A DNA stretch of 64,000 nucleotides, taken from the NCBI RefSeq assembly GCF_014697105.1, contig NZ_JACJRF010000001.1:124001-188000 (forward strand), read 5' to 3'. Shown here one piece after another: positions 1-64,000 of the stretch (position 1 is the first letter of the stretch; the number at the start of each line of letters is the position of its first letter). The notes below the pieces were generated by a model that saw only the letters and a list, made by a program, of their open reading frames with translations, searched no databases and had not been told where the DNA came from. The position numbers and the translations under genes were made by a program. The DNA is from Anabaena subtropica FACHB-260 (GTDB lineage Bacteria; Cyanobacteriota; Cyanobacteriia; Cyanobacteriales; Nostocaceae).

Positions 1-1
1 A

Positions 2-391
2 TTTGTTTGTAAATCTTGTAGTGCTGTTCTTGATCACGAAGAAGCAGACGATCGCGCTGAAGGAAATCAACTTTTACTGAAGCTGCTAGAGATTCAAAAA
101 AATGATTCTACTTACAGCACTCTCAATATAGAGCCTGTGGGGTGTTTGTGGAGTTGCGTTAAAAAATATTCTTGTGCTGTCAGCTTTGTTTGTCCGCAAA
201 AATACACATATCATTTTGTTGATTTGCCACAGGAAAGCATAAATGATTTGTTGGAATTCAGCCTGCTTTATCAAGAAAGCCAAGATGGGTATGTTTTACC
301 CCCTAAACTACCTGGAACATTGCGATCGCATCTTTTGGTACGCATCCCTCCTACACCAGAGGTCATCGTATCCCAACCCGGCGCTTGTTAG
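2..391 (+). CDS. DUF1636-type metal-binding protein, 5' end missing
   Basis: The frame is open from the window edge to the TAG at 389-391, so the start codon lies upstream. The visible 129 residues begin FVCKSC and later read GCLWSC and then FVCPQ, a cysteine pattern that matches the DUF1636 family of small predicted metal-binding proteins. The segment VDLPQESINDLLEFSLLY fits the end of that family's conserved core. The last ~25 residues look like a variable tail. Function is unknown in the family; metal binding is inferred from the cysteines. An internal ATG at 137 would lose the first Cys pair, so it is not the start. Confidence 0.62.
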   Translation, partial: FVCKSCSAVLDHEEADDRAEGNQLLLKLLEIQKNDSTYSTLNIEPVGCLWSCVKKYSCAVSFVCPQKYTYHFVDLPQESINDLLEFSLLYQESQDGYVLPPKLPGTLRSHLLVRIPPTPEVIVSQPGAC

Positions 392-522
392 TAAGTAGGT
401 CGGCGTAAATAATTATTGTTGGAATAAGGCAGGGGGCAGGAAGCAGGGAGCAGGGGGAGAAAGAGTTTGAGCTTTATTTACTTTTCTTCACATAGTTTGG
501 TTTTATTGCACCGACTTACTTA
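392..522. repeat. MITE-like element with inverted ends and a G-rich core
   Basis: The stretch just after the DUF1636 stop has imperfect inverted ends: left arm TAAGTAGGTCGGCGTAAATA (392-411) and right arm reading TAAGTAAGTCGGTGCAATAA on the minus strand (503-522), 16 of 21 positions alike over the 21-base arms. The core carries a G-rich run at 427-460 (units of the GCAGGGGG type). A second element of nearly the same length and the same left end lies at 4526-4651. It has no coding capacity and is probably a non-autonomous element. Confidence 0.5.
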
Positions 523-642
523 TTTGATGATCAATCAATAATGACTGGAGTTTAGTTTGCCTTGTGATTGAGTTATTTTTCGCTTTCTCAATCACTGTAA
601 GGCTTTTGGGTTTCGCACCGGGAACTAGAGGAAATTAAACGT

Positions 643-1191
643 TCAATCTGGTGACAACTCGATGATAAAACTGTCTCGTAAATGAAAATCAGCCTCTACA
701 CCGCGATGAGCCAGCGCCCAGTAACTTACCCCGCCATCTTTGTGCTTAATCACTGTAGTAATTGAAACTTCCAGAATTTGCTCCACCGTGATGATTTGTG
801 GCAAATTAAAATTCAGCGCCAGAGCTAAACTATCTGTTTGCTGTTCAATCTTAAATGGAAGCCTTGTAAAAGCTTTCTCCTCTTGCATCCCTTGGCGGTA
901 TCCATCGAAGTGATAAACATTCCAATTTCCAGCAGGGGAAAGATTAAATTCCCAATAGCGTTGAGAATTTTGGATACCCAGGAAGAACTCAAAACAGGTG
1001 TCTTGCCAAAGTTCGTCCTTGCGTGCTGGTGTGTTTGATGGTTGAGCAATGATAATTTGTTTTAAGTCGCCAACAAGTTGGTAGTTAATAGCCAGTTGAT
1101 TATCTTTTCGGGAGATATTACCAGTAATCTTGACATCAGGTAATATCTCCGCCGAGGGAAAAGGTTGTAGGGAAAAAGTTTGCTGACTCAT
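643..1191 (-). CDS. DOMON-like domain protein
   Basis: A 182-residue soluble protein with no signal peptide. The pattern DELWQDTCFEFFLG, then YWEFNLSPAGNWNVYHFDGYR, with ALAHRGVEADFHLRDSFIIEL near the end, is typical of the cyanobacterial DOMON-like (DOMON_murB_like) family, a beta-sandwich related to haem- or sugar-binding domains. Its start ATG overlaps the stop of the upstream kinase-like gene (ATGA at 1188-1191), so the two are translationally coupled and probably act in one pathway. Ligand and role are unknown. A carbohydrate-related job is inferred only from the partner gene. Confidence 0.7.
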   Translation of the reverse strand: MSQQTFSLQPFPSAEILPDVKITGNISRKDNQLAINYQLVGDLKQIIIAQPSNTPARKDELWQDTCFEFFLGIQNSQRYWEFNLSPAGNWNVYHFDGYRQGMQEEKAFTRLPFKIEQQTDSLALALNFNLPQIITVEQILEVSITTVIKHKDGGVSYWALAHRGVEADFHLRDSFIIELSPD

Positions 1192-2306
1192 TTCACATCC
1201 TGAATGATGCTGCGAATTTTGGTTTCCTGAGATTCGATACTTGCAGTGAGCTTAAATTGTACAAGCGCCCTAGCTAAGTTATGTTCTGGGTACTTGATTT
1301 TAAAGTAAACATTCCCAGCTAAATAGTCAGCGAAGAATCTCAGTCCTAATTCAAAAGCGATGAGACGTATCGCGTCGTACATATATGCGTAGTCATTCTC
1401 AGTGAGGAATGCCTTTGCTACTGACAGATAACCCTGTAAAATTCCTTGGAATAAATCTGTATCGAAATAAACAGCTTCCCAATTTTGCGTTTCTTCCCCA
1501 GCCGGATTGCAACCCGATCGCAAACAATCACCAATATCGTAATGTACTAGTCCTGGTTTAACTGTGTCGAGGTCGATAACGCTGACGGCTTTGTTAGTAG
1601 CAGTATCAAACAGAACATTATTAATTTTAGGATCGCCGTGCATGAGCCGTAACGGTAATTCACCCGCAGCTTTGGCATTTTCTAGGATATGTGCATAATT
1701 GTGGCGATCGCTCACAAATTTTAAGCAATAATCTAATTCTGGGGATGGTTGCGGTTTACTTGTTGCTAACACTTGTTCATAATGGTGCAAATAAACCGGG
1801 GTAATATGGAACCCTGGAAGAGTATCGGCGAGTTTTTCCGGTGGTAAGTCGCTGATTAAGTTGTGGAACATCCCCAAGGCATAACCAATTTCTTGGGCTT
1901 GTGCTAAATTTTGCATGGTATCGAAAGATTGCGACCCTTCGATAAAGCTAATCGCCCGCCAAAAATTGCCTTTACCATCGGTGCAGTAGTCATGATTATC
2001 CTGCGTGGATAGTACGCGCGGTACTTCCCAACGACGGTTTAGGGGTATGTGTTGTAGACGCTGATGAACATGATCGCTAAAGGTACGCATATTTCCCATA
2101 ATCAGTTCAGGCTGACGAAACACTTGGGTATTGATGCGTTGCAGGATAAAATGCTGTTGTTTTAAGGAATCCAGAGTTACTAAAAAAGTATCGTTGATAT
2201 TGCCACTGCCAAAGGACTGAACATTTGTCACCTTACCCTGAAACGTGAATTCCTCGGCAATGGTAGCTAAATTCACTACAGACTGCGTACTGATAACTTC
2301 TGTCAT
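1188..2306 (-). CDS. N-acetylhexosamine 1-kinase-like phosphotransferase (APH fold)
   Basis: 372 residues from the ATG at 2306 (GGAA upstream). An in-frame start at 2348 would add an unlikely cysteine-rich 14-residue leader. The N-terminal GSGNINDTFLV and FILQRINTQVF motifs and the catalytic loop LMHGDPKINNVLFD followed by VSVIDLDTVKPG match the aminoglycoside-phosphotransferase fold, specifically the NahK / mucin-desulfatase-like group that phosphorylates sugars such as GlcNAc/GalNAc at C1. The brackets HGD..N and D.D are intact, so an active kinase is expected. The true substrate is not readable. First gene of an operon with the DOMON-like gene. Confidence 0.72.
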   Translation of the reverse strand: MTEVISTQSVVNLATIAEEFTFQGKVTNVQSFGSGNINDTFLVTLDSLKQQHFILQRINTQVFRQPELIMGNMRTFSDHVHQRLQHIPLNRRWEVPRVLSTQDNHDYCTDGKGNFWRAISFIEGSQSFDTMQNLAQAQEIGYALGMFHNLISDLPPEKLADTLPGFHITPVYLHHYEQVLATSKPQPSPELDYCLKFVSDRHNYAHILENAKAAGELPLRLMHGDPKINNVLFDTATNKAVSVIDLDTVKPGLVHYDIGDCLRSGCNPAGEETQNWEAVYFDTDLFQGILQGYLSVAKAFLTENDYAYMYDAIRLIAFELGLRFFADYLAGNVYFKIKYPEHNLARALVQFKLTASIESQETKIRSIIQDVK

Positions 2307-2478
2307 ATCTATGTTCCAACACTTCCCACACAAATTGCACAATCGCAATAGGAGACATAGTAACTCAAGTTTTACGCCAAATTTGTATAAAAGTCTTGTG
2401 AGTAGTAAAAATGTAAAGACAAATTAAGTGTAGGGTGTTTTGTCGCCAAGCGCCGCACCGCCAAAGTTCTTGATTGAG

Positions 2479-2560
2479 AGGCAGGGGGCAGGAGAAAAGG
2501 TACAAACCAAGCCGAATTGTGGGCAAAAGCCCCCTTGCTCCCTGCTCCCTGCGCCCCTGC
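2479..2560. repeat. G-rich / C-rich inverted repeat
   Basis: Between the kinase-like gene and arfB a G-rich run (AGGCAGGGGGCAGGAG, from 2479) faces a C-rich run (TTGCTCCCTGCTCCCTGCGC, from 2535). They can pair into a hairpin. The same GCAGGGAGCAGGGGG motif recurs at 427-460, 9492-9554, 12190-12232 and 17422-17488, so it is a dispersed repeat family, always intergenic. It could serve as a bidirectional transcription stop, but no T tract follows. Confidence 0.6.
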
Positions 2561-2597
2561 TTTTTCACTGAAAGCGATCGCTACCTCAGGCTATATT

Positions 2598-3011
2598 TTA
2601 ATCAATAACCTGTCTTCTCATGGACTTAATATCTCCTCGCTTACTTTTACTGTCAAGTCGTCTTTTTTGAGAACCACGTGTTGGTTTAGTGGGTTTGCGT
2701 ATTTGGGGTAGTATGACGGCGCTTTTGATGAGTTCCTTGAGTCGTTGCAAAGCTTCTTCCCGATTTTGCTCTTGGCTGCGGTGTTCTTGAGCCTTGATGA
2801 CAATGACTCCCTCTTGGGTAATGCGTCGGTCGTTCAACTTCAAGAGCTGCTGCTTATAAAACACAGGTAAGGATGAAGCCTCAATATTGAAGCGTAGGTG
2901 GATAGCAGTAGAAACCTTATTGACATTTTGCCCTCCTGCTCCTTGAGCGCGAATCGCACTAATTTCAATTTCGCTATCGGGGATAATAATTTTGCCAGAA
3001 ATTTGCAGCAT
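2598..3011 (-). CDS. arfB: Alternative ribosome-rescue factor ArfB (YaeJ-type peptidyl-tRNA hydrolase)
   Basis: 137 residues, the usual length. It carries the class I release-factor GGQ tripeptide at residues 26-28 in IRAQGAGGQNVNKVSTAIHLR and a lysine/arginine-rich C-terminal tail (KPTRGSQKRRLDSKSKRG). In the family the tail enters the empty mRNA channel of stalled ribosomes while GGQ releases the nascent chain. It has no codon-recognition domain, so it is ArfB and not RF1/RF2. It appears monocistronic, with a repeat-bearing gap on each side. Confidence 0.9.
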   Translation of the reverse strand: MLQISGKIIIPDSEIEISAIRAQGAGGQNVNKVSTAIHLRFNIEASSLPVFYKQQLLKLNDRRITQEGVIVIKAQEHRSQEQNREEALQRLKELIKSAVILPQIRKPTKPTRGSQKRRLDSKSKRGDIKSMRRQVID

Positions 3012-3090
3012 AACTTACTGTATAGCTTTTAAAGTGCGATCGCTGGAAGGGGAGGCTACCAAAATATGGCGTAGTATCTAGCAGCAGGAG

Positions 3091-3125
3091 GCGATAGGCT
3101 ACTAAGTCCCATCGTAGCCCATCGC
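3091..3125. repeat. Short inverted repeat of the GCGATGGGCTAC family
   Basis: GCGATAGGCTAC (3091-3102) and GTAGCCCATCGC (3114-3125) form an imperfect 12-bp stem with an 11-base loop, directly after the stop of the unknown gene at 3133 (minus strand). A related GCGATGGGCTACGCC sequence occurs at 19113-19127, so this is a dispersed repeat that may also act as a terminator. Confidence 0.5.
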
Positions 3126-3132
3126 GTCTAGA

Positions 3133-3432
3133 TTACTTTTGCTGGCGTAGTTGCTCTACTATATGGTCTTCGAGTTCTTGTTTTTCTCGGTTACTTGCAG
3201 AGCGTTGGTAGTTTTTTCCTGTTTGTTGAATAAATTTACGTTTCTCGGCTGGGGAAGATTTGCCAGAAAAGTTTTTTTGTAGTTCTTCCCAGGTTTGGAG
3301 TGCTACAGCTTCACCAAGCTGAACAAGCGCAGCAGGCAGTAATTTTTTGGCCTCAATGCGAAAATCTTCCTCGGTTTCTAAGGAGGATAAATCTACATGA
3401 CTCAAATCAATATCAATGGGAAATTTACTCAT
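3133..3432 (-). CDS. Conserved-looking hypothetical protein, 99 aa
   Basis: A small, soluble, charged protein with no signal peptide, membrane segment or cysteine. The N-terminal half is acidic (FPIDIDLSHVDLSSLETEED). The rest looks helical and ends in a basic then acidic stretch (SASNREKQELEDHIVEQLRQ). I do not recognise the family. Codon use and the GCGATCGC-poor, unremarkable composition resemble the neighbours. It starts 135 bp from the divergent phosphodiester glycosidase gene, so the two could share a control region. Confidence 0.55.
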   Translation of the reverse strand: MSKFPIDIDLSHVDLSSLETEEDFRIEAKKLLPAALVQLGEAVALQTWEELQKNFSGKSSPAEKRKFIQQTGKNYQRSASNREKQELEDHIVEQLRQQK

Positions 3433-3567
3433 TCAAATTTAACTATTAAAACTCACTATTGGCTATTCTTAATGTTGAACGCTCTTTTATTAAACCCTAT
3501 TGGAGAGACTATTGGTTGATGTGTCAAACTCTGTGACTAAGCTGCATATCATCTTTTGGGGTTAAAA

Positions 3568-4458
3568 ATGCTAAAAATTAAGCTGCTGATTTTGGTAATA
3601 ATCAGTTTGGGAATGGTTTTGTGGTTAGGTATGGGTTCCTCTCCATCATCCATACCAACTGTTCCACCTCCACAGCCAAAAACCATCCGCTATTTCCAGC
3701 GCATCTTACCCCAAGGCATAGCTCACATCCTATTGATTCCAGCCGATGGACGATTTCTGATAACTCCAACTCTATCAGCACAACTCATCACTGTAGATGA
3801 CTTCGCCCAGAAGCATCAAGCCCTTGCCATCTTAAATGCTGGTTTTTTTGACCCAGCCAATCAAAAATCTACATCTTATGTTGTTACCTCTGGTCAAGTG
3901 GCTGCTGATCCCAGAGATAATGAGCGTTTAGTAAACAATTCTCAATTAAAACCCTACCTCAATCAAATTTTCAATCGCACCGAATTTCGCCGCTATCTGT
4001 GTGGACAAACTACCCGCTATGATATCGCCCGGCATAATGAGTCAGTACCAGCAGATTGTCAGTTAGCTGATGCTATAGGTGCGGGGCCGCGTCTATTACC
4101 AGAACTTACCTCAGTACAAGAGGGTTTTGTGGATAACGCCAAAGGACGAGATGCACTTGGTAGTAATCAACTCAACGCCAGAACGGCTATAGGTATTACT
4201 CGTGATCGCAACATTATTTTAGTGATGGTAGCTCAAAAAGCCTCAGATCCCACTAACTCTGGAATATCCTTACCAGCACTGGCAAATTTTATGAAAACTC
4301 TTGGTGCTATAGAAGCACTTAATTTAGATGGCGGTAGTTCGTCTTCTATTTATTACGATGGCAAAACTTTTTATGGAAAGGTAGATTTACAAGGGAATCC
4401 CATCAAAAGACCTGTAAAATCAGTTTTACTAGTTCAGACAAATAGTGCAAGAAGGTAG
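3568..4458 (+). CDS. Phosphodiester glycosidase (NAGPA-domain) protein, exported
   Basis: 296 residues from the ATG at 3568. A TTG at 3556 is in frame but would only add four residues before the membrane segment. Residues ~3-25 form a hydrophobic signal anchor (LLILVIISLGMVLWLGM), followed by a proline-rich linker. The domain shows LAILNAGFFDP, RTAIGI and ALNLDGGSSSSIYYDG, the marks of the NAGPA / phosphodiester glycosidase family, whose human member uncovers mannose-6-phosphate tags. In bacteria the substrates are mostly unknown, probably cell-envelope glycans. It probably acts outside the plasma membrane. Confidence 0.82.
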   Translation: MLKIKLLILVIISLGMVLWLGMGSSPSSIPTVPPPQPKTIRYFQRILPQGIAHILLIPADGRFLITPTLSAQLITVDDFAQKHQALAILNAGFFDPANQKSTSYVVTSGQVAADPRDNERLVNNSQLKPYLNQIFNRTEFRRYLCGQTTRYDIARHNESVPADCQLADAIGAGPRLLPELTSVQEGFVDNAKGRDALGSNQLNARTAIGITRDRNIILVMVAQKASDPTNSGISLPALANFMKTLGAIEALNLDGGSSSSIYYDGKTFYGKVDLQGNPIKRPVKSVLLVQTNSARR

Positions 4459-4525
4459 TGTAAAAGAAAGTTTTTATTTTTCTTCAGCTTCAATGTCTAA
4501 TTTTAATTTATTCAATTTCTACAAA

Positions 4526-4651
4526 TAAGTAGGTAGACATAATTCAATATAAAATAAAGTTTTGTTTGTAGTGGACGATTTATCGCTCTCTTCCCAGGTA
4601 AGGGCTAAATCCCTGACTACGAACTTTGATTTTTTCAGCCTATCTACTTAT
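4526..4651. repeat. MITE-like element upstream of chlB
   Basis: The left arm AAATAAGTAGGTAG (4523-4536) and the right arm, AAATAAGTAGATAG on the minus strand (4640-4653), are inverted and differ at one position. The left end matches that of the element at 392-522 (TAAGTAGG), and both are about 130 bp long, but the cores differ. Here the core holds GTAAGGGCTAAATCCCT. It lies in the 567-bp gap between the glycosidase gene and chlB. The rest of that gap (4654-5009) is AT-rich, with a single GCGATCGC site at 4867 and no open reading frame of note. Confidence 0.5.
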
Positions 4652-5009
4652 TTTCTTGGAAACAACAATCAGAGAAAATCATGATTGAAGTAAAAAAATA
4701 TTGTCTCCTGTATTCATATTCGTTTCAGAGCGATTGTCAAGAAGATTTTTAATTAAAGTGAATGACGATTAATAACAAAATTTACTGAACTTTAAGATTC
4801 ATGTAATTTTAAAAGCTTTAAGTTGATTTCAGGACAAGCTGAATCATAATCAGGAAGTAGTTTTGAGCGATCGCAACAACTAAAAACCCCTCAAACACCC
4901 CACTTCATGGCGGTTTCAAGTTTTGAGACAATCAATCAGCATCCATTCACTAACTAAATCAAGCACTTATAGTCCCGTTCTGATCCGATTCTGAGTTATT
5001 TAAATTTAC

Positions 5010-5025
5010 AAAGGAGTTAAAAATA
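5010..5025 (+). promoter_or_regulatory. Ribosome-binding site of chlB
   Basis: AAAGGAG lies about nine bases before the ATG at 5026. It is a strong Shine-Dalgarno for this genome, where most genes in the window have weak ones, and it supports the chosen start. Confidence 0.7.
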
Positions 5026-6552
5026 ATGAAATTAGCTTATTGGATGTATGCAGGCCCAGCCCACATTGGCACTTTGCGAGTAGCAACTTCATTTAAAAAC
5101 GTTCATGCGATCATGCACGCGCCGCTAGGTGATGACTACTTTAACGTCATGCGCTCAATGCTATCGCGGGAGCGGGACTTCACACCAGTCACAACCAGTG
5201 TGGTTGACCGCCATGTTTTAGCCCGTGGTTCCCAAGAAAAGGTAGTAGATAACATCACCCGTAAAGATGCCGAAGAACACCCAGATTTAATTGTATTAAC
5301 TCCTACCTGTACCTCCAGTATTCTGCAAGAAGACCTAGAAAACTTTGTAGAACGCGCCCAGTTGGAGGCGAAAGGAGATGTGATGCTGGCGGATGTGAAC
5401 CACTATCGGGTGAACGAACTGCAAGCAGGCGATCGCACTCTCCACCAAATTGTTCAATATTATATTGAGAAAGCCCGCAAAAAAGGCGAACTACCAACCA
5501 GCAAAACAGAAAAGCCCTCAGTTAACATCATCGGTATTTCTACCCTGGGTTTCCACAACAACCACGACTGCACCGAACTGAAAAGGCTGATGGCTGATTT
5601 GGGAATTGAGGTAAATGCTGTTATTCCTGAAGGTGCTTATGTTCATGAGTTGAAAAACTTACCCAAGGCTTGGTTTAACCTCGTCCCTTACCGAGAATTG
5701 GGTTTAATGGCGGCTAATTACCTGGAAAAAGAATTTGGCACACCTTGTATAGATATTGTGCCAATGGGTGTAGTAGAAACTGCACGCTGTATCCGTAAAA
5801 TTCAGGAAGTGATTAACGCTCAAGGTGCTGATGTTAATTACGAAGAGTACATCAAAGAGCAAACCTTGTATGTCTCCCAAGCTGCTTGGTTCTCTCGCTC
5901 CATCGACTGTCAAAACTTAACTGGCAAGAAAGCCGTGGTTTTTGGCGACAACACCCACGCCGCAGCCCTCACCAAGATTTTGTCACGAGAAATGGGGATT
6001 CACGTTGTTTGGGCTGGAACCTACTGCAAGTATGATGCTGATTGGTTCCGCGAACAGGTAAGCGAGTATTGCGATGAAGTGCTGATTACCGAAGATCATG
6101 GCGCAATTGGGGATGCGATCGCCCGCGTCGAACCCTCCGCCATCTTCGGAACCCAAATGGAACGCCACGTTGGTAAGCGTTTAGATATTCCTTGTGGTGT
6201 GATTGCTGCACCCATCCATGTACAAAACTTCCCCATCGGTTACAAACCATTCTTGGGTTATGAAGGGACAAATCAAATTGCAGATTTAATCTACAATTCC
6301 TTCACTTTAGGTATGGAAGACCACCTATTAGAAATATTTGGTGGACACGATACTAAGGAAGTAATTACAAAGGGTATTTCTGCTGAATCTGACCTAAGTT
6401 GGACAAAAGACGGTCTAGCAGAATTGAATAAAATTCCTGGTTTTGTACGCGGTAAAGTGAAGCGGAATACAGAGAAATTCGCACGCGATCGCGGTTTCAA
6501 AGATATCTCCGCAGAAGTGCTATATGCAGCTAAGGAAGCAGTAGGAGCTTAG
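5026..6552 (+). CDS. chlB: Light-independent protochlorophyllide reductase subunit B
   Basis: 508 residues, full length. It is the nitrogenase-like catalytic subunit that, with ChlN, reduces ring D of protochlorophyllide in the dark, using electrons from ChlL. The start [20 protein letters not shown] is diagnostic. Asp36 (in APLGDDYF) is present; in the characterised NB complex this Asp ligates the [4Fe-4S] cluster together with three ChlN cysteines. [14 protein letters not shown] and [13 protein letters not shown] are also as expected. The gene stands alone, without chlL or chlN beside it, as is common in Nostocales. Identification is near certain. Confidence 0.98.
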
Positions 6553-6580
6553 TCGCAAATGGGGAGTAGATAATTTCGGC

Positions 6581-6613
6581 GTTGCACGAAATCATCCCTT
6601 GATTTCGTGCAAC
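6581..6613. terminator. Perfect 14-bp hairpin after chlB
   Basis: GTTGCACGAAATCA (6581-6594) and TGATTTCGTGCAAC (6600-6613) pair perfectly around a 5-base loop, 29 bp after the chlB stop. No clear T tract follows (CAACGTCC). It could be a terminator. It also begins GGCGTTGCA, like the IS1 element end at 40592, so it may instead be a palindromic mobile-element remnant. Confidence 0.5.
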
Positions 6614-6817
6614 AACGTCCTTTCAATCCTCTAAGCTCATTTCCCTACCCATAGCTAGATGCCAACAGTGAATATTTATCTTTAGCTATATTTCGGGATG
6701 AAAATTTCTCTATCTCTTAGGAGAGATTGGTTTGTGAATTGAAAAAATCCATACTCAATCAGATTTATGGAGTGCATACTACAAGTTATATAATATTAAT
6801 TATGAGTTGTTTGCCAA

Positions 6818-9439
6818 ATGTCAAACTTTGATCAAGTTCACTATAAACTTGTTGATCAACTAACAGCTCTACGGGAACGTGTAGCGGAGTTAGAACAATT
6901 AGAAAGACAGCATCAGCACAAGCAAGTAGAACTTGAGCAGCAAATAAAAGGTTTGCAAGCACAGCTAACCACGGCAAATATAGCTGATGTAGACATCGAA
7001 AACCATCTAGAAGCAGTCACAAAAGTAGAAATACCAATTACTTTACGGCGACTCCAGCACGAAATTTCTCAAAGACAACAGGTAGACGCAGCTTTAGGAG
7101 AAAGTGAAGAAAGGTTGAGGCTGGCTTTAGATGCAGCCAATATGGGTTTTTGGGATTGGAATATCCTGACTGAAACAGTGGTCTGGTCAGAAATTCATGA
7201 ACTGCTGTTTGGTCTAGTCCCTGGTAGTTTTGATGGCACTTATGAAACGTTTTTGTCCTGTATTCATCCCGAAGATAGAGAATCGGTCATGCAGGAGATT
7301 GGCGCTTGCTTAGAAAACAAGACTGATTACGAAGATGAATTTCGTGTTGTTTGGCCGGACAAAAGCGTACATTGGATTGCCGGTAAGGGCAAATTTTTCT
7401 ATGACGACCAAGGACAGCCAGTGCGAATGATTGGGGTTTGCAGAGATATTACCGAAAGCAAGCACTCAGAAGAAAATACTAGACAATTAGTCACCAAAGT
7501 TCAATCACAAGCAAATGTCTTAAATGCCATCCTAGCTACGTCCGTCGATCATATTTATATATTTAATCATACAGGTCACTATCAATATGTTAGTCATGGT
7601 GGTGCTGCTATCTTGGGTCTTCATCCACAGCAGATGATTGGTAAGACTGTGCAAGAACTTGATTTACCCCAAGAATTAATAGATAAAATTAATGGTCAAT
7701 GTCTAGCTGTTATGAAAGCAGGGGAATCTATTAAAGATGAGTGTGAGTATGTGGCAGCAGATAGCACACATTATTATGAATACATTCTCACACCGTTACG
7801 CAACGTTGACCACGAAATTGAGGGTGTAATTACAGTTTCACGCGATATTACCGAACACAAGCTCGCTGAACAATTTATGCGCCATAGCGAAGCTAGATTT
7901 CGGCGTTTGTTCGAGTCTAACTTGATGGGAGTAGCTTTTTGGAATATTGATGGCTTTATTACGGATGCCAATGATGCTTATTTACAGTTGGTTGGTTATA
8001 CCCGTGAGGAGTTTGACACCTTAGGCAAAATCAATTGGCGAGAACTCACTCCTTTAGAGTATCAAGAGTTGGACGATCGCGCGATCGCGGAAGTTAAAGT
8101 CAATGGGATTTCTCAAATTTACGAAAAGCAATATCAGCAACGCAATGGTAGACGGGTGTCGATTGTGCTAGGAATCGCTTTACTAAACGACTGTCACGAT
8201 CAAGGGGTCGCTTTTGTACTAGATATTAGTGAACGTAAGTTGGTTGAAGAACAACGCGATCGCCTACTTTATGCTGAGAGAATAGCACGAAAAGAAGCAG
8301 AAATCGCTAACCGCGTCAAAGATGAGTTTTTGGCAGTTCTTTCCCATGAACTACGCACCCCACTGAACCCCATCTTAGGCTGGTCAAGATTACTCCGTTC
8401 TCGTCAATTTGATGCCAAAACAACTGACCGCGCTTTGGAAACCATTGAACGCAACGCTAGATTACAAACTCAGCTAATTGAAGATTTATTAGATGTCTCG
8501 CGCATCCTGCAAGGAAAATTAAGCCTGGATGTCTGTCCTGTGAGTTTAGCAATGGTGATTGAAGCGGCAATTGACACTGTGCGACTAGCAGCAGATGCAA
8601 AAGGTATTAAAATTCAAAATATATTTGACTCTGACTTGGGTCTAGTTATGGGTGATGCCAATCGCCTACAACAAGTCGTCTGGAATCTGCTTTCTAATGC
8701 AGTTAAGTTTACACCCCCAGGTGGTACAGTAGAAATCCACCTTAAAGAAGTTGATCATCAAGCACAGATTCAAGTTATTGATACAGGTAAAGGAATTACA
8801 CCAAAGTTTCTCCCGTATGTGTTCGACTACTTCCGTCAGGCTGATGGAACGACCACACGCAAGTTTGGAGGTTTAGGTTTAGGGCTAGCGATCGTGCGCC
8901 AAGTTGTAGAATTGCATGGTGGTACAGTTCATGCCAAAAGTTCTGGCGAAGGATTGGGCGCTACTTTTACCGTTAATTTACCGCTTTTACGCAAAAATGA
9001 AACAATGAACCATGAGGATAAAAATCCTGTCTTAGCTAACTCTCAACCCCCTACCCTTTCAGGTGCGAGAGTTTTGATCGTAGATGATGAACCAGATATC
9101 CGCGATTTACTCACTTTTATTTTGGAAGATTATGATGTAGAAGTCACGGCTGTATCATCTGCACAAGAAGCATTGGAAGTACTAGCACAATTTCTTCCAG
9201 ATGTTGTAGTCAGCGATATTGGAATGCCAGATATCGACGGTTATATGCTAGTACGTCAAATTAGACAACGATCGCCACAAGAGGGCAGAAATATCCCAGC
9301 GATCGCTCTGACAGCCTACGCCGGGGAAATTAATCAGCAACAAGCACTAGCCGCCGGTTTTCAACTGCATATATCTAAACCCGTAGAACCAGATGAGTTA
9401 ATTGAGGCGATCGCTAGTTTATTAATTTCGCGGGGATAA
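6818..9439 (+). CDS. Cytosolic hybrid histidine kinase with three PAS domains and a receiver
   Basis: 873 residues with no membrane segment. Residues ~10-95 form a coiled coil rich in E/Q/L. PAS domains lie at ~100-220 (PAS_3-type, LRLALDAANMGFWDWN), ~230-350 and ~358-480. The HisKA H-box FLAVLSHELRTPLNPILGW puts the phospho-accepting His at 510. The ATPase has NLLSNAVKFTPPGG, DTGKGI and GLGLGLAIV. The C-terminal receiver has VDDEPD, the acceptor Asp at 800 (VVSDIGMPDIDG) and a conserved Lys in ISKPVEP. All catalytic residues are intact. There is no output domain, so it probably passes phosphate to an unlinked Hpt or regulator. Signal unknown; no haem or flavin residues recognised. Confidence 0.88.
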   Translation: MSNFDQVHYKLVDQLTALRERVAELEQLERQHQHKQVELEQQIKGLQAQLTTANIADVDIENHLEAVTKVEIPITLRRLQHEISQRQQVDAALGESEERLRLALDAANMGFWDWNILTETVVWSEIHELLFGLVPGSFDGTYETFLSCIHPEDRESVMQEIGACLENKTDYEDEFRVVWPDKSVHWIAGKGKFFYDDQGQPVRMIGVCRDITESKHSEENTRQLVTKVQSQANVLNAILATSVDHIYIFNHTGHYQYVSHGGAAILGLHPQQMIGKTVQELDLPQELIDKINGQCLAVMKAGESIKDECEYVAADSTHYYEYILTPLRNVDHEIEGVITVSRDITEHKLAEQFMRHSEARFRRLFESNLMGVAFWNIDGFITDANDAYLQLVGYTREEFDTLGKINWRELTPLEYQELDDRAIAEVKVNGISQIYEKQYQQRNGRRVSIVLGIALLNDCHDQGVAFVLDISERKLVEEQRDRLLYAERIARKEAEIANRVKDEFLAVLSHELRTPLNPILGWSRLLRSRQFDAKTTDRALETIERNARLQTQLIEDLLDVSRILQGKLSLDVCPVSLAMVIEAAIDTVRLAADAKGIKIQNIFDSDLGLVMGDANRLQQVVWNLLSNAVKFTPPGGTVEIHLKEVDHQAQIQVIDTGKGITPKFLPYVFDYFRQADGTTTRKFGGLGLGLAIVRQVVELHGGTVHAKSSGEGLGATFTVNLPLLRKNETMNHEDKNPVLANSQPPTLSGARVLIVDDEPDIRDLLTFILEDYDVEVTAVSSAQEALEVLAQFLPDVVVSDIGMPDIDGYMLVRQIRQRSPQEGRNIPAIALTAYAGEINQQQALAAGFQLHISKPVEPDELIEAIASLLISRG

Positions 9440-9608
9440 GGGACTTCCAACTAAAAAATAGGCGTTGCAGAACAGGAGGGTGAATTTAGGCAGGCAGGGG
9501 AGGCAGGGGAGGCAGGGGAAGCAGGGGAAGCAGGGGAAGCAGGGGAAGCAGGGGGATACAGAACAATTTAGTGTGAGTAAATGGGATAATTTATTTTCTG
9601 GAAGTCCC
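9440..9608. repeat. 9-bp tandem array flanked by a 10-bp inverted repeat
   Basis: Seven perfect 9-bp units run at 9492-9554: three AGGCAGGGG followed by four AAGCAGGGG. The block is bracketed by GGGACTTCCA (9440-9449, touching the stop of the upstream kinase gene) and TGGAAGTCCC (9599-9608). The right-hand sequence TATTTTCTGGAAGTCC recurs at 12271-12286, next to another G-rich run, so the arrangement is a repeated module and not chance. Confidence 0.75.
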
Positions 9609-9628
9609 TAATTTTTATAATAAAACTC

Positions 9629-9997
9629 ATGGATGCTGAGAAACTCAAACGGCGTTATGCAGCAGGGGAAAGATATTTTTCCGCCGCGAACTTAATTGGA
9701 GCCAAGCTAATTGGAGCTTACTTACCTGGGATAAATTTATGGGGAGCAGACTTGAGTGGTGCTAACCTGGCAAAAGCTAAACTCTGGGGAGCAGACTTGA
9801 GTAGAGCCAACTTGGCCAATGCTAATTTGACTAGAGCTAATTTATGTGGTGTTAAGCTCAACGAAGCAAATCTGCGGGGAGCCAAACTCAACTTCACCAA
9901 GTTGTATGGAGCAGATTTAACGGGTGCTTATTATGACGAAACTACAAGATTTTCTAGAGGTTTTGACCCCTTAAGTAGAAATATGCGTCAGTTTTAA
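9629..9997 (+). CDS. Pentapeptide-repeat protein, 122 aa
   Basis: After the leader MDAEKLKRRYAAGERYFSAA the protein consists of about 17 A(N/D)LxX units (for example GADLSGANLAKAKLWGADLS), which fold as a right-handed quadrilateral beta-helix. The charged leader with YAAGxRxF is a known cyanobacterial variant and is also at the start of the second pentapeptide protein at 60113-60826. No signal peptide, so cytosolic. Function in this subgroup is unknown. DNA-gyrase protection is known for a few relatives but cannot be inferred here. Confidence 0.85.
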   Translation: MDAEKLKRRYAAGERYFSAANLIGAKLIGAYLPGINLWGADLSGANLAKAKLWGADLSRANLANANLTRANLCGVKLNEANLRGAKLNFTKLYGADLTGAYYDETTRFSRGFDPLSRNMRQF

Positions 9998-10123
9998 CAC
10001 GCTTGTCTTCAGTTTCATACTGAATTTTCCATAATTGAATAAAAGTGTAAAAAATCGTAGACAAGTAATAATACTGATAAATAATAATATATAAGCATCA
10101 AAAACGGTTTCTCAGAAATAAAC

Positions 10124-10663
10124 ATGAGCAAAATCAACGAATTATTAATTACCAATACAGCCCTAGCATCTTTGATTGGTATAATTTTTATCCCTTTAAG
10201 TGCTACGGTAGTTAAAGCACAAGAAATAGCAGTCCTAGAATGTGTAAAAAAATATACACAAGTAGGAATATCACCGGATGCAGCATTGGCAGAGTGTAAT
10301 AAAAGTACGCTCGGTGATTGTGTTAAACGGTTAACTACTAGAAAGGTGGTAGTTAAGGCAATCTCAGAGTCTGAAAATCGTTACTTAATTGATCTTGGTG
10401 ATAATGAATCAAGATGGCTAGAGGGTCCAGCTTGGAGAGCAAAAGAATGTCAAGCCAATACACAAGGACAATATAAAAGGCAAAGTGACCAAAACAATAC
10501 GTTTTGGGGTACGCAACGCTCCTATGAATGGTTTCGGCAAGGTTTTTGTAACCAACCAACAATTGAAATAGAGCAAAATTATTCAATTGAAGAGGCCAAA
10601 ACCATCTGTGAATTAGGCTTCCAACCCGATTCAAACCTTCAAAAGCCCTCCAATACTCCTTAA
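10124..10663 (+). CDS. Secreted cysteine-containing hypothetical protein
   Basis: 179 residues. Residues 1-~33 are a Sec signal peptide (hydrophobic TALASLIGIIFIPLSATVV, cleavage likely after VKA). The mature part has six cysteines (ECVKKY, LAECNK, GDCVKR, KECQ, FCNQ, TICELG), probably in disulfides, and no other known motif. The first ~30 mature residues (ECVKKYTQVGISPDAALAEC) resemble a pattern repeated in several cyanobacterial periplasmic unknowns. It ends five bases before glpK, so it could be co-transcribed with it, but no functional link is evident. Confidence 0.6.
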   Translation: MSKINELLITNTALASLIGIIFIPLSATVVKAQEIAVLECVKKYTQVGISPDAALAECNKSTLGDCVKRLTTRKVVVKAISESENRYLIDLGDNESRWLEGPAWRAKECQANTQGQYKRQSDQNNTFWGTQRSYEWFRQGFCNQPTIEIEQNYSIEEAKTICELGFQPDSNLQKPSNTP

Positions 10664-10668
10664 CACTT

Positions 10669-12189
10669 ATGCAGACATTGGGGAGCAAAACATTATCTTC
10701 CGGCTATATCCTAGCATTGGACTTGGGTACAACCGGGAACCGAGCATTTATCTTTAACGCCGCAGGTAAAATAGTCGCTCAAGCATATAAAGAACTAACG
10801 CAATATTATCCCCAACCCGGATGGTTAGAACATGACCCAGAAGAAATCTGGCAAGATACCTACTGGGTGATGAAAACAGCGATCGCCAATGCTCAAATCT
10901 CTCCTAGTGAAATTGCAGCCATTGGTTTAACTGTACAACGGGAAACTTGTCTACTGTGGGATAAAACCACAGGTAAACCATTACATAAAGCTATTGTCTG
11001 GCAAGACCGACGCACTGCTCCCCTGTGTCATGAGTTACAAGCACAAGGTTACGCTCCAGAAATTTACAGTCGCACTGGTTTAGTCATCGATGCTTATTTC
11101 TCTGCTACTAAACTCCGGTGGTTATTAGATCACATTACAGGTATTGAGCAGAAAAATGTCCTCGCAGGTACAATTGATACTTGGATATTGTGGAAATTAA
11201 CAGGTGGTAAAGTCCACGCCACCGACCACAGCAACGCCAGTCGGACAATGTTAATGAATCTCCAAACCTGCGAATGGGATGAGCGACTATTGGAGATTTT
11301 CCAAATTTCTGCTGAGATTCTGCCGCAAATTCAACCCAGTTTAGGTAAATTTGGTGTCACCGAACCTAACTTATTAGGTGCAACTATCCCCATTACAGCT
11401 ATCTTAGGCGATCAGCAAGCTGCTTTATTTGGTCATGGCTGCGATCGCCCTGGTTTAATGAAATGTACTTATGGAACTGGTAGCTTTTTAGTTGCTCATA
11501 CTGGCTCTGATATTGTCCGTTCTCAACATCAACTAATTTCCACAATTGCCTGGACACAAGCAAATACAGCGCCAAATCTCAATGTGGGTTATGCCCTAGA
11601 AGGCAGTATGTTTACCAGTGGCGCTTGTATTCAGTGGTTACGTGATGGCATCAAGCTAATCAAAACGGCGGCGGAAACTGAAGCAATGGCCAATCAAGTA
11701 CCAGATAACGGCGGAGTCTACTTTGTCCCTGCATTTAGTGGATTAGGCGCGCCCTATTGGGATATGAACGCGAGGGGAGGCTTTTTTGGGATTACCGCCA
11801 GTGTCCAACCACAGCATTTAGTCAGGGCTGTCTTAGAAGCGATCGCCTACCAAGTGTTAGAAGTAGTACAAGCCATCAACGCCTCTTGTAGCAGTCCCAT
11901 GCAGCGCTTAATTGTCGATGGTGGTGCTTGCGAGAACAATTTTCTCATGCAGTTCCAAGCCGATGTTTTAGGTATTCCCGTAGAACGTCCCACCATGCGC
12001 GATACAACGGTACAAGGTGCAGCTTTCGCCGCAGGTTTAGCCGTGGGATTCTGGGATAGTTATACAACATTAGTCAATCAACGGCAAATTGACCACATAT
12101 TTGAGCCAGGGGACGGTAGTCATAGGGCTACTGCTAATTTTGCTACATGGCAAAAGGCAGTTAAACGGACTCTTGGGTGGGTAGATTGA
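10669..12189 (+). CDS. glpK: Glycerol kinase
   Basis: 506 residues, the normal FGGY-kinase length. The N-terminal phosphate-binding loop reads ALDLGTTGNRAFIFN. The body has QRETCLLWDKTTGKPL, AIVWQDRRTAPLC, CTYGTGSFLVAHTG and LIVDGGACENNFLMQFQADVLG, all characteristic of glycerol kinase, which makes sn-glycerol 3-phosphate from glycerol and ATP. The usual D-Q-G-T-T-S-S start of the loop is D-L-G-T-T-G-N here. That is a common cyanobacterial variant and the enzyme is expected to work. It follows the secreted unknown gene after five bases. No glpD or glpF lies nearby. Confidence 0.93.
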   Translation: MQTLGSKTLSSGYILALDLGTTGNRAFIFNAAGKIVAQAYKELTQYYPQPGWLEHDPEEIWQDTYWVMKTAIANAQISPSEIAAIGLTVQRETCLLWDKTTGKPLHKAIVWQDRRTAPLCHELQAQGYAPEIYSRTGLVIDAYFSATKLRWLLDHITGIEQKNVLAGTIDTWILWKLTGGKVHATDHSNASRTMLMNLQTCEWDERLLEIFQISAEILPQIQPSLGKFGVTEPNLLGATIPITAILGDQQAALFGHGCDRPGLMKCTYGTGSFLVAHTGSDIVRSQHQLISTIAWTQANTAPNLNVGYALEGSMFTSGACIQWLRDGIKLIKTAAETEAMANQVPDNGGVYFVPAFSGLGAPYWDMNARGGFFGITASVQPQHLVRAVLEAIAYQVLEVVQAINASCSSPMQRLIVDGGACENNFLMQFQADVLGIPVERPTMRDTTVQGAAFAAGLAVGFWDSYTTLVNQRQIDHIFEPGDGSHRATANFATWQKAVKRTLGWVD

Positions 12190-12286
12190 GGCAAGGGGAG
12201 GCAGGGGGAGTAGGGGAGGCAGGGGAGGAAAAATCCAACGATAATATTTGCTCTCACCCATTGAATATTTTATTTTCTGGAAGTCC
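12190..12286. repeat. G-rich run plus shared TATTTTCTGGAAGTCC module
   Basis: Directly after the glpK stop, GGCAAGGGGAGGCAGGGGG-type sequence (12190-12232) is followed by TATTTTCTGGAAGTCC at 12271-12286. The order, G-rich array then this 16-mer, is the same as at 9492-9606. Here the left GGGACTTCCA arm is missing, so this copy looks truncated. Confidence 0.6.
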
Positions 12287-12312
12287 TTTACTCACAACTC
12301 CCCACTCACAAC

Positions 12313-13338
12313 TCACCCCGATTTAGCGGCTAATTTGAGATCCAAAGTATAAAAACCGACCTTATCCGGTAATCTAGCAAATCTTCCTGTACGATAACCC
12401 CGTGACAATTCATTCAAGACCTTGCTTTTAACCTCTCTAGTATCTTCCTCATCTAGTTCTCCATAAAGTCCAAAGATGACTTCAGCTACACTAAAAACTC
12501 TCCCTGGATTTTGTTTGAAGAAGACCGTAAGAGCATCAATTAAAAATTGCCCGTCAAAAGCTTCTAGCATGGGAATGACTTTCGTTTTCGGGATGACGAT
12601 GGGTTTCTTCTTCTTTTTACTACTTTGTGAGTAAGTATGAGTGCGGTTGGAAGTTACCAAACTTAAGTCCAGAGTGTAACATCCAGGTTCGTCAGGAATG
12701 CCAAACCAAGCCTGTCTTTCTCTACCTTGTGTCAGGGATGATTGCACCCTACCTTTGACTACTCTAAAAATGTATGACTCTAACTCTCCATAGAGCGATC
12801 GCACAATAAAGTCTATATGACATACAGCACCAAGATGTTCTTGCAACAGCTGTTTAATCGCTTCCATGCGAGTTAGAGATTGATATTCAGGTAACATCGG
12901 GATATCAGTTCCCTTAATTGTCTCTGGAGTAATTTCTACAGTTGCTGATGAACTTGATCCTGGAGACTCGTCGTTATCTTCCACTGTAGTAGCAGCATTC
13001 TCTATTTCCAAGCTGTTTGAGGTTGATAAGTCAAGTTCGGCGGACTCTAGCAAGTTCAGCTTAGTGTGAGAACTATCCTTAGTTGCAGATACTAAAGAGT
13101 CTCGTGGAAAAGATGTAGAAACTTCTTGAGTGATGTTACTGATGGATATTTGCTGTGTATTTTCAGAACTAGGAGACCAAGTAGATAATAAAGCTTCTAC
13201 ATGATCCAGCTGCGATCGCGCTTGTGTAAATAAGTTTTCGTACTCTTCTACAAGGCGAGCATAATAGTCTCGTAATTCCAACAGTGGAGAGAGGAAGTCT
13301 TGAGGAGGAGGTTCTAATTGCAATTGAGGATTTATCAT
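12313..13338 (-). CDS. Unknown protein with two tandem winged-helix-like repeats
   Basis: 341 residues in three parts: a coiled-coil N-terminus (~20-55, LLELRDYYARLVEEYENLF), a long Ser/Thr/Glu-rich linker (~58-150), and two copies of a ~75-residue domain at ~158-230 and ~262-336. Both copies share the pattern A..LL..h.G.V....I...LYGEL....v..V...L..G........PD..G.YTLDL.L. The pattern suggests a HARE-HTH or winged-helix fold, but I infer this and no family is recognised. A basic patch, SSKKKKKPIVIPKTK, separates the copies and fits DNA or RNA contact. It is coupled to the zinc-ribbon gene eight bases upstream. Confidence 0.62.
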   Translation of the reverse strand: MINPQLQLEPPPQDFLSPLLELRDYYARLVEEYENLFTQARSQLDHVEALLSTWSPSSENTQQISISNITQEVSTSFPRDSLVSATKDSSHTKLNLLESAELDLSTSNSLEIENAATTVEDNDESPGSSSSATVEITPETIKGTDIPMLPEYQSLTRMEAIKQLLQEHLGAVCHIDFIVRSLYGELESYIFRVVKGRVQSSLTQGRERQAWFGIPDEPGCYTLDLSLVTSNRTHTYSQSSKKKKKPIVIPKTKVIPMLEAFDGQFLIDALTVFFKQNPGRVFSVAEVIFGLYGELDEEDTREVKSKVLNELSRGYRTGRFARLPDKVGFYTLDLKLAAKSG

Positions 13339-13346
13339 GCTTCAAA

Positions 13347-13598
13347 TCAACCCAAATCGGTGTCGCTTTTGTAAATAGTTGGTCGAGGTTTGGCTTTGCG
13401 AGTTGTCTGCTGGGACTTCTTAGGTGCTTGCGGTGGACGACATATCTCGCAATACAAAGGACGAGGCCCAAAAGTCTCGCGTTTTGTCGCCTCATTACAC
13501 TCCTTGCAGACAAAGTTAAAAACGCGAGTATGAATTAGTCGCTTATGGGCCCTAACAGTATATTCTCTAACATCAATTAATTTACTGTTCATAATCAA
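13347..13598 (-). CDS. Small zinc-ribbon-like protein
   Basis: 83 residues (81 if the second ATG at 13592 is used). It has two CxxC pairs, FVCKECN (Cys31/34) and LYCEICRPP (Cys50/53), spaced as in a zinc ribbon. They are surrounded by basic residues and followed by a Lys/Arg/Pro-rich tail ([15 protein letters not shown]). This suggests a nucleic-acid-binding protein. I recognise the sequence only as a cyanobacterial conserved unknown. First gene of a two-gene operon with the tandem winged-helix-like protein. The pairing of two small nucleic-acid-binding-like proteins suggests a joint regulatory or nucleoid role (inference). Confidence 0.65.
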
Positions 13599-13710
13599 GA
13601 GTATGGAATTACGAGTCTCTCAATATAGCTATTCAAGCAAATAAACTGGGATCAGTGTGTGTTTAGTTGGCTGTTTTATGCAAATTAGCAATTTTATGCA
13701 AAACACTAAA

Positions 13711-13723
13711 TGCCAAGTTGGCA
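13711..13723. promoter_or_regulatory. Palindrome TGCCAAGTTGGCA, possible operator
   Basis: A perfect 6-1-6 palindrome about 113-125 bp upstream of the zinc-ribbon gene start. It sits in a 421-bp gap (13599-14019), which also holds two copies of TTTTATGCAAA (13674 and 13692 areas) just before it and otherwise nothing I can identify apart from the hsp20 terminator. Palindrome plus tandem repeats look like a regulator site, but no binding protein can be named. Confidence 0.35.
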
Positions 13724-13959
13724 TAGAACAAACTAGCAACATCAGTTGCTTGTCTTCCTAGCATATATTGCATTATCAACATCTAGGTACTATTTGCCAC
13801 TATATCTATAGGCTGTTAAATACAAAATTAGAGATAAGCTCTCTTTCGGTGTTAATAGTTCAATTTCTTCCCACTCAGAGGGGATGTCAGGATAGTATTG
13901 GCGATCAAGCTAGCTACACTGGGGGGAACGCCATCACTTAATTTCTAAACTTACTATTA

Positions 13960-14000
13960 AGTGCTGAGTGGATGGCCTAATAGACCATCCACTCAGCACT
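13960..14000 (-). terminator. Hairpin after hsp20
   Basis: A perfect 16-bp stem, AGTGCTGAGTGGATGG (13960-13975) against CCATCCACTCAGCACT (13985-14000), 19 bases downstream of the hsp20 stop (minus strand). On that strand it is followed by TAATAGTAAG, not a pure T run. Strong enough to stop transcription. AGTGCTGAGT is also a frequent repeat motif in Nostoc genomes. Confidence 0.6.
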
Positions 14001-14019
14001 CATAATTCAGTACTACGTT

Positions 14020-14487
14020 TTATCCAATATTGACTTTCACCGCTTTATTCCTTTCTGACTCGGCTTTTGGCAAAGTTAGGCGGAGAATACCGTTTTTGTA
14101 TTCAGCTTGTACTTGGTCGTGTTGAATGAGAGAAGGTAGAGGAATTACCCGTTGGAATTTACCATACCTAAACTCGGAACGAGTCACGCCATTTTCTTCG
14201 GTCTTGGTTTCAGATTTGCGTTCACCGCTAATCGAAATCGATTCGGGAGTAGCTTCTACATGAATATCATTTCGTTCTAAACCCGGTACTTCGAGTTTCA
14301 GATGAATGGCATCGTCAGTTTCATCTAGTTCAGCAGCAGGTACGAAGGCAAATCCAACTCTTTCACCTCCATCTGTTGGCATTAACCTATCAAATAGGCG
14401 ATTTAGTTGCCTTTGTAAGGTGTCAACTTCTCGGAATGGTTCTAAGCGTTCAATTTCTCGGAATGGTTCCCACCGCGTGATTGCCAT
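14020..14487 (-). CDS. Small heat-shock protein, Hsp20/alpha-crystallin family
   Basis: 155 residues. The alpha-crystallin domain spans ~45-140 (FVPAAELDETDDAIHLKLEV through RVIPLPSLIQHDQVQAEYKNGILRLTLPK) and includes the diagnostic KNGILRLTLPK motif. The N-terminal arm has a duplicated EPFREIE / EPFREVD motif. The short C-terminal tail lacks a clear IxI motif (ends AVKVNIG). An ATP-independent holdase chaperone. The upstream 220 bp is AT-rich; no CIRCE-like inverted repeat was seen. Confidence 0.93.
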   Translation of the reverse strand: MAITRWEPFREIERLEPFREVDTLQRQLNRLFDRLMPTDGGERVGFAFVPAAELDETDDAIHLKLEVPGLERNDIHVEATPESISISGERKSETKTEENGVTRSEFRYGKFQRVIPLPSLIQHDQVQAEYKNGILRLTLPKAESERNKAVKVNIG

Positions 14488-14707
14488 AATATCACCTCTA
14501 AAATGTCTTTTTTAGTTGTGAGAAGCCTAATCTTAAGCTTTTATTTTTACAACAAAAGTGTACATTTTGGAATTAATCTGGAGTCTGGAAAAGCTTAATC
14601 TTTAGCTTCTTTACTAAGATAGTAAATCAGTCTTGGATAGCTGATGGTTCGGTTCTATAGCTAAGAGCGATCGCAATAACCGTACCCACTAAAAATTAAG
14701 AACAAAT

Positions 14708-15673
14708 CTATCCTTTAACTGATGATCTTTTTCTATTACAATATATGAAAAAAAATATAAATAACCCTGTACCAAACAGATACTTAAAAGGGTCAGGAAT
14801 CCTGGGATTAGGAGAGAAAAATCCTTCAATAACCCCAGCAATAACTAACATTGGGACAATACCAAATATTAACTGTACTGCTTGAGAACCATAAAATTTT
14901 AAGGCATCCCCACGACGATATTCACCAGGAAACAAAATGGCTCTTGCTATTAACAACCCAGCCCCGCCAGCAAAAAAGATAGCAGGCAATTCTAAAGCAC
15001 CGTGGGGAAATACAAACGCCCAAAATGGATAAGCCAAATTATTCTGCCCTACCAACGTCCCAATAGCGCCAATGAGTAAGCCATTAAAGACCATGATATA
15101 GGTTGTGAATGCCCCAGCTGTAATCCCACCAGCAACAGCACCAAAGGACACCTTGAGATTATTAATCATAATCCCGCTAGATGCCAAAGGTTCAATCCCC
15201 ACAATTGACCCCATCCACAATTTACGCTCATCTCGTACTTGGGAAATTAAGCGTTCTGGTACAATTAACGAAATGAATGTCGGGTCTTGCCAAGCATACC
15301 ACCAGGCAATTAGTAGCCCTAGAAAAAACAAGGCGGTAGCTGCGGCAATATACGGAAATGTTTGCTGTACCACTGCTGGTAGCTCCCATCGATAAAATTC
15401 CGCCACTGCTTGCCATTCCTGCCTTCTCGAACCTTGGTAAATTTGCGTATAGGCACGCGTTGTCAAGGATTGTAAATTATGTATCAAAATATTACCGACT
15501 TGCTGCGTCTGAGCGCGTGCCAAATCTGCCGCTACTGAACGATATAAACTAGCTAACTCTTTGATTTCTGTGGCTTTGAGAGACTTTAACCCCTTTGTTT
15601 CTACCTGCCTTAACAAAGCATCTAAACGCTGCCAGTTTGATTCTCTCCGGGCAATCCAACGTTGAATATTCAT
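14708..15673 (-). CDS. SpoIIM-family (DUF95) membrane protein
   Basis: 321 residues from the ATG at 15673 (MNIQRWIARRESNWQRLDALL). An upstream ATG at 15694 is in frame but the family begins at MNIQRW. After a soluble helical region (1-100) come about six membrane segments, with the typical WYAWQDPTFISLIVP, FGAVAGGITAGAFTTYIM and FVFPHGALELPAIFFAGG. The FPHGxxEL motif is the SpoIIM/DUF95 signature. In non-sporulating bacteria its role is unknown. It is divergent from, and 80 bp away from, a membrane protein/RDD pair. SpoIIM and RDD genes are often found together. Confidence 0.85.
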   Translation of the reverse strand: MNIQRWIARRESNWQRLDALLRQVETKGLKSLKATEIKELASLYRSVAADLARAQTQQVGNILIHNLQSLTTRAYTQIYQGSRRQEWQAVAEFYRWELPAVVQQTFPYIAAATALFFLGLLIAWWYAWQDPTFISLIVPERLISQVRDERKLWMGSIVGIEPLASSGIMINNLKVSFGAVAGGITAGAFTTYIMVFNGLLIGAIGTLVGQNNLAYPFWAFVFPHGALELPAIFFAGGAGLLIARAILFPGEYRRGDALKFYGSQAVQLIFGIVPMLVIAGVIEGFFSPNPRIPDPFKYLFGTGLFIFFFIYCNRKRSSVKG

Positions 15674-15753
15674 AAATTTTGGGAATATTAGCAATTAACG
15701 TACTTTAAGATAGCCTCAAATTCACACCCGTAATTTCCAGGAAATTTTGACCT

Positions 15754-16608
15754 ATGACAGGAAATTTTGGTTCTCCCAATCCCATGCAATCACTAAGTGT
15801 AGGAAATGTTGTTAGTGCAGGAATACGGCTGTATCGTTCTCATCTTAAGGACTACTTTTTATTAGCTTTAAAAGCTTACCTTTGGGTACTGGTTCCAGTT
15901 TATGGCTGGGCTAAGTTTTATGCACTGACAGCGCTAATTTCGCGTCTAGCTTTTGGTGACTTGGTTGATCAACCCGAAAGTGTCCCATCGGGTGAACGTT
16001 TTGTCAATTCTCGATTATGGCAGTTTTTGTTGACAATACTGTTATTGTTTCTTGTCAGTATCGGCATTGGCTTAGGTGTAGTAATTTTATCGGTTTTATT
16101 AGGGGTGTTATCGGCTGCATTTGTTGGGGGAGTAGGTCAGCAAGCCAACCCTGCTACTTATCTATTGTTTATTCTCATTGCTTTTGCACTGGGTATTGTG
16201 GCACTATTGGCTATTTTGTGGCTGGTGACACGTTTTTACCTAGTAGATTTGCCCTTAGCTGTGGAAGAAAACATTGATGCTTCTTCTGCCATTAGTCGTA
16301 GTTGGGAATTAACTCAAGGTTATGTTTGGCGAATACTTTTAATTTCCTTTGTTGCTTTTTTAATTACAATCCCGATTCAAATTGTGGTTCAGATTCTTGC
16401 CACTGTTTTGCGATTGGCATTTTTACCATTAATTCAAGAGGGAAATGCAGTATTTAGTTTGCTTTATTTTGTCCTAATTTTAGCAATTAGTTTCAGCAGT
16501 GGTGCTTTACTCATACCCTTCTGGCAGAGCATCAAAGCTGTAATTTATTATGATTTGCGGAGTCGCCGTGAAGGGTTAGGTTTGAAGTTACGCGATCGCG
16601 AAATTTAA
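15754..16608 (+). CDS. Polytopic membrane protein (glycerophosphodiesterase-membrane-domain-like)
   Basis: 284 residues with about six hydrophobic segments (for example ILLLFLVSIGIGLGVVILSV and LLFILIAFALGIVALLAIL). The start LSVGNVVSAGIRLYRSHLKDYF and the motif SRSWELTQGYVWRILLISF resemble the membrane domain found in some glycerophosphoryl diester phosphodiesterases and DUF975 proteins. No catalytic domain is attached. It is followed after 11 bp by the RDD gene, so an operon is likely. Confidence 0.68.
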   Translation: MTGNFGSPNPMQSLSVGNVVSAGIRLYRSHLKDYFLLALKAYLWVLVPVYGWAKFYALTALISRLAFGDLVDQPESVPSGERFVNSRLWQFLLTILLLFLVSIGIGLGVVILSVLLGVLSAAFVGGVGQQANPATYLLFILIAFALGIVALLAILWLVTRFYLVDLPLAVEENIDASSAISRSWELTQGYVWRILLISFVAFLITIPIQIVVQILATVLRLAFLPLIQEGNAVFSLLYFVLILAISFSSGALLIPFWQSIKAVIYYDLRSRREGLGLKLRDREI

Positions 16609-16619
16609 TTGTCAGTATT

Positions 16620-17417
16620 ATGCACTTGTTTAATCGTGTCAAGTACCACACACCCGAAAGTGTAGAATTGGAATTTACCCTCGCTGGTATCGGTAATCGT
16701 GCCTGGGCTTTAATAATTGATTATCTGATTTTAGCTGTGACTTGGGTAGTCTTTTTCCTGTCCTGGGTATTTATTTCCGCACAGTTGGTAGATTGGTGGA
16801 CAGAGACTTTTGGTTCGGCGATGGCTGTTTGGCTAGTAGCGATCGCCTTTATTGTTAGTTTTGTTATGTATGCTGGTTATTTTGTCTTTTTTGAGACTTT
16901 ATGGCAAGGACAAACCCCCGGTAAACGGTTAGCTAAAATCCGTGTAGTCAGAGATGATGGCAGACCTATTGGGCTACAACAAGCTACCCTCAGAGCTTTA
17001 TTGCGACCTTTCGACGAAGTTTTGTTTCTTGGGGCTTTTTTAATTATTTTTACTCGCAAAGAAAAGCGTCTTGGTGATTTGGTATCTGGCACAATTGTCA
17101 TTCAAACTGAAACACCAACTACCTCAGCAACTTTCACTATTTCCGAACAAGCCAAATCATTTTATGAGGAACTATTACAAATCACTGACTTATCGATATT
17201 ATTACCCGATGACTTTGCTGTAATTCGTGAATATTTACAGCGACGTGGCGCAATGGGAAACAAAGCTAGAAGCGCCTTATCCCTGAAATTAGCCCAACAA
17301 GTTCAAGATATTCTGCATTTAGAAAAATTACCTGCAACCGTTGCCTCTGATGTCTTTCTAGAAGCTGTTTACCTTGCCTATCATGGGAGTGGGGAATGGG
17401 GAATAGGGAGGAATTAG
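16620..17417 (+). CDS. RDD-family membrane protein
   Basis: 265 residues. Three to four membrane segments lie between ~28 and ~145. The R and D residues in GNRAWALIIDYLILAV, then GQTPGKRLAKIRVVRDDGRP, are the RDD signature. A ~110-residue cytosolic tail follows. Family role is uncertain, with ion or envelope stress functions proposed for some members. The final residues (HGSGEWGIGRN) are encoded by a GGGGAATGGGGAATAGGGA-type dispersed repeat that has run into the gene's 3' end, so the natural stop may have been lost. Second gene of the pair. Confidence 0.85.
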   Translation: MHLFNRVKYHTPESVELEFTLAGIGNRAWALIIDYLILAVTWVVFFLSWVFISAQLVDWWTETFGSAMAVWLVAIAFIVSFVMYAGYFVFFETLWQGQTPGKRLAKIRVVRDDGRPIGLQQATLRALLRPFDEVLFLGAFLIIFTRKEKRLGDLVSGTIVIQTETPTTSATFTISEQAKSFYEELLQITDLSILLPDDFAVIREYLQRRGAMGNKARSALSLKLAQQVQDILHLEKLPATVASDVFLEAVYLAYHGSGEWGIGRN

Positions 17418-17421
17418 AAAT

Positions 17422-17488
17422 TGGGGCAGGAGAGCAGGGGATAATTGCTTTTTCGGGTTCCGCCTGCTCCCTGCTCCTTGCTTCCTGC
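17422..17488. repeat. G-rich/C-rich inverted repeat between convergent genes
   Basis: TTGGGGCAGGAGAGCAGGGG (from 17421) faces CGCCTGCTCCCTGCTCCTTG (from 17461), five bases after the RDD stop and two before the stop of the synthase gene. It can fold into a long imperfect hairpin and so could stop transcription from both sides. It belongs to the GCAGGGAGCAGGGG family. Confidence 0.6.
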
Positions 17489-17489
17489 C

Positions 17490-18320
17490 TCAACCAGCTT
17501 TCAAGTTAACGCTGGTTAGTTGTTCGAGGAGTGCAATCACTTCAGTACGGCTGAGTTTTTCTTTACCGTTAGCGATCGCGTTAATAGTTCCATGTGCTAA
17601 TGTCAAGGGAATTTGACAAAAATTCAGCGCAGGGCCTTCTGGTAAAGCGTTGGTATAAGCATCTGCTAAAGCAAGATTACGCAGAGCATACTCTTGCATA
17701 TTGGTTGCATCCCAACCATCAGGAAAGAAGCTGACTCCCCGCCCCAAATCTTCAATGTGGTTACGCAGGATGTTGACTGCTTGCAAACCTCTACCAAACC
17801 CAATTGCCAAAGTCCGGTTGGTTTGTGTGCCGTCATACCAAGTCCATAAATCCGAGAGTAGCAACCCAACTGCACCAGCAACTCCAAAGGTATAGCGGTC
17901 TAAATCAGATTCTGTATGAATTTTCCAGTTGTTTTCTGCCCAGTAAGCCATCCTATCAGACATGGCAGCCGTAGCATCCCAAATTCGCGGTGCAATTGTT
18001 TCTGGTGCTAATAATGACCATTCTCGAATCCTTAGGGTAACTTCTTCTAGGGTATTTTCGTAACCACTAAATCCATCTGCAAAAGCATCCACAGGAAAAC
18101 CATCAACCCCAGCTTGTAGTGTCAAGCTAATCGCTCGCAACAATTTGGCTTTTGTGGGGTTGTCCAGCGTAGGGTGGTCTTCAATTTCATCTATAGCACG
18201 CATACACAAGTATGCGGATGCGACTGCCTCTTGTAATCCTGGCGGTAAAATATTAATTGGAATATAAAAAGTTCGACTAGTCTCTTTGAGGATTTGCAAG
18301 GCATCGCTACGTAAATCCAT
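17490..18320 (-). CDS. Squalene/phytoene synthase family protein with altered second Asp motif
   Basis: 276 residues from the ATG at 18320, which has AGAGGAG eight bases upstream; a start at 18353 is in frame but has no such site. The first motif, LCMRAIDEIEDHP (Asp44, Asp48), and the second region, NILRNHIEDLGRGVSFFP, mark the trans-isoprenyl diphosphate synthase fold (head-to-head condensation). The second motif normally begins with Asp (DxxED). Here it is Asn187, with Glu190 and Asp191 kept. Activity may be changed or lost. The RAIDEIEDHP form is closer to squalene synthases than to CrtB. It is not the usual crtB locus; no carotenoid gene is adjacent. Confidence 0.8.
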   Translation of the reverse strand: MDLRSDALQILKETSRTFYIPINILPPGLQEAVASAYLCMRAIDEIEDHPTLDNPTKAKLLRAISLTLQAGVDGFPVDAFADGFSGYENTLEEVTLRIREWSLLAPETIAPRIWDATAAMSDRMAYWAENNWKIHTESDLDRYTFGVAGAVGLLLSDLWTWYDGTQTNRTLAIGFGRGLQAVNILRNHIEDLGRGVSFFPDGWDATNMQEYALRNLALADAYTNALPEGPALNFCQIPLTLAHGTINAIANGKEKLSRTEVIALLEQLTSVNLKAG

Positions 18321-19780
18321 GTTTTCACTCCTCTGTTGATTTTTACACCACATCCCGCTACCAGTTTTTTTGGATAATACCGGATATTGTTTCGACTAAA
18401 CCTGAAAAACTAAAGATTCGCTAGTATTGCTCCTAAATACTAATGTTTTTTTGTATCAAAATTAACAAAATTCTCAATTTATGAAAATTGCGTCTAGTTT
18501 ACGTGATTGGTACTGGACGTATTTACATTGATGTTTAATATTGCATTGTAAAATATTGGTGTAAATATAAACAAATATCTTAATATGTCATTCTGTAATA
18601 TACCAAAATGATCCTGTAATTCAAAGTAAATTCCGAAGTATCTAATTTTAAAAGTCTTGATGACAGCGATCAATCAACTGAAAAGTTTATTTTGCATATA
18701 AGCAATTTCTAAATAAGAAACATAGTAAATTTTAGCAATTACCGAGGCTAATTATAAATTCAAGTTAAGTAAATTTAATTACAATTTATACTACATTTTC
18801 TCAATAATAATACTTAATATTAAGTGTTACTATTTTACTATTGCAACGGTTAATATCTATTTCCCGCAGATGTGGCTAATACAACACGGCGTAAATGAGC
18901 CACCCATTGAAAATGTCTGAAACCCTGGCAAAAACGTAATGAGGAATGACGTTAGCTTTAGCCTTCCCTACTTTCCCTGCGGAACGCTGCGCGCAGCTAG
19001 CTTGCTTCCCCCCAGGGGTAGCTATGGTGTACACACAAGTCGTGAAATTCCACCTGACACTTGGTTTTGTCCTCTAGCGTTAGGTTGTGCGATGGCGTAC
19101 CCGCCCGCCAGAGGCGATGGGCTACGCCCCACCGTAGGCGATCGCTCTGGAAGCCTGTCATTGCGTTCGCGTAGCGTCTCGCAGAGAGGAGGAACGACGA
19201 ACGCAAGAGCGTGTCGTAGACAAGCAATCGCTTTAACCACGGGATTATGTGATTACTTCGCTCCGTTATCACTGCGCTCGTAATGACAATTTAAGGGATC
19301 TATAACGCCTGAAATCCTTTCAGATAGTACTTGTGTATAAACCGTAGCTGCATGGGAGAGAGGTTTGGAAAGGGGTTTTCCATATCCCGTGAAAAGTCAG
19401 ATAAATTTCAGTGAATCTGACCAAATTAAGCAAAAACACTGAGGTTAAGCACGATTGTAAAGCATAGATTATTGAAAGTAATAATACTTGCAAGCTAATA
19501 CAAGAATGTAACTTAGTTATTTACATATACTGAGTCAAAACTCATATATGGACTTTTTAGTTTTTCCTTAATTACTGTAATTTATACATTTTTTAAATAC
19601 ATAACAGAGTCTCCCCTGACTAACACAGTTATCTTTAACAAGGTTAGACTAGGGTGATTTTATTGCGTATTTATACATAATTAAGGTTAACTAAATAGTA
19701 TCTAAAGTTATAAAAATATCGAGATTGATAACTGTATTAGCTGAATTTTTCCCATTACCAAGCACCTAACCACAAAAATT
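18321..19780. other. 1.46-kb gene-free region with dispersed repeats
   Basis: 18321-18900 is AT-rich with no convincing gene. 18980-19290 is a cluster of GC-rich dispersed repeats: GAACGCTGCGCGCAGCTAGC (from 18982), GCGATGGGCTACGCC (19113-19127), GCGTTCGCGTAGCGTCTCGC (from 19163) and a tail ACTTCGCTCCGTTATCACTG. An apparent 114-codon frame over it is a by-product of the repeats. 19300-19780 is AT-rich and must hold the promoter of the DUF4347 gene. I see no RNA gene. Confidence 0.7.
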
Positions 19781-22700
19781 ATGAACCTAACATTAGATAC
19801 TCAAACTAACTCAACTCCAGCATCACTCGCCTCAAGCATTGTCTTTATTGATACAGCAGTTACAGACTACGAAAGTTTAATTGCTGGTGTCAAACCAGGT
19901 AATCAAGTCTTCATCCTTGACCCCAACACCGATGGGGTAGAACAAATCACCAGAGCTTTGCAAGGTTGGGAATATAACTCAGTTCACATTGTTTCCCACG
20001 GTAGCCAAGCCAGCTTGCAACTAGGGTCAACTTGGCTGAATGCAGCTAACTTGGATACTTACACCACTCAATTACAGCAGTGGAGAGAAAGTTTATCCAC
20101 AAATGCCGAAATTTTGCTTTACGGTTGCCATGTGGCATCTGGGGAACAGGGGATGGAGTTTGTCAGACAACTGCACCTGCTTACAGGAGCTAATATTGCG
20201 GCTTCTACAGAGAAAGTAGGCAGTAGCCAACAGGGGGGAAGTTGGGAGTTAGACATCAATGTTGGGCATATATCTACAAAATTAGCCATCACAACCGCAG
20301 TCCAAATAGCTTATCCATCAGTATTAGTTTCTTTTGACTCTGCCACTAACTTTACCGTTGGTTCTACTCCTCGTTCAGTAACAGTGGGAGACTTCAATGA
20401 TGATGACAGGTTAGACTTGGCTGTTACTAACCAAAGTAGCAGTAATGTCAGTGTACTACTAGGACAAGGTAATGGCAACTTTGGTGCCGCCACTAACTTT
20501 ACCGTTGGTACTAATCCTTTTTCAGTAACAGTGGGAGACTTCAATAATGATGGGTTCCAGGACTTAGCTGTTGCTAACCAAGGTAGCAGTAATGTCAGTG
20601 TACTACTAGGACAAGGTAATGGCAGCTTTGACCCTGCCACTAACTTTACCGTTGGTTCTACTCCTCGTTCAGTAACAGTGGGAGACTTCAATAATGATGG
20701 GTTCCAGGACTTAGCTGTTGCTAACTTTGGCAGTAACAACGTCAGTGTACTACTAGGACAAGGTAACGGCAGCTTTGGTGCCGCCACTAACTTTACCGTT
20801 GCTTCTAATCCTTATTCAGTAACATTGGGAGACTTCAATGATGATGGGATGCAGGACTTAGCTGTTGCTAACTTTCTTAGTAACAACGTCAGTGTACTAC
20901 TAGGACAAGGTAACGGCAGCTTTGGTGCCGCCACTAACTTTACCGTTGCTTCTAATCCTTATTCAGTAACAGTGGGAGACTTCAATGGTGATGGGATGCA
21001 GGACTTAGCTGTTGCTAACCTAGGTAACAATGTCAGTGTACTACTAGGACAAGGTAATGGCAACTTTGGTACCGCTACTAACTTTACAGTTGGTTCTGTT
21101 CCTGTATCAGTAACAGTGAGAGACTTCAATGGTGATGACAGGTTAGACTTGGCTGTTGCTAACTTTAGCAGTAACAACGTCAGTGTACTACTAGGACAAG
21201 GTAATGGCAGCTTTGACCCTGCCACTAACTTTACCGTTGGTGTTGGTCCAACATTAGTAACAGTGGGAGACTTCAATGGTGATGACAGGTTAGACTTGGC
21301 TGTTGCTAACCAAAGTAGCAATAATGTCAGCATACTGCTGAATACTACTAATTTTCCTTTTCCCCCCACAGTAGCCAACCCCATAACCAACCAAACAGTA
21401 ACCACAGGCACAGCATTTAACTTCCAAATTCCCAGCAACACTTTTACCGATGCAGACCCAGGCGACACCCTCACCTACACCGCCACCCTCAGCAACGGCG
21501 ACCCCCTACCCAGTTGGTTGTCATTTAATGCAGACACAGGCACATTCACCGGCACACCCACCAAGAACAACATAGCCAACCTCAGCATCAAAATCACCGC
21601 CACAGACACCACAGACCTGAGCGTTGAGACTACATTTAATCTCTCAGTGGGTCTACCAGACAATATCATCAACGGCACATTAGGCAACAACACACTCATT
21701 GCCACTGCTGCTAGAGATGTATTTAATGGTGCAGGTGGCAGTGATAACATCATCACCAGCTTCGCCAACCTCCAACAAAACGACTCATTCAACGGTGGAG
21801 ATGGCACAGACACCATCATCATTCATGGAGGCACAAACACCGACACCATCACCTTTGATTTAACCAACGTCAGCAACCAACTAGCCAGCATCTCCGGCAC
21901 AACCATCACCAATGTTGAAACCTTCGACCTGAGAAACTTTGCCGGTACTACTACATTTACAGGTGGTAGTGGCAACGATAGAGTCTATGGTGGTGCAGGT
22001 AATGATACCCTCACAGGTGGCGCTGGTGATGACTATCTTGATGGTGGAGATGGTAATGATATCCTCAACGGTGGAGATGGTAATGATGTCCTCATTGGTG
22101 GTGGTGGCACAAATACCATGACTGGTGGCGCTGGTAATGACCGCTACTACATAGATAATGCCAATGATGTAATCATTGAAGCTCTCAATGGTGGTACGGA
22201 TGAAGTGTTTAGCACAGTCAGCTACACCTTAGCTGAGAACGTGGAAAACCTCACCCTCAGAGGTACTGCTGTGGAAGGTAGAGGTAATGCTAGTAACAAC
22301 AATATCCGTGGTAATGATGAGGACAATATTCTCTATGGGCTAGATGGTAATGACACCCTCAACGGTGGTGGGGGTGATGATTGGCTGTTTGGTGGCAATG
22401 GTAATGACACCCTTAATGGTGGCATTGGTGATGATATCTTAATTGGTGGCGCGGGTAATGATAGGTTATTCGGTGGTGCTGGTACTGATATCTTCGTTTT
22501 TGGTTTTACCGGTAATCCCTTCAACAGCAGTGATTTTGGCATAGATACCATCTCTGATTTTGCCGTTGGCGTAGATGCCATTGCTTTGGATATATTGAGT
22601 TTTACTGCTCTTGGTAGTATGAGTGGTGATGGTTTTAGTGTGGCGAGTGATTTTGCTGTGGTGAATACTGACGCAATGGTTGCTATGAGTGATGCTTTGA

Positions 22701-22855
22701 TTGTTTACAGCAGTGGTAGCGGTCGCTTGTTCTATAACCAAAATGGTAGTGCTGCGGGTTTGGGTTCTGGCGCTCATTTTGCTACCGTCTCTGGTGCGCC
22801 TGCTCTGACTGCTGGTGATTTTGAGATTTTTGATTCTCAAATGATGCCAGCGTAA
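19781..22855 (+). CDS. DUF4347 - FG-GAP propeller - cadherin-like - RTX protein
   Basis: 1024 residues. DUF4347 domain at ~18-170, with VHIVSHGS (His73) and ILLYGCHVASG (Cys116). Seven FG-GAP/VCBS units of 49 residues (one of 48) at ~188-524 carry DFNxDG calcium-type loops. A dystroglycan-type cadherin-like domain follows at ~527-625, then RTX nonapeptides (GGxGNDxLxGG) at ~725-910 and a C-terminal block with FGIDTISDFAVGVD typical of type I secretion substrates. There is no N-terminal signal peptide, so export by a TolC/ABC system encoded elsewhere is expected. Probably a surface or extracellular adhesin-like protein. Paralogue of the next gene. Confidence 0.87.
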   Translation: MNLTLDTQTNSTPASLASSIVFIDTAVTDYESLIAGVKPGNQVFILDPNTDGVEQITRALQGWEYNSVHIVSHGSQASLQLGSTWLNAANLDTYTTQLQQWRESLSTNAEILLYGCHVASGEQGMEFVRQLHLLTGANIAASTEKVGSSQQGGSWELDINVGHISTKLAITTAVQIAYPSVLVSFDSATNFTVGSTPRSVTVGDFNDDDRLDLAVTNQSSSNVSVLLGQGNGNFGAATNFTVGTNPFSVTVGDFNNDGFQDLAVANQGSSNVSVLLGQGNGSFDPATNFTVGSTPRSVTVGDFNNDGFQDLAVANFGSNNVSVLLGQGNGSFGAATNFTVASNPYSVTLGDFNDDGMQDLAVANFLSNNVSVLLGQGNGSFGAATNFTVASNPYSVTVGDFNGDGMQDLAVANLGNNVSVLLGQGNGNFGTATNFTVGSVPVSVTVRDFNGDDRLDLAVANFSSNNVSVLLGQGNGSFDPATNFTVGVGPTLVTVGDFNGDDRLDLAVANQSSNNVSILLNTTNFPFPPTVANPITNQTVTTGTAFNFQIPSNTFTDADPGDTLTYTATLSNGDPLPSWLSFNADTGTFTGTPTKNNIANLSIKITATDTTDLSVETTFNLSVGLPDNIINGTLGNNTLIATAARDVFNGAGGSDNIITSFANLQQNDSFNGGDGTDTIIIHGGTNTDTITFDLTNVSNQLASISGTTITNVETFDLRNFAGTTTFTGGSGNDRVYGGAGNDTLTGGAGDDYLDGGDGNDILNGGDGNDVLIGGGGTNTMTGGAGNDRYYIDNANDVIIEALNGGTDEVFSTVSYTLAENVENLTLRGTAVEGRGNASNNNIRGNDEDNILYGLDGNDTLNGGGGDDWLFGGNGNDTLNGGIGDDILIGGAGNDRLFGGAGTDIFVFGFTGNPFNSSDFGIDTISDFAVGVDAIALDILSFTALGSMSGDGFSVASDFAVVNTDAMVAMSDALIVYSSGSGRLFYNQNGSAAGLGSGAHFATVSGAPALTAGDFEIFDSQMMPA
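20342..21349 (+). repeat. Seven tandem 147-bp coding repeats
   Basis: Units start at 20342, 20489, 20636, 20783, 20930, 21074 and 21221. Six steps are 147 bp or, once, 144 bp. Units 3-5 share long identical DNA stretches, so they duplicated or converted recently. Each encodes one FG-GAP blade. Open frames on the opposite strand here are artefacts of the repeats. Confidence 0.92.
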
Positions 22856-22875
22856 CAGAAGTATTTTTAGCGTTT

Positions 22876-22903
22876 AAGGAGGGTAGTCAACCCTCCTTTT
22901 TTT
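22876..22903 (+). terminator. Rho-independent terminator of the first DUF4347-RTX gene
   Basis: Stem AAGGAGGGT (22876-22884), five-base loop, ACCCTCCTT (22890-22898), then seven T. It lies 21 bases after the stop codon. The rest of the 300-bp gap to the next gene is AT-rich and presumably contains its promoter. Confidence 0.88.
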
Positions 22904-23155
22904 GTATCTTATAAATTTACGTAATAATATTGAGAATGACAATAATTAAGTAATTTTTTATATTAAAAACATATAATTTCTACTTAATTGCGAATTGCGA
23001 ATTGGTATTACTTCGTTGTCAGTAAATCTAGCAATTGCAGTAATAATGCTGAGGTTCGCAGTAATTTTAAGGCATAAATTAGATACCGAAATCTCACTAT
23101 ATTGACTAACTCTTCTCTTTGCTCATAAATTTACAATTCATAAAGGTATTTTTTA

Positions 23156-26100
23156 ATGAGTGTCATTTTATTTGTTGATCCTACAGTTCCCGATTATCAA
23201 AGTCTTATTCAAGGGCTAAGTGCTGATACTCAACTAGTAATACTTGATCCACAGAAGGATGGTGTATTACAAATCACTGAGGCTTTAAAATCAGGTATTT
23301 TTGATACTGTACACATTGTTTCTCACGGTACAGAAGGTAATTTACAACTAGGAACAACTCAGTTAAATTCAGCGACTCTGCCGAGTTATAGTAATCTGCT
23401 TGGGCAATGGTCAAATCACCTGATACCAGGTGCAGATATACTTCTGTATGGTTGTAAGGTCGCCCAAGGGGATGCAGGTAAAAACTTTGTCCAGCAGCTA
23501 CATCAAGTCACAGATGCAGATATAGCCGCTTCTGATGATGCAACTGGTAGCGTTGTTTTAGGTGGAGATTGGAATTTAGAATACTCCACTGGGACAATTA
23601 CCGCACCCCTAGCGTTTCAGATTGGGGTAATGGAAGCTTATAACTCAGTCTTAGCACCTTTTACAGATGGGAATTTAGTTATCTATCGAGTCGGAACAGG
23701 TTCAGCTACTTTATCTAATGCAGGAACAGCAGTTTTTCTAGATGAATACACTCCAAGTGGTACTTTAGTTCAATCTATTCCACTTCCGACCGCCATCGAT
23801 GGCTCAAACAGGCGATTAGTTGCTAGTGGCACAGCAACATCGGAAGGATATCTCACCCTCTCAAATGATGGTCAATACCTGCTTTTAACAGGATATGATG
23901 CTGATACTGGCACTGCTTCCATTCCTGGTACTTCATCCACTTCAGTTAATCGTGTCGTGGGTCGTGTGGATGCCAGTGGTAATATCAACACTACAACCGC
24001 TTTAAGCAATTTTTCTTCTGCTAACAATATAAGAAGCGTTGCTAGTACAAATGGAACTGATATCTGGGTAACCGGTACATCAACAGGAGTTGCTTACACA
24101 ACTTTAGGTAGCACTACAGCAACTCAATTAAGTACAACAGTTACGAATATCCGCAACGTCAATATCTTTGACAACCAACTTTACATTTCAACTAGCTCTG
24201 GTTCAGCAGTTCGCGTTGGCAGTGTTGGCAGTGGAACTCCCACAACTTCTGGACAGAATATTACCAATTTACTTGGTTTTTCAACCACAAGTAGTCCCTA
24301 TGGCTTCTTTTTCGCTGACCTTTCCCCCAGTGTAGCTGGACTAGATACCCTGTATGTTGCTGATGATCGTACAACAAGTTCAGGAGGAGGATTGCAAAAA
24401 TGGATTTTTGATGGAACAACATGGTCTTTAGCTTATACCTTAATTTCAGGACTGACAACTGGTTTGCGAGGTCTTACGGGTTCTGTTGTAGGCACAACTC
24501 CTGTTTTATATGCGACAACAGCAGAAAGCACTGCACCTAAGTTTGTAACTCTAACAGATACGGGATCTAATTCTGCATTTACTACTCTTGCTACAGCCGC
24601 ACCAAATACAGCTTTCCGGGGTGTGGCATTTGCACCCACATCTCCACCTTCTGCTTTTCCTGATTTAACCATCAGTTTATCCGATTCCCCAGATCCAGTA
24701 ACAGTTGGCAATAACCTCACTTACACCCTCAACGTCAGCAATAGCGGTACAGGTAACGCTTCAGGCGTTGTAGTAGATTTTACTTTACCAACAGGACTAT
24801 CAGTAGTTGGAGTACCAGGAGTTTCTAACGGTTTTGCCTACACAGGAACTACCAATGGAGTAGCTAGATTTACTGGTGGTAGCGTTAACGCTGGTAGTAA
24901 TGGCATCCTAACCGTGCAAGTGAATCCGACTAGAGCAGGAAATTTAACTAGCGGTATAGCAGTAGTTGATCCTGATAATACAATTACTGAAATTAATGAG
25001 AGTAATAACACGGCTGCGGCGATTAATACAACGGTCAACAACAACGCTCCAGTACTCAATAACACAGGCAATCCCACATTAACAGCAATTACCGAAGATG
25101 TTCTAGTTGCCAATAATCCAGGCACTCTCGTATCTGACATCATCGGTAACACCATCACTGATGTAAATGCTAATGCTTTAAAAGGCATCGCTGTTACCTT
25201 TGTTGATAACAGTAGAGGTACTTGGCAATATACCCTAAATAATGGAGCTAACTGGAGTTCATTCAATACACCAGGTCTAAATGAAGCACGGTTATTACCT
25301 GCTGATGCTAGTACTAGGATTCGTTTTCTTCCCAACCCTAACTTCAGTGGCACTGCGGATATTAACTTTTACGCTTGGGATCAAACATCAGGAACAGCAG
25401 GTAGTACGGCAAATATCTTACCAACAAATCCCTTTGGTGGAAGTGGCACAGGTGGAAGCACTGCCTTCAGTACAGCTTACGAAGGCGCATCAATCACTGT
25501 TACTCCGGTTAACGACACAGCACCAACCCTCAGCAATGGAAATGTAACACTGCCTAGCATCGATGAGGATACCCCTATTGTTAGTAATAGAGGTAGCCTA
25601 CTTGCTGATTTAGTCAGAGGCTTAATTAGCGACAGTGACCCAGACCCCCAAGGAATTGCAGTCATAGGCGCAGATAACAGTAACGGTTCTTGGCAATATT
25701 CTCTTGATGGCGGTACAAATTGGCTCGACTTTGGCACAGTATCTAATAACTCAGCCACATTACTAACCACTGGCGTTGTACTTTATGATGGCTCATTAGC
25801 TGGTTTACCCACTTCCCAAGGCTGGCTTAAGTTTGGTGCTTCAGCTGCTATTCCTCCTGCGATTGGAATTGGTGGTACTGAATCAGCAATTACTGGTGGA
25901 ACTCAGTTAAACAGTGTTACTTCAGCACCTAATCAGTTGATTGGCTCATCTGGCTACAGCAATCACAATTCCTACACTCCAGTTTTATATAATCAATCCT
26001 TCCCTGTACTTGATCCGGTTAAGGGCTTTACTCTCAGCTTTGATGTCAAAATTAATAGTGAAAATAATAGTGACACGAATCGAGCCGGATTTAGCGTCAT

Positions 26101-28138
26101 TGTTGTCACCAGTGACAAAACTAAAGCCATTGAACTAGGCTTCTGGACAAATGAAATTTGGGCGCAGACGGCTAGTCCATTGTTTACCCATAGCACCACA
26201 GAACGAGCATTTAGAAACACAACCACAGCAGTCACCCGTTATCATCTGGTAGTTGAAAACAACACTTACAAGCTGTTTGCCCCAGATTCATCTACACCGA
26301 TTTTAAGTGGCAATCTCCGTGATTACACCGCATTTAATCACACTACTGGCGCACTCTCACCAATTAATTCTTTACCTTTTGATCCTTACGAAACACCCAA
26401 TTTCATATTCTTTGGTGACAATACAACCTCTGCCAGAGCTTCTAGTGATATTTCACGGGTAGAACTACAAACAAATACCAGAGTCCGCTTTGTTCCCAAT
26501 GCTGACTACAACGGTCAAGCAAATCTCTCATTCCGCGCTTGGGATGGTTCTAATGGTGTAGCTAGTGGTACTACAGGAGTAAACGCTTCAGTTAATGGCA
26601 ATGCCACAGCATTTAGTAGTAATACGCAAACTGTTGGCATCACGGTTAATCCTGTCAACAATGCACCCACAGTTGCCAACCCCATAGGCAGCCAAACAGC
26701 AGCCACAGGCACAGTCTTCAACTTCCAAATCCCTGGTAACACCTTTTTTGACGCTGACGGAGACACCCTCACCTACACAGCCACCCTCAGCAACGGCGAC
26801 CCCTTACCCAGTTGGTTGTCATTTGATCCAGCCAATGGCACATTCACCGGCACACCCACCAGAAACAACATAGCCAACCTCAGCATCAAAATCACAGCCA
26901 CAGACACCACAGACCTGAGCATTGACACTACATTTAATCTCTCAGTGGGTCTACCAGACAACATCATCAACGGCACATTAGGCAACAACACATTTATCGC
27001 CACTGCTGCTAGAGATATATTTAACGGCATAGGTGGTAGCAATAACTTCATTACCAGCTTCGCTAACCTCCAACAAAATGATTCATTTATTGGGGGAAAT
27101 AGCAGAGACACCATCATCATTCATGGAGGCACAAACACCGACACCATCAGCTTTGACCTCACCAACCCCAATAACCAACTAGCCAGCATCTCAGGCACAA
27201 CCATCACCAACGTTGAATCCTTCGACCTGAGAAACTTTGCCGGTACAGTCACCTTCACAGGTGGTAATGGTAACGATAGAGTCTATGGTGGCGCTGGTAA
27301 CGATACCCTCACAGGTGGCGCTGGTGATGACTATCTTGATGGTGGAGATGGTAACGATACCCTCAATGGTGGCGATGGTAACGATGTCCTCATCAGTGGT
27401 AGTGGTACAAATACCATGACTGGTGGCGCAGGCAATGACCGCTACTACATAGATAATGCCAGTGATGTAATTACTGAAGCTATCGACGGTGGCACGGATG
27501 AAGTATTTAGCACAGTCAGCTACACTTTGGCTGCCAATGTGGAAAACCTCACCCTCAGAGGTAGTGCTGTTATTGGTAGAGGTAATGCTAGTAACAATAA
27601 TATCCGTGGGAATGATGAGGACAATTTTCTCTATGGGTTAGATGGTAATGACAACCTCAACGGTGGCAATGGTAATGATACCCTTAATGGTGGCAATGGT
27701 AATGACACCCTTAATGGTGGTACTGGTAATGATATCTTAATTGGTGGCGCTGGTGACGATCGCTTATTCGGTGGTGCTGGTGCTGATATATTCGGTTTTG
27801 GTTTTACTGGTAGTCCCTTCAACAGTGGTGATTTTGGCATAGATACCATCTCTGATTTTGCCGTTGGTGTAGATACCATTCATTTGGATAAAGCGAGTTT
27901 TACGGCTCTCACTGATTTTAGTGTGGGGAGTGAATTTGCCACAGTGAGTAATGATACCCTAGTGGCGATTAGTGATGCTTTGATTGTTTATAGCAGTGGT
28001 AGCGGTCGCTTGTTCTACAACGAAAATGGTAGTACTGCGGGTTTGGGTTCTGGCGCTCATTTTGCTACTGTCTCTGGCGCTCCTACTCTGACTGCTAATG
28101 ATTTTGTGATTTTTGGTTCTAGCAATCCAATGGGATAA
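23156..28138 (+). CDS. DUF4347 - propeller-like - CARDB/cadherin-like - RTX giant protein
   Basis: 1660 residues. DUF4347 at ~3-155, with VHIVSHGT (His57) and ILLYGCKVAQG (Cys100). A ~300-residue beta-rich region of unknown type follows (170-500). Then a CARDB/DUF11-like domain (~504-625, DLTISLSDSPDPVTVGNNLT), cadherin-like repeats separated by VTPVNDTAPTLS and NPVNNAPTVANPI junctions, a dystroglycan-type cadherin-like domain (~1170-1275), and RTX nonapeptides at ~1370-1540. The last ~490 residues closely match those of the upstream paralogue, also in DNA. No signal peptide; type I export is inferred. Role is probably surface adhesion or matrix. Confidence 0.85.
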   Translation: MSVILFVDPTVPDYQSLIQGLSADTQLVILDPQKDGVLQITEALKSGIFDTVHIVSHGTEGNLQLGTTQLNSATLPSYSNLLGQWSNHLIPGADILLYGCKVAQGDAGKNFVQQLHQVTDADIAASDDATGSVVLGGDWNLEYSTGTITAPLAFQIGVMEAYNSVLAPFTDGNLVIYRVGTGSATLSNAGTAVFLDEYTPSGTLVQSIPLPTAIDGSNRRLVASGTATSEGYLTLSNDGQYLLLTGYDADTGTASIPGTSSTSVNRVVGRVDASGNINTTTALSNFSSANNIRSVASTNGTDIWVTGTSTGVAYTTLGSTTATQLSTTVTNIRNVNIFDNQLYISTSSGSAVRVGSVGSGTPTTSGQNITNLLGFSTTSSPYGFFFADLSPSVAGLDTLYVADDRTTSSGGGLQKWIFDGTTWSLAYTLISGLTTGLRGLTGSVVGTTPVLYATTAESTAPKFVTLTDTGSNSAFTTLATAAPNTAFRGVAFAPTSPPSAFPDLTISLSDSPDPVTVGNNLTYTLNVSNSGTGNASGVVVDFTLPTGLSVVGVPGVSNGFAYTGTTNGVARFTGGSVNAGSNGILTVQVNPTRAGNLTSGIAVVDPDNTITEINESNNTAAAINTTVNNNAPVLNNTGNPTLTAITEDVLVANNPGTLVSDIIGNTITDVNANALKGIAVTFVDNSRGTWQYTLNNGANWSSFNTPGLNEARLLPADASTRIRFLPNPNFSGTADINFYAWDQTSGTAGSTANILPTNPFGGSGTGGSTAFSTAYEGASITVTPVNDTAPTLSNGNVTLPSIDEDTPIVSNRGSLLADLVRGLISDSDPDPQGIAVIGADNSNGSWQYSLDGGTNWLDFGTVSNNSATLLTTGVVLYDGSLAGLPTSQGWLKFGASAAIPPAIGIGGTESAITGGTQLNSVTSAPNQLIGSSGYSNHNSYTPVLYNQSFPVLDPVKGFTLSFDVKINSENNSDTNRAGFSVIVVTSDKTKAIELGFWTNEIWAQTASPLFTHSTTERAFRNTTTAVTRYHLVVENNTYKLFAPDSSTPILSGNLRDYTAFNHTTGALSPINSLPFDPYETPNFIFFGDNTTSARASSDISRVELQTNTRVRFVPNADYNGQANLSFRAWDGSNGVASGTTGVNASVNGNATAFSSNTQTVGITVNPVNNAPTVANPIGSQTAATGTVFNFQIPGNTFFDADGDTLTYTATLSNGDPLPSWLSFDPANGTFTGTPTRNNIANLSIKITATDTTDLSIDTTFNLSVGLPDNIINGTLGNNTFIATAARDIFNGIGGSNNFITSFANLQQNDSFIGGNSRDTIIIHGGTNTDTISFDLTNPNNQLASISGTTITNVESFDLRNFAGTVTFTGGNGNDRVYGGAGNDTLTGGAGDDYLDGGDGNDTLNGGDGNDVLISGSGTNTMTGGAGNDRYYIDNASDVITEAIDGGTDEVFSTVSYTLAANVENLTLRGSAVIGRGNASNNNIRGNDEDNFLYGLDGNDNLNGGNGNDTLNGGNGNDTLNGGTGNDILIGGAGDDRLFGGAGADIFGFGFTGSPFNSGDFGIDTISDFAVGVDTIHLDKASFTALTDFSVGSEFATVSNDTLVAISDALIVYSSGSGRLFYNENGSTAGLGSGAHFATVSGAPTLTANDFVIFGSSNPMG

Positions 28139-28175
28139 GTGAGTATTAGTTAAATTTTCTTTTGTTTGCGGTTAG

Positions 28176-28198
28176 GAGGGTTAACAGCCCTCTTTTTT
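28176..28198 (+). terminator. Terminator of the second DUF4347-RTX gene
   Basis: GAGGG (28176-28180), seven-base loop, CCCTC (28188-28192), then TTTTTT, 38 bases after the stop codon. Shorter than the terminator of the paralogue but related in sequence (AGGAGGGT start). Confidence 0.8.
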
Positions 28199-28251
28199 GT
28201 GTTTAAATAGCAGTCCCAATAAGTTCTCGGAACTCCTGCTATATTACTCAA

Positions 28252-30378
28252 ATGGGCGATATCAAAACACTAATTATTGACAACTACGACTCTTACACTT
28301 TTAATCTCTACCAAATGATTGCAGAGGTCAATGGAGAAGTTCCCCTGGTTATTCATAATGATCAATTAGATTGGCATGAGTTCAAACAACTGGTATTTGA
28401 TAATATAGTTATTTCTCCTGGCCCTGGTCGTCCAGAAAACCTCAAAGATTTTGGTATTTGTCAACAGTTATTGCAAAACTATCTAGATGTTCCCTTACTT
28501 GGTGTTTGTCTCGGTCATCAGGGAATTGGTCATTATTATGGTGGTAGGGTAATCTATGCACCAGAACCTCAACACGGGCGATTGTGTGATATTTACCACA
28601 ATGGCTGTGATTTATTCCGAGAAATTCCTACACCTTTTCGTGTTGTTCGCTATCATTCCTTACTGGTTGCGGAAGAATTGCCTAGTTGTTTAGAAAAGGT
28701 GGCTTGGACTGGAGCCGGACTCGTGATGGGGTTACGTCATCGCCATTTACCTTTATGGGGGGTACAGTTCCACCCAGAATCTATCTGTAGCGAGTATGGA
28801 TATAAACTGCTGGAAAATTTTCGCCAAATTACCGAAGAATATATCCAAGAAAATGGTAAGCATCGCCCAAAATTAGCCAGAAAAGTTTTTCCTATTTCTA
28901 CTAACTCTCTTACTCCAGCACAATTCCCAGAATTTGCAATTTACAGTCACAAATTAGATTATTATCCCGATCCTGAACAGGCTTTTGTTCATCTTTTTGG
29001 TGAAGATACTCATGCTTTTTGGTTGGACAGTAGCCGTGTAGAACCGGGTTTATCGCGTTTCTCCTTTATGGGAGGGAGTGGGGGGAAAAATAGTTTACTG
29101 GTTCGTTATCGCACCCAATCCCAAGAAATTACCATTACACAATTGGGTAAAGTGACACACTGCCAAGAAAGTATTTTTACTTATCTCAAGCGGGAAATTA
29201 ATCGCAGACATTGCCAGTCTGATGAGCTACCTTTTGACTTCAATTGTGGGTTTGTTGGCTATTTCGGTTATGAATTAAAGGCAGAATGCGGGTCTGGGTT
29301 ACAACATCCCTCAGCTTTTCCTGATGCTATCTTGCTTTTAGCCGATCGCCTGATTGCTTTTGACCACCAAGAGCAAACGACTTACTTAGTCCATCTCGTT
29401 CCTGTGGGACAAAAAGCACCAGCTACAGCCTGGTTTGAGTTAATGGAGGAATGTCTGCGTACACTTCCCCCCCTTCCTCCCCTCGTTTCAGAAATGACTT
29501 CCCATCCTGTAACTTTTCATTTAAGTAGGTCATACCAGACTTACAAAGATGATACTTACAAATGTCTGGAAAAAATCTACGAAGGGGAAACTTATCAAGT
29601 TTGTTTGACCAATCAACTGTATACAGACACAACCCCCGACCCATTGACGTTTTACCGCCGATTACGTCAAGTTAACCCGGCTCCTTACTCTGCTTTTTTG
29701 CGTTTTGGTGATATGGCGATCGCCTGTTCTTCTCCAGAACGATTCCTGCAAATTGACCGTCAAGGTTGGGTAGAAACCAAGCCTATTAAGGGTACTGTAG
29801 GACGTGGACAAACTCCTGAAGAAGATTATTTACTCTATGAAAGTTTGCGTAACAGTGAGAAAGAACGGGCGGAAAACTTAATGATTGTCGATTTATTACG
29901 CAACGATTTAGGGCGAGTTTGTCAAGTAGGTAGTATTCATGTCCCCAAATTAATGGATGTGGAAACTTACGCAACAGTACATCAACTTGTCAGTACGATC
30001 CGTGGTTGTTTATCTCCTAACATGGATGCTACAGACTGCATCCGCATGGTATTTCCCGGTGGTTCGATGACTGGTGCGCCTAAACTGAGAACTATGGAGA
30101 TTATCGATCAACTTGAGCAAGAAGCACGAGGAGTTTATTCGGGGGCGATCGGTTTTTTGGGTTTGAATGGTGCAGCAGATTTAAATATTGTCATCCGTAC
30201 CGCCGTAATGACACCAACACAAACATCTATCGGTATCGGGGGTGGGATAGTGGCTCTTTCTGATGTGGAAATGGAATTTCAAGAAACTATCCTCAAAGCT
30301 AATGCTTTAATTCAGGCGATGCTTTTGACTGTCCACGGAGAGTTCGACCCTGATTTATACCGGATTGTGGGAATTTAA
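28252..30378 (+). CDS. pabB: Aminodeoxychorismate synthase, fused PabA-PabB
   Basis: 708 residues. Residues 1-~200 are a class I glutamine amidotransferase (TLIIDNYDSYTFNLYQ, ISPGPGRPEN, nucleophile in GVCLGHQGIGHYYGG, VQFHPESI). Residues ~225-700 are the chorismate-binding synthase (SPERFLQI, ETKPIKGTVGRG, FPGGSMTGAPKLRTMEIID, IGIGGGIV). The fused order and the PIKGT motif, whose Lys forms the covalent intermediate in PabB, point to aminodeoxychorismate (folate pathway) and not to anthranilate synthase. It is followed after 12 bp by holA, so the two are probably transcribed together. Confidence 0.92.
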   Translation: MGDIKTLIIDNYDSYTFNLYQMIAEVNGEVPLVIHNDQLDWHEFKQLVFDNIVISPGPGRPENLKDFGICQQLLQNYLDVPLLGVCLGHQGIGHYYGGRVIYAPEPQHGRLCDIYHNGCDLFREIPTPFRVVRYHSLLVAEELPSCLEKVAWTGAGLVMGLRHRHLPLWGVQFHPESICSEYGYKLLENFRQITEEYIQENGKHRPKLARKVFPISTNSLTPAQFPEFAIYSHKLDYYPDPEQAFVHLFGEDTHAFWLDSSRVEPGLSRFSFMGGSGGKNSLLVRYRTQSQEITITQLGKVTHCQESIFTYLKREINRRHCQSDELPFDFNCGFVGYFGYELKAECGSGLQHPSAFPDAILLLADRLIAFDHQEQTTYLVHLVPVGQKAPATAWFELMEECLRTLPPLPPLVSEMTSHPVTFHLSRSYQTYKDDTYKCLEKIYEGETYQVCLTNQLYTDTTPDPLTFYRRLRQVNPAPYSAFLRFGDMAIACSSPERFLQIDRQGWVETKPIKGTVGRGQTPEEDYLLYESLRNSEKERAENLMIVDLLRNDLGRVCQVGSIHVPKLMDVETYATVHQLVSTIRGCLSPNMDATDCIRMVFPGGSMTGAPKLRTMEIIDQLEQEARGVYSGAIGFLGLNGAADLNIVIRTAVMTPTQTSIGIGGGIVALSDVEMEFQETILKANALIQAMLLTVHGEFDPDLYRIVGI

Positions 30379-30390
30379 AGAGGTTGCGCT

Positions 30391-31380
30391 ATGCCAGTTT
30401 ATATTTATTGGGGTGAAGATGATTTTGCGATCGCTAAAGCAGTATCAACATTGCGCGATCGCGTCCTTGATCCCCTGTGGACTAGTTTTAACTACACTAG
30501 TTTTCCCCCAGAAGACAGCGATGCACCTATCCAGGCGTTAAACCAAGTCATGACACCAACTTTTGGCAATGGGGGACGGTTGGTTTGGCTAATTAATACG
30601 AATCTCTTACAAAATTGTCCTGAGAATGTGTTGGCGGAATTGACGCGGACTTTATCCGTAATTCCCGAAAATTCTTTTTTATTGCTTACCAGCCGTAATA
30701 AACCAGATGAACGCTTAAAATCGACGAAATTATTCAAGCAATTGGCTACTGAGTTCCGAGAATTTCCCCTCATTCCCCCTTGGAAAACCGAGTTACTGAT
30801 CCAAGCGGTGAATCAAGCGGCTCAAACAGTGGGAGTGAAACTTACGGCGAAATCGGCAGAACTTTTAGCTGAGGCTGTAGGTAATGATACACGGCTGCTT
30901 TACAATGAGATGGAGAAATTACGCCTGTATGCCGAGGATACCAATAAGCCTATCGAAGAAAATACTGTTACTCGATTAGTTAGAAACACAACCCAAAATA
31001 GTTTACAACTAGCCGCAGCTATTAGAGTGGGGGACACAGCTAAAGCTTTAACTATCTTGGCTGATCTAATGAATGCGGCTGAACCGGAATTGCGGATAGT
31101 AGCTACCTTGATTGGTCAATTTCGTACTTGGTTATGGGTAAAGCTAATGGTAGAAAGTGGTGAACGCAATCCCCAAGCGATCGCCCAAGCTGCTGAAGTT
31201 GGTAATCCTAAACGTATTTATTTTCTCCAGCAAGAAATTCAGACACTTTCTCTACGGCAACTAATTTCTTGTCTACCATTATTACTAGAGTTAGAGGTTA
31301 CTCTCAAGCAAAGCCGTCATGACATATCAACCCTGCAAATTAAAATTATAGAACTTTGTTTACTATGCCGACGTATCTAA
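30391..31380 (+). CDS. holA: DNA polymerase III delta subunit
   Basis: 329 residues. The start MPVYIYWGEDDFAIAKAVSTLRDRV, with GNGGRLVWL, FLLLTSRNKPDERLKSTKLFKQ, AAELLAEAVGNDTRLLYNEMEKL and DISTLQIKIIELCLL, is typical of HolA. It is the clamp-loader subunit that opens the beta clamp. It begins 12 bp after pabB on the same strand. The cyanobacterial form lacks a strong P-loop, as expected for delta. Confidence 0.9.
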   Translation: MPVYIYWGEDDFAIAKAVSTLRDRVLDPLWTSFNYTSFPPEDSDAPIQALNQVMTPTFGNGGRLVWLINTNLLQNCPENVLAELTRTLSVIPENSFLLLTSRNKPDERLKSTKLFKQLATEFREFPLIPPWKTELLIQAVNQAAQTVGVKLTAKSAELLAEAVGNDTRLLYNEMEKLRLYAEDTNKPIEENTVTRLVRNTTQNSLQLAAAIRVGDTAKALTILADLMNAAEPELRIVATLIGQFRTWLWVKLMVESGERNPQAIAQAAEVGNPKRIYFLQQEIQTLSLRQLISCLPLLLELEVTLKQSRHDISTLQIKIIELCLLCRRI

Positions 31381-31480
31381 AAAAATATTTTCCGAACTCC
31401 TGTAACTTACCGGAACTTCTCACTCCCAAAATAAATCAGAGTCATTTATATATCCTTGCTGTCGGTCTGTGTCATACCTT

Positions 31481-31951
31481 ATGAAGATCATCACTCACAA
31501 TTTTTCCCGAACTAGTATGCAAAAGATACTTGCCCAAACTTTATTTTTTGGCATCTTCACGAGTGCTAGTTTGTTTGTCAGCAATGTCAGCTTGAAATCT
31601 CATGCTCAAAATCAATCGTTTAATAATACACAAATTACCAGCTACGCTCAAGCTGTGTTAGCAATGGAACCAGCACGTCAACAAGCCTTTGGCGAAATTA
31701 AAAGAATGGTTGGTGATCGAGACGTTCCCAAAATTGTTTGTAATGAACCAAACAGTATGAATGGTCTTCCTGGTAAGGCTAGAGATATTGCCGTTAATTA
31801 CTGTAATCATTCTCAAAAAATTGTCGGCGATTACGGTCTAACTATTGATCAATTTAATAGAATGACTGTAGAAATTCAAAGTAATAACAATTTAAAAAGA
31901 CAGGTTTACAATACATTAATCCGTCTACAAAAAAATACTAACTCGCAATAA
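31481..31951 (+). CDS. DUF4168 protein, exported
   Basis: 156 residues from the ATG at 31481 (a GTG at 31469 would add four). A basic start followed by TLFFGIFTSASLFVSNVSL and a site near SHAQN form a signal peptide. The mature part (ITSYAQAVLAMEPARQQAF, LTIDQFNRMTVEIQSNNNLK) is the DUF4168 domain, common and often multicopy in cyanobacteria. Function is unknown; probably periplasmic. Two cysteines (VCNEP, NYCNH) could form one disulfide. Confidence 0.8.
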   Translation: MKIITHNFSRTSMQKILAQTLFFGIFTSASLFVSNVSLKSHAQNQSFNNTQITSYAQAVLAMEPARQQAFGEIKRMVGDRDVPKIVCNEPNSMNGLPGKARDIAVNYCNHSQKIVGDYGLTIDQFNRMTVEIQSNNNLKRQVYNTLIRLQKNTNSQ

Positions 31952-32112
31952 TTAGCATTGAGATTCTATTTTGCTTAAGTAGTTTAGTGTCAGACAAGGC
32001 AGAAGAGTTTATAACCTACTTTATTTTTGTTTACACAGTTTAGCTTGAGAAATGATTATAAATGTTAGTCGATGTCTCATAACCCCAATTCCTCATTCCT
32101 AGTCCCCAGTCA

Positions 32113-35100
32113 TCAACCACGTTTAATCAGACTAGCGACGACTGTAGCCAATTCTGCGGGTTCAATGGGTTTAGGTAAATGTAGCTGGAATCCTTCTTGG
32201 ATCGCTCGCATTCTATCCTCGGCTCTGGCATAAGCTGTTAAGGCGGCGGCGGGAATATTCCCCCCTTGTTCTGGTGGTGAGGAGCGTAGTTTGCGAATTA
32301 AAGAGTAGCCATCTTCTTCTGGCATTCCAATATCACTGACCAAAACATTTGGTTTCCACTGGGGAATTATCTGTAATGCTTCTCTTGCTGTTGCAACTGC
32401 TTGTACTTCAGCTTGACATTGTTCTAAAACTGTGGTGATAAAGTCACGAGAATCGGATTCGTCATCTACCACTAGCACCCGCACCCCCAATAGGGAAGGG
32501 CATAAAGGTAATGGGGTGAGGTTTTCTGCTTGTTGACTGGTTGGCTCGATGGTAGCTACTTTATTTTCAGACAAGAGTGGTAATTTGACTGTAAAAGTAG
32601 AACCTTGTTCTTCACCTTGACTATATACATGGACGGTACCACCATGTAACTCTACTAAATGGCGCACAATTGCTAAACCTAATCCCAGTCCGCCGTGGGA
32701 TCTGGTGATAGAACTATCAGCTTGGCGAAAGCGGTCAAATACGTAAGGTAAAAAGCTGGAATTAATCCCAATACCTGTATCAATGACTTGAATTTGAGCG
32801 TAGTTATTGGTGATGAGTTGGTTTGGTTCGCTACCAAGATTTTTGGCGAGTCTAACTTCTACTTTCCCACCAGATGGTGTAAATTTAACGGCATTTGTGA
32901 GTAAATTCCAGATAATCTGTTGTAAGCGTTCTGGATCGCCGGAAATTTGAAATGATGAGTTTTCTGTAACTGGATTATCTAAGAAAAATGTTACGTCAAT
33001 TCCTTTTGCTTGGGCAGCTAGGTTAATATTCTCTATAGCTGTTTCAATGATGGAAATCAGGTTACAGTTGCAGACATTGAGACGTAACTTGCCTCTAATC
33101 ATCCGCGAAATATCGAGTAAATCTTCAATGAGTTGGGTTTGGGCTTTGGCGTTGCGTTCGATAGTCTCTAATCCTTTAGCCGTTTGTGCCTCACTCAGTT
33201 TACGGGCTTGTAACAACTGCGCCCAGCCGAGAATCGCGTTGAGGGGCGATCGCAGTTCATGGGATAAGATAGCCAAAAACTCATCCTTCATGCGATTGGC
33301 TTCTGTCAATTGTTCAGTTTGTCGTTGCAAGGAACCAATCAGTTCCGCCCGTTCCATAGCGATCGCAATTTGGTCGCAAACCGCTTGCATCATTCCCTTT
33401 TGATTTTCGGTGAAATTGGCACGACTGCGACTACCAAAGGAAAGAGTCCCTAAAAGTTTGCCTTGAGCAATCAATGGGTAACTGTAATAAGCATTAATGC
33501 CAAAAGCTCGGACTAATTTTGTGATGGGGTCGGTTGATTGCTGGACGTTATCGAAAGCCATCGGGTGACGTTGTTGGGCTACAGTACCACATACTGCTTC
33601 TCCAAACGCCAAGTACTTAATTTCTTGCGCTCGTTCTGGACAAATACCTTTATAGGAAGCTAAACGCATTACTGGGGAATTGTCTTCTACTAGATAGTTA
33701 AAATAAGCATCTAGTCCAATCTGCTGTGCCAGTTTATGGAAGCAACTGTCAATCAGTGCTACTGGTTCTTGACTAGATAGTAAATCGTTAGCTGTACTAA
33801 ATAGAAGTTGTAATCGCTGATAACCTAAAGACAAAGCTTTTTCAGCCTGCTTAATTTGAGTTATATCTTGAAATACTATTACACAGGTAGCCGGATAGCC
33901 GTGCATCGCTGGCAGGGTATCAGCAAATATCAGTAGAGATAGTACTTTACCTTGGGTATGCCAGTCTAACTCTAATCCTTCTAGGCGTTCTCCTCTGGCA
34001 ACTCGCATCCCAGGCATTTGATCATTGGTGATCCGATTACCATTTGCGTCTGTAAAACTATAAACAGTGTGATAATCTTCACCTGGTACATCTTTGGGAA
34101 ATTCACCTCCAGCTAATTCATTGGCTGCACGATTAGCAAAAGTAACTCGTCCTGTCTGTGGTTCAATAAACAGCAATGGTCTTGGCATCAGATTTAACAC
34201 ATCTTCTAACCATTTTTGCTGGTTCCGCAGTGATTCCTCTGCTTGTTTGCGTTCCGTAATATCTACGAATGCACCAATACATCCTCTGGTTTTGCCTTCT
34301 TCATCAAATAGTGGAGCGATATATTCCAGCAACTGGATAACTTTGCCATTGTCATGAACTATATCAACCTCACAATCTAAAATTTCCACACCGTGAGTAG
34401 CTGAGTACTGCATGGGCAGTTCTTCTGGTAAAAGTTCTCTACCTCCACGGAATACTTTAAATGTTGTTGGTCTTTGATCTGGGGGAGCGCTGAGGGAGGC
34501 GTTTGTATCTGAAGAAATCTGCAATTGTTTAGCCAAGGCAGGATTAATTTTGATATTTTGGCACTCTGGGTCTTCTGCTATGCCAATACCAATGGGTATG
34601 ACTTCTAATAAAGTTTGTAACTCAACAACGCGGCGTTGTAAGTCTTTATTGAGTTGAATTATTTTTTGTTGTGCTTGTTGGCGATCGCGTAGCGCGGCTT
34701 GCTGTTCGCTTAAGTCTAAGATAAAGGCAACGGATTCTTCGCGTTTTTCTCCCAACAATACATAACCAACCAATACTGGAATCCGGCTACCATCTTTGCG
34801 GATATATTCTTTCTGGTATGGTGTACAAGCTCCTTTGGAATTTTCCTTCGCTTCTACAATCCCTCTCTCATCTAAGTAAACATACTCTGGCGGTGTGATA
34901 TCTTTCCAACTAAGTCTGCCTGCGAGTAAATCCTCTTGGGAATAACCGACCATCGTCAACAGTGCGTCATTTGCTTGTTGGATACTGCCGTAAATATCGG
35001 CAAACATAATCCCAATAATGTTGGCATCGACGAGACTTGTCAGTTTTTCTTCATAATCTCTCAATGTTGCTTGAGCGCGATCGCGTTGCTGACTGAGCAG

Positions 35101-35994
35101 TTCGATAACTACCGCATTTTGCCAGATGATGATCGCAAAAATTACAATCAATATGACAGCAAATACTGATACTGCGAAGCCTGTCCCATATCTTCCGGCT
35201 CTTTGTCCTTCGAGGATTAACCACCCCAGAACCAAGGGTACTGCGATCGCTGCTATTAATAGGCGACGTGCAATTAAACCCCCATAGCTATCGCTGAATA
35301 CTATCTTCATCAGCCCTTGTTCTGCTCGCCCAGACAAAATGCCAATACACAGCATTATAAATAATAATGCTACCTGCAAAGTCATAGAATTAACATAGGC
35401 ATTGATTGTGTAAGAAAAATTCACTTTATAGGCATAGGCTACAACCACCTGTAAGGAAATCACAGTGGCAAAGAGGATGAGCATCTGAGCATACCAATAA
35501 CTGCGATTATTTCTTGGATGTGTTAGCAGTTCTAAAGCTATGCTTACTAGGAGAAAGTTGATTGCTGTGTTCAACCCCATCCGCCCTGGATGTAGTGTGC
35601 TGACAGTTGTCGATACAGTACTCACAAGGAGTTTATCAATTCCTAAGTCCCAGCCAAGCAAATATTGGCTAATCGTCAGTGCCGCAATAATGGTGACAGA
35701 GATGGTAAAAACTCTGGAAAGTTCTTTGTAGGGCTTGTGACTTGGGTTTGAGTGTGATTCCCCCACCTGTTGCGTTACTAAAAGCCATACCGAAATACCG
35801 CACAGTAAAAAGCAGAGTGCTGTATTCGGTGTCATGGTAGCTTGATTACCAAAAAAAAATACTTGGAAAAAGTGTATATCAAGCAACCACCCAAGTAATA
35901 CTAAGCTACTAACCAATGTGGCGATCGCACTCGCAACTTTTGCCACTAGTGAACTGTGCATATTTTGCAGTTGCAAGTGGTTGACTTTTAACAT
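32113..35994 (-). CDS. Membrane hybrid histidine kinase (7-8 TM, three PAS, GAF, receiver)
   Basis: 1293 residues. The first ~300 hold seven to eight membrane segments (ATLVSSLVLLGWLLDIHFF through VSVFAVILIVIFAIIIWQ), an integral sensor of MASE-like layout. PAS domains lie at ~310-440, ~455-590 and ~597-725, and a GAF domain at ~735-890 (IGLDAYFNYLVEDN). HisKA: FLAILSHELRSPLNAILGW, phospho-His at 912. ATPase: NLLTNAVKFTPSGG, DTGIGI, GLGLGLAIV. Receiver: VDDESD, Asp1221 in LVSDIGMPEEDG and LPKPIEP. All key residues are present. It shares its kinase and receiver layout with the kinase at 6818-9439 (both have TAYA and PVEP/PIEP ends). Signal unknown. Confidence 0.88.
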   Translation of the reverse strand: MLKVNHLQLQNMHSSLVAKVASAIATLVSSLVLLGWLLDIHFFQVFFFGNQATMTPNTALCFLLCGISVWLLVTQQVGESHSNPSHKPYKELSRVFTISVTIIAALTISQYLLGWDLGIDKLLVSTVSTTVSTLHPGRMGLNTAINFLLVSIALELLTHPRNNRSYWYAQMLILFATVISLQVVVAYAYKVNFSYTINAYVNSMTLQVALLFIMLCIGILSGRAEQGLMKIVFSDSYGGLIARRLLIAAIAVPLVLGWLILEGQRAGRYGTGFAVSVFAVILIVIFAIIIWQNAVVIELLSQQRDRAQATLRDYEEKLTSLVDANIIGIMFADIYGSIQQANDALLTMVGYSQEDLLAGRLSWKDITPPEYVYLDERGIVEAKENSKGACTPYQKEYIRKDGSRIPVLVGYVLLGEKREESVAFILDLSEQQAALRDRQQAQQKIIQLNKDLQRRVVELQTLLEVIPIGIGIAEDPECQNIKINPALAKQLQISSDTNASLSAPPDQRPTTFKVFRGGRELLPEELPMQYSATHGVEILDCEVDIVHDNGKVIQLLEYIAPLFDEEGKTRGCIGAFVDITERKQAEESLRNQQKWLEDVLNLMPRPLLFIEPQTGRVTFANRAANELAGGEFPKDVPGEDYHTVYSFTDANGNRITNDQMPGMRVARGERLEGLELDWHTQGKVLSLLIFADTLPAMHGYPATCVIVFQDITQIKQAEKALSLGYQRLQLLFSTANDLLSSQEPVALIDSCFHKLAQQIGLDAYFNYLVEDNSPVMRLASYKGICPERAQEIKYLAFGEAVCGTVAQQRHPMAFDNVQQSTDPITKLVRAFGINAYYSYPLIAQGKLLGTLSFGSRSRANFTENQKGMMQAVCDQIAIAMERAELIGSLQRQTEQLTEANRMKDEFLAILSHELRSPLNAILGWAQLLQARKLSEAQTAKGLETIERNAKAQTQLIEDLLDISRMIRGKLRLNVCNCNLISIIETAIENINLAAQAKGIDVTFFLDNPVTENSSFQISGDPERLQQIIWNLLTNAVKFTPSGGKVEVRLAKNLGSEPNQLITNNYAQIQVIDTGIGINSSFLPYVFDRFRQADSSITRSHGGLGLGLAIVRHLVELHGGTVHVYSQGEEQGSTFTVKLPLLSENKVATIEPTSQQAENLTPLPLCPSLLGVRVLVVDDESDSRDFITTVLEQCQAEVQAVATAREALQIIPQWKPNVLVSDIGMPEEDGYSLIRKLRSSPPEQGGNIPAAALTAYARAEDRMRAIQEGFQLHLPKPIEPAELATVVASLIKRG

Positions 35995-36740
35995 TGAGAC
36001 GTTTGTAACTGTATTTATCTACTATTGTAATGTTTAGTATATTTTATTGGTTTATGTACATGGGATAATTTAAATTACTGCAAAATAGCTACACTAACAT
36101 CTACCCACATACGTATTTTTTGTTGCAGAAGTAGGTAAAACAGTAAAAAAATCACAAGGCTTAAAGTCTTTACCATTTTATTTTTAAGCTTCTAATTAGA
36201 CTTCATGAAACTACGTATACTAATAACAATTCAAAATAAAACATAGTTGAAGTAGAGGACTGTTAGCCCAACTCAAGGGAGACTACGTATAAATCAATTC
36301 AAAATACCCTACGGGAAGCGAAGCGCTACAAAATTCAAAATAAAAGTAGCGCAAAGTCTGTAGCTTGCTTTCCTTACTGAATGTTACCGCGAACTCGGAG
36401 GGTGCGTCAGAAGCTGAAGCACAAAAATTTATAAGATGGAAGTCTTAAAGTCTTGAATTTACAATACAGGAACAGAACAAGAGTAAAGTATTTTTCTATT
36501 TCACTTATTTCTAATTTTTAATTTATTTCTATTTCAATTAATTAACAATAAATATTTTCATTGTGTAGTCATCATATTGAATTTTAAAAAAATAGTGCAT
36601 TTCGACTTGTCTGATTTCTAATTACCGATTAACAATTATCAGTCTCTACGAATAACTTCCTAAGTCAAGTCGCTTCTCTACGAGACGCTACGCGAACGTT
36701 GTGGCGGGAGTCTCCTGGGGGTGTTAGATGAGAGAGGATG
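35995..36740. other. 746-bp gene-free region with repeats
   Basis: AT-rich. AATTCAAAATA occurs three times (around 36229, 36298 and 36335). A GC-rich dispersed repeat at 36672-36697 reads CGTTCGCGTAGCGTCTCG on the minus strand and matches 19163-19187. 36300-36330 has CCTACGGGAAGCGAAGCGCT. No open frame that looks like a gene and no RNA gene recognised. Confidence 0.65.
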
Positions 36741-37247
36741 TCAAACTGATTTTGCATCCTGTTCAAGTAAAATAAGTAGCTTACGCAGCATTGGGGTGGA
36801 TAATTGCAATTCATTAGCTGTGAATTGAGATAACAGCTGTTTCTCTTTCTCAAACAAAATAGGCATCACAGTATCCGCAAGCTGTATTCCTTTGGGAGTC
36901 AGTTGCACCATCACGCTGCGCCGATCCTCTGCATCACGGACACGTATTACTATGCCATCTTGTTCTAGGCGGTCAATCCGGTTTGTCATTGCGCCTGAAG
37001 ACAGCATGAGCAAACTATAGAGTTCAGTCGGTTTCAATCGAAAAGGGTGTCCCTGTCGTCGCAGTGTGGCTAACACATCAAATGACCACACGTTCAAGCC
37101 ATACTCAACCAGTACACTTTCTCGGTGCTTTTCCAGAAGACGGGCAATTCGCAGTACCCGCCCAATTATGCTTACTGCTGAGGTATCCAACTGCGGCAAT
37201 TCCTGTTGCCATTCCTCAATGATGATGTCAATTCGATCTTTGTTCAT
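36741..37247 (-). CDS. MarR-family transcriptional regulator
   Basis: 168 residues. The winged helix-turn-helix lies at ~55-130: LKPTELYSLLMLSSGAMTNR (recognition helix), then a wing with RDAEDRRSVMVQLTPKG, the MarR D-x-R-R/S signature. Helical arms at both ends form the dimer. It is divergent from two YdcZ-type genes, and the 111 bp between holds two palindromes of MarR operator type. Most likely an autorepressor that also controls that pair. No ligand-binding or redox Cys is apparent (the protein has no cysteine). Confidence 0.92.
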   Translation of the reverse strand: MNKDRIDIIIEEWQQELPQLDTSAVSIIGRVLRIARLLEKHRESVLVEYGLNVWSFDVLATLRRQGHPFRLKPTELYSLLMLSSGAMTNRIDRLEQDGIVIRVRDAEDRRSVMVQLTPKGIQLADTVMPILFEKEKQLLSQFTANELQLSTPMLRKLLILLEQDAKSV

Positions 37248-37257
37248 ATTGCTATTT

Positions 37258-37317
37258 TAACTTGACATCGAGATTCTTGACATTTAGCTTCATCTTAAGT
37301 ATCTTGATATAAAGATA
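37258..37317. promoter_or_regulatory. Two MarR-type palindromic operators
   Basis: Site 1 (37258-37275) is TAACTTGACATCGAGATT; site 2 (37300-37317) is TATCTTGATATAAAGATA. Both fit an imperfect TATCTTGAnnTCAAGATA palindrome (site 2 has one mismatch, site 1 three). They are 42 bp apart, four helix turns, and lie between the MarR start (37247) and the first YdcZ ATG (37359). Binding by the neighbouring MarR protein is an inference. Confidence 0.6.
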
Positions 37318-37358
37318 TCTTGGCAAGCATCCTCTATCCTTCTCACAAAACAACAGCC

Positions 37359-37850
37359 ATGACACCCATACGTCTAGTTCTCCGGGGGTCTGTCCCTAAT
37401 GGTCAAAGTTACTTATATATTCTGCTGGCATTGCTGAATGGTGCTATATTGCCGATTCAAAGCAATCTCAATGCTCAATTAGCGCGATCGCTCAATTCTG
37501 TACCCCTAGCCGCAGATATTTCTTACCTTGTCGGCTCAATTGCGTTGATTAGTTTGTTATGCACAGGTTGGTTTGGTCATCCAGACTGGTCTGCTTTAGC
37601 CAAAGCTCCCCGATGGAGTCTGATGGGTGGTTTATTCGGAGTTTGGTATATTACCTCCAGCACTTATTTCACCTCTATTTTGGGGACTACTTTGACTCAG
37701 GGGTTAATTATCTGTGGACAAGCATTCGCTGGCTTAGTGACTGACCATTTTGGCTGGTTGGGAGTTAACCGCCGTCGCCTAACAGCTAATCGTCGCCTTG
37801 TTATGGGACTGTTAATTGTGGCAATTTTTTTGCTTTCGCTACCAACCTAA
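37359..37850 (+). CDS. YdcZ-type (DUF606, DMT superfamily) membrane protein, first of pair
   Basis: 163 residues from the ATG at 37359. A TTG at 37320 is in frame but would place translation start next to the operator. Five hydrophobic segments (YLYILLALLNGAILPIQSNL, ADISYLVGSIALISLLC and others) with GAILPIQSNLNAQLARSL and TLTQGLIICGQAFAGLVTDHFGWLG are typical of DUF606 half-transporters. It is followed by a second copy after 19 bp; such pairs probably form heterodimers exporting a small molecule. Under the MarR regulator by position. Confidence 0.8.
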   Translation: MTPIRLVLRGSVPNGQSYLYILLALLNGAILPIQSNLNAQLARSLNSVPLAADISYLVGSIALISLLCTGWFGHPDWSALAKAPRWSLMGGLFGVWYITSSTYFTSILGTTLTQGLIICGQAFAGLVTDHFGWLGVNRRRLTANRRLVMGLLIVAIFLLSLPT

Positions 37851-37869
37851 TACTTTTGAGTATCATCTT

Positions 37870-38343
37870 ATGGAAATTTTCTTAGCATTGCTTGGTGCTG
37901 GCTCGGCTGGTGGCTTCTCAACAATTAGTGTAGCTGTCAATGCTCAATTAAAGACAATACTCCACTCCCCAATAGCCGCAGCAACAATTAATTTCGTAGT
38001 TGGGTTTAGTATCCTCTCATTGCTCCTAGCACTTGGTATTCTCCAACCCTACAAGCTTGACTTACTTTCTATTACTCCTTGGTGGGCATTTTTAGGCGGC
38101 TTGCTAGGCGCAATCTTCGTAACCTTAAGTACCTTAATAGTTCCTAAATTGGGTTTAACAACAACTACTTTAGTTGTAGTCTTTAGCCAGATGTTTATGT
38201 CGCTGGTAATTGATCAGTTGGGATGGTTCGGTGCTATTAAATATCCGATTACCACACCCAAGATATTAGGAATAGCCACATTAGTAGTAGCGATCGCAAT
38301 TAATCAATTGGACAAAAACTATTCCACTCAAAACTTCAAGTAG
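37870..38343 (+). CDS. YdcZ-type (DUF606) membrane protein, second of pair
   Basis: 157 residues from the ATG at 37870 (MEIFLALLGAGSAGGFSTIS). A longer frame from 37816 overlaps the preceding gene and has no good start. It shows NAQLKTILHSPIAAATINFVVG and VVVFSQMFMSLVIDQLGWFG, matching the conserved segments of its neighbour, including the QLGWFG/HFGWLG motif. About five membrane segments. Paired small DMT proteins usually act together. Substrate unknown. Confidence 0.82.
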   Translation: MEIFLALLGAGSAGGFSTISVAVNAQLKTILHSPIAAATINFVVGFSILSLLLALGILQPYKLDLLSITPWWAFLGGLLGAIFVTLSTLIVPKLGLTTTTLVVVFSQMFMSLVIDQLGWFGAIKYPITTPKILGIATLVVAIAINQLDKNYSTQNFK

Positions 38344-38467
38344 TACCTTAAATAAGGTTGAACAACTGGGATTTTTTCCAATCAGTTACTCACAGTAAAA
38401 TTCCACAACCACACAGGAACATGGTTTCTCCCTTTATTCTCTTACATCTAAAATTGCAATAAAAACT

Positions 38468-39016
38468 ATGGAATGGCTTAATGAACCTCCTAATTGGTCG
38501 CATTCAGATCAGCGAATCATTGTTACAACCACACCAAAAACTGATTTTTGGCGTATGACTCACTATGGTTTTATTCGTGATAGTGGACATTTCTATTTTG
38601 ACCGAGTGAGTACAGATTTTGTGGTCGATGTCAAGATAAAAGGAAACTATAAAGACTTATACGACCAAGCAGGAATTATGATTCGTGCTGACGAGAAACA
38701 TTGGATCAAAACTGGGATTGAGTATGTAGATGGAGTACAAAATCTGAGTGCTGTTGTCACTCACAACTATTCAGATTGGTCATTCACACCTTTGCTAAAT
38801 CCTCCTAACATTTTTCAGCTACGGGTTGAGCGATGCCAAGAGGCAATTCATATTGCTTATTTAGATGAATATGACCGCTATGTTCCATTTAGAATGGCTT
38901 ATTTTCCAGTCGAGCAAGACATTCAAGTCGGAATTATGTGTGCATCACCACAAGGAAATGGGTATGAGGTAATTTTTGAGGATTATAAATTAACTAAAAA
39001 AAGTGATAAACCATGA
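38468..39016 (+). CDS. DUF1349 protein
   Basis: 182 residues, soluble. The pattern WLNEPPNWSHSDQRIIVTTT, FWRMTHYGFIRDSGHFYF, YDQAGIMIRADEKHWIKTGIE and GIMCASPQGNGYEV is the DUF1349 beta-jelly-roll (concanavalin-like) family. Its role is unknown; related folds bind carbohydrates. Its stop overlaps the start of the next gene by four bases (39013-39016), so the two are coupled. Confidence 0.85.
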   Translation: MEWLNEPPNWSHSDQRIIVTTTPKTDFWRMTHYGFIRDSGHFYFDRVSTDFVVDVKIKGNYKDLYDQAGIMIRADEKHWIKTGIEYVDGVQNLSAVVTHNYSDWSFTPLLNPPNIFQLRVERCQEAIHIAYLDEYDRYVPFRMAYFPVEQDIQVGIMCASPQGNGYEVIFEDYKLTKKSDKP

Positions 39017-39648
39017 TTAATATTAAAGATTTAGCTGATTATCTCCTCCAAAAGCAATCAGAATTGTTAGTAGATAGAGGTTTTTTAGTTGCTGTCAGTG
39101 GTATTGATGGTTCTGGCAAAGGTTATATTACTGAAAAATTAATAACTGCTCTCAACGAGCAAAATATTAATGCTATCTCCATTAACTTAGATGCTTGGCA
39201 TAAGCTACCAACTGAGCGATTTAATTCTGAAGATCCAGGAACGCATTTTTACCACCATGCTTTTCATTTTGAGGCTCTATTTCAGCAATTGATCCTGCCG
39301 TTAAAAAATCAGCGTATGATTAATTTAACTACTGTTTTAACAGGAATTACAGGTATACCGCAAACCTATCATTATCAGTTTAAAAATGTGGATGTAATTG
39401 TGCTTGAAGGAATATTTTTGCTGAAGCGATCGCTCCAACATTTCTATGATTTTCAGATTTGGATTGATTGTTCATTTGAAACTGCTTTGGAGAGAGCAAT
39501 CCAGCGAAACCAAGAAGGCATTTCATTAGAACAGATAATTGAGGATTACCAAAAAATTTATTTTCCTGCCCAGAAGGCTCATTTGGCAATTGACAATCCA
39601 AAATCAAGTACAGATATGATTTATATTAATGATTTCATGTTGGTTTAA
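39013..39648 (+). CDS. Uridine-kinase-like P-loop NTPase
   Basis: 211 residues. Walker A GIDGSGKG at ~30-37, then a substrate region with INLDAWHKLPTERF and HAFHFEALFQQLILPL. VIVLEGIFLLKRSL corresponds to the Walker B/LID entry of the uridine kinase/phosphoribulokinase superfamily. The lid and nucleoside-binding residues are not those of a standard Udk, so the substrate is uncertain. Translationally coupled to the DUF1349 gene. A shared sugar- or nucleoside-linked role is possible but not shown. Confidence 0.75.
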   Translation: MINIKDLADYLLQKQSELLVDRGFLVAVSGIDGSGKGYITEKLITALNEQNINAISINLDAWHKLPTERFNSEDPGTHFYHHAFHFEALFQQLILPLKNQRMINLTTVLTGITGIPQTYHYQFKNVDVIVLEGIFLLKRSLQHFYDFQIWIDCSFETALERAIQRNQEGISLEQIIEDYQKIYFPAQKAHLAIDNPKSSTDMIYINDFMLV

Positions 39649-39796
39649 TTTGTGTTTTAACGGGAGAAGTAGATTTTGGTTTTTAGAGTTGGCATCTGTA
39701 GCTTGACTTTGGTGAAATGGTATCACTGCTGCAAGTACCGCAAAAAAGACTGGTGATTCCAAAAGAACAGATTTAAATATCTCAGCCATTAACTTT

Positions 39797-40429
39797 ATGC
39801 AAATAATTCGGACATTTCTTGCCAATCAACTTGGGTTGCCGTCGGGCTGGTTTGGGCGGTTACTCCTGCGACTGCTGAATCGAAATAACGCCGTCATGAA
39901 TGACCTTGTTTTGCAGTTGTTGGATTTGCACTCAGGCAATCGTGTTTTGGAAATTGGGTTTGGCGGTGGGGATCTCATGCACAAAATTGTGAAGACGGGA
40001 AAGCCAGCCTTAACTGTGGGAATTGAGCGTTCGCCAGATGCTATGGCGTTTTGTCGGCAACGATTTCACCATCTCCTTAAGCAAGGACTGGTCGAACTAC
40101 ATTTAGCAGATGCTACGGCATTGCCCTTTCTGGAACATCATTTCCATCAAATCTGCACAGTCAATACCCTTTATTTTTGGTCAGATGCCCTACAAGTGTT
40201 GAGTGAGTGCCACCGAGTTTTAATCCCTGGCGGTAAAATAGTTATTAGCTACAACTCCAAGGCCTTTTTAGAACAACAGAAGTTCTCCCAACACGGATTT
40301 GCAGTCTACGAAGTCACAGAAGTAGAAACAATGCTGAAGGCTGCTGGATTTAAAAAAATTACCACGGTTTCTGGGAAAAGCACGCATCATCAAGAGTTCT
40401 TTTGCACCTGCGGTGTAGCGGGTTCATAA
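39797..40429 (+). CDS. Class I SAM-dependent methyltransferase
   Basis: 210 residues. Motif I is VLEIGFGGGDLMHKI, the acidic residue of motif II lies in VGIERSPDAM, and LADATALPF and HRVLIPGGKIVISYN are further Methyltransf_11-type marks. The substrate is unreadable. Preceded by a 148-bp gap without features. Downstream (40430-40591) there is no gene up to the IS1 element. Confidence 0.88.
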   Translation: MQIIRTFLANQLGLPSGWFGRLLLRLLNRNNAVMNDLVLQLLDLHSGNRVLEIGFGGGDLMHKIVKTGKPALTVGIERSPDAMAFCRQRFHHLLKQGLVELHLADATALPFLEHHFHQICTVNTLYFWSDALQVLSECHRVLIPGGKIVISYNSKAFLEQQKFSQHGFAVYEVTEVETMLKAAGFKKITTVSGKSTHHQEFFCTCGVAGS

Positions 40430-40591
40430 GTTGTGCTGGCAGCATTTCCCTCCTTCGGAAATTCAGTGGTAGAGCTAGTGAGGCTGCCACCGAGACTACT
40501 GCCTTACATTATCTCAAGTGCCTTGCGGGGGGATATAGCAACCGGACGCTGTATTAAAACGTTGATGAGCGATCGCCTATATAAAGGCATG

Positions 40592-41373
40592 GGCGTTGCA
40601 TAATAAGAATATGAATTAGGGTGCATATTCATGGAATGTCCGCGTTGTAAATCCCATCATATCCGTAAGAACGGCAAACAGAGAGGTAAACAAAACTACA
40701 TTTGTGCAGATTGTAGCCGACAATTCATTGAATACCATAATCAAAAGGGTTACAGTGATGAAATTAAACGAGAATGCCTAGAAATGTATGTCAATGGTTG
40801 TGGTTTTCGTGCTATAGAAAGAGTTAAAAAAGTGCATCACACAACAGTAATATATTGGGTAAAACAAATCGGTAGCCAGTTACCAGAAAATCCCGAAACA
40901 ACTGAAATACCCGAAATAACTGAAATCGATGAATTAGAAACTTTCGTCGGGTCAAAAAAAACAAAATTTGGGTATGGAGTGTAGTTAAATACAACATTTC
41001 GGGGATTTTAGGATGGGTTTTAGGAGATAGAAGTTCAGAAACTTTTCAACAGTTGTGGCAGAGGATTAAAGCGTGGAACTCATATTTTTACGTAACGGAT
41101 GGCTATCCGGTTTATCCATGTTTTATTAATCAAGAAGACCATCTTGTGAGTAAAACTTATATGACACGAGTAGAAGGTGAAAATAGCAGATTAAGACATT
41201 ACTTAGCCCGATTACATAGAAAGACTTTTTGTTATTCCAAGTCCGTAGAAATGCTGGAACTCTCTATTAGATTGTTAGTTTATTATCTCAAACATCGCTG
41301 TATTCCACTGCCAGCCCCAAGAAAGAGCGAAACTGTGGCGATCGCATAATTCATATTTTGATTCAGCAACGCC
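40592..41373 (+). mobile_element. IS1-family insertion sequence, 782 bp
   Basis: Terminal inverted repeats of 26 bp: GGCGTTGCATAATAAGAATA (from 40592) and, reading in from the other end at 41373, GGCGTTGCTGAATCAAAATA, with 22 of 26 positions alike. Length and the single transposase region fit the IS1 family. No 8-9-bp direct repeat is seen at the borders (AAAGGCATG against GAGAAAAGA), so either the flanks have changed since insertion or the element was part of a rearrangement. It truncates a minus-strand gene at 41374. Confidence 0.85.
40631..41349 (+). CDS. IS1-family transposase, joined by -1 frameshift
   Basis: The zero frame (40631-40984, 117 residues) has a zinc-binding N-terminus (MECPRCKSHHIRKNG, YICADCSRQFIEYH) and an HTH (CLEMYVNGCGFRAIERVKKV), then ends soon after ELETFVGSKKTKFGYGV. 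At TCAAAAAAAAC (40952-40962) a -1 slip gives VGSKKNKIWVWSVV and an open frame to 41349 with GILGWVLGD, YFYVTDGYPVYP and TRVEGENSRLRHYLARLHRK. The joined product is 239 residues, full length for IS1. E. coli IS1 uses a similar A-tract slip, so this may be programmed. A simple inactivating mutation cannot be excluded. Confidence 0.82.
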
Positions 41374-41550
41374 GAGAAAAGAACCCAACATTGCAGGTAT
41401 AAGGGTATCTTTCATGCGGCGGCTAATTTTGCCCATAATTAGTCCAACGATCCCACCAACCACAGCCCCGATAACTAAACTAATTAACGTTGCATATATT
41501 AGTTTTGGCAGAATAAAGGTGAAGATAAATTCAAAATTAATCAAATTCAT
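41374..41550 (-). pseudogene. Membrane protein gene truncated by the IS1 element
   Basis: An ATG at 41550 opens a 59-codon stub that runs into the IS1 right end. It encodes an N-terminal hydrophobic segment (LPKLIYATLISLVIGAVVGG) followed by IVGLIMGKISRRMKDTLIP, like the start of a small glycine-rich inner-membrane protein. The frame continues into the IS for 32 codons as an artefact. The rest of the gene should lie left of 40592. There the minus strand holds a 28-codon piece (from 40590 down) ending in ISPRKALEIM, but I cannot show it belongs. Confidence 0.55.
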
Positions 41551-41775
41551 AAATAAACAGTCAAGATTTGTCGAACTTATGCTAAATAGAAGTTTTACTT
41601 AAAAGTTTAATTACTAGCATCATCATAAATTATTAATAAAAATTGCTGTGGTTAGTAAATGTTTGCATAGATACTTTCCTACAAATTCTGGCGGAGCATC
41701 ATTGCACCTGCCGCCCTCTCGAATATCACCAGTATCCTGAAAATGATATTTATATCATTGCTCAAAAGACTTAAC

Positions 41776-42063
41776 CTAATCATTGGGTATTCGCCAATAT
41801 TTTCCCACTCTCACCGACGCTTCACTTAACCCATCCACTAAGTTTTTTAGCACTGTTCTCATAGACGCTTTTGACCACAAGCTCATACCTATCACCAGAC
41901 AGATCACCAGGTGCAACGGTAAAGCCCGCTTTCGTTCTTCATTACTCTGTGTGTCCGCAATGGCTTGTTCAATTGCCTCTGCTCTGATAGCTTTTTCTAA
42001 AGCTTTGAGTACCGTACCTGATTCAATCGCAGGCGAGATCAGTGAGAATTCTTTGAGTTGCAT
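41776..42063 (-). pseudogene. IS4-type transposase remnant (N-terminal part)
   Basis: 95 codons matching the N-terminal domain of Nostoc IS4-type transposases: LKALEKAIRAEAIEQAIADT, then LPLHLVICLVIGMSLWSKAS and VLKNLVDGLSEASVRVGKYW. A complete protein would have over 400 residues, so the catalytic DDE part is gone. The frame stops at 41776. No terminal inverted repeat was found. It sits near the IS1 copy, so the 40.5-42.3 kb zone is an insertion scar region. Confidence 0.75.
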
Positions 42064-42262
42064 TCAATGTCAGTACACTGGGGTGATAATCCCCAGTTTA
42101 TCTGGTTTTTGGCTTAACCGAACCCAACCGCAACGTCAGGTAGCGCAATCATCCTTGTCACCTTGTCAAAGCATAGAAAGAACCGCAAACCCAAATAGAA
42201 TTAATGCTTATTATTCAAGTTCTACTTTGAATACTCATAAAATTCTTCACTTCTGCCAGGAT

Positions 42263-44518
42263 TCAACCAAGTGATGTGGGAAATCTCATAATAAAAGTAG
42301 TTTTACCATCACCACTCTCGACAGAAATAGAGCCTCCTAAATGTCTGACCATTTTTTGAACTAGTGCCATTTCTAAGCCGGTACCACTATATTTCCAGGG
42401 ATCATTGCTAGAAATATGATAGAACGGCTCGAAGATACGCGATCGCACATGGGTAGGAATTTCTAACCCAGAATTGCTTATACTCATTTGTATAGTGCCT
42501 TCTGTGAGTTGAGCAGACACAGTAATTGATTCACCTCCGGGGGTATATTTGCAGGTATGACTGAGTAATTCGGTGATAATGCGCTCTAGTTCAGTGATGT
42601 CTGTTTCTAAACGTGGAAGTCCTGGTTCAATGATCAAGTTTAGTTGCTGTCGCTGACAACTGGTGAGGTCTCGGAAAGATTCAACGATGGGAGGAAGCCA
42701 GGTTTGGAAGTCGATAGAAATCAGTGTTGGGGGTTCTGGTTTCGCTTGCAGATAAGTAAGTGTTAGCAGATCGTTAATTAATTTGCTTTCTCTGCCACAC
42801 TCACTATGAAGAATCTGTAAGAGTTGGGGTATGATTTCATCTGATGCACCTTTGGGTGAAAGAACACTTTCGAGAGTCTGGGCTGCGAGGCTAATACTAG
42901 TGATTGGTGTCCGCAGTTCTTGGGAAAGTTTTCTGAGAAATTTATTGGTGAGGTTTTCTCGTTGTTCTAATTTTCTCAATCGTGCTTGGTTAGTCGCGTC
43001 TAAATTTGCTTGGCTAATAGCGATCGCACACTGATTTGCTAGAATTTGTACTAGACGAATTTCCGACTCATCAAACATCTGTTGTGTAGGTCTAATCAAC
43101 CACAGATTACCCAGAATTCCCTGTTCATTAAAAATTGGACAAGCTAGTTGGGTGATTACCAATAACTGAGGATGCCAACCAGGAACAATTTCTATGGTTT
43201 GAAAATGCTGTTTTTGTAAGAGTGGCTGATAGATTTCACTAAAGTCGGCAATTTGCCTAGTTAGTCCCTGGTATGTGGGCTGGTTCGTTGCGTGTTCATG
43301 AACTACACTAACTAAGGTACAGTCAGGGTTGTAGAGTTCGATATAGCAAGACTCTAGTTGGAATAAATTCGCTAATTCCTGAATAACTGTCGTCAAAATT
43401 TGGGTTTCATTGGTGCGATCGCGGATTTTTTTTGTGATGTGTAAAACTATATTTTGAAACTTTTCGGTCTGTTTTAACTGGGCTTGCTGCTCCTGTTTGC
43501 GGGATTCTAATTTGGTTTGCAGCTGTTTTATTTGCTGTTGTAATTTTGTTTGTTGAATGGCTATACTCAATTGGGTTGCTAGTTGCTTGAGTAAATCGAT
43601 TTCTATCTGTTGCCATTGGTGGGGTTCATGGCAATACTGGGCAATTAACAGTCCCCATAGGTCTTTTTGTAAGGCAATTGGCACAACCACATTAGCTCTC
43701 ACTTGTATAGAGGCGAGGAAATCTCTTTGGCAAGGTTTGACCCCACTTGCATAAATATCTTCAATAATTTCTAGACAACATCGCCTTTGGCGTTCTTTAT
43801 ATTTGCCGTTGAAGCAAGGATCACGGAAGTTTTTCCCCAATAGGGAAACATCAGAAAATATAGTCGATTCAGCAACAATCGCACCATTGTTCTCAGATTG
43901 TATTCGGTAGATGAGGATGCGATCGCAATTTAAACACAGTCGTAAATCTTTGGCAGTTTGATCAAGAATTGTTTCTAAATCCAAAGATTCGTGGATTCTT
44001 TGGGCAATTGCGGCTAGGATTTTTGTGCCTTCTGCTGGAATTTCTCTGGTTTGTGATACCTGTTTCGCAGTAGTGATATTGCTACTAGTGCCAATCAATC
44101 GATAAATTTTGGAGTTGGTATCTCGTAGTGGTGTAAGAGTTGTACTCCACCAAGTGGTTACTCCTTGAAACTGCAAGCACTGTTCGTAGGAAATAGTTTT
44201 GCCAAAACGCACACACTCAGTATAGTGTTGACGGACTTTAGCCGCATCAACATCTGTTAAGATATCTTCTGGTTTTTTCCCCCGCAAATCCTCTGATCTA
44301 ATCCCCACCCATTGTTCATGGGTGGGATTGAGTGCTGCGTACTGGAAATCTCCATCTTGCAGAACATCTACCACAAATATAGATGTCTGCACAGAGTTAT
44401 ACATACTCAGTAACAACTGTTCACCACTACTTTGTTCATCTACCTGTGTTCCAAAAAGAATATGCGGATGCGACTGTTCCTTCAACTGGATGGTTGAGTC
44501 TACTGGGTTGATATTCAT
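42263..44518 (-). CDS. PAS-GAF-GAF sensor with a degenerate histidine kinase domain
   Basis: 751 residues, soluble. PAS at ~30-150; GAF1 at ~165-325, of phytochrome/cyanobacteriochrome type (QVRANVVVPIALQKDLWGLL, QLATQLSIAIQQ) with Cys263 in KPCQRDFL; a coiled coil; GAF2 at ~370-505; a kinase-like region at ~525-745. The H-box reads LRKLSQELRTPITSI, so the phospho-accepting His is Gln533. The N-box is ELLSHTCKYTP (Asn to His), and the DxGxG box is NSGLEIP. Only the second glycine region (GTGLEMALV) is partly kept. It is therefore probably not an active kinase but a sensor or scaffold. Cys263 followed by Gln, not His, leaves bilin binding open. Confidence 0.85.
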   Translation of the reverse strand: MNINPVDSTIQLKEQSHPHILFGTQVDEQSSGEQLLLSMYNSVQTSIFVVDVLQDGDFQYAALNPTHEQWVGIRSEDLRGKKPEDILTDVDAAKVRQHYTECVRFGKTISYEQCLQFQGVTTWWSTTLTPLRDTNSKIYRLIGTSSNITTAKQVSQTREIPAEGTKILAAIAQRIHESLDLETILDQTAKDLRLCLNCDRILIYRIQSENNGAIVAESTIFSDVSLLGKNFRDPCFNGKYKERQRRCCLEIIEDIYASGVKPCQRDFLASIQVRANVVVPIALQKDLWGLLIAQYCHEPHQWQQIEIDLLKQLATQLSIAIQQTKLQQQIKQLQTKLESRKQEQQAQLKQTEKFQNIVLHITKKIRDRTNETQILTTVIQELANLFQLESCYIELYNPDCTLVSVVHEHATNQPTYQGLTRQIADFSEIYQPLLQKQHFQTIEIVPGWHPQLLVITQLACPIFNEQGILGNLWLIRPTQQMFDESEIRLVQILANQCAIAISQANLDATNQARLRKLEQRENLTNKFLRKLSQELRTPITSISLAAQTLESVLSPKGASDEIIPQLLQILHSECGRESKLINDLLTLTYLQAKPEPPTLISIDFQTWLPPIVESFRDLTSCQRQQLNLIIEPGLPRLETDITELERIITELLSHTCKYTPGGESITVSAQLTEGTIQMSISNSGLEIPTHVRSRIFEPFYHISSNDPWKYSGTGLEMALVQKMVRHLGGSISVESGDGKTTFIMRFPTSLG

Positions 44519-44936
44519 ACGAGAGTCCCTGTCTGGTTTTGTTGGCTCGGATAGGCGCGTTCTCTCGGAATTTCATGGTAGAAAATGCTTTTTAGCGCCT
44601 AAAGTGAAATTTGGTTAGACTTTGCTGGTGATATTTTGCCCTTTCTTTATTTCTTACCAGAAATCTAGGAAAGTTAATAGTGATAAGATTAAAAAATCCT
44701 GCTTGTTGAATCTTAAAACGCATTTGCAGGCAAGTGTAATTTTACTGAAATTTATTATTAAGATTTAATTAAGATTGTTGCATAAACTTAATAAAATTCA
44801 AATAGTAAATTAATTAACGTTATATTTCTTAATGAAGTTATGATTTCCCAACTTAATGTTTTTGGCGTTAAGTCAGAAAACGATGATATAACATTTTCTG
44901 CCACAGGGGAAATGACTAATGACTATTAACCACCTT
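44519..44936. other. Gene-free gap, 418 bp
   Basis: AT-rich, no open frame of note and no clear repeat. It must carry the promoter of the degenerate sensor gene (starting at 44518). Nothing else can be supported. Confidence 0.6.
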
Positions 44937-45491
44937 TTATTTCAATAATCGGTAAGCATTAATACCTGTGAGGATAGCGACTATTAGCCAAGTAATGGCT
45001 AAACCTGCGACTTCGCCCAAGAACCAGCGTGTGAGGTGACGCAAGATAAAACCTATTGTAGTACCTACAGGGATAGCGATCGCCCAACTAAGGGAATTAA
45101 CTATTATCCATTGCCAAGCCCAAGAAACTGGCTGACGAATCGCCAACCATTGAGCGAGTCCAATACCAAAACCGCCAAAAAAACCTGATCTGGCGCCATT
45201 GAGGAGGCGTAGAGGGAGAAATTCAGCAGGGGGTACAATCCAACCAATTGCACCGACACCAATCGCAGTAATTGTCACCCAGGCTACCAGAGTAAATAAA
45301 ACCCACTTGAGTGTAAAGATATGATCTCGGAGGAGTAAACTTTGAGGTAGGGCGATCGCTAATCCACCAACGGCAGCCTGTATAATACCAATCTCCGTCC
45401 CTTCACTAATTTCCATCCAAAACAAACTTGCCAAAAACCCACCACAAGTAGCTAGAGTCCACAGCCAGAGAAATTTTAACGGTGTTTTCAT
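44937..45491 (-). CDS. Small polytopic membrane protein, unknown
   Basis: 184 residues with about five hydrophobic segments (TLATCGGFLASLFWMEISEG, LFTLVAWVTITAIGVGAIGWI, WAIAIPVGTTIGFIL, AGLAITWLIVAILTGINAY). The pattern FGIGLAQWLAIRQPVSWAWQWI, with a Gln-Trp-Leu motif repeated once, resembles an unnamed family of cyanobacterial membrane proteins. No catalytic or binding motif seen. The gap to the next gene is short and carries repeats of GTCATTAGTC. Confidence 0.6.
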   Translation of the reverse strand: MKTPLKFLWLWTLATCGGFLASLFWMEISEGTEIGIIQAAVGGLAIALPQSLLLRDHIFTLKWVLFTLVAWVTITAIGVGAIGWIVPPAEFLPLRLLNGARSGFFGGFGIGLAQWLAIRQPVSWAWQWIIVNSLSWAIAIPVGTTIGFILRHLTRWFLGEVAGLAITWLIVAILTGINAYRLLK

Positions 45492-45573
45492 GTGGGTAAT
45501 TGGTCATTAGTCATTAGTCAGTTGTTGGTTGCTAATAGTTTTCTTCTCCCCCTGCTTTCCTGAGTCTTCTCCC

Positions 45574-46833
45574 TCATCTCCTCAATCTCTTAGTTTCTCT
45601 AACTGGTGCTAGTGGCCTAGCGGCTTTAGCGGTAAACATTTCTTGGAATACTTTACGACGGTACGGGGGTGATTCTGGTGTGATGTATCCCCACAGACTT
45701 TCCCAGTAAAAGAAAGAGATACCAAAAAAAGGGCGATCGCGCACAGCTTGTACTTGTTCTCTAATTTGCTCAATCTTAACAGGAGTTCGCAAAGTTCCTG
45801 TTGATATTCCAATAGCTACGGGAATCTGAGTACGAGCAAACTTCACTGCTGGTTGTTCTAATTCATACACAAAACTATTTTTATCATGGCGATAGACTTG
45901 CAAAATCAACTCATCCACCAAACCAGTCTTTACCCAAGTTGCCCAATCTTGTAAATAGTACTTGTAAGCGAAAGCTTGTGAATTAGGAGAAAGAGATATC
46001 TTAGCATTAGGTTTAAGCTCTTTCACCACTTGATGGATTTGTGTCATGAAACGAGTAATTTTATTAGCACGCCACTTCATCCATTCCGCATCAAAATGGT
46101 TACGAGGGGGACTTTTACCTTCATGTTCTTTTTGATAAAGTTCAATGGTGTATGGGTCATATCCAAACTGGACTGGCATTCCAAAATGATCATCAAATTG
46201 AATGCCATCGATATCATAATTAGTAACAACTTCCGTAATTAGCGATAAGATAAATCTTTGGACTTCTGGATGTAAAGCATTAAGCCAAACTAACTTATTT
46301 GTGGGGTCATTGTCACTTTCTTGCGGTAGCATTTCACTAATAGATATAACTCCCCCCTGAGCATTTGTTAACCACTCAGGATGACGCTTTGCTATCATTG
46401 AATCAGGTGGAGCCATAAAACCATATTCAAACCAGGGAATAACACTTAAATTTTTCGGTTTAGCAAGTGCGACTATCTTTGCTAAAACATCCTGTCCCCC
46501 ATGAATGAAATTAAGCAAAGGTTGAGTGTCGGAACCCATAACAGATTTAGCTATACTGCTTTTGTAAAAGGTATAGCCCCGGTTCCAAACTACAGGATAA
46601 ATGGTATTAAAGTTTAGTGCAGATAGTTGGTTGATAGCGCGATTGATACCCCAAGGTACAAATAGTACACCACTGGCAACATTAGTTAGCCAAACTCCAC
46701 GAATTTCTGTTGTAGTTGGTAGATTGCTTTTCTGTTCATAGTTAGACAATGAAGGAACAGACAATCCTGTTATATACAATACTAATTGCACAAACAGCAA
46801 GTAAGAAAAAAAAAGTTTTGCCAACCGATTCAT
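45574..46833 (-). CDS. GHL10-type glycoside-hydrolase-like exported protein
   Basis: 419 residues. A signal peptide covers ~1-26 (LFFSYLLFVQLVLYITGLS). The domain begins with TEIRGVWLTNVASGVLF, then LNFNTIYPVVWNRGYTFYKSS, GIQFDDHFGMPVQFGYDPYT, NKITRFMTQIHQVVKELKPN and GISFFYWESLWGYIT, the GHL10 (DUF187/PF02638) TIM-barrel family. DDHF corresponds to the conserved acidic motif. Likely periplasmic action on a polysaccharide; substrate unproven. The final residues (PLAPVRETKRLRR) read into a CT-rich repeat. Confidence 0.82.
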   Translation of the reverse strand: MNRLAKLFFSYLLFVQLVLYITGLSVPSLSNYEQKSNLPTTTEIRGVWLTNVASGVLFVPWGINRAINQLSALNFNTIYPVVWNRGYTFYKSSIAKSVMGSDTQPLLNFIHGGQDVLAKIVALAKPKNLSVIPWFEYGFMAPPDSMIAKRHPEWLTNAQGGVISISEMLPQESDNDPTNKLVWLNALHPEVQRFILSLITEVVTNYDIDGIQFDDHFGMPVQFGYDPYTIELYQKEHEGKSPPRNHFDAEWMKWRANKITRFMTQIHQVVKELKPNAKISLSPNSQAFAYKYYLQDWATWVKTGLVDELILQVYRHDKNSFVYELEQPAVKFARTQIPVAIGISTGTLRTPVKIEQIREQVQAVRDRPFFGISFFYWESLWGYITPESPPYRRKVFQEMFTAKAARPLAPVRETKRLRR

Positions 46834-46961
46834 GTGGGAGTTTGACTTCGCTAAGAAGAAGTAATAGGAGTTACGGAATAAGTTAGTATACCCCCGAAAT
46901 ATATAAAAATAACGTCATGTATGTACCAATAACCAAATTTATAAATAAAAAACAGTATTTA

Positions 46962-47082
46962 ACGTAAGTCGCTAGTTATCAATTAAGAACTGGTAGTGAG
47001 TAATAGGTAATAATTTCTTCTCAATTACCAATTACAAATTACCAGACCTAAAAACTACATCTACATAACTAGCGACTTAAGT
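46962..47082. repeat. 121-bp element with 18-bp terminal inverted repeats
   Basis: ACGTAAGTCGCTAGTTAT (46962-46979) and the inverse at 47065-47082 (ACTTAAGTCGCTAGTTAT on the minus strand) agree at 17 of 18 positions. The interior is AT-rich with AATTACCAATTAC-type direct repeats. It ends six bases before the stop of glcD (47089, minus strand), so it may also shape the 3' end of that transcript. Confidence 0.75.
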
Positions 47083-47088
47083 GATATA

Positions 47089-48567
47089 TTAAAATCTTTC
47101 CACTCCTTCAAACTGCTTATTATTAGCTATATTAGCAGCTTCGCCACAGGTGCGAGGTGTGGGGAATATCTTCCCAGGATTAGCTAAACCGTGAGGATTA
47201 AATACTTGCCTTACCCATTGCATAGTTTCCAAGTCAGAAGTGCTAAACATATCTGGCATATAACATTTTTTATCTGCCCCAATACCATGTTCACCAGAAA
47301 TGCTACCGCCGACTTTAACACAAAGTTTGAGAATTTCTCCTCCCAATTCTTCGACTTTCTCCAATGAACCAGGTACAGCATTATCAAAAAGAATCAACGG
47401 ATGCAGATTACCATCACCAGCATGAAAGACATTGGCAATCTGATAACCAAATTTTTGACCTAATGCCTCAATCTCCTGTAAAACATAAGGTAATTGAGTC
47501 CGAGGAATTACCCCATCTTGCACATAATAATCGGGGCTTAAATGACCAGCAGCAGCAAAAGCCGCCTTACGTCCTTTCCATAATTTCAATCTGGTTTCTG
47601 GGTCACTCGCTGAAGTCACACTACGCGCACCATTTTGTTTACAAATTTCCGTAACGCGTTGTTTATTAACCGCAACTTCAACTTCTAACCCATCAATTTC
47701 AACTAACAAAATCGCTGTTGCATCACGAGGATAACAATTAGTAGCAACAACATCTTCCACTGCATTGATGCTAACGTTATCCATCATTTCCATCCCACCG
47801 GGAATTATCCCCGCGCTGATGATATCGGAAACAGTCGCCCCAGCAGCTTCAACGCTGGTAAAGTCTGCTAATAACACACAAATTGATTCTGCACTTTTGA
47901 GAATTCGCAAGGTAATTTCTGTAGCAATTCCTAAAGTACCTTCCGAACCGACAAATATACCTGTTAAGTCATAGCCAGGGCTTTCGGGAATTTGTCCGCC
48001 TAAATCAACTATTTCCCCTTCAGGTGTAACAATTTTCAAACCCAAAACATGGTTAGTTGTGACACCATACTTCAAACAATGCACCCCACCAGAGTTTTCC
48101 GCAACGTTCCCCCCAATTGAGCAGATGATTTGACTAGAAGGATCTGGTGCATAATAAAATCCAGCACCACTAACAGTTTGTGTCACCCAACTGTTAATTA
48201 CTCCTGGTTGTACTACAATGCGCTGATTATCTAAATCTACGCTGAGGATTTGCCGCATTAAAGAAGTGACAATTAAAACCGAATCTTCCGATGGTAATGC
48301 GCCACCAGATAAACCAGTCCCAGAACCCCGTGCGATGAAGGGTACAGCATACTGGTTACATATTTTTACTACCGCCGCCACTTGTTCTGTAGTTCTGGGT
48401 AACACCGCCACAGCCGGACGTTGACGATAGCTAGTTAAACCATCACACTCATAAGTGATAAGTTCCTCACGGCGTTGGATTACGCCATTTGTACCCAAGA
48501 CAGCCTCGAATGCTTTGATAATGGGTTTCCAGTTACGTAGTTTTTTATCTTGGTCTTGGGTAAGCAT
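47089..48567 (-). CDS. glcD: Glycolate oxidase/dehydrogenase subunit GlcD (FAD-linked)
   Basis: 492 residues. The FAD-binding_4 domain (~50-235) shows PFIARGSGTGLSGGALPSED, DPSSQIICSIGGNVAENSGG and VGSEGTLGIATEITLRIL. The C-terminal oxidase domain contains FHAGDGNLHPLILFD and SGEHGIGADKKCYMPDMFS. This is the flavoprotein that oxidises glycolate to glyoxylate in photorespiration. The relatives are D-lactate dehydrogenases, which share these motifs, so the substrate is inferred. No glcE or glcF beside it. Confidence 0.9.
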   Translation of the reverse strand: MLTQDQDKKLRNWKPIIKAFEAVLGTNGVIQRREELITYECDGLTSYRQRPAVAVLPRTTEQVAAVVKICNQYAVPFIARGSGTGLSGGALPSEDSVLIVTSLMRQILSVDLDNQRIVVQPGVINSWVTQTVSGAGFYYAPDPSSQIICSIGGNVAENSGGVHCLKYGVTTNHVLGLKIVTPEGEIVDLGGQIPESPGYDLTGIFVGSEGTLGIATEITLRILKSAESICVLLADFTSVEAAGATVSDIISAGIIPGGMEMMDNVSINAVEDVVATNCYPRDATAILLVEIDGLEVEVAVNKQRVTEICKQNGARSVTSASDPETRLKLWKGRKAAFAAAGHLSPDYYVQDGVIPRTQLPYVLQEIEALGQKFGYQIANVFHAGDGNLHPLILFDNAVPGSLEKVEELGGEILKLCVKVGGSISGEHGIGADKKCYMPDMFSTSDLETMQWVRQVFNPHGLANPGKIFPTPRTCGEAANIANNKQFEGVERF

Positions 48568-48710
48568 AGATTTTTATTTAACTGCTGTGTGGGGGAGATT
48601 AATTACTATTGTTGCAAGAATAACAGTTTAAGTGCTATGGGTATTGCTCCTAATACCATATAGACGCATTTCTATGGATTTATTACTTAGAGACGTTTCA
48701 TTAAACTTCT

Positions 48711-49595
48711 CTAAGGTTGTATACGCTGCCAAACATTTTCTAATAAATTAGGATCATCTGCATTAAACCACTCAATTTGGGCATATGCTCGAAACCAGGT
48801 GCGTTGGCGTTTAGCAAATTGTCTGGTATGCAAAACAGTTAATTCTTGGGCTGCTTCTAAAGAAATTTCCCCAGCCAAATATTGCTTAATTTCTTGATAT
48901 CCCAAAGTATTTAACAAAGGCAAATCAGCACCATATTTCTGGCAAAGATATTCCACTTCTCTAACTAAGCCATCTGTTATCATTTGCTCAGTGCGTTTTT
49001 GAATACGCTCTCCCAATCTTTCTACCTCACAATCCAACCCAATTTGTAAAATCGGATAATCTGGGGGATTTTCTCCTTGCTGTTCAGATATAGGAATACC
49101 TGTTACGTAAAATACTTCTAATGCTCGTAAAGTTCGCACAGGATCATGGGGATGAATCTTTTGAGCAGCAATGGGATCAACTTGTTGCAATATGCCGTAG
49201 AGTGTAACTTGTCCGAGAGATTCTAGTTGCGATCGCAATTCATAATTTGGCGCTACTCTCGGAATTTTCATTCCCTGGACAATTGAGCGTATATATAAAC
49301 CAGTACCACCTACTAGCAGGATTGGCGAAATGGGAAGAGAATTAATTAATCCTTGTGCTTGTTCTTGATAATCTGCTACCGTCATCGTCTCTCTAGGATC
49401 GCAGATATCTATTAAATAATGAGGAACTGCTTTTTGTTCAGCCAATGTTGGTTTAGCCGTACCAATATTAAACTCACGATACACCTGACGAGAATCAGCA
49501 CTCAGGATAACAGAACCCAAGCGCATAGCTAAGTTCAAAGCCAAACCAGATTTACCAGTCGCGGTAGCACCACAAATTACAATTAATTTAGTCAT
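48711..49595 (-). CDS. miaA: tRNA dimethylallyltransferase
   Basis: 294 residues. P-loop GATATGKSGLALNLAMRLG; ILSADSRQVYREFNIGTAKP; LVGGTGLYIRSIVQG; and HTRQFAKRQRTWFRAY, which are all MiaA marks. It transfers dimethylallyl to A37 of tRNAs reading UNN codons. It is divergent from gyrB. Between the two genes lie two copies of a control-like repeat, the first 25 bp from this start. Confidence 0.95.
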   Translation of the reverse strand: MTKLIVICGATATGKSGLALNLAMRLGSVILSADSRQVYREFNIGTAKPTLAEQKAVPHYLIDICDPRETMTVADYQEQAQGLINSLPISPILLVGGTGLYIRSIVQGMKIPRVAPNYELRSQLESLGQVTLYGILQQVDPIAAQKIHPHDPVRTLRALEVFYVTGIPISEQQGENPPDYPILQIGLDCEVERLGERIQKRTEQMITDGLVREVEYLCQKYGADLPLLNTLGYQEIKQYLAGEISLEAAQELTVLHTRQFAKRQRTWFRAYAQIEWFNADDPNLLENVWQRIQP

Positions 49596-49619
49596 GAGTC
49601 AACAGTCATTCAATCCCTA

Positions 49620-51906
<2,287 letters not shown>

Positions 51907-51933
51907 TCTGTTAACACTCTGAATATTTGATTT

Positions 51934-51971
51934 ATGAATGGGTAATTGCTTCACATCAATTACCCATTCAT
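51934..51971 (+). terminator. Hairpin after gyrB
   Basis: A perfect 15-bp stem, ATGAATGGGTAATTG (51934-51948) and CAATTACCCATTCAT (51957-51971), with an eight-base loop, 27 bases after the gyrB stop, followed by TTGTATAT. A likely terminator. Confidence 0.75.
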
Positions 51972-52134
51972 TTGTATATGGCAAAACTCACGCAAAACAC
52001 TGAATTCAATACCATCCCTCATCCTCAAGTTTCTATAAGAATTGTGTAAACTATCCCATTAGGATGAGGGAGTCTCACAAAAATTTCATGACTATTGTCA
52101 TTAATTCCTTATTTAATGAAGTTTCAGTAAAGCT

Positions 52135-52776
52135 ATGCCAGCAACTAACAGCTTGGTAGGAAAATCCCTATTCAATATTTTGGGTGTGATCAGTCTAATA
52201 GCGCTGTCTGCCTGCGCTCAACCGGCGGCAGAAACACCTACCGCCACAGTACCTCCTGACGCTTCAACTCCCGTATCAACTGTTCCTCCCGTCACCCCTA
52301 ATGACACCACTGGCGATCGCAATTTAGCAGAACTAGCAACTTCAGCCGCGAATGAAGGACAGTTTCAAACATTAACACAGGCAGTAAAAGCCGCAGGTTT
52401 AACTGACCAGTTAGCTGCATCAGGGCCTTACACTGTCTTTGCACCTACTGACGCTGCTTTTGCTGCTTTACCAAAAACCACTTTAGATAACCTCCTCCAG
52501 CCAGCCAACAAACAGCAATTAGCTAGGCTTTTGGCTTATCACGTCATCCCAGGGCGGTTAACTTCCAATCAACTCAAATCTGGACAAGTCAAAACTGTTG
52601 AAGGTAGCCCCGTCACAATCAATGTTGACACCGCCAAAAACAGAGTCATAGTCAATGGTGCTACCGTCACTCAGGCAGACATCCCCGCTAGCAACGGTAT
52701 CGTTCATGTCGTAGACCAAGTTATTTTGCCTCCCAATTTTCCCAAAGATGTTAACGCGACGCCAACACCACAGTAA
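52135..52776 (+). CDS. Fasciclin-domain lipoprotein
   Basis: 213 residues. Lipobox LIALSACAQP with Cys27 gives an N-terminal lipid anchor, followed by a Pro/Thr-rich spacer to ~70. FAS1 domain ~75-205: H1 box GPYTVFAPTDAAFAALPK, YH motif LLAYHVIPGRL and H2 region GIVHVVDQVILPP. Cyanobacterial members are envelope or secreted adhesion-type proteins. No close operon partner. Upstream 52020-52080 has AT-rich promoter-like sequence. Confidence 0.9.
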   Translation: MPATNSLVGKSLFNILGVISLIALSACAQPAAETPTATVPPDASTPVSTVPPVTPNDTTGDRNLAELATSAANEGQFQTLTQAVKAAGLTDQLAASGPYTVFAPTDAAFAALPKTTLDNLLQPANKQQLARLLAYHVIPGRLTSNQLKSGQVKTVEGSPVTINVDTAKNRVIVNGATVTQADIPASNGIVHVVDQVILPPNFPKDVNATPTPQ

Positions 52777-54452
52777 TGATAATTTAACTGAGGAAAGAGC
52801 TGAGAAAAGTCCGCCCCGATGAAAAAATTTCACAGCCAAGCATGAAAGAGGCACCAGGGAATTGAAACAACACACCCTACAGGAACGCGTTCGCGCAGGG
52901 AACGTAGAGAAGGGCGAACAGTACTCAACACTTTCAAGCTAGAGGGGGAAAGGGTGAATAAATATTTCCTCCTCTCCCTACTCTTGACTACTAGCAATAT
53001 TTCATAGAGAAATTTTTTTATCTTTTTATTAGTTCGAGAAAATTGTTTGATAGGATACATAGAGAATACTACGCAAAATCATCAATTTTTCTTACATATA
53101 CTGATGCACAAAAGTTACTTACTACCAAGTATTTTAAAGGACGACTGTAAAATTTTTATCATTTATCTAAGTAATATAGAACAATATTAGCTTTTGAGTT
53201 CTGGGTTAATGTCTCCCACAAACCAAAAAAGTATTTGTTAAGCTTGTAGAGCAAAGCTCAATCTTGTATTTCGAGTAGCATAAGCTTCAGTAAGTAGAGG
53301 ATTGGAAGTCACAGAATAACAACTTTTTTTGGAAATTAACGTATTTTATTTCACAATTTTTCTCATATCAAGTTAGCTCGCAAAAAGTTTCCAGTCTAAT
53401 CAGTTCTCTTGGCTTCTGTTTTCACAGAACATCTCTAGCATTAGAAAATATCCTGCTAGTAGCTTGCTATTTCGTCTTTGAAAAGGCTACATATTTTGTC
53501 AGTATTCGATAAAGTTTTGCCTTAAGTAGACAAATATCCGTAATTTTAAATGTCAAAGTCCTTTTGAATTGATTAAAATATCGTTGGATACAATAAAAAG
53601 AGTTTGTCAAGATTCAGAAGGTGGAAATGTCAGTGGTGCGCTAATGTGTGAATAAGACCAAATTAGTTAAATCTCAACTGCCAGCCTTTCGGCTAGTTTA
53701 TCCATAGCTTTTACCTTGAGCTAAAAGTGGTGAACACGTAAAAAGTTGAGTATCTGGAAACAGCATCATCTCTTTGGCTGTATGCGCTTCTTTAGAACTC
53801 CTATCCAATTCTCCGGACTAATTTATTTATGAAGGAAATGTAAAAATGGGTGGGTTCATGATTTTCGCCTCAGTTAACTTCAAATATACGGTTTCTAAGT
53901 AATTTATGTTTCACGTAATACCAGAAATTGTGTAAAGATAACTTTAATTTTCTGAGGATGTAAAGATAATGTCATGGCAATTGCAAAAAGCTTTAGAGAA
54001 AATTTAAGGGGATTACTACCATTTTCAATTTCTTTTTGATATTGGGGGCTTCACCTTACTTAATCAGTTCATGATTAACACACAAAAAGAGTGCAATTTC
54101 TGTGAAACAGGCTACAATCGGAACAGTCTTTATAAGAAAATATGCCAACAGTCATAAATCATTTGTATGAAGTGGTAAATTTTTTTATCAAGACCAGTCT
54201 TTTTTTAGACAAGCCAGTTAAAAGTGATATGCGAGAGCAACACTTTTGGTTTGTACACAGATGAGTAAGTCAGCATTAAATGCGACTTTTCAAACTCACT
54301 CAGAAGTTCCTCTTTTTGAGGAACAAAACGTCCGAAAAAGATTAGGGAAATGAACTTAAAACCCTATCTTCGATTGTTAACTAGCTCGTTTTAAAAAGAG
54401 CAGTAAAAACATCTTGAGTAATTGATTCTGCAAGGAGCATGAGGAACGCGGC
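52777..54452. other. 1.68-kb leader/intergenic region upstream of rpoD
   Basis: No credible open frame on either strand. 52880-52910 has a GC-rich dispersed repeat (GGAACGCGTTCGCGCAGGGA). The rest is AT-rich. A long 5' control region with several promoters is expected for the principal sigma gene in filamentous cyanobacteria, but the start sites cannot be read here. No RNA gene was recognised. CAAGGAGCATGAGGAACGCG just before the ATG provides GGAG/GAGGAA as ribosome-binding site. Confidence 0.65.
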
Positions 54453-55625
54453 ATGAACCAGGCTAACAACGTACTCGATAGCATTTATCAGCCTGACCTA
54501 GAAATAATGAATCAGCCTGAAATCGAGTTAGAAGACCTCCTAATTGAAGAAGACGAGGACTTGTTACTCGCTGATGATGGTGACGTTGATGAGTTTTTAG
54601 AGCCTCAGTCTGATGAGGACGACGCAAAGTCTGGAAAAGCCGCTAAGTCGCGTCGTCGGACACAAAGCAAGAAGAAGCATTACACCGAAGATTCAATTCG
54701 CTTGTATTTGCAAGAAATTGGTCGAATTCGTTTGTTGCGGGCAGATGAAGAGATTGAATTGGCCAGAAAAATTGCGGATTTGCTCGAATTAGAGCGTGTA
54801 CGCGAGCGACTGTCAGAAAAGTTGGAACGCGATCCTCGTGATAGTGAATGGGCAGAAGCTGTACAAATACCATTGCCAGCATTCCGTTATCGCCTACACG
54901 TTGGCCGCAGAGCAAAAGATAAGATGGTGCAGTCAAACTTGCGCCTTGTGGTTTCAATTGCCAAGAAGTACATGAATCGTGGCTTATCATTCCAAGACTT
55001 GATTCAGGAAGGTAGCCTTGGTTTGATTCGCGCGGCTGAGAAGTTCGACCACGAGAAAGGTTATAAGTTCTCCACCTACGCTACTTGGTGGATTCGCCAA
55101 GCAATCACCAGAGCGATCGCTGACCAATCTCGTACTATCCGCCTACCGGTTCACCTTTACGAAACCATCTCCCGAATTAAGAAGACCACCAAGTTGCTCT
55201 CTCAAGAAATGGGGCGCAAACCTACGGAAGAAGAAATTGCTACTCGCATGGAAATGACCATCGAGAAACTACGGTTTATTGCTAAATCTGCCCAGTTACC
55301 AATCTCATTAGAAACACCTATTGGTAAAGAAGAAGATTCCCGCTTAGGTGATTTTATCGAATCCGACGGTGAAACCCCAGAAGACCAAGTTTCTAAAAAC
55401 CTTCTTCGTGAAGATTTAGAAAAAGTTCTCGATAGCCTCAGCCCTCGTGAACGGGATGTTCTCAGACTCCGCTACGGTCTTGATGACGGCCGCATGAAGA
55501 CTTTAGAGGAAATTGGGCAAATTTTCAACGTTACCCGTGAACGGATTCGTCAAATCGAAGCCAAAGCACTCCGTAAATTACGCCACCCCAATCGCAACAG
55601 CGTTCTTAAGGAATATATTCGGTAG
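54453..55625 (+). CDS. rpoD: Principal RNA polymerase sigma factor (group 1, SigA/RpoD)
   Basis: 390 residues. An acidic N-terminus ([20 protein letters not shown]) is followed by region 1.2 ([20 protein letters not shown]), region 2 ([40 protein letters not shown]), region 3 and region 4.2 ([31 protein letters not shown]). This is the housekeeping sigma of cyanobacteria. Length and all DNA- and core-binding segments are normal. Followed by a strong terminator. Confidence 0.97.
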
Positions 55626-55705
55626 TCAAAACTTAATAGTCACGAGTCAACAGTGAAAACTTGTAAACTTTCACTCTTGACTATGGACTATTAGACAAAA
55701 ACAAT

Positions 55706-55746
55706 AAAAAACCTGGAAGTGTAAATTTACTTCCAGGTTTTTTGTT
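55706..55746. terminator. Bidirectional terminator between rpoD and hli
   Basis: AAAAAACCTGGAAGTGTAAA opposite TTTACTTCCAGGTTTTTT forms a long perfect hairpin (about 18 bp) with A tracts on one side and T tracts on the other. It therefore serves both the plus-strand rpoD and the minus-strand hli gene. Confidence 0.92.
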
Positions 55747-55774
55747 TATCTTTTATTATCTATTTTTCTAGGTC

Positions 55775-55954
55775 TTACAGAATACCCCAGAAATGTAGGA
55801 AGCCTTGACCAGAGAACAGTTCAATTAATGTGGCTGCCAAAAAGCCAATCATTGCCAAGCGACCGTTCCAGATTTCGGCTTGGGGAGTGAAACCCCAGCG
55901 CCAAGAATTACGGTCTTCAACTACTGATGCAGAGATTTTTGTTGTGTCTGTCAT
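55775..55954 (-). CDS. hliA: High-light-inducible protein (Hlip)
   Basis: 59 residues from the ATG at 55954 ([10 protein letters not shown]); the ATG at 55963 would add only three residues. A single membrane helix carries the Chl a/b-binding signature [20 protein letters not shown], with the Glu/Asn/Arg ligand set intact, and ends [11 protein letters not shown]. Hlips bind chlorophyll and carotenoid in thylakoids and protect photosystem assembly under strong light. The specific Hli type (A, B or C) is not resolved. Confidence 0.88.
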
Positions 55955-56100
55955 GGGTGGCACTCCAAACTGAGTTTGATAAGAATCATTGCCTTATGTA
56001 AACTAATATAACAATATTTTGGGAAAATGCAACATTTGTTTATATTTTTATTGTTATGAATTAATTGTCATAGTTAACGCACTAATAGAAATATAAATAT

Positions 56101-56134
56101 GCTTACAGTAAGGGCTTTAGCCCTTACTGTAAGC
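56101..56134. repeat. Perfect 16-bp palindromic repeat
   Basis: GCTTACAGTAAGGGCT (56101-56116), two bases, AGCCCTTACTGTAAGC (56119-56134). It lies in the gap between the kinase stop (56193, minus) and the hli start. GTAAGGGCTTTAGCCCTTAC resembles GTAAGGGCTAAATCCCT at 4600, so it belongs to a dispersed family. No T tract. Confidence 0.7.
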
Positions 56135-56192
56135 TTTGAAGTAATATGCGCCTCCCTGGGAGACTAAGATTTAATTATTAACGTTGGTCTAC

Positions 56193-57953
56193 TTAGCGAA
56201 TATTTACTTCTTGTAACTGAGTCTCAGATTGGACATTGTCAACCTTAACAACAGAATTATGAGCCATCAAAGATTTTGCTCTTTGATTTGCATTGACTAC
56301 ACTATAAGCTACCTTTTGACTTTGGGGTTGTGGGCGTAGTTTTTGCGTGTATTCATTGAGTTTAGCCTGAGCCTGATCATAAACAGGAGTACCTTGGGGA
56401 ATTTTGCGGAGGTACTTGACAGCATTATCAAAGTTACCAGCTAATGCTTGTTTACTGGCTTGGTGTAAAAAGTAGGCGGCTCTAATTTGCCGTTTTTGAT
56501 TATATTCAGTCAGTTTTTTTTGCACCAAAGCACCAGCAGAACTTTCTTGGGGAATTTGGCGTAAATATTCTAATGCTGAAGAAAAATCTCTAGCCTCGGC
56601 TTTAGCATAAGCTTTGGCTAATAAATCTTTTGTTTCTACTTCAATATTGACATTGGCTTGTTCGACTACATTTTTAATTTTAGATTGCCAATATAAAATA
56701 TCAGGAACTTCGTTTGCAGCACTGAGGACATCTGACCATCTACTCTCAAGCAATGCTTGTTCAGCTAATGAATATTGTTTTGCTGCTGTTTGCCATTGTT
56801 GTTGCCATTCTTCGATGGTTGCTTGAGCGTCTGGATATACATTACTATGAGAAGGTATAAGTTTAGCTAAGGCGATCGCTTGTTGCAAGTCACCGTCTTG
56901 ATATTCTTTTGTCGCTTTATATAAAATTTCTGTTTCTGTATTGGCTGGAGAATTACTCAGCAATGAATAAGTTCCCAGTCCCATTACTAAAGTATTAATG
57001 GCTAGTCCTACTTTCATTCCTGTGAGTAGGGGTGATATTTGTTCAGAAGTATCTTCTGGTTGAGTGTTCTCCATTCGCTGTGCGTTGACAACAGGCGCTA
57101 GGGAGGTTTCCCATTTCATCTGTTGGAGTACACGCAATACCTCACCCGCAGACTGGAAGCGCTCTTGGAAATTGTAGCGGATCATTTGGCTGAGAATAGC
57201 AGCTAGATAGTCACTAACTGGTGTATCAGCAGAACGCCAAATCATCTCATTAGTATTAGGATCTACTTTTAATTGCAGTGGTTCTAAACCAGTTAACGCC
57301 TGGATAGTAATCATTCCTAGAGCATAAATATCACTATTGATCTGGGTTTGACCAATAAATTGCTCTGGCGGTATGTATCCCAAGGAAGTAGCAGGAACTT
57401 GATAGATAGATAATTGTTCATCTATGCCAAAATTGACTGACTGGATAGAACCAAAGTCAATTAAAACTAATTTGCCATTAACAGAACGCCTAATTAAATT
57501 CTCTGGTTTAATATCGCAATGGATGACACCTTGCGAATGCACAAATTCTAAAATATTTAACGCATCTTCTAAAAATGTAATAACTTCATTCTCGCGCCAC
57601 AGAGAACCCCAATTTTTCGCAATTGGCAATTCCGCAGTTAAAGCGTGTCCGGCGATGTACTCTTGCACTAAGTAGAAGCGCTCATTTTCCTCAAAACAAG
57701 CGATGAAGTTGGGAATTTGGGGATGTTGTCCCAAATGTTTGAGGGTTTCAGTTTCTGTCAAAAAACGTAATCTGATTGTATCTAAGTGGCTAGAGTGGAA
57801 ACTGTTAACTTTAAGTTGTTTAACAACACATTTAGGTTGATGTGGGTAATTGATATCTACAGCAATGTATGTTTGTCCAAATACTCCTGAACCCAGGTTT
57901 TGGACAATTTGGTAGCGTGCTTGCAGTACTTTACCGATCATGTGGTGGTTCAT
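56193..57953 (-). CDS. Ser/Thr protein kinase with C-terminal repeat region
   Basis: 586 residues. Kinase domain ~11-285: GSGVFGQTYIAVD (P-loop), Lys45 in CVVKQLKV, catalytic loop HCDIKPENLI (Asp147), DFG at 166-168, and GYIPPEQF. HCD instead of HRD is usual in this cyanobacterial Pkn group. A membrane segment at ~312-333 (GMKVGLAINTLVMGLGTYSL) separates it from an extracytoplasmic helical region with repeated LxxIPQxxxxYxxAQxKLNEY units. Substrates unknown. Start at 57953 or four codons later at 57941. Confidence 0.88.
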   Translation of the reverse strand: MNHHMIGKVLQARYQIVQNLGSGVFGQTYIAVDINYPHQPKCVVKQLKVNSFHSSHLDTIRLRFLTETETLKHLGQHPQIPNFIACFEENERFYLVQEYIAGHALTAELPIAKNWGSLWRENEVITFLEDALNILEFVHSQGVIHCDIKPENLIRRSVNGKLVLIDFGSIQSVNFGIDEQLSIYQVPATSLGYIPPEQFIGQTQINSDIYALGMITIQALTGLEPLQLKVDPNTNEMIWRSADTPVSDYLAAILSQMIRYNFQERFQSAGEVLRVLQQMKWETSLAPVVNAQRMENTQPEDTSEQISPLLTGMKVGLAINTLVMGLGTYSLLSNSPANTETEILYKATKEYQDGDLQQAIALAKLIPSHSNVYPDAQATIEEWQQQWQTAAKQYSLAEQALLESRWSDVLSAANEVPDILYWQSKIKNVVEQANVNIEVETKDLLAKAYAKAEARDFSSALEYLRQIPQESSAGALVQKKLTEYNQKRQIRAAYFLHQASKQALAGNFDNAVKYLRKIPQGTPVYDQAQAKLNEYTQKLRPQPQSQKVAYSVVNANQRAKSLMAHNSVVKVDNVQSETQLQEVNIR

Positions 57954-58187
57954 GAGCTGGTTACTGAGTTAGTCCTTATATAAGTATTCTTTTTATTGTC
58001 TGCTGTTTCCGGAATAGCTAAAAGACAAATTACTCTAACGTAGAGTCTGAAAATGTCAGCTTAGTTCCTTAAGTATTGTTACTCTCAGTAAAAATGATTC
58101 TAATACTAAAACTGCCACCAGTCCTAAGTTAGTTGTAGAGTGGGAAATATACTGAATAAGTGCTTAATAAGTGACAAAGTATAAAAT

Positions 58188-59741
58188 CTAACTATTAGCT
58201 TTTTCATCATGTTCCACTACTTCAGATTTATCTGTTAACGGTTTGACAACTCGTGCGATCGCTTCCTGCACAAATGCTTTAATAAACTCATCCCGGCGAT
58301 TCATCTGAAACTGTTTCTGCACTACTTCCGTCATCCCACCATCACCCCAATCTTGGTCATGGCGAAAATATTCAATAAAACTCTTACCTGCTATTCTGGT
58401 TAAATAAGCAGCTGTTACCCCTTGAATGGCTTTTCCAATTACAAAGGTGGCAACATTAAGTTGTAAAGCCGTACTCAGTAATTGAATTGCACCCTTAACA
58501 ATACCCAAACTGGCAATAGTTTTAGCTAGAGAAAGGGCTAACTCCCGTCCCCGTTCCATGTTTAATTCACAGCCGTAGACTTTGCCAATTTCTACAACCA
58601 TTTGGGCATTGACCGCCGCCGTTGCCAGTAAATCTACTACAGGTAAAGGCGTAACTGATACTACACCTGCCCCAATCCACTGAAAACGCTCGACAATTTT
58701 ATCAGCTTGACGACGACGTTGTGCGTCGATGAGTTTGCGGGCTTCTTCTCCCAAACGCAGAGATTGCAAAAGAATATTATCCGCCACCAAATCCTCACCC
58801 TCAGCCCGTAAAATCGCCGCCATCCGCCGCAGTAAGGGGATAATATCTGGTTCTGGTTGGAAAGGTTCCCCTGTTTCTAATTGTGCAGCTTCAGGATTAG
58901 CAGCGATCGCTACGACATCATTTGTAGCAATAAATCCCAACACCCGTTGACGTAACCTTGCCAAAATCACCTCTTTATCTTCATCTGTATAGAGGTCGGT
59001 TTTATTGAGGACTAAGAGCGATCGCTTACCAATTTCCGCTAAACTCTTTAAAGGTTCGTATTCTGACCGTCTTAAGTCATTATCCACCACAAACAACAGT
59101 AAATCTGCCTCTGTTGCCAATTCTCTGGCTAATTGTTCTCGTTCTGTTCCCGCCACCCCAGCCTCTAAAATCCCTGGCGTATCTGTAATTAAAATCTTCC
59201 TTTCTAAGCCTTTCAACCGCAAACAATAAGTTTCTCCGACTTGGGTTGTCCCCATTGGTGCATCTACTTTACCTACCATCCGTCCCATAATCGCATTGAC
59301 CAAGGAAGTTTTTCCTGCACTCCCTGTACCAAAAACCACTACTTGAATTTCCCCCCTTGCTAAGTTGGTTTCGATCTCCTGAGAACGACTTAATAAAGCC
59401 TGTCGTGTAACTTCATCCTGAATTTGGGCTACCTGTTGCCGCACAGCCTGTAAGGTAGTAGAAGCTGCATCAGACTTAGCCGCAGGAATTTGTGCTGCTG
59501 TCACTCGCCTACGATTGCTACGGGAGCGTTGTTCACCAGCCTGCAACATCATGACGTAATAAATAAAGGCAGCAACTAAGCAGCCAATAAGAACAATCAG
59601 CAGCAACAACAGCAAATTACCCAGCAGTGGCGAATAAGATAACTGCCAGTAAAGGCGCGATAGGGAATCAATCAGCCACAGGGCAAGTCCCAATATAACA
59701 ATTAAACCAACAATCAGCGTGACTATGCGCGACAGAGGCAT
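58188..59741 (-). CDS. Membrane-anchored GTPase with DUF697 domain
   Basis: 517 residues. Two N-terminal membrane segments (7-27 and ~41-66), a basic linker, then a G domain: P-loop GTGSAGKTS (138-146), DTPG (187-190), NKTD (246-249). The C-terminal half (~340-480, IVERFQWIGAGVVSVTPLPV and GRELALSLAKTIASLGIVK) is DUF697 type. Related proteins in cyanobacteria and chloroplasts are of unknown function. Ends with a charged tail. Confidence 0.85.
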   Translation of the reverse strand: MPLSRIVTLIVGLIVILGLALWLIDSLSRLYWQLSYSPLLGNLLLLLLIVLIGCLVAAFIYYVMMLQAGEQRSRSNRRRVTAAQIPAAKSDAASTTLQAVRQQVAQIQDEVTRQALLSRSQEIETNLARGEIQVVVFGTGSAGKTSLVNAIMGRMVGKVDAPMGTTQVGETYCLRLKGLERKILITDTPGILEAGVAGTEREQLARELATEADLLLFVVDNDLRRSEYEPLKSLAEIGKRSLLVLNKTDLYTDEDKEVILARLRQRVLGFIATNDVVAIAANPEAAQLETGEPFQPEPDIIPLLRRMAAILRAEGEDLVADNILLQSLRLGEEARKLIDAQRRRQADKIVERFQWIGAGVVSVTPLPVVDLLATAAVNAQMVVEIGKVYGCELNMERGRELALSLAKTIASLGIVKGAIQLLSTALQLNVATFVIGKAIQGVTAAYLTRIAGKSFIEYFRHDQDWGDGGMTEVVQKQFQMNRRDEFIKAFVQEAIARVVKPLTDKSEVVEHDEKANS

Positions 59742-60112
59742 GGGTGGCGACGGTAAAGATTAAATAGGCAGATGCTTCTAATCTTAATAGTTTCAGTATT
59801 TTTCACCAGAGTACAACAAGCAACTTTATCAGCAGTCAAAAGTAATAGTAGTATTAAAGTCGTTTAATAATTCCACAATAAATACTTAGTTATATAGAAA
59901 ATTTATCCATTATCAACAGGTGAGAAAGACTATATGTGACGAAATCACTTAAAATTAAGTAATTTACTTTTTATATCTTAGTATTATAACAAATCAGTGT
60001 ACACTCAAAAGATGATTTGCGGCTATGCTCCTACTCCGCAGCAATTTTCCATAAACTAGTGCAGTGCAGCGTAAATAAACATACCATTTTAAATCGCGTA
60101 AAAGTCCATTCC
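59742..60112. other. Gene-free gap, 371 bp
   Basis: Between the GTPase start and the stop of the second pentapeptide gene. AT-rich, with no repeat or hairpin that stands out and no open frame. It holds the GTPase promoter on the minus strand. Confidence 0.55.
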
Positions 60113-60826
60113 TCAATCATGTACTGTTCCATCAGGCATAATTGCTCCTCGTAGTTCAGCATCTGTGAGAATTGTTCCGGTTAAGTCTGCTCCTTGCAGA
60201 TTTGCTTTTCGTAAAATGGCACTATCCAAATTTGCGTAACTCAAATCTGCATTTTGCAAACTAGCACCACTTAAATCAGCCGCCAGATTCCCCCACTGTA
60301 TTGTTCGGCCAAAATTTGCTCGACACAACTTTGCCCCATCTAAATTGGCGTGATGCAGGGAAGCAGATCTCAGGTCAGCATAGCTTAAATCTGCCCCAGT
60401 AAATATCACATATCCTAAATCTGTACGCTGGTTGGAACTGGGACGCAAGTCTGCTTGAAATAGTAAGGAACGTGAGAGATTGGCACTGTTCAAATTAGCA
60501 CCACACAAACTAGCTTTAATTAAATTGGCTTCTTCCAAACGAGTCTTAACTAATTTTGCACCAGTTAAATCTGCTTCTCGAAGAATAGCGCGATACAAAT
60601 CTGCATGACTCAAGTCTATTCCCCAAAGGATGGCTTCGCTCAAATCCGCTTCTTGTAAACAGGTGTGGCTGAAGTTGCTTTTACCAAGTCGTGTCTGACG
60701 TAAATCGGCATAGCTCAAATCTGCGCCTGTGAGGGTTGCATTTGTTAACTCTACTTCTTGCAGATTGACTCGCTGAAAGTTACGTTTGCCAGCAGCATAA
60801 AGTTTAAGAATTTCACCCACATCCAT
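60113..60826 (-). CDS. Pentapeptide-repeat protein, 237 aa
   Basis: The leader MDVGEILKLYAAGKRNFQRV is followed by about 40 A(N/D)LxX units (GADLSYADLRQTRLGKSNF, READLTGAKLVKTRL and so on), interrupted once by RPSSNQRTDLG. It is expected to form a quadrilateral beta-helix. Same leader type as the 122-residue protein at 9629-9997. Cytosolic, role unknown. Confidence 0.87.
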   Translation of the reverse strand: MDVGEILKLYAAGKRNFQRVNLQEVELTNATLTGADLSYADLRQTRLGKSNFSHTCLQEADLSEAILWGIDLSHADLYRAILREADLTGAKLVKTRLEEANLIKASLCGANLNSANLSRSLLFQADLRPSSNQRTDLGYVIFTGADLSYADLRSASLHHANLDGAKLCRANFGRTIQWGNLAADLSGASLQNADLSYANLDSAILRKANLQGADLTGTILTDAELRGAIMPDGTVHD

Positions 60827-60949
60827 AAATAATTAAAAATTTAAAAATTAATCAATTTCAATTCAAAGGGTATGATACCAACTCTTTAAATTTGTTTTCC
60901 TGTAATTCCCGTATTTTCTAGATGCCCCTGTCTAGTATTTATCGCCATG

Positions 60950-61217
60950 TTAGATTTCAATGGTATGAGGTTGGATGAATTCTGTCATCAGTTCTGCGAC
61001 GGATATGATGCCCTGGTTGTAGCCAACATTCGTTCCCGAAAATATTAAACCATGTTCTACGTCTTTAGAAAATTGGCGTTTTATCGTGAAGTGCTTTCAG
61101 ACTCTGTGTTTGTTGTAGTAAACGCTGACTGATGCGATCGCATACTAACTCACAAAGTTCAAATATCATGGGGTCAGTATTATAACTAAATACAATTAAA
61201 GTTTGTTGTAAGTAGTC
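60950..61217 (-). pseudogene. Decayed gene, nitronate monooxygenase-like C-terminus
   Basis: In the 445-bp gap before crtO, the minus strand reads VEHGLIFSGTNVGYNQGIIS and VAELMTEFIQ to a TAA at 60950-60952. This looks like the C-terminus of a nitronate monooxygenase/2-nitropropane dioxygenase-type flavoprotein. Further upstream, in another frame, it reads FSYNTDPMIFELCELVCDRI and QRLLQQTQSLKAL. The join needs a frameshift near 61070-61095 and the 5' part is missing. Remnant status is clear; family assignment is tentative. 60827-60949 has nothing else. Confidence 0.45.
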
Positions 61218-61220
61218 AAC

Positions 61221-61259
61221 AGTCAACAGTTAAAGGTTCTGCACTATGAACTGTTGACT
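61221..61259 (-). terminator. Inverted AGTCAACAGTT repeat after crtO
   Basis: AGTCAACAGTT (61221-61231) and AACTGTTGACT (61249-61259) can pair, 12 bases after the crtO stop on the minus strand. TTGACTATGGACTGTTGACT-type repeats are common in this genome (also near 55640 and 49597), so it may be a dispersed repeat as much as a terminator. Confidence 0.5.
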
Positions 61260-61271
61260 ATGGACTGTTGA

Positions 61272-62969
61272 CTATTGATTAATCCCAAACACCGACCCAA
61301 CCGTTGACTTAATTGAATCCCTAGCATCCTTGAGAGTCTGAGTAATGGGATGCTTCGTTTGTAAAAATACCCGCGCACAGTTACGTCCTGGCATTCCTGA
61401 AATCGAACCACCAGGATGAGTTCCTGCACCAGTCAGAAACAGATTGTCAATGGGGGTTTTGTAGTTTGCTATTTCTGGCAAGGGGCGGAAAAAGACCATT
61501 TGATCCAAGGTCATGTCAATATGGTAGTAATTGCCTTTGTATGCACCTAATCTTTCACCCAATTCTGCTGGACTTTCTACACGACGGGCAATAGTTGCGG
61601 TTTTGACGTTTGGGGCATAAGTTGCCAATTTATCAACTACCTTGTCTGCAACTTGGTTTTTCAATTCATCTGTCCAACCAGTACCTTTCAAACCAGAACC
61701 TTCTGCACCAGCGATTTGATAAGGCGCAAAAAATTCAATCCACACTGTATGTTTGCCTGGAGGTGCTAAAGTGGGGTCGAGATAACTAGGCATGACTACA
61801 TACATTGATGGGTCAGCATCGGGTATTTCCCCCAAGGTACATTTACTATGTGCTTGTTCCACATGAGTAACAGAATCAGCAATTAAGATAGACCCAACTA
61901 AATATTCATCTTTATGGGCGTGGAAGGGAAAGCGGAGGGGTTCATCTAACGCCAAATCTATCTTGAGGATGGTTTCATTATTGTTGACAATGCGGCGTTC
62001 CAATCTTTCCCATAAATCTGGGTCTGCTGAATCCACATCGCTTTTATCGGTCATTTCTAAAAACAACCGTTTAGCGTCGATATTAGAAATCACACCATAT
62101 TTAGCACGATATTCTTGGCCACCAGCCACCCGCACACCGACAGCTTTACCATCATCAATCAAAACTTTGTCAACGTGTTGGTCGGTGAGAATCACACCAC
62201 CTTTACTTATAACCAAATTCACCAAAGCTTTTACCAATGCGCCAGTACCGCCGCGAGGTCTAGCCATACCAGGGTTATGACGCATCGCCATCATGATTGC
62301 ACCAATGGCTATGGTTTTTTGGGATGGTGGCGCACCTAGTTCTGATGCTAGTCTTGCTAGGGGTGCTTTGAGAAATTCCGAATCAAACCACTCGTTGAGA
62401 ATATCTTCAGCACTGGTCAACATATTCCGAACAAAGTCCAGGGTTTTGTTGGGAGAACCTATGACTGAAAATAAATCTTTAAATTTTGTGATGTCGTAGT
62501 TACCGAGTATATCTATGATTGATTTAGGCGGAGCATTAAACATAGGAATCATTGCACCTATTGCCCGTTGCCAATATTCAGTAAACTCGGCGTATTTTTT
62601 AGCATCACGTTCACTATAACGGGCAATTTCTGCACAAGTCTTTTCTAAAGATTTATGAGCTAAAAAGTACTTACCGTCAGGATGAGGACAGAAAACGACT
62701 GGATCACATTCTAGATATTCTAAGCCGTATTTTCCCAATTCTAATTCTTCAACTACTGGCCCCAAATGTATAAATTCGTGATCGATCGCACACAAGTTAA
62801 ATAGAAACCCAGGTGCTTCTTTGGGTAAACACTCCTCTGTTGTGGCTGCACCGCCAGGAACAGGACGCTTTTCCAGTAGCAGGACACTATAGCCAGCCTT
62901 TAGCAAATAAGCAGCACAAACTAGCCCGTTATGTCCAGCACCGATAATTACAACATCATACTCTTGCAT
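61272..62969 (-). CDS. crtO: Beta-carotene ketolase CrtO-type oxidoreductase
   Basis: 565 residues from the ATG at 62969; an in-frame TTG at 62984 is less likely. FAD-binding Rossmann start VVIIGAGHNGLVCAAYLLKA (Gly10, Gly12, Gly15), GGAATTEE, MARPRGGTGALVKALVNLV and the C-terminal FAD contact LFLTGAGTHPGGSISGMPGR. The phytoene-desaturase-like ketolase CrtO of Anabaena, which makes echinenone from beta-carotene, has this N-terminus and length to my recollection. A generic phytoene-dehydrogenase-like enzyme is the alternative. Confidence 0.82.
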   Translation of the reverse strand: MQEYDVVIIGAGHNGLVCAAYLLKAGYSVLLLEKRPVPGGAATTEECLPKEAPGFLFNLCAIDHEFIHLGPVVEELELGKYGLEYLECDPVVFCPHPDGKYFLAHKSLEKTCAEIARYSERDAKKYAEFTEYWQRAIGAMIPMFNAPPKSIIDILGNYDITKFKDLFSVIGSPNKTLDFVRNMLTSAEDILNEWFDSEFLKAPLARLASELGAPPSQKTIAIGAIMMAMRHNPGMARPRGGTGALVKALVNLVISKGGVILTDQHVDKVLIDDGKAVGVRVAGGQEYRAKYGVISNIDAKRLFLEMTDKSDVDSADPDLWERLERRIVNNNETILKIDLALDEPLRFPFHAHKDEYLVGSILIADSVTHVEQAHSKCTLGEIPDADPSMYVVMPSYLDPTLAPPGKHTVWIEFFAPYQIAGAEGSGLKGTGWTDELKNQVADKVVDKLATYAPNVKTATIARRVESPAELGERLGAYKGNYYHIDMTLDQMVFFRPLPEIANYKTPIDNLFLTGAGTHPGGSISGMPGRNCARVFLQTKHPITQTLKDARDSIKSTVGSVFGINQ

Positions 62970-63066
62970 ATTTGTTATTTGCAAATAAAGTGGCTTGGTA
63001 ATATGAAAAAGGGTAACAAAGAAATGACAACCTTGATAATCAATAGTAACTAAAACTCAGGTATTT

Positions 63067-63834
63067 TTAATGCTGTGAATTATTATTACCTATGACTGAC
63101 TCAGGGATTTGCATAACATTAACTTCTAATGATAAAATTAATATTCCTTGACGCATTTCCATATTTTTAATACAAATTTTCATGTCTTCCCAAACAAAAT
63201 AAGGAAGATTTACTAGATACTTGGCTTTTTGCATCAAGGAGGTAACTAATTCTAAAGAAACTCCTTTCCCTTGAGTACAATGAAAGCTCTCTAGCATTAT
63301 AGGTTGTGAGGCAGTGCGAGGGCGAATCATGGCAGTAAAACCTAATAGTTGACTATTATTTTTTTGTTTTAATAATAAATTTCCTCGAAAACCCATTTGA
63401 TAATTACTAGGTAAAAATATTTGGATATGTTCCATTTCAAAATTGACAATTTCTCCATCTACATCCAAGTCAAAATTTTGCATTAACTTGCGAGTAAAAT
63501 CTGAAGTAAGGGCGGAGTTAATATCTGCTTCGGAGAGGATAACACGAGCAGCTAAATTTACAGGCTTATCTAGTTGAATATCTCCAAAAATGGCGCTTAG
63601 AGGGTTGATAGCAATACTATCGGTCTTGACTTGGATTTCTTGGACGCGAATATTTTGTTTAGTGACCAAGCCTTGACCAGCAACTGTAACACCATCTGCT
63701 TGTCCCTGCACTACTTTTAAAATGTCAGTTTGTACATAAATATCAATTTGTTCGGCTGTATCTAGCTGATTAAATATACTTCTTTCAGCTACTTGGGATA
63801 TTAAATGCTCTTCCAAATTTTGCTTGTCTGGCAT
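63067..63834 (-). CDS. DUF2993 protein
   Basis: 255 residues from the ATG at 63834 (MPDKQNLEEHLISQVAERS). An earlier ATG at 63918 is in frame but adds a tyrosine-rich leader out of keeping with the family. The pattern KVVQGQADGVTVAGQGLVTK, DSIAINPLSAIFGDIQLDKP, LSEADINSALTSDFTRKLM is DUF2993, a beta-rich LPS- or lipid-binding-like domain frequent in cyanobacteria. No signal peptide. Function unknown. Next gene upstream lies beyond the window. Confidence 0.8.
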   Translation of the reverse strand: MPDKQNLEEHLISQVAERSIFNQLDTAEQIDIYVQTDILKVVQGQADGVTVAGQGLVTKQNIRVQEIQVKTDSIAINPLSAIFGDIQLDKPVNLAARVILSEADINSALTSDFTRKLMQNFDLDVDGEIVNFEMEHIQIFLPSNYQMGFRGNLLLKQKNNSQLLGFTAMIRPRTASQPIMLESFHCTQGKGVSLELVTSLMQKAKYLVNLPYFVWEDMKICIKNMEMRQGILILSLEVNVMQIPESVIGNNNSQH

Positions 63835-64000
63835 GAACTCATACTTTCTTAATTTCCTATTACTAGTTACTGTAAACTCTAAATAGGTGTAAATGAATCT
63901 ATAGGATGGTATATACAAAAAAGAGCATAATTAGTACGCAAATATTTTTGATGAGTAAAGACATTAATTTTCAATGAACCTTAAGGAAGATTTATTAAAC

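Follow-up and report, generated by a model that had tools for sequence, protein, structure and literature searches.

The locus considered here raises the question of why a gene that encodes all the domains of a sensor histidine kinase, with altered residues at the positions of the kinase reaction, has been kept as an open reading frame. It lies in the window, that is, the whole 64,000-nucleotide stretch of Anabaena subtropica FACHB-260 DNA that was analysed, itself part of contig 1 in a draft assembly of 5.8 Mb and 104 contigs. The open reading frame (42263..44518, reverse strand) specifies 751 amino acids in the order PAS-GAF-GAF-DHp(HisKA)-CA(HATPase_c) and, as read from its sequence, the product is a pseudo-histidine kinase, in which the histidine kinase domains are present and the catalytic residues are gone.

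Domain architecture and altered catalytic residues

A preliminary description of the locus had held that the frame is open and that the PAS and both GAF domains are intact, and Pfam recognises all of these, and both kinase domains too, on the reverse strand: PAS_4 (aa 49-152, 44063..44374), GAF1 as GAF (aa 180-321, 43556..43981), GAF2 as GAF_2 (aa 370-501, 43016..43411), HisKA or DHp (aa 525-591, 42746..42946, family match E-value 5.8e-11) and HATPase_c or CA (aa 640-748, 42275..42601, E-value 3.5e-19). The last two score 42.7 and 69.7 bits, above their curated cut-offs of 26.9 and 26.4, respectively. GAF1 contains DPCF (Cys235) and PCQ (Cys263), 28 residues apart. No NCBIfam model exceeded its cut-off for the protein among the best 25 of 71 listed, and a promoter and terminator scan gave a number of sites not above that in shuffled sequences.

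The H-box reads LRKLSQELRTPITSI, with Gln exactly at residue 533, the former phospho-acceptor site (codon CAA, 42920..42922 on the reverse strand; the forward strand reads ttg). In the alignment, the N-box (LLSHTCKYTP) carries His654 (42557..42559, reverse strand) in place of Asn, and the DxGxG of the G1 box is replaced by NSGLE (aa 682-686, 42461..42475, reverse strand; NSGLEIP in its longer form), with Asn682 for Asp and Glu686 for the second Gly. These three changes had been noticed before and are all borne out; a further altered position, absent from that description, is Glu716 (42371..42373, reverse strand), which replaces a glycine of the G2 box (GTGLEMAL). The protein departs from an active HisKA kinase in the H-box His, the N-box Asn, the DxGxG of G1 and the GxGxG of G2.

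The best sequence matches of the DHp-CA part in solved structures are of the HK853/EnvZ type (2c2a and others). An AlphaFold model built on 54 sequences has a mean pLDDT of 78 and a pTM of 0.41 and is weak for DHp and for the geometry between domains; the top Foldseek rows are phytochromes, with long alignments and low TM-scores, and the cores of HK853, ZraS and CusS are matched over approximately 220-245 columns.

Distribution of the family and residues at the kinase positions

Of 217 genomes in its family, 123 contain a match to the protein at E<=1e-200, and a match at E<=1e-60 occurs in 37 of 59 relatives' genomes; among the matches listed, the closest named relatives are Nostoc parmelioides FACHB-3921 (85% identity) and Anabaena azotica FACHB-119 (79%). 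The main alignment comprises 131 ORFs from 133 loci (L001-L133), as two paralogues from the same genome, L002 and L003, fell under the score limit; 130 of the 131 rows can be scored at the kinase positions, L031 having no kinase part. What we call the core subfamily consists of 124 rows, 111 from the main alignment and 13 added later. The additions were drawn from 12 ORFs (L236, L237 and L239-L248) of 13 fetched loci, a plasmid fusion (L204, identical in sequence to L201) and locus L205, which falls outside the core with His533 and Gly716; L238, in genome G026, has no usable ORF.

Site 533 is occupied in the main alignment by Gln in 90 rows (89 CAA, 1 CAG) and by His in 40 (24 CAT, 16 CAC), and by nothing else; the 124 core rows have 102 Gln, 22 His and no third residue. 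A strain-specific mutation is ruled out by the matches in 123 of 217 family genomes and by Gln in 90 of 131 aligned relatives. The check proposed earlier, an alignment of orthologues, gave a divided answer: Glu716 (111/111) and the loss of the N-box Asn (present in 0/111) are conserved in the core rows, whereas Gln533 alternates with His. Orthologues with an intact His and intact ATP boxes had been named as grounds for rejecting the reading, and this is half borne out: orthologues with His533 do exist (21 of the 111 core rows, and 7 of the 13 genomes of the protein's own genus), yet none of the 21 has the N-box Asn or the G2 Gly. All 13 added core rows carry Glu716 and are without the N-box Asn, and site 533 is Gln in 12 of them and His in L236.

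Positions 654 (H/Y/Q/D) and 682 (N/H/S/Y/I) drift among the 111 core rows, the former being His in 88, Tyr in 17, Gln in 5 and Asp in 1. Across the 130 scorable rows, residue 682, the site of the G1 Asp, is Asn in 118, His in 5, Ser in 4, Tyr in 2 and Ile in 1, and both Gly684 and Gly714 are present in every row. Outside the core, 19 rows of the main alignment retain His533, the N-box Asn and Gly716 together.

Order of the losses and switching between His and Gln

In the main tree, built from 130 rows with the box columns left out, the 111 core rows form one clade (SH-aLRT 100), and Glu716 is explained by one change, while the His/Gln pattern requires at least eight. Judged from this distribution of residues, the losses are stepwise: G1 was altered first, the N-box Asn and the G2 Gly were lost together in the core clade, and the His was lost last or has been switching. 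The idea that three independent features had been lost at once fails, because the G1 Asp is missing in 130/130 rows, even in the 19 that retain the other three residues (His, N-box Asn and G2 Gly); the changes themselves are real, and the one in G1 is older than the protein's own clade.

A second tree, built with greater care from 56 rows hand-picked to span the family, again gave eight His/Gln changes, and on it the Gln rows as a single clade were rejected (p-AU 2.4e-5, for a group named after the first tree had been seen). The core holds eight maximal all-Gln clades and seven maximal all-His clades, and by parsimony eight gains without reversal tie with one gain and seven reversals. Two-state models with a His root hardly differ in log-likelihood (two rates, -30.68; His-to-Gln only, -30.77; equal rates, -31.69). 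In a four-codon model with a free root, equal rates gave -63.87 and placed Gln (CAA) at the root of the core with 0.98, and His-to-Gln changes only gave -66.05; a two-rate fit (-69.66) was worse than the equal-rate fit nested within it and had not converged. The four-codon fit speaks against repeated one-way gains of Gln, and the fitted models together leave the direction undecided.

The uniformity of the Gln533 codon (CAA in 89/90) was considered as a sign of recent origin and discarded; it dates nothing, because 2 of 11 other conserved Gln positions (316 and 547) are nearly as uniform. A move of the phospho-acceptor to His654 was likewise not borne out: Gln533 showed no association with His654 (seven independent pairs; on average 1.0 in the same direction, 0.6 in the opposite direction and 5.4 without difference), nor was any found between Gln533 and Cys263 (seven pairs; averages 0.4, 0.5 and 6.1), in tests with too few informative pairs for either to reach significance.

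Selection on the gene and on site 533

The ratio dN/dS was obtained by summing pairwise Nei-Gojobori estimates for 1671 pairs of core rows whose dS lies at 0.1-0.9 (1567 for PAS); these pairs are not independent of one another. It is 0.155 for the whole protein, 0.088 for PAS (aa 38-152), 0.214 for GAF1, 0.139 for GAF2, 0.127 for DHp (aa 505-600) and 0.165 for CA; PAS is the most conserved domain in the core, with a mean pairwise identity of 0.862 over aa 38-152. In the outside group, for which there are just 11 pairs, the values are 0.188 for the whole protein, 0.095 for DHp and 0.146 for CA. Purifying selection on the altered DHp and CA is clear and slightly weaker than in the relatives with His, N-box and G2. 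Two of the eight one-base amino-acid changes from CAT or CAC give Gln, and eight hits on Gln out of eight would have a probability of about 1.5e-5, a hand calculation that assumes equal substitutions and that all eight changes ran from His to Gln. The Gln-only outcome shows constraint on site 533, without telling which constraint.

Upstream on the same strand lie genes for a 184-aa protein with no Pfam match (44937-45491) and for a GHL10 glycosyl-hydrolase-like protein (45574-46833), whose clusters occur in 59 and 58 of 70 sources (the window and L134-L202), respectively; 10 of the 70 have neither. The cluster of a third upstream same-strand neighbour, which we take to resemble a glycolate-oxidase subunit, occurs in 48/70. 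Given a dN/dS of 0.155, the fixed residues and an upstream gene order shared by 58-59 of 70 sources, the gene is maintained by selection and is not decaying. Selection for a non-catalytic role, as the preliminary description had suggested with a scaffold or dimer partner among the candidate forms, is supported by the presence in 123/217 genomes, the low dN/dS, the universal Glu716 and the restriction of site 533 to Gln or His in the 124 core rows.

The DHp-CA module and its docking face

Positions 540, 544 and 545 (+7, +11 and +12 from the phospho-site) are Thr, Leu and Ala in 110/111 core rows and in 14 of the 19 rows outside the core; the triple is therefore inherited, not new. It is absent from all 70 other HisKA domains aligned from the same genome, the nearest being L285 with T/L/V. 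In EnvZ, T250, L254 and A255 are the three major specificity residues, described as 'TLA' (PMC2991266). With the predicted docking triple identical to that of EnvZ, an OmpR-type regulator as partner is a lead, not a result. The comparison covers three positions, and specificity also depends on further residues.

The kinase part also occurs behind a shortened or a different N-terminal part. Ten core rows (L237, L239-L244 and L246-L248) lack PAS and GAF1, retain GAF2-DHp-CA and have Gln533 in each case, and L236 (His533) and L245 (Gln533) lack GAF1 alone. A plasmid protein of Calothrix brevissima NIES-22, NIES22_72870, annotated as a TPR protein, consists of AAA_35, HisKA and HATPase_c by Pfam, and its DHp-CA part is 69% identical to that in the window, with the Gln and the G2 Glu. 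From the ten shortened rows and the AAA_35 fusion it follows that the Gln DHp-CA module is used as a unit.

Other HisKA proteins without His in the same genome

The genome has 88 matches to PF00512. Besides that of the window, 70 HisKA domains were aligned, with His at the phospho-site in 67, Gln in 2 and Asp in 1; among the remaining 17 matches, 13 have a His motif, and L323, L324, L326 and L337 have no readable motif. The His is absent in 4 of the 84 domains read, the window's protein included. In a published sample, HisKA domains without His amount to 0.9% (722 of 76,471; PMC12632262). Two further Gln families are represented in the genome by L319 and L320. Among 148 genomes of the order, 103 contain relatives of the L319 type (E<=1e-60), with 28 Gln and 2 Glu at the site in the 30 best loci, which are those that were read. 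Those of the L320 type occur in 68 of 148, with 22 Gln, 4 Arg, 2 Leu, 1 Glu and 1 Thr among the 30 best, and the N-box and G1 of L320 itself look intact. His was found at the phospho-site in none of the 30 best loci of either type. Because the L320 family tolerates other residues at the site, the strict choice of Gln or His in the window's family is more telling.

A wider proposal, which we put forward as a speculation with the odds well against it, is that Gln at the phospho-site in cyanobacteria is a gained working residue, either in a reader of phosphorylated regulators or in a phosphatase, where it would hold the attacking water in place. It would define a 'Gln-box' class of pseudo-histidine kinases with independent origins in no fewer than three kinase families of one genome, and in the present family at least eight His/Gln switches would have taken place on a constant docking face.

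Proposed mechanism and rival explanations

The reading that we favour, with some reserve, is a selected, non-catalytic pseudo-histidine kinase that probably acts by binding a partner through its DHp face without phosphotransfer, similarly to DivL; we infer such binding from conservation and from DivL itself. The HisKA domains and the partner-docking surface would have been retained and the chemistry lost. The protein would dimerise via the DHp helices, take its input through PAS, and through the GAF domains in most species, and give its output via the unchanged docking face on DHp helix 1, to which a response regulator or another kinase would bind, with Gln533 locking that face in a permanently unphosphorylated and hydrogen-bonding form. 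The altered CA may still bind ATP, as plant CSK does despite altered boxes (PMC5054060).

In favour of the mechanism, the kinase residues are gone while the frame stays open, and site 533 is Gln or His only, though 654 and 682 drift. The fixed Glu716, the low dN/dS, the near-constant docking triple, the use of DHp-CA as a unit and the precedent of DivL also count for it. Against it, dN/dS for DHp and CA is a little above that of the outside group (0.127 vs 0.095 and 0.165 vs 0.146; 11 outside pairs), the T/L/A triple predates the core, the AlphaFold model is weak for DHp, and Gln533 is not obligatory, because His533 persists in 22/124 core rows. Among the 30 largest neighbour clusters, within approximately 6 kb in 70 sources, there was no recurrent operon partner; one of the 30 contains a response-regulator-like protein, in 4/70 sources and mostly on the opposite strand.

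The main rival to partner binding by DHp is a dedicated response-regulator phosphatase, in which Gln533 would replace His in hydrogen-bonding the attacking water and Thr537 (H+4) is kept, so that the protein would carry out dephosphorylation only. Although we judge it rather unlikely, it has real points in its favour: Glu534 and Thr537 are both kept in 86/90 Gln rows and 21/21 core His rows. Of the four exceptions, three have Gln and one has Lys for Glu534, and the Lys row (L008, of the window's genus) also has Ile for Thr537, which counts against this role. The nucleotide pocket, moreover, is altered in the 751-aa protein, and nucleotide is often a cofactor of HisKA phosphatases. The catalytic water of HK853 is in contact with H260 as well as T264, and the H260A variant has reduced phosphatase activity (PMC5727384); the conserved His is described as not essential for HisKA phosphatase activity, in a report whose frequencies argue against phosphatase as a general role of pseudo-kinases (PMC12632262). 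DivL is reported to be without phosphatase activity (PMC4211667). Less probable again is a heterodimer partner or trans-acceptor, where an active kinase would phosphorylate the His lineages and merely be modulated by the Gln lineages. The strong conservation of DHp (dN/dS 0.127), the 22/124 core rows with His533 despite an altered ATP site, and the heterodimers of native ChrS and HrrS (PMC9491836) fit such an arrangement, although in one place that report gives the ChrS pseudokinase's own interaction as not observed. However, exchanges with Gln as frequent as these (at least eight changes) would not be expected of an acceptor that is needed, and 0/70 other aligned HisKA domains share the docking triple.

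The remaining readings are more doubtful still. It is improbable that the protein has remained an active kinase by way of an unusual site, for instance another acceptor residue, at least in the His lineages. Such a kinase would account for Gly684 and Gly714 in 130/130 scorable rows, and the altered G1 need not by itself abolish activity, because in the wider group an NSG G1 coexists with intact His, N-box Asn and G2 Gly; however, the core has lost the N-box Asn as well as a G2 Gly. Gln, besides, is unable to act as a phospho-acceptor. In the cyanobacterial CSK homologue, any change of a G1 or G2 glycine is reported to be inactivating (PMC5054060). It is very improbable, too, that the protein is a bilin photoreceptor with a dead kinase as output. 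Among solved structures, GAF1 is best matched by GAF domains of photoreceptors (6oap, 6bhn, 3vv4 and 4fof are examples), presumably all cyanobacteriochrome structures, and DPCF, with Cys263 28 residues on, belongs to a motif class that we take to be that of DXCF-type cyanobacteriochromes. Nevertheless, both cysteines are found in just 82/111 core rows (Cys263 is present in 88 and missing in 23), GAF1 is missing from 12 ORFs (L236, L237 and L239-L248), and Cys263 of the window protein is followed by Gln, where the residue after a bilin Cys is usually His. A light or redox sensor, as had been suggested, finds no support as a shared role, given these cysteine counts and the ten core rows without PAS and GAF1. 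Neutral decay of a useless kinase with drifting boxes is scarcely credible and, as the main reading, is ruled out by dN/dS 0.155. Individual cases resemble it, such as L238 of G026, which looks like a broken gene, with seven stop codons in one matched stretch and three in another, L031 without its kinase part, and the variable positions 654 and 682, but the fixed Glu716, site 533 with Gln or His only and the mostly kept upstream gene order oppose it.

Comparison with known systems

HK853 and EnvZ resemble the window protein in the sequence and fold of DHp-CA, and EnvZ shares its docking triple, but it lacks their catalytic His, the N-box Asn, the G1 Asp and one Gly of G2. The ChrS variant of Corynebacterium is alike in being an inactive histidine kinase that affects signalling through a paralogous kinase; it differs in having arisen by a frameshift in laboratory evolution, not as a natural conserved family (PMC9491836). 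A further likeness is offered by CSK, the plant and algal homologue of cyanobacterial Hik2. CSK is related to histidine kinases, contains a GAF domain and descends from cyanobacteria; its His has been replaced repeatedly, by Tyr or Gln in green algae and Glu in land plants, and its CA boxes are altered (PMC5054060, PMC2677595). Arabidopsis CSK binds ATP, and one statement has its G1 as 'fully conserved', while in another the second G1 glycine is given as changed in higher plants (PMC5054060, PMC2677595). The comparison with CSK is by description; the architecture in the window, PAS-GAF-GAF, differs, and the changes in the present family fall within one bacterial family and between Gln and His only.

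Recurrent replacement of the His (by Tyr, Gln or Glu) is already known from CSK (PMC5054060, PMC2677595). What appears new within the literature matches listed is the family itself, the readable order of its losses and the restriction to Gln and His; no publication on the family was found among those matches, whose coverage leaves out most subscription journals. To our knowledge, few pseudo-histidine kinases have been traced through a family tree. The family offers a natural gradation between kinase-like and kinase-dead forms in which three regulator-docking positions stay constant. This gradation makes it testable what a histidine kinase unable to phosphorylate does, and whether a phospho-site Gln is simply a default or has a function.

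DivL of Caulobacter is the likeness on which the proposed mechanism leans. It combines sensor domains with DHp-CA and has a conserved residue other than His at the phospho-site, in its case Tyr; it is described as having no kinase or phosphatase activity and as binding DivK~P (PMC4211667). An orthologous relationship is ruled out by Gln/His at 533 and the altered N, G1 and G2 boxes, as DivL otherwise keeps its H, N, G1, F and G2 boxes, and the two proteins differ in sensor set and phylum. Partner binding, which has been shown for DivL (PMC4211667), is what we infer for the protein in the window.

Variation within the family

Both Gln533, at the phospho-acceptor site of the window protein, and Glu716, in place of the G2-box glycine, are retained in all ten shortened orthologues of this pseudo-histidine kinase (L239-L248, from genera g56 and g70), nine of which lack PAS and GAF1 from the ORF and one of which, L245, lacks GAF1 alone. 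The Gln-type DHp-CA module also occurs fused to AAA_35, in the plasmid5 protein NIES22_72870 of Calothrix brevissima NIES-22 (L204:3663-5738), and this protein is adjoined by another AAA_35 protein, annotated as 'TIR protein', in which a TIR domain was not found by Pfam. In the genome of a relative (G026), a family member with several in-frame stops (L238) appears to be a pseudogene. Directly downstream of the window protein's gene lie short ORFs (window 40631-42063), which are putative insertion-sequence transposase fragments.

Related proteins of the same genome

Glutamine at the phospho-site is shared by two further proteins encoded in A. subtropica FACHB-260. The second Gln-type pseudo-kinase, a 533-aa ORF on contig C42 (L319:757-2355, minus strand), reads LTQELRTPLTSVLG around the site and has an apparently degenerate CA domain; its N-terminal half is presumably GAF-like, and the adjoining ORF, in our estimation, resembles IctB. 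Its relatives are present in 103 of the 148 genomes of the order; among the 30 best loci read, 28 have Gln at the site and the other 2 have Glu. The third, a 472-aa ORF on contig C1 outside the window (L320:820-2235, minus strand), apparently keeps an intact N-box and G1 box (DTGIGI), and has relatives in 68/148 genomes; at the site, 22 of the 30 best loci read carry Gln, four Arg, two Leu, one Glu and one Thr. An Asp occupies the site, within FMSNISDRLRYP, in a HisKA-HATPase-like protein of contig C64 (L321, 681-aa ORF), the G1 box of which is VTNTGRGI.

The PAS domain of the window protein is unusually conserved, and one PAS domain of a multi-PAS kinase-like protein (L003, contig C45) is 53% identical to it. 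The DHp helix of the window protein is closely resembled by that of L285 (contig C62), a kinase with an intact His, which reads HELRTPLTSIRLVAETL and carries T/L/V as its docking triple (at DHp positions 540/544/545 in the numbering of the window protein). This kinase, which appears PhoR/SphS-like, is a candidate for having a response regulator in common with the window protein.
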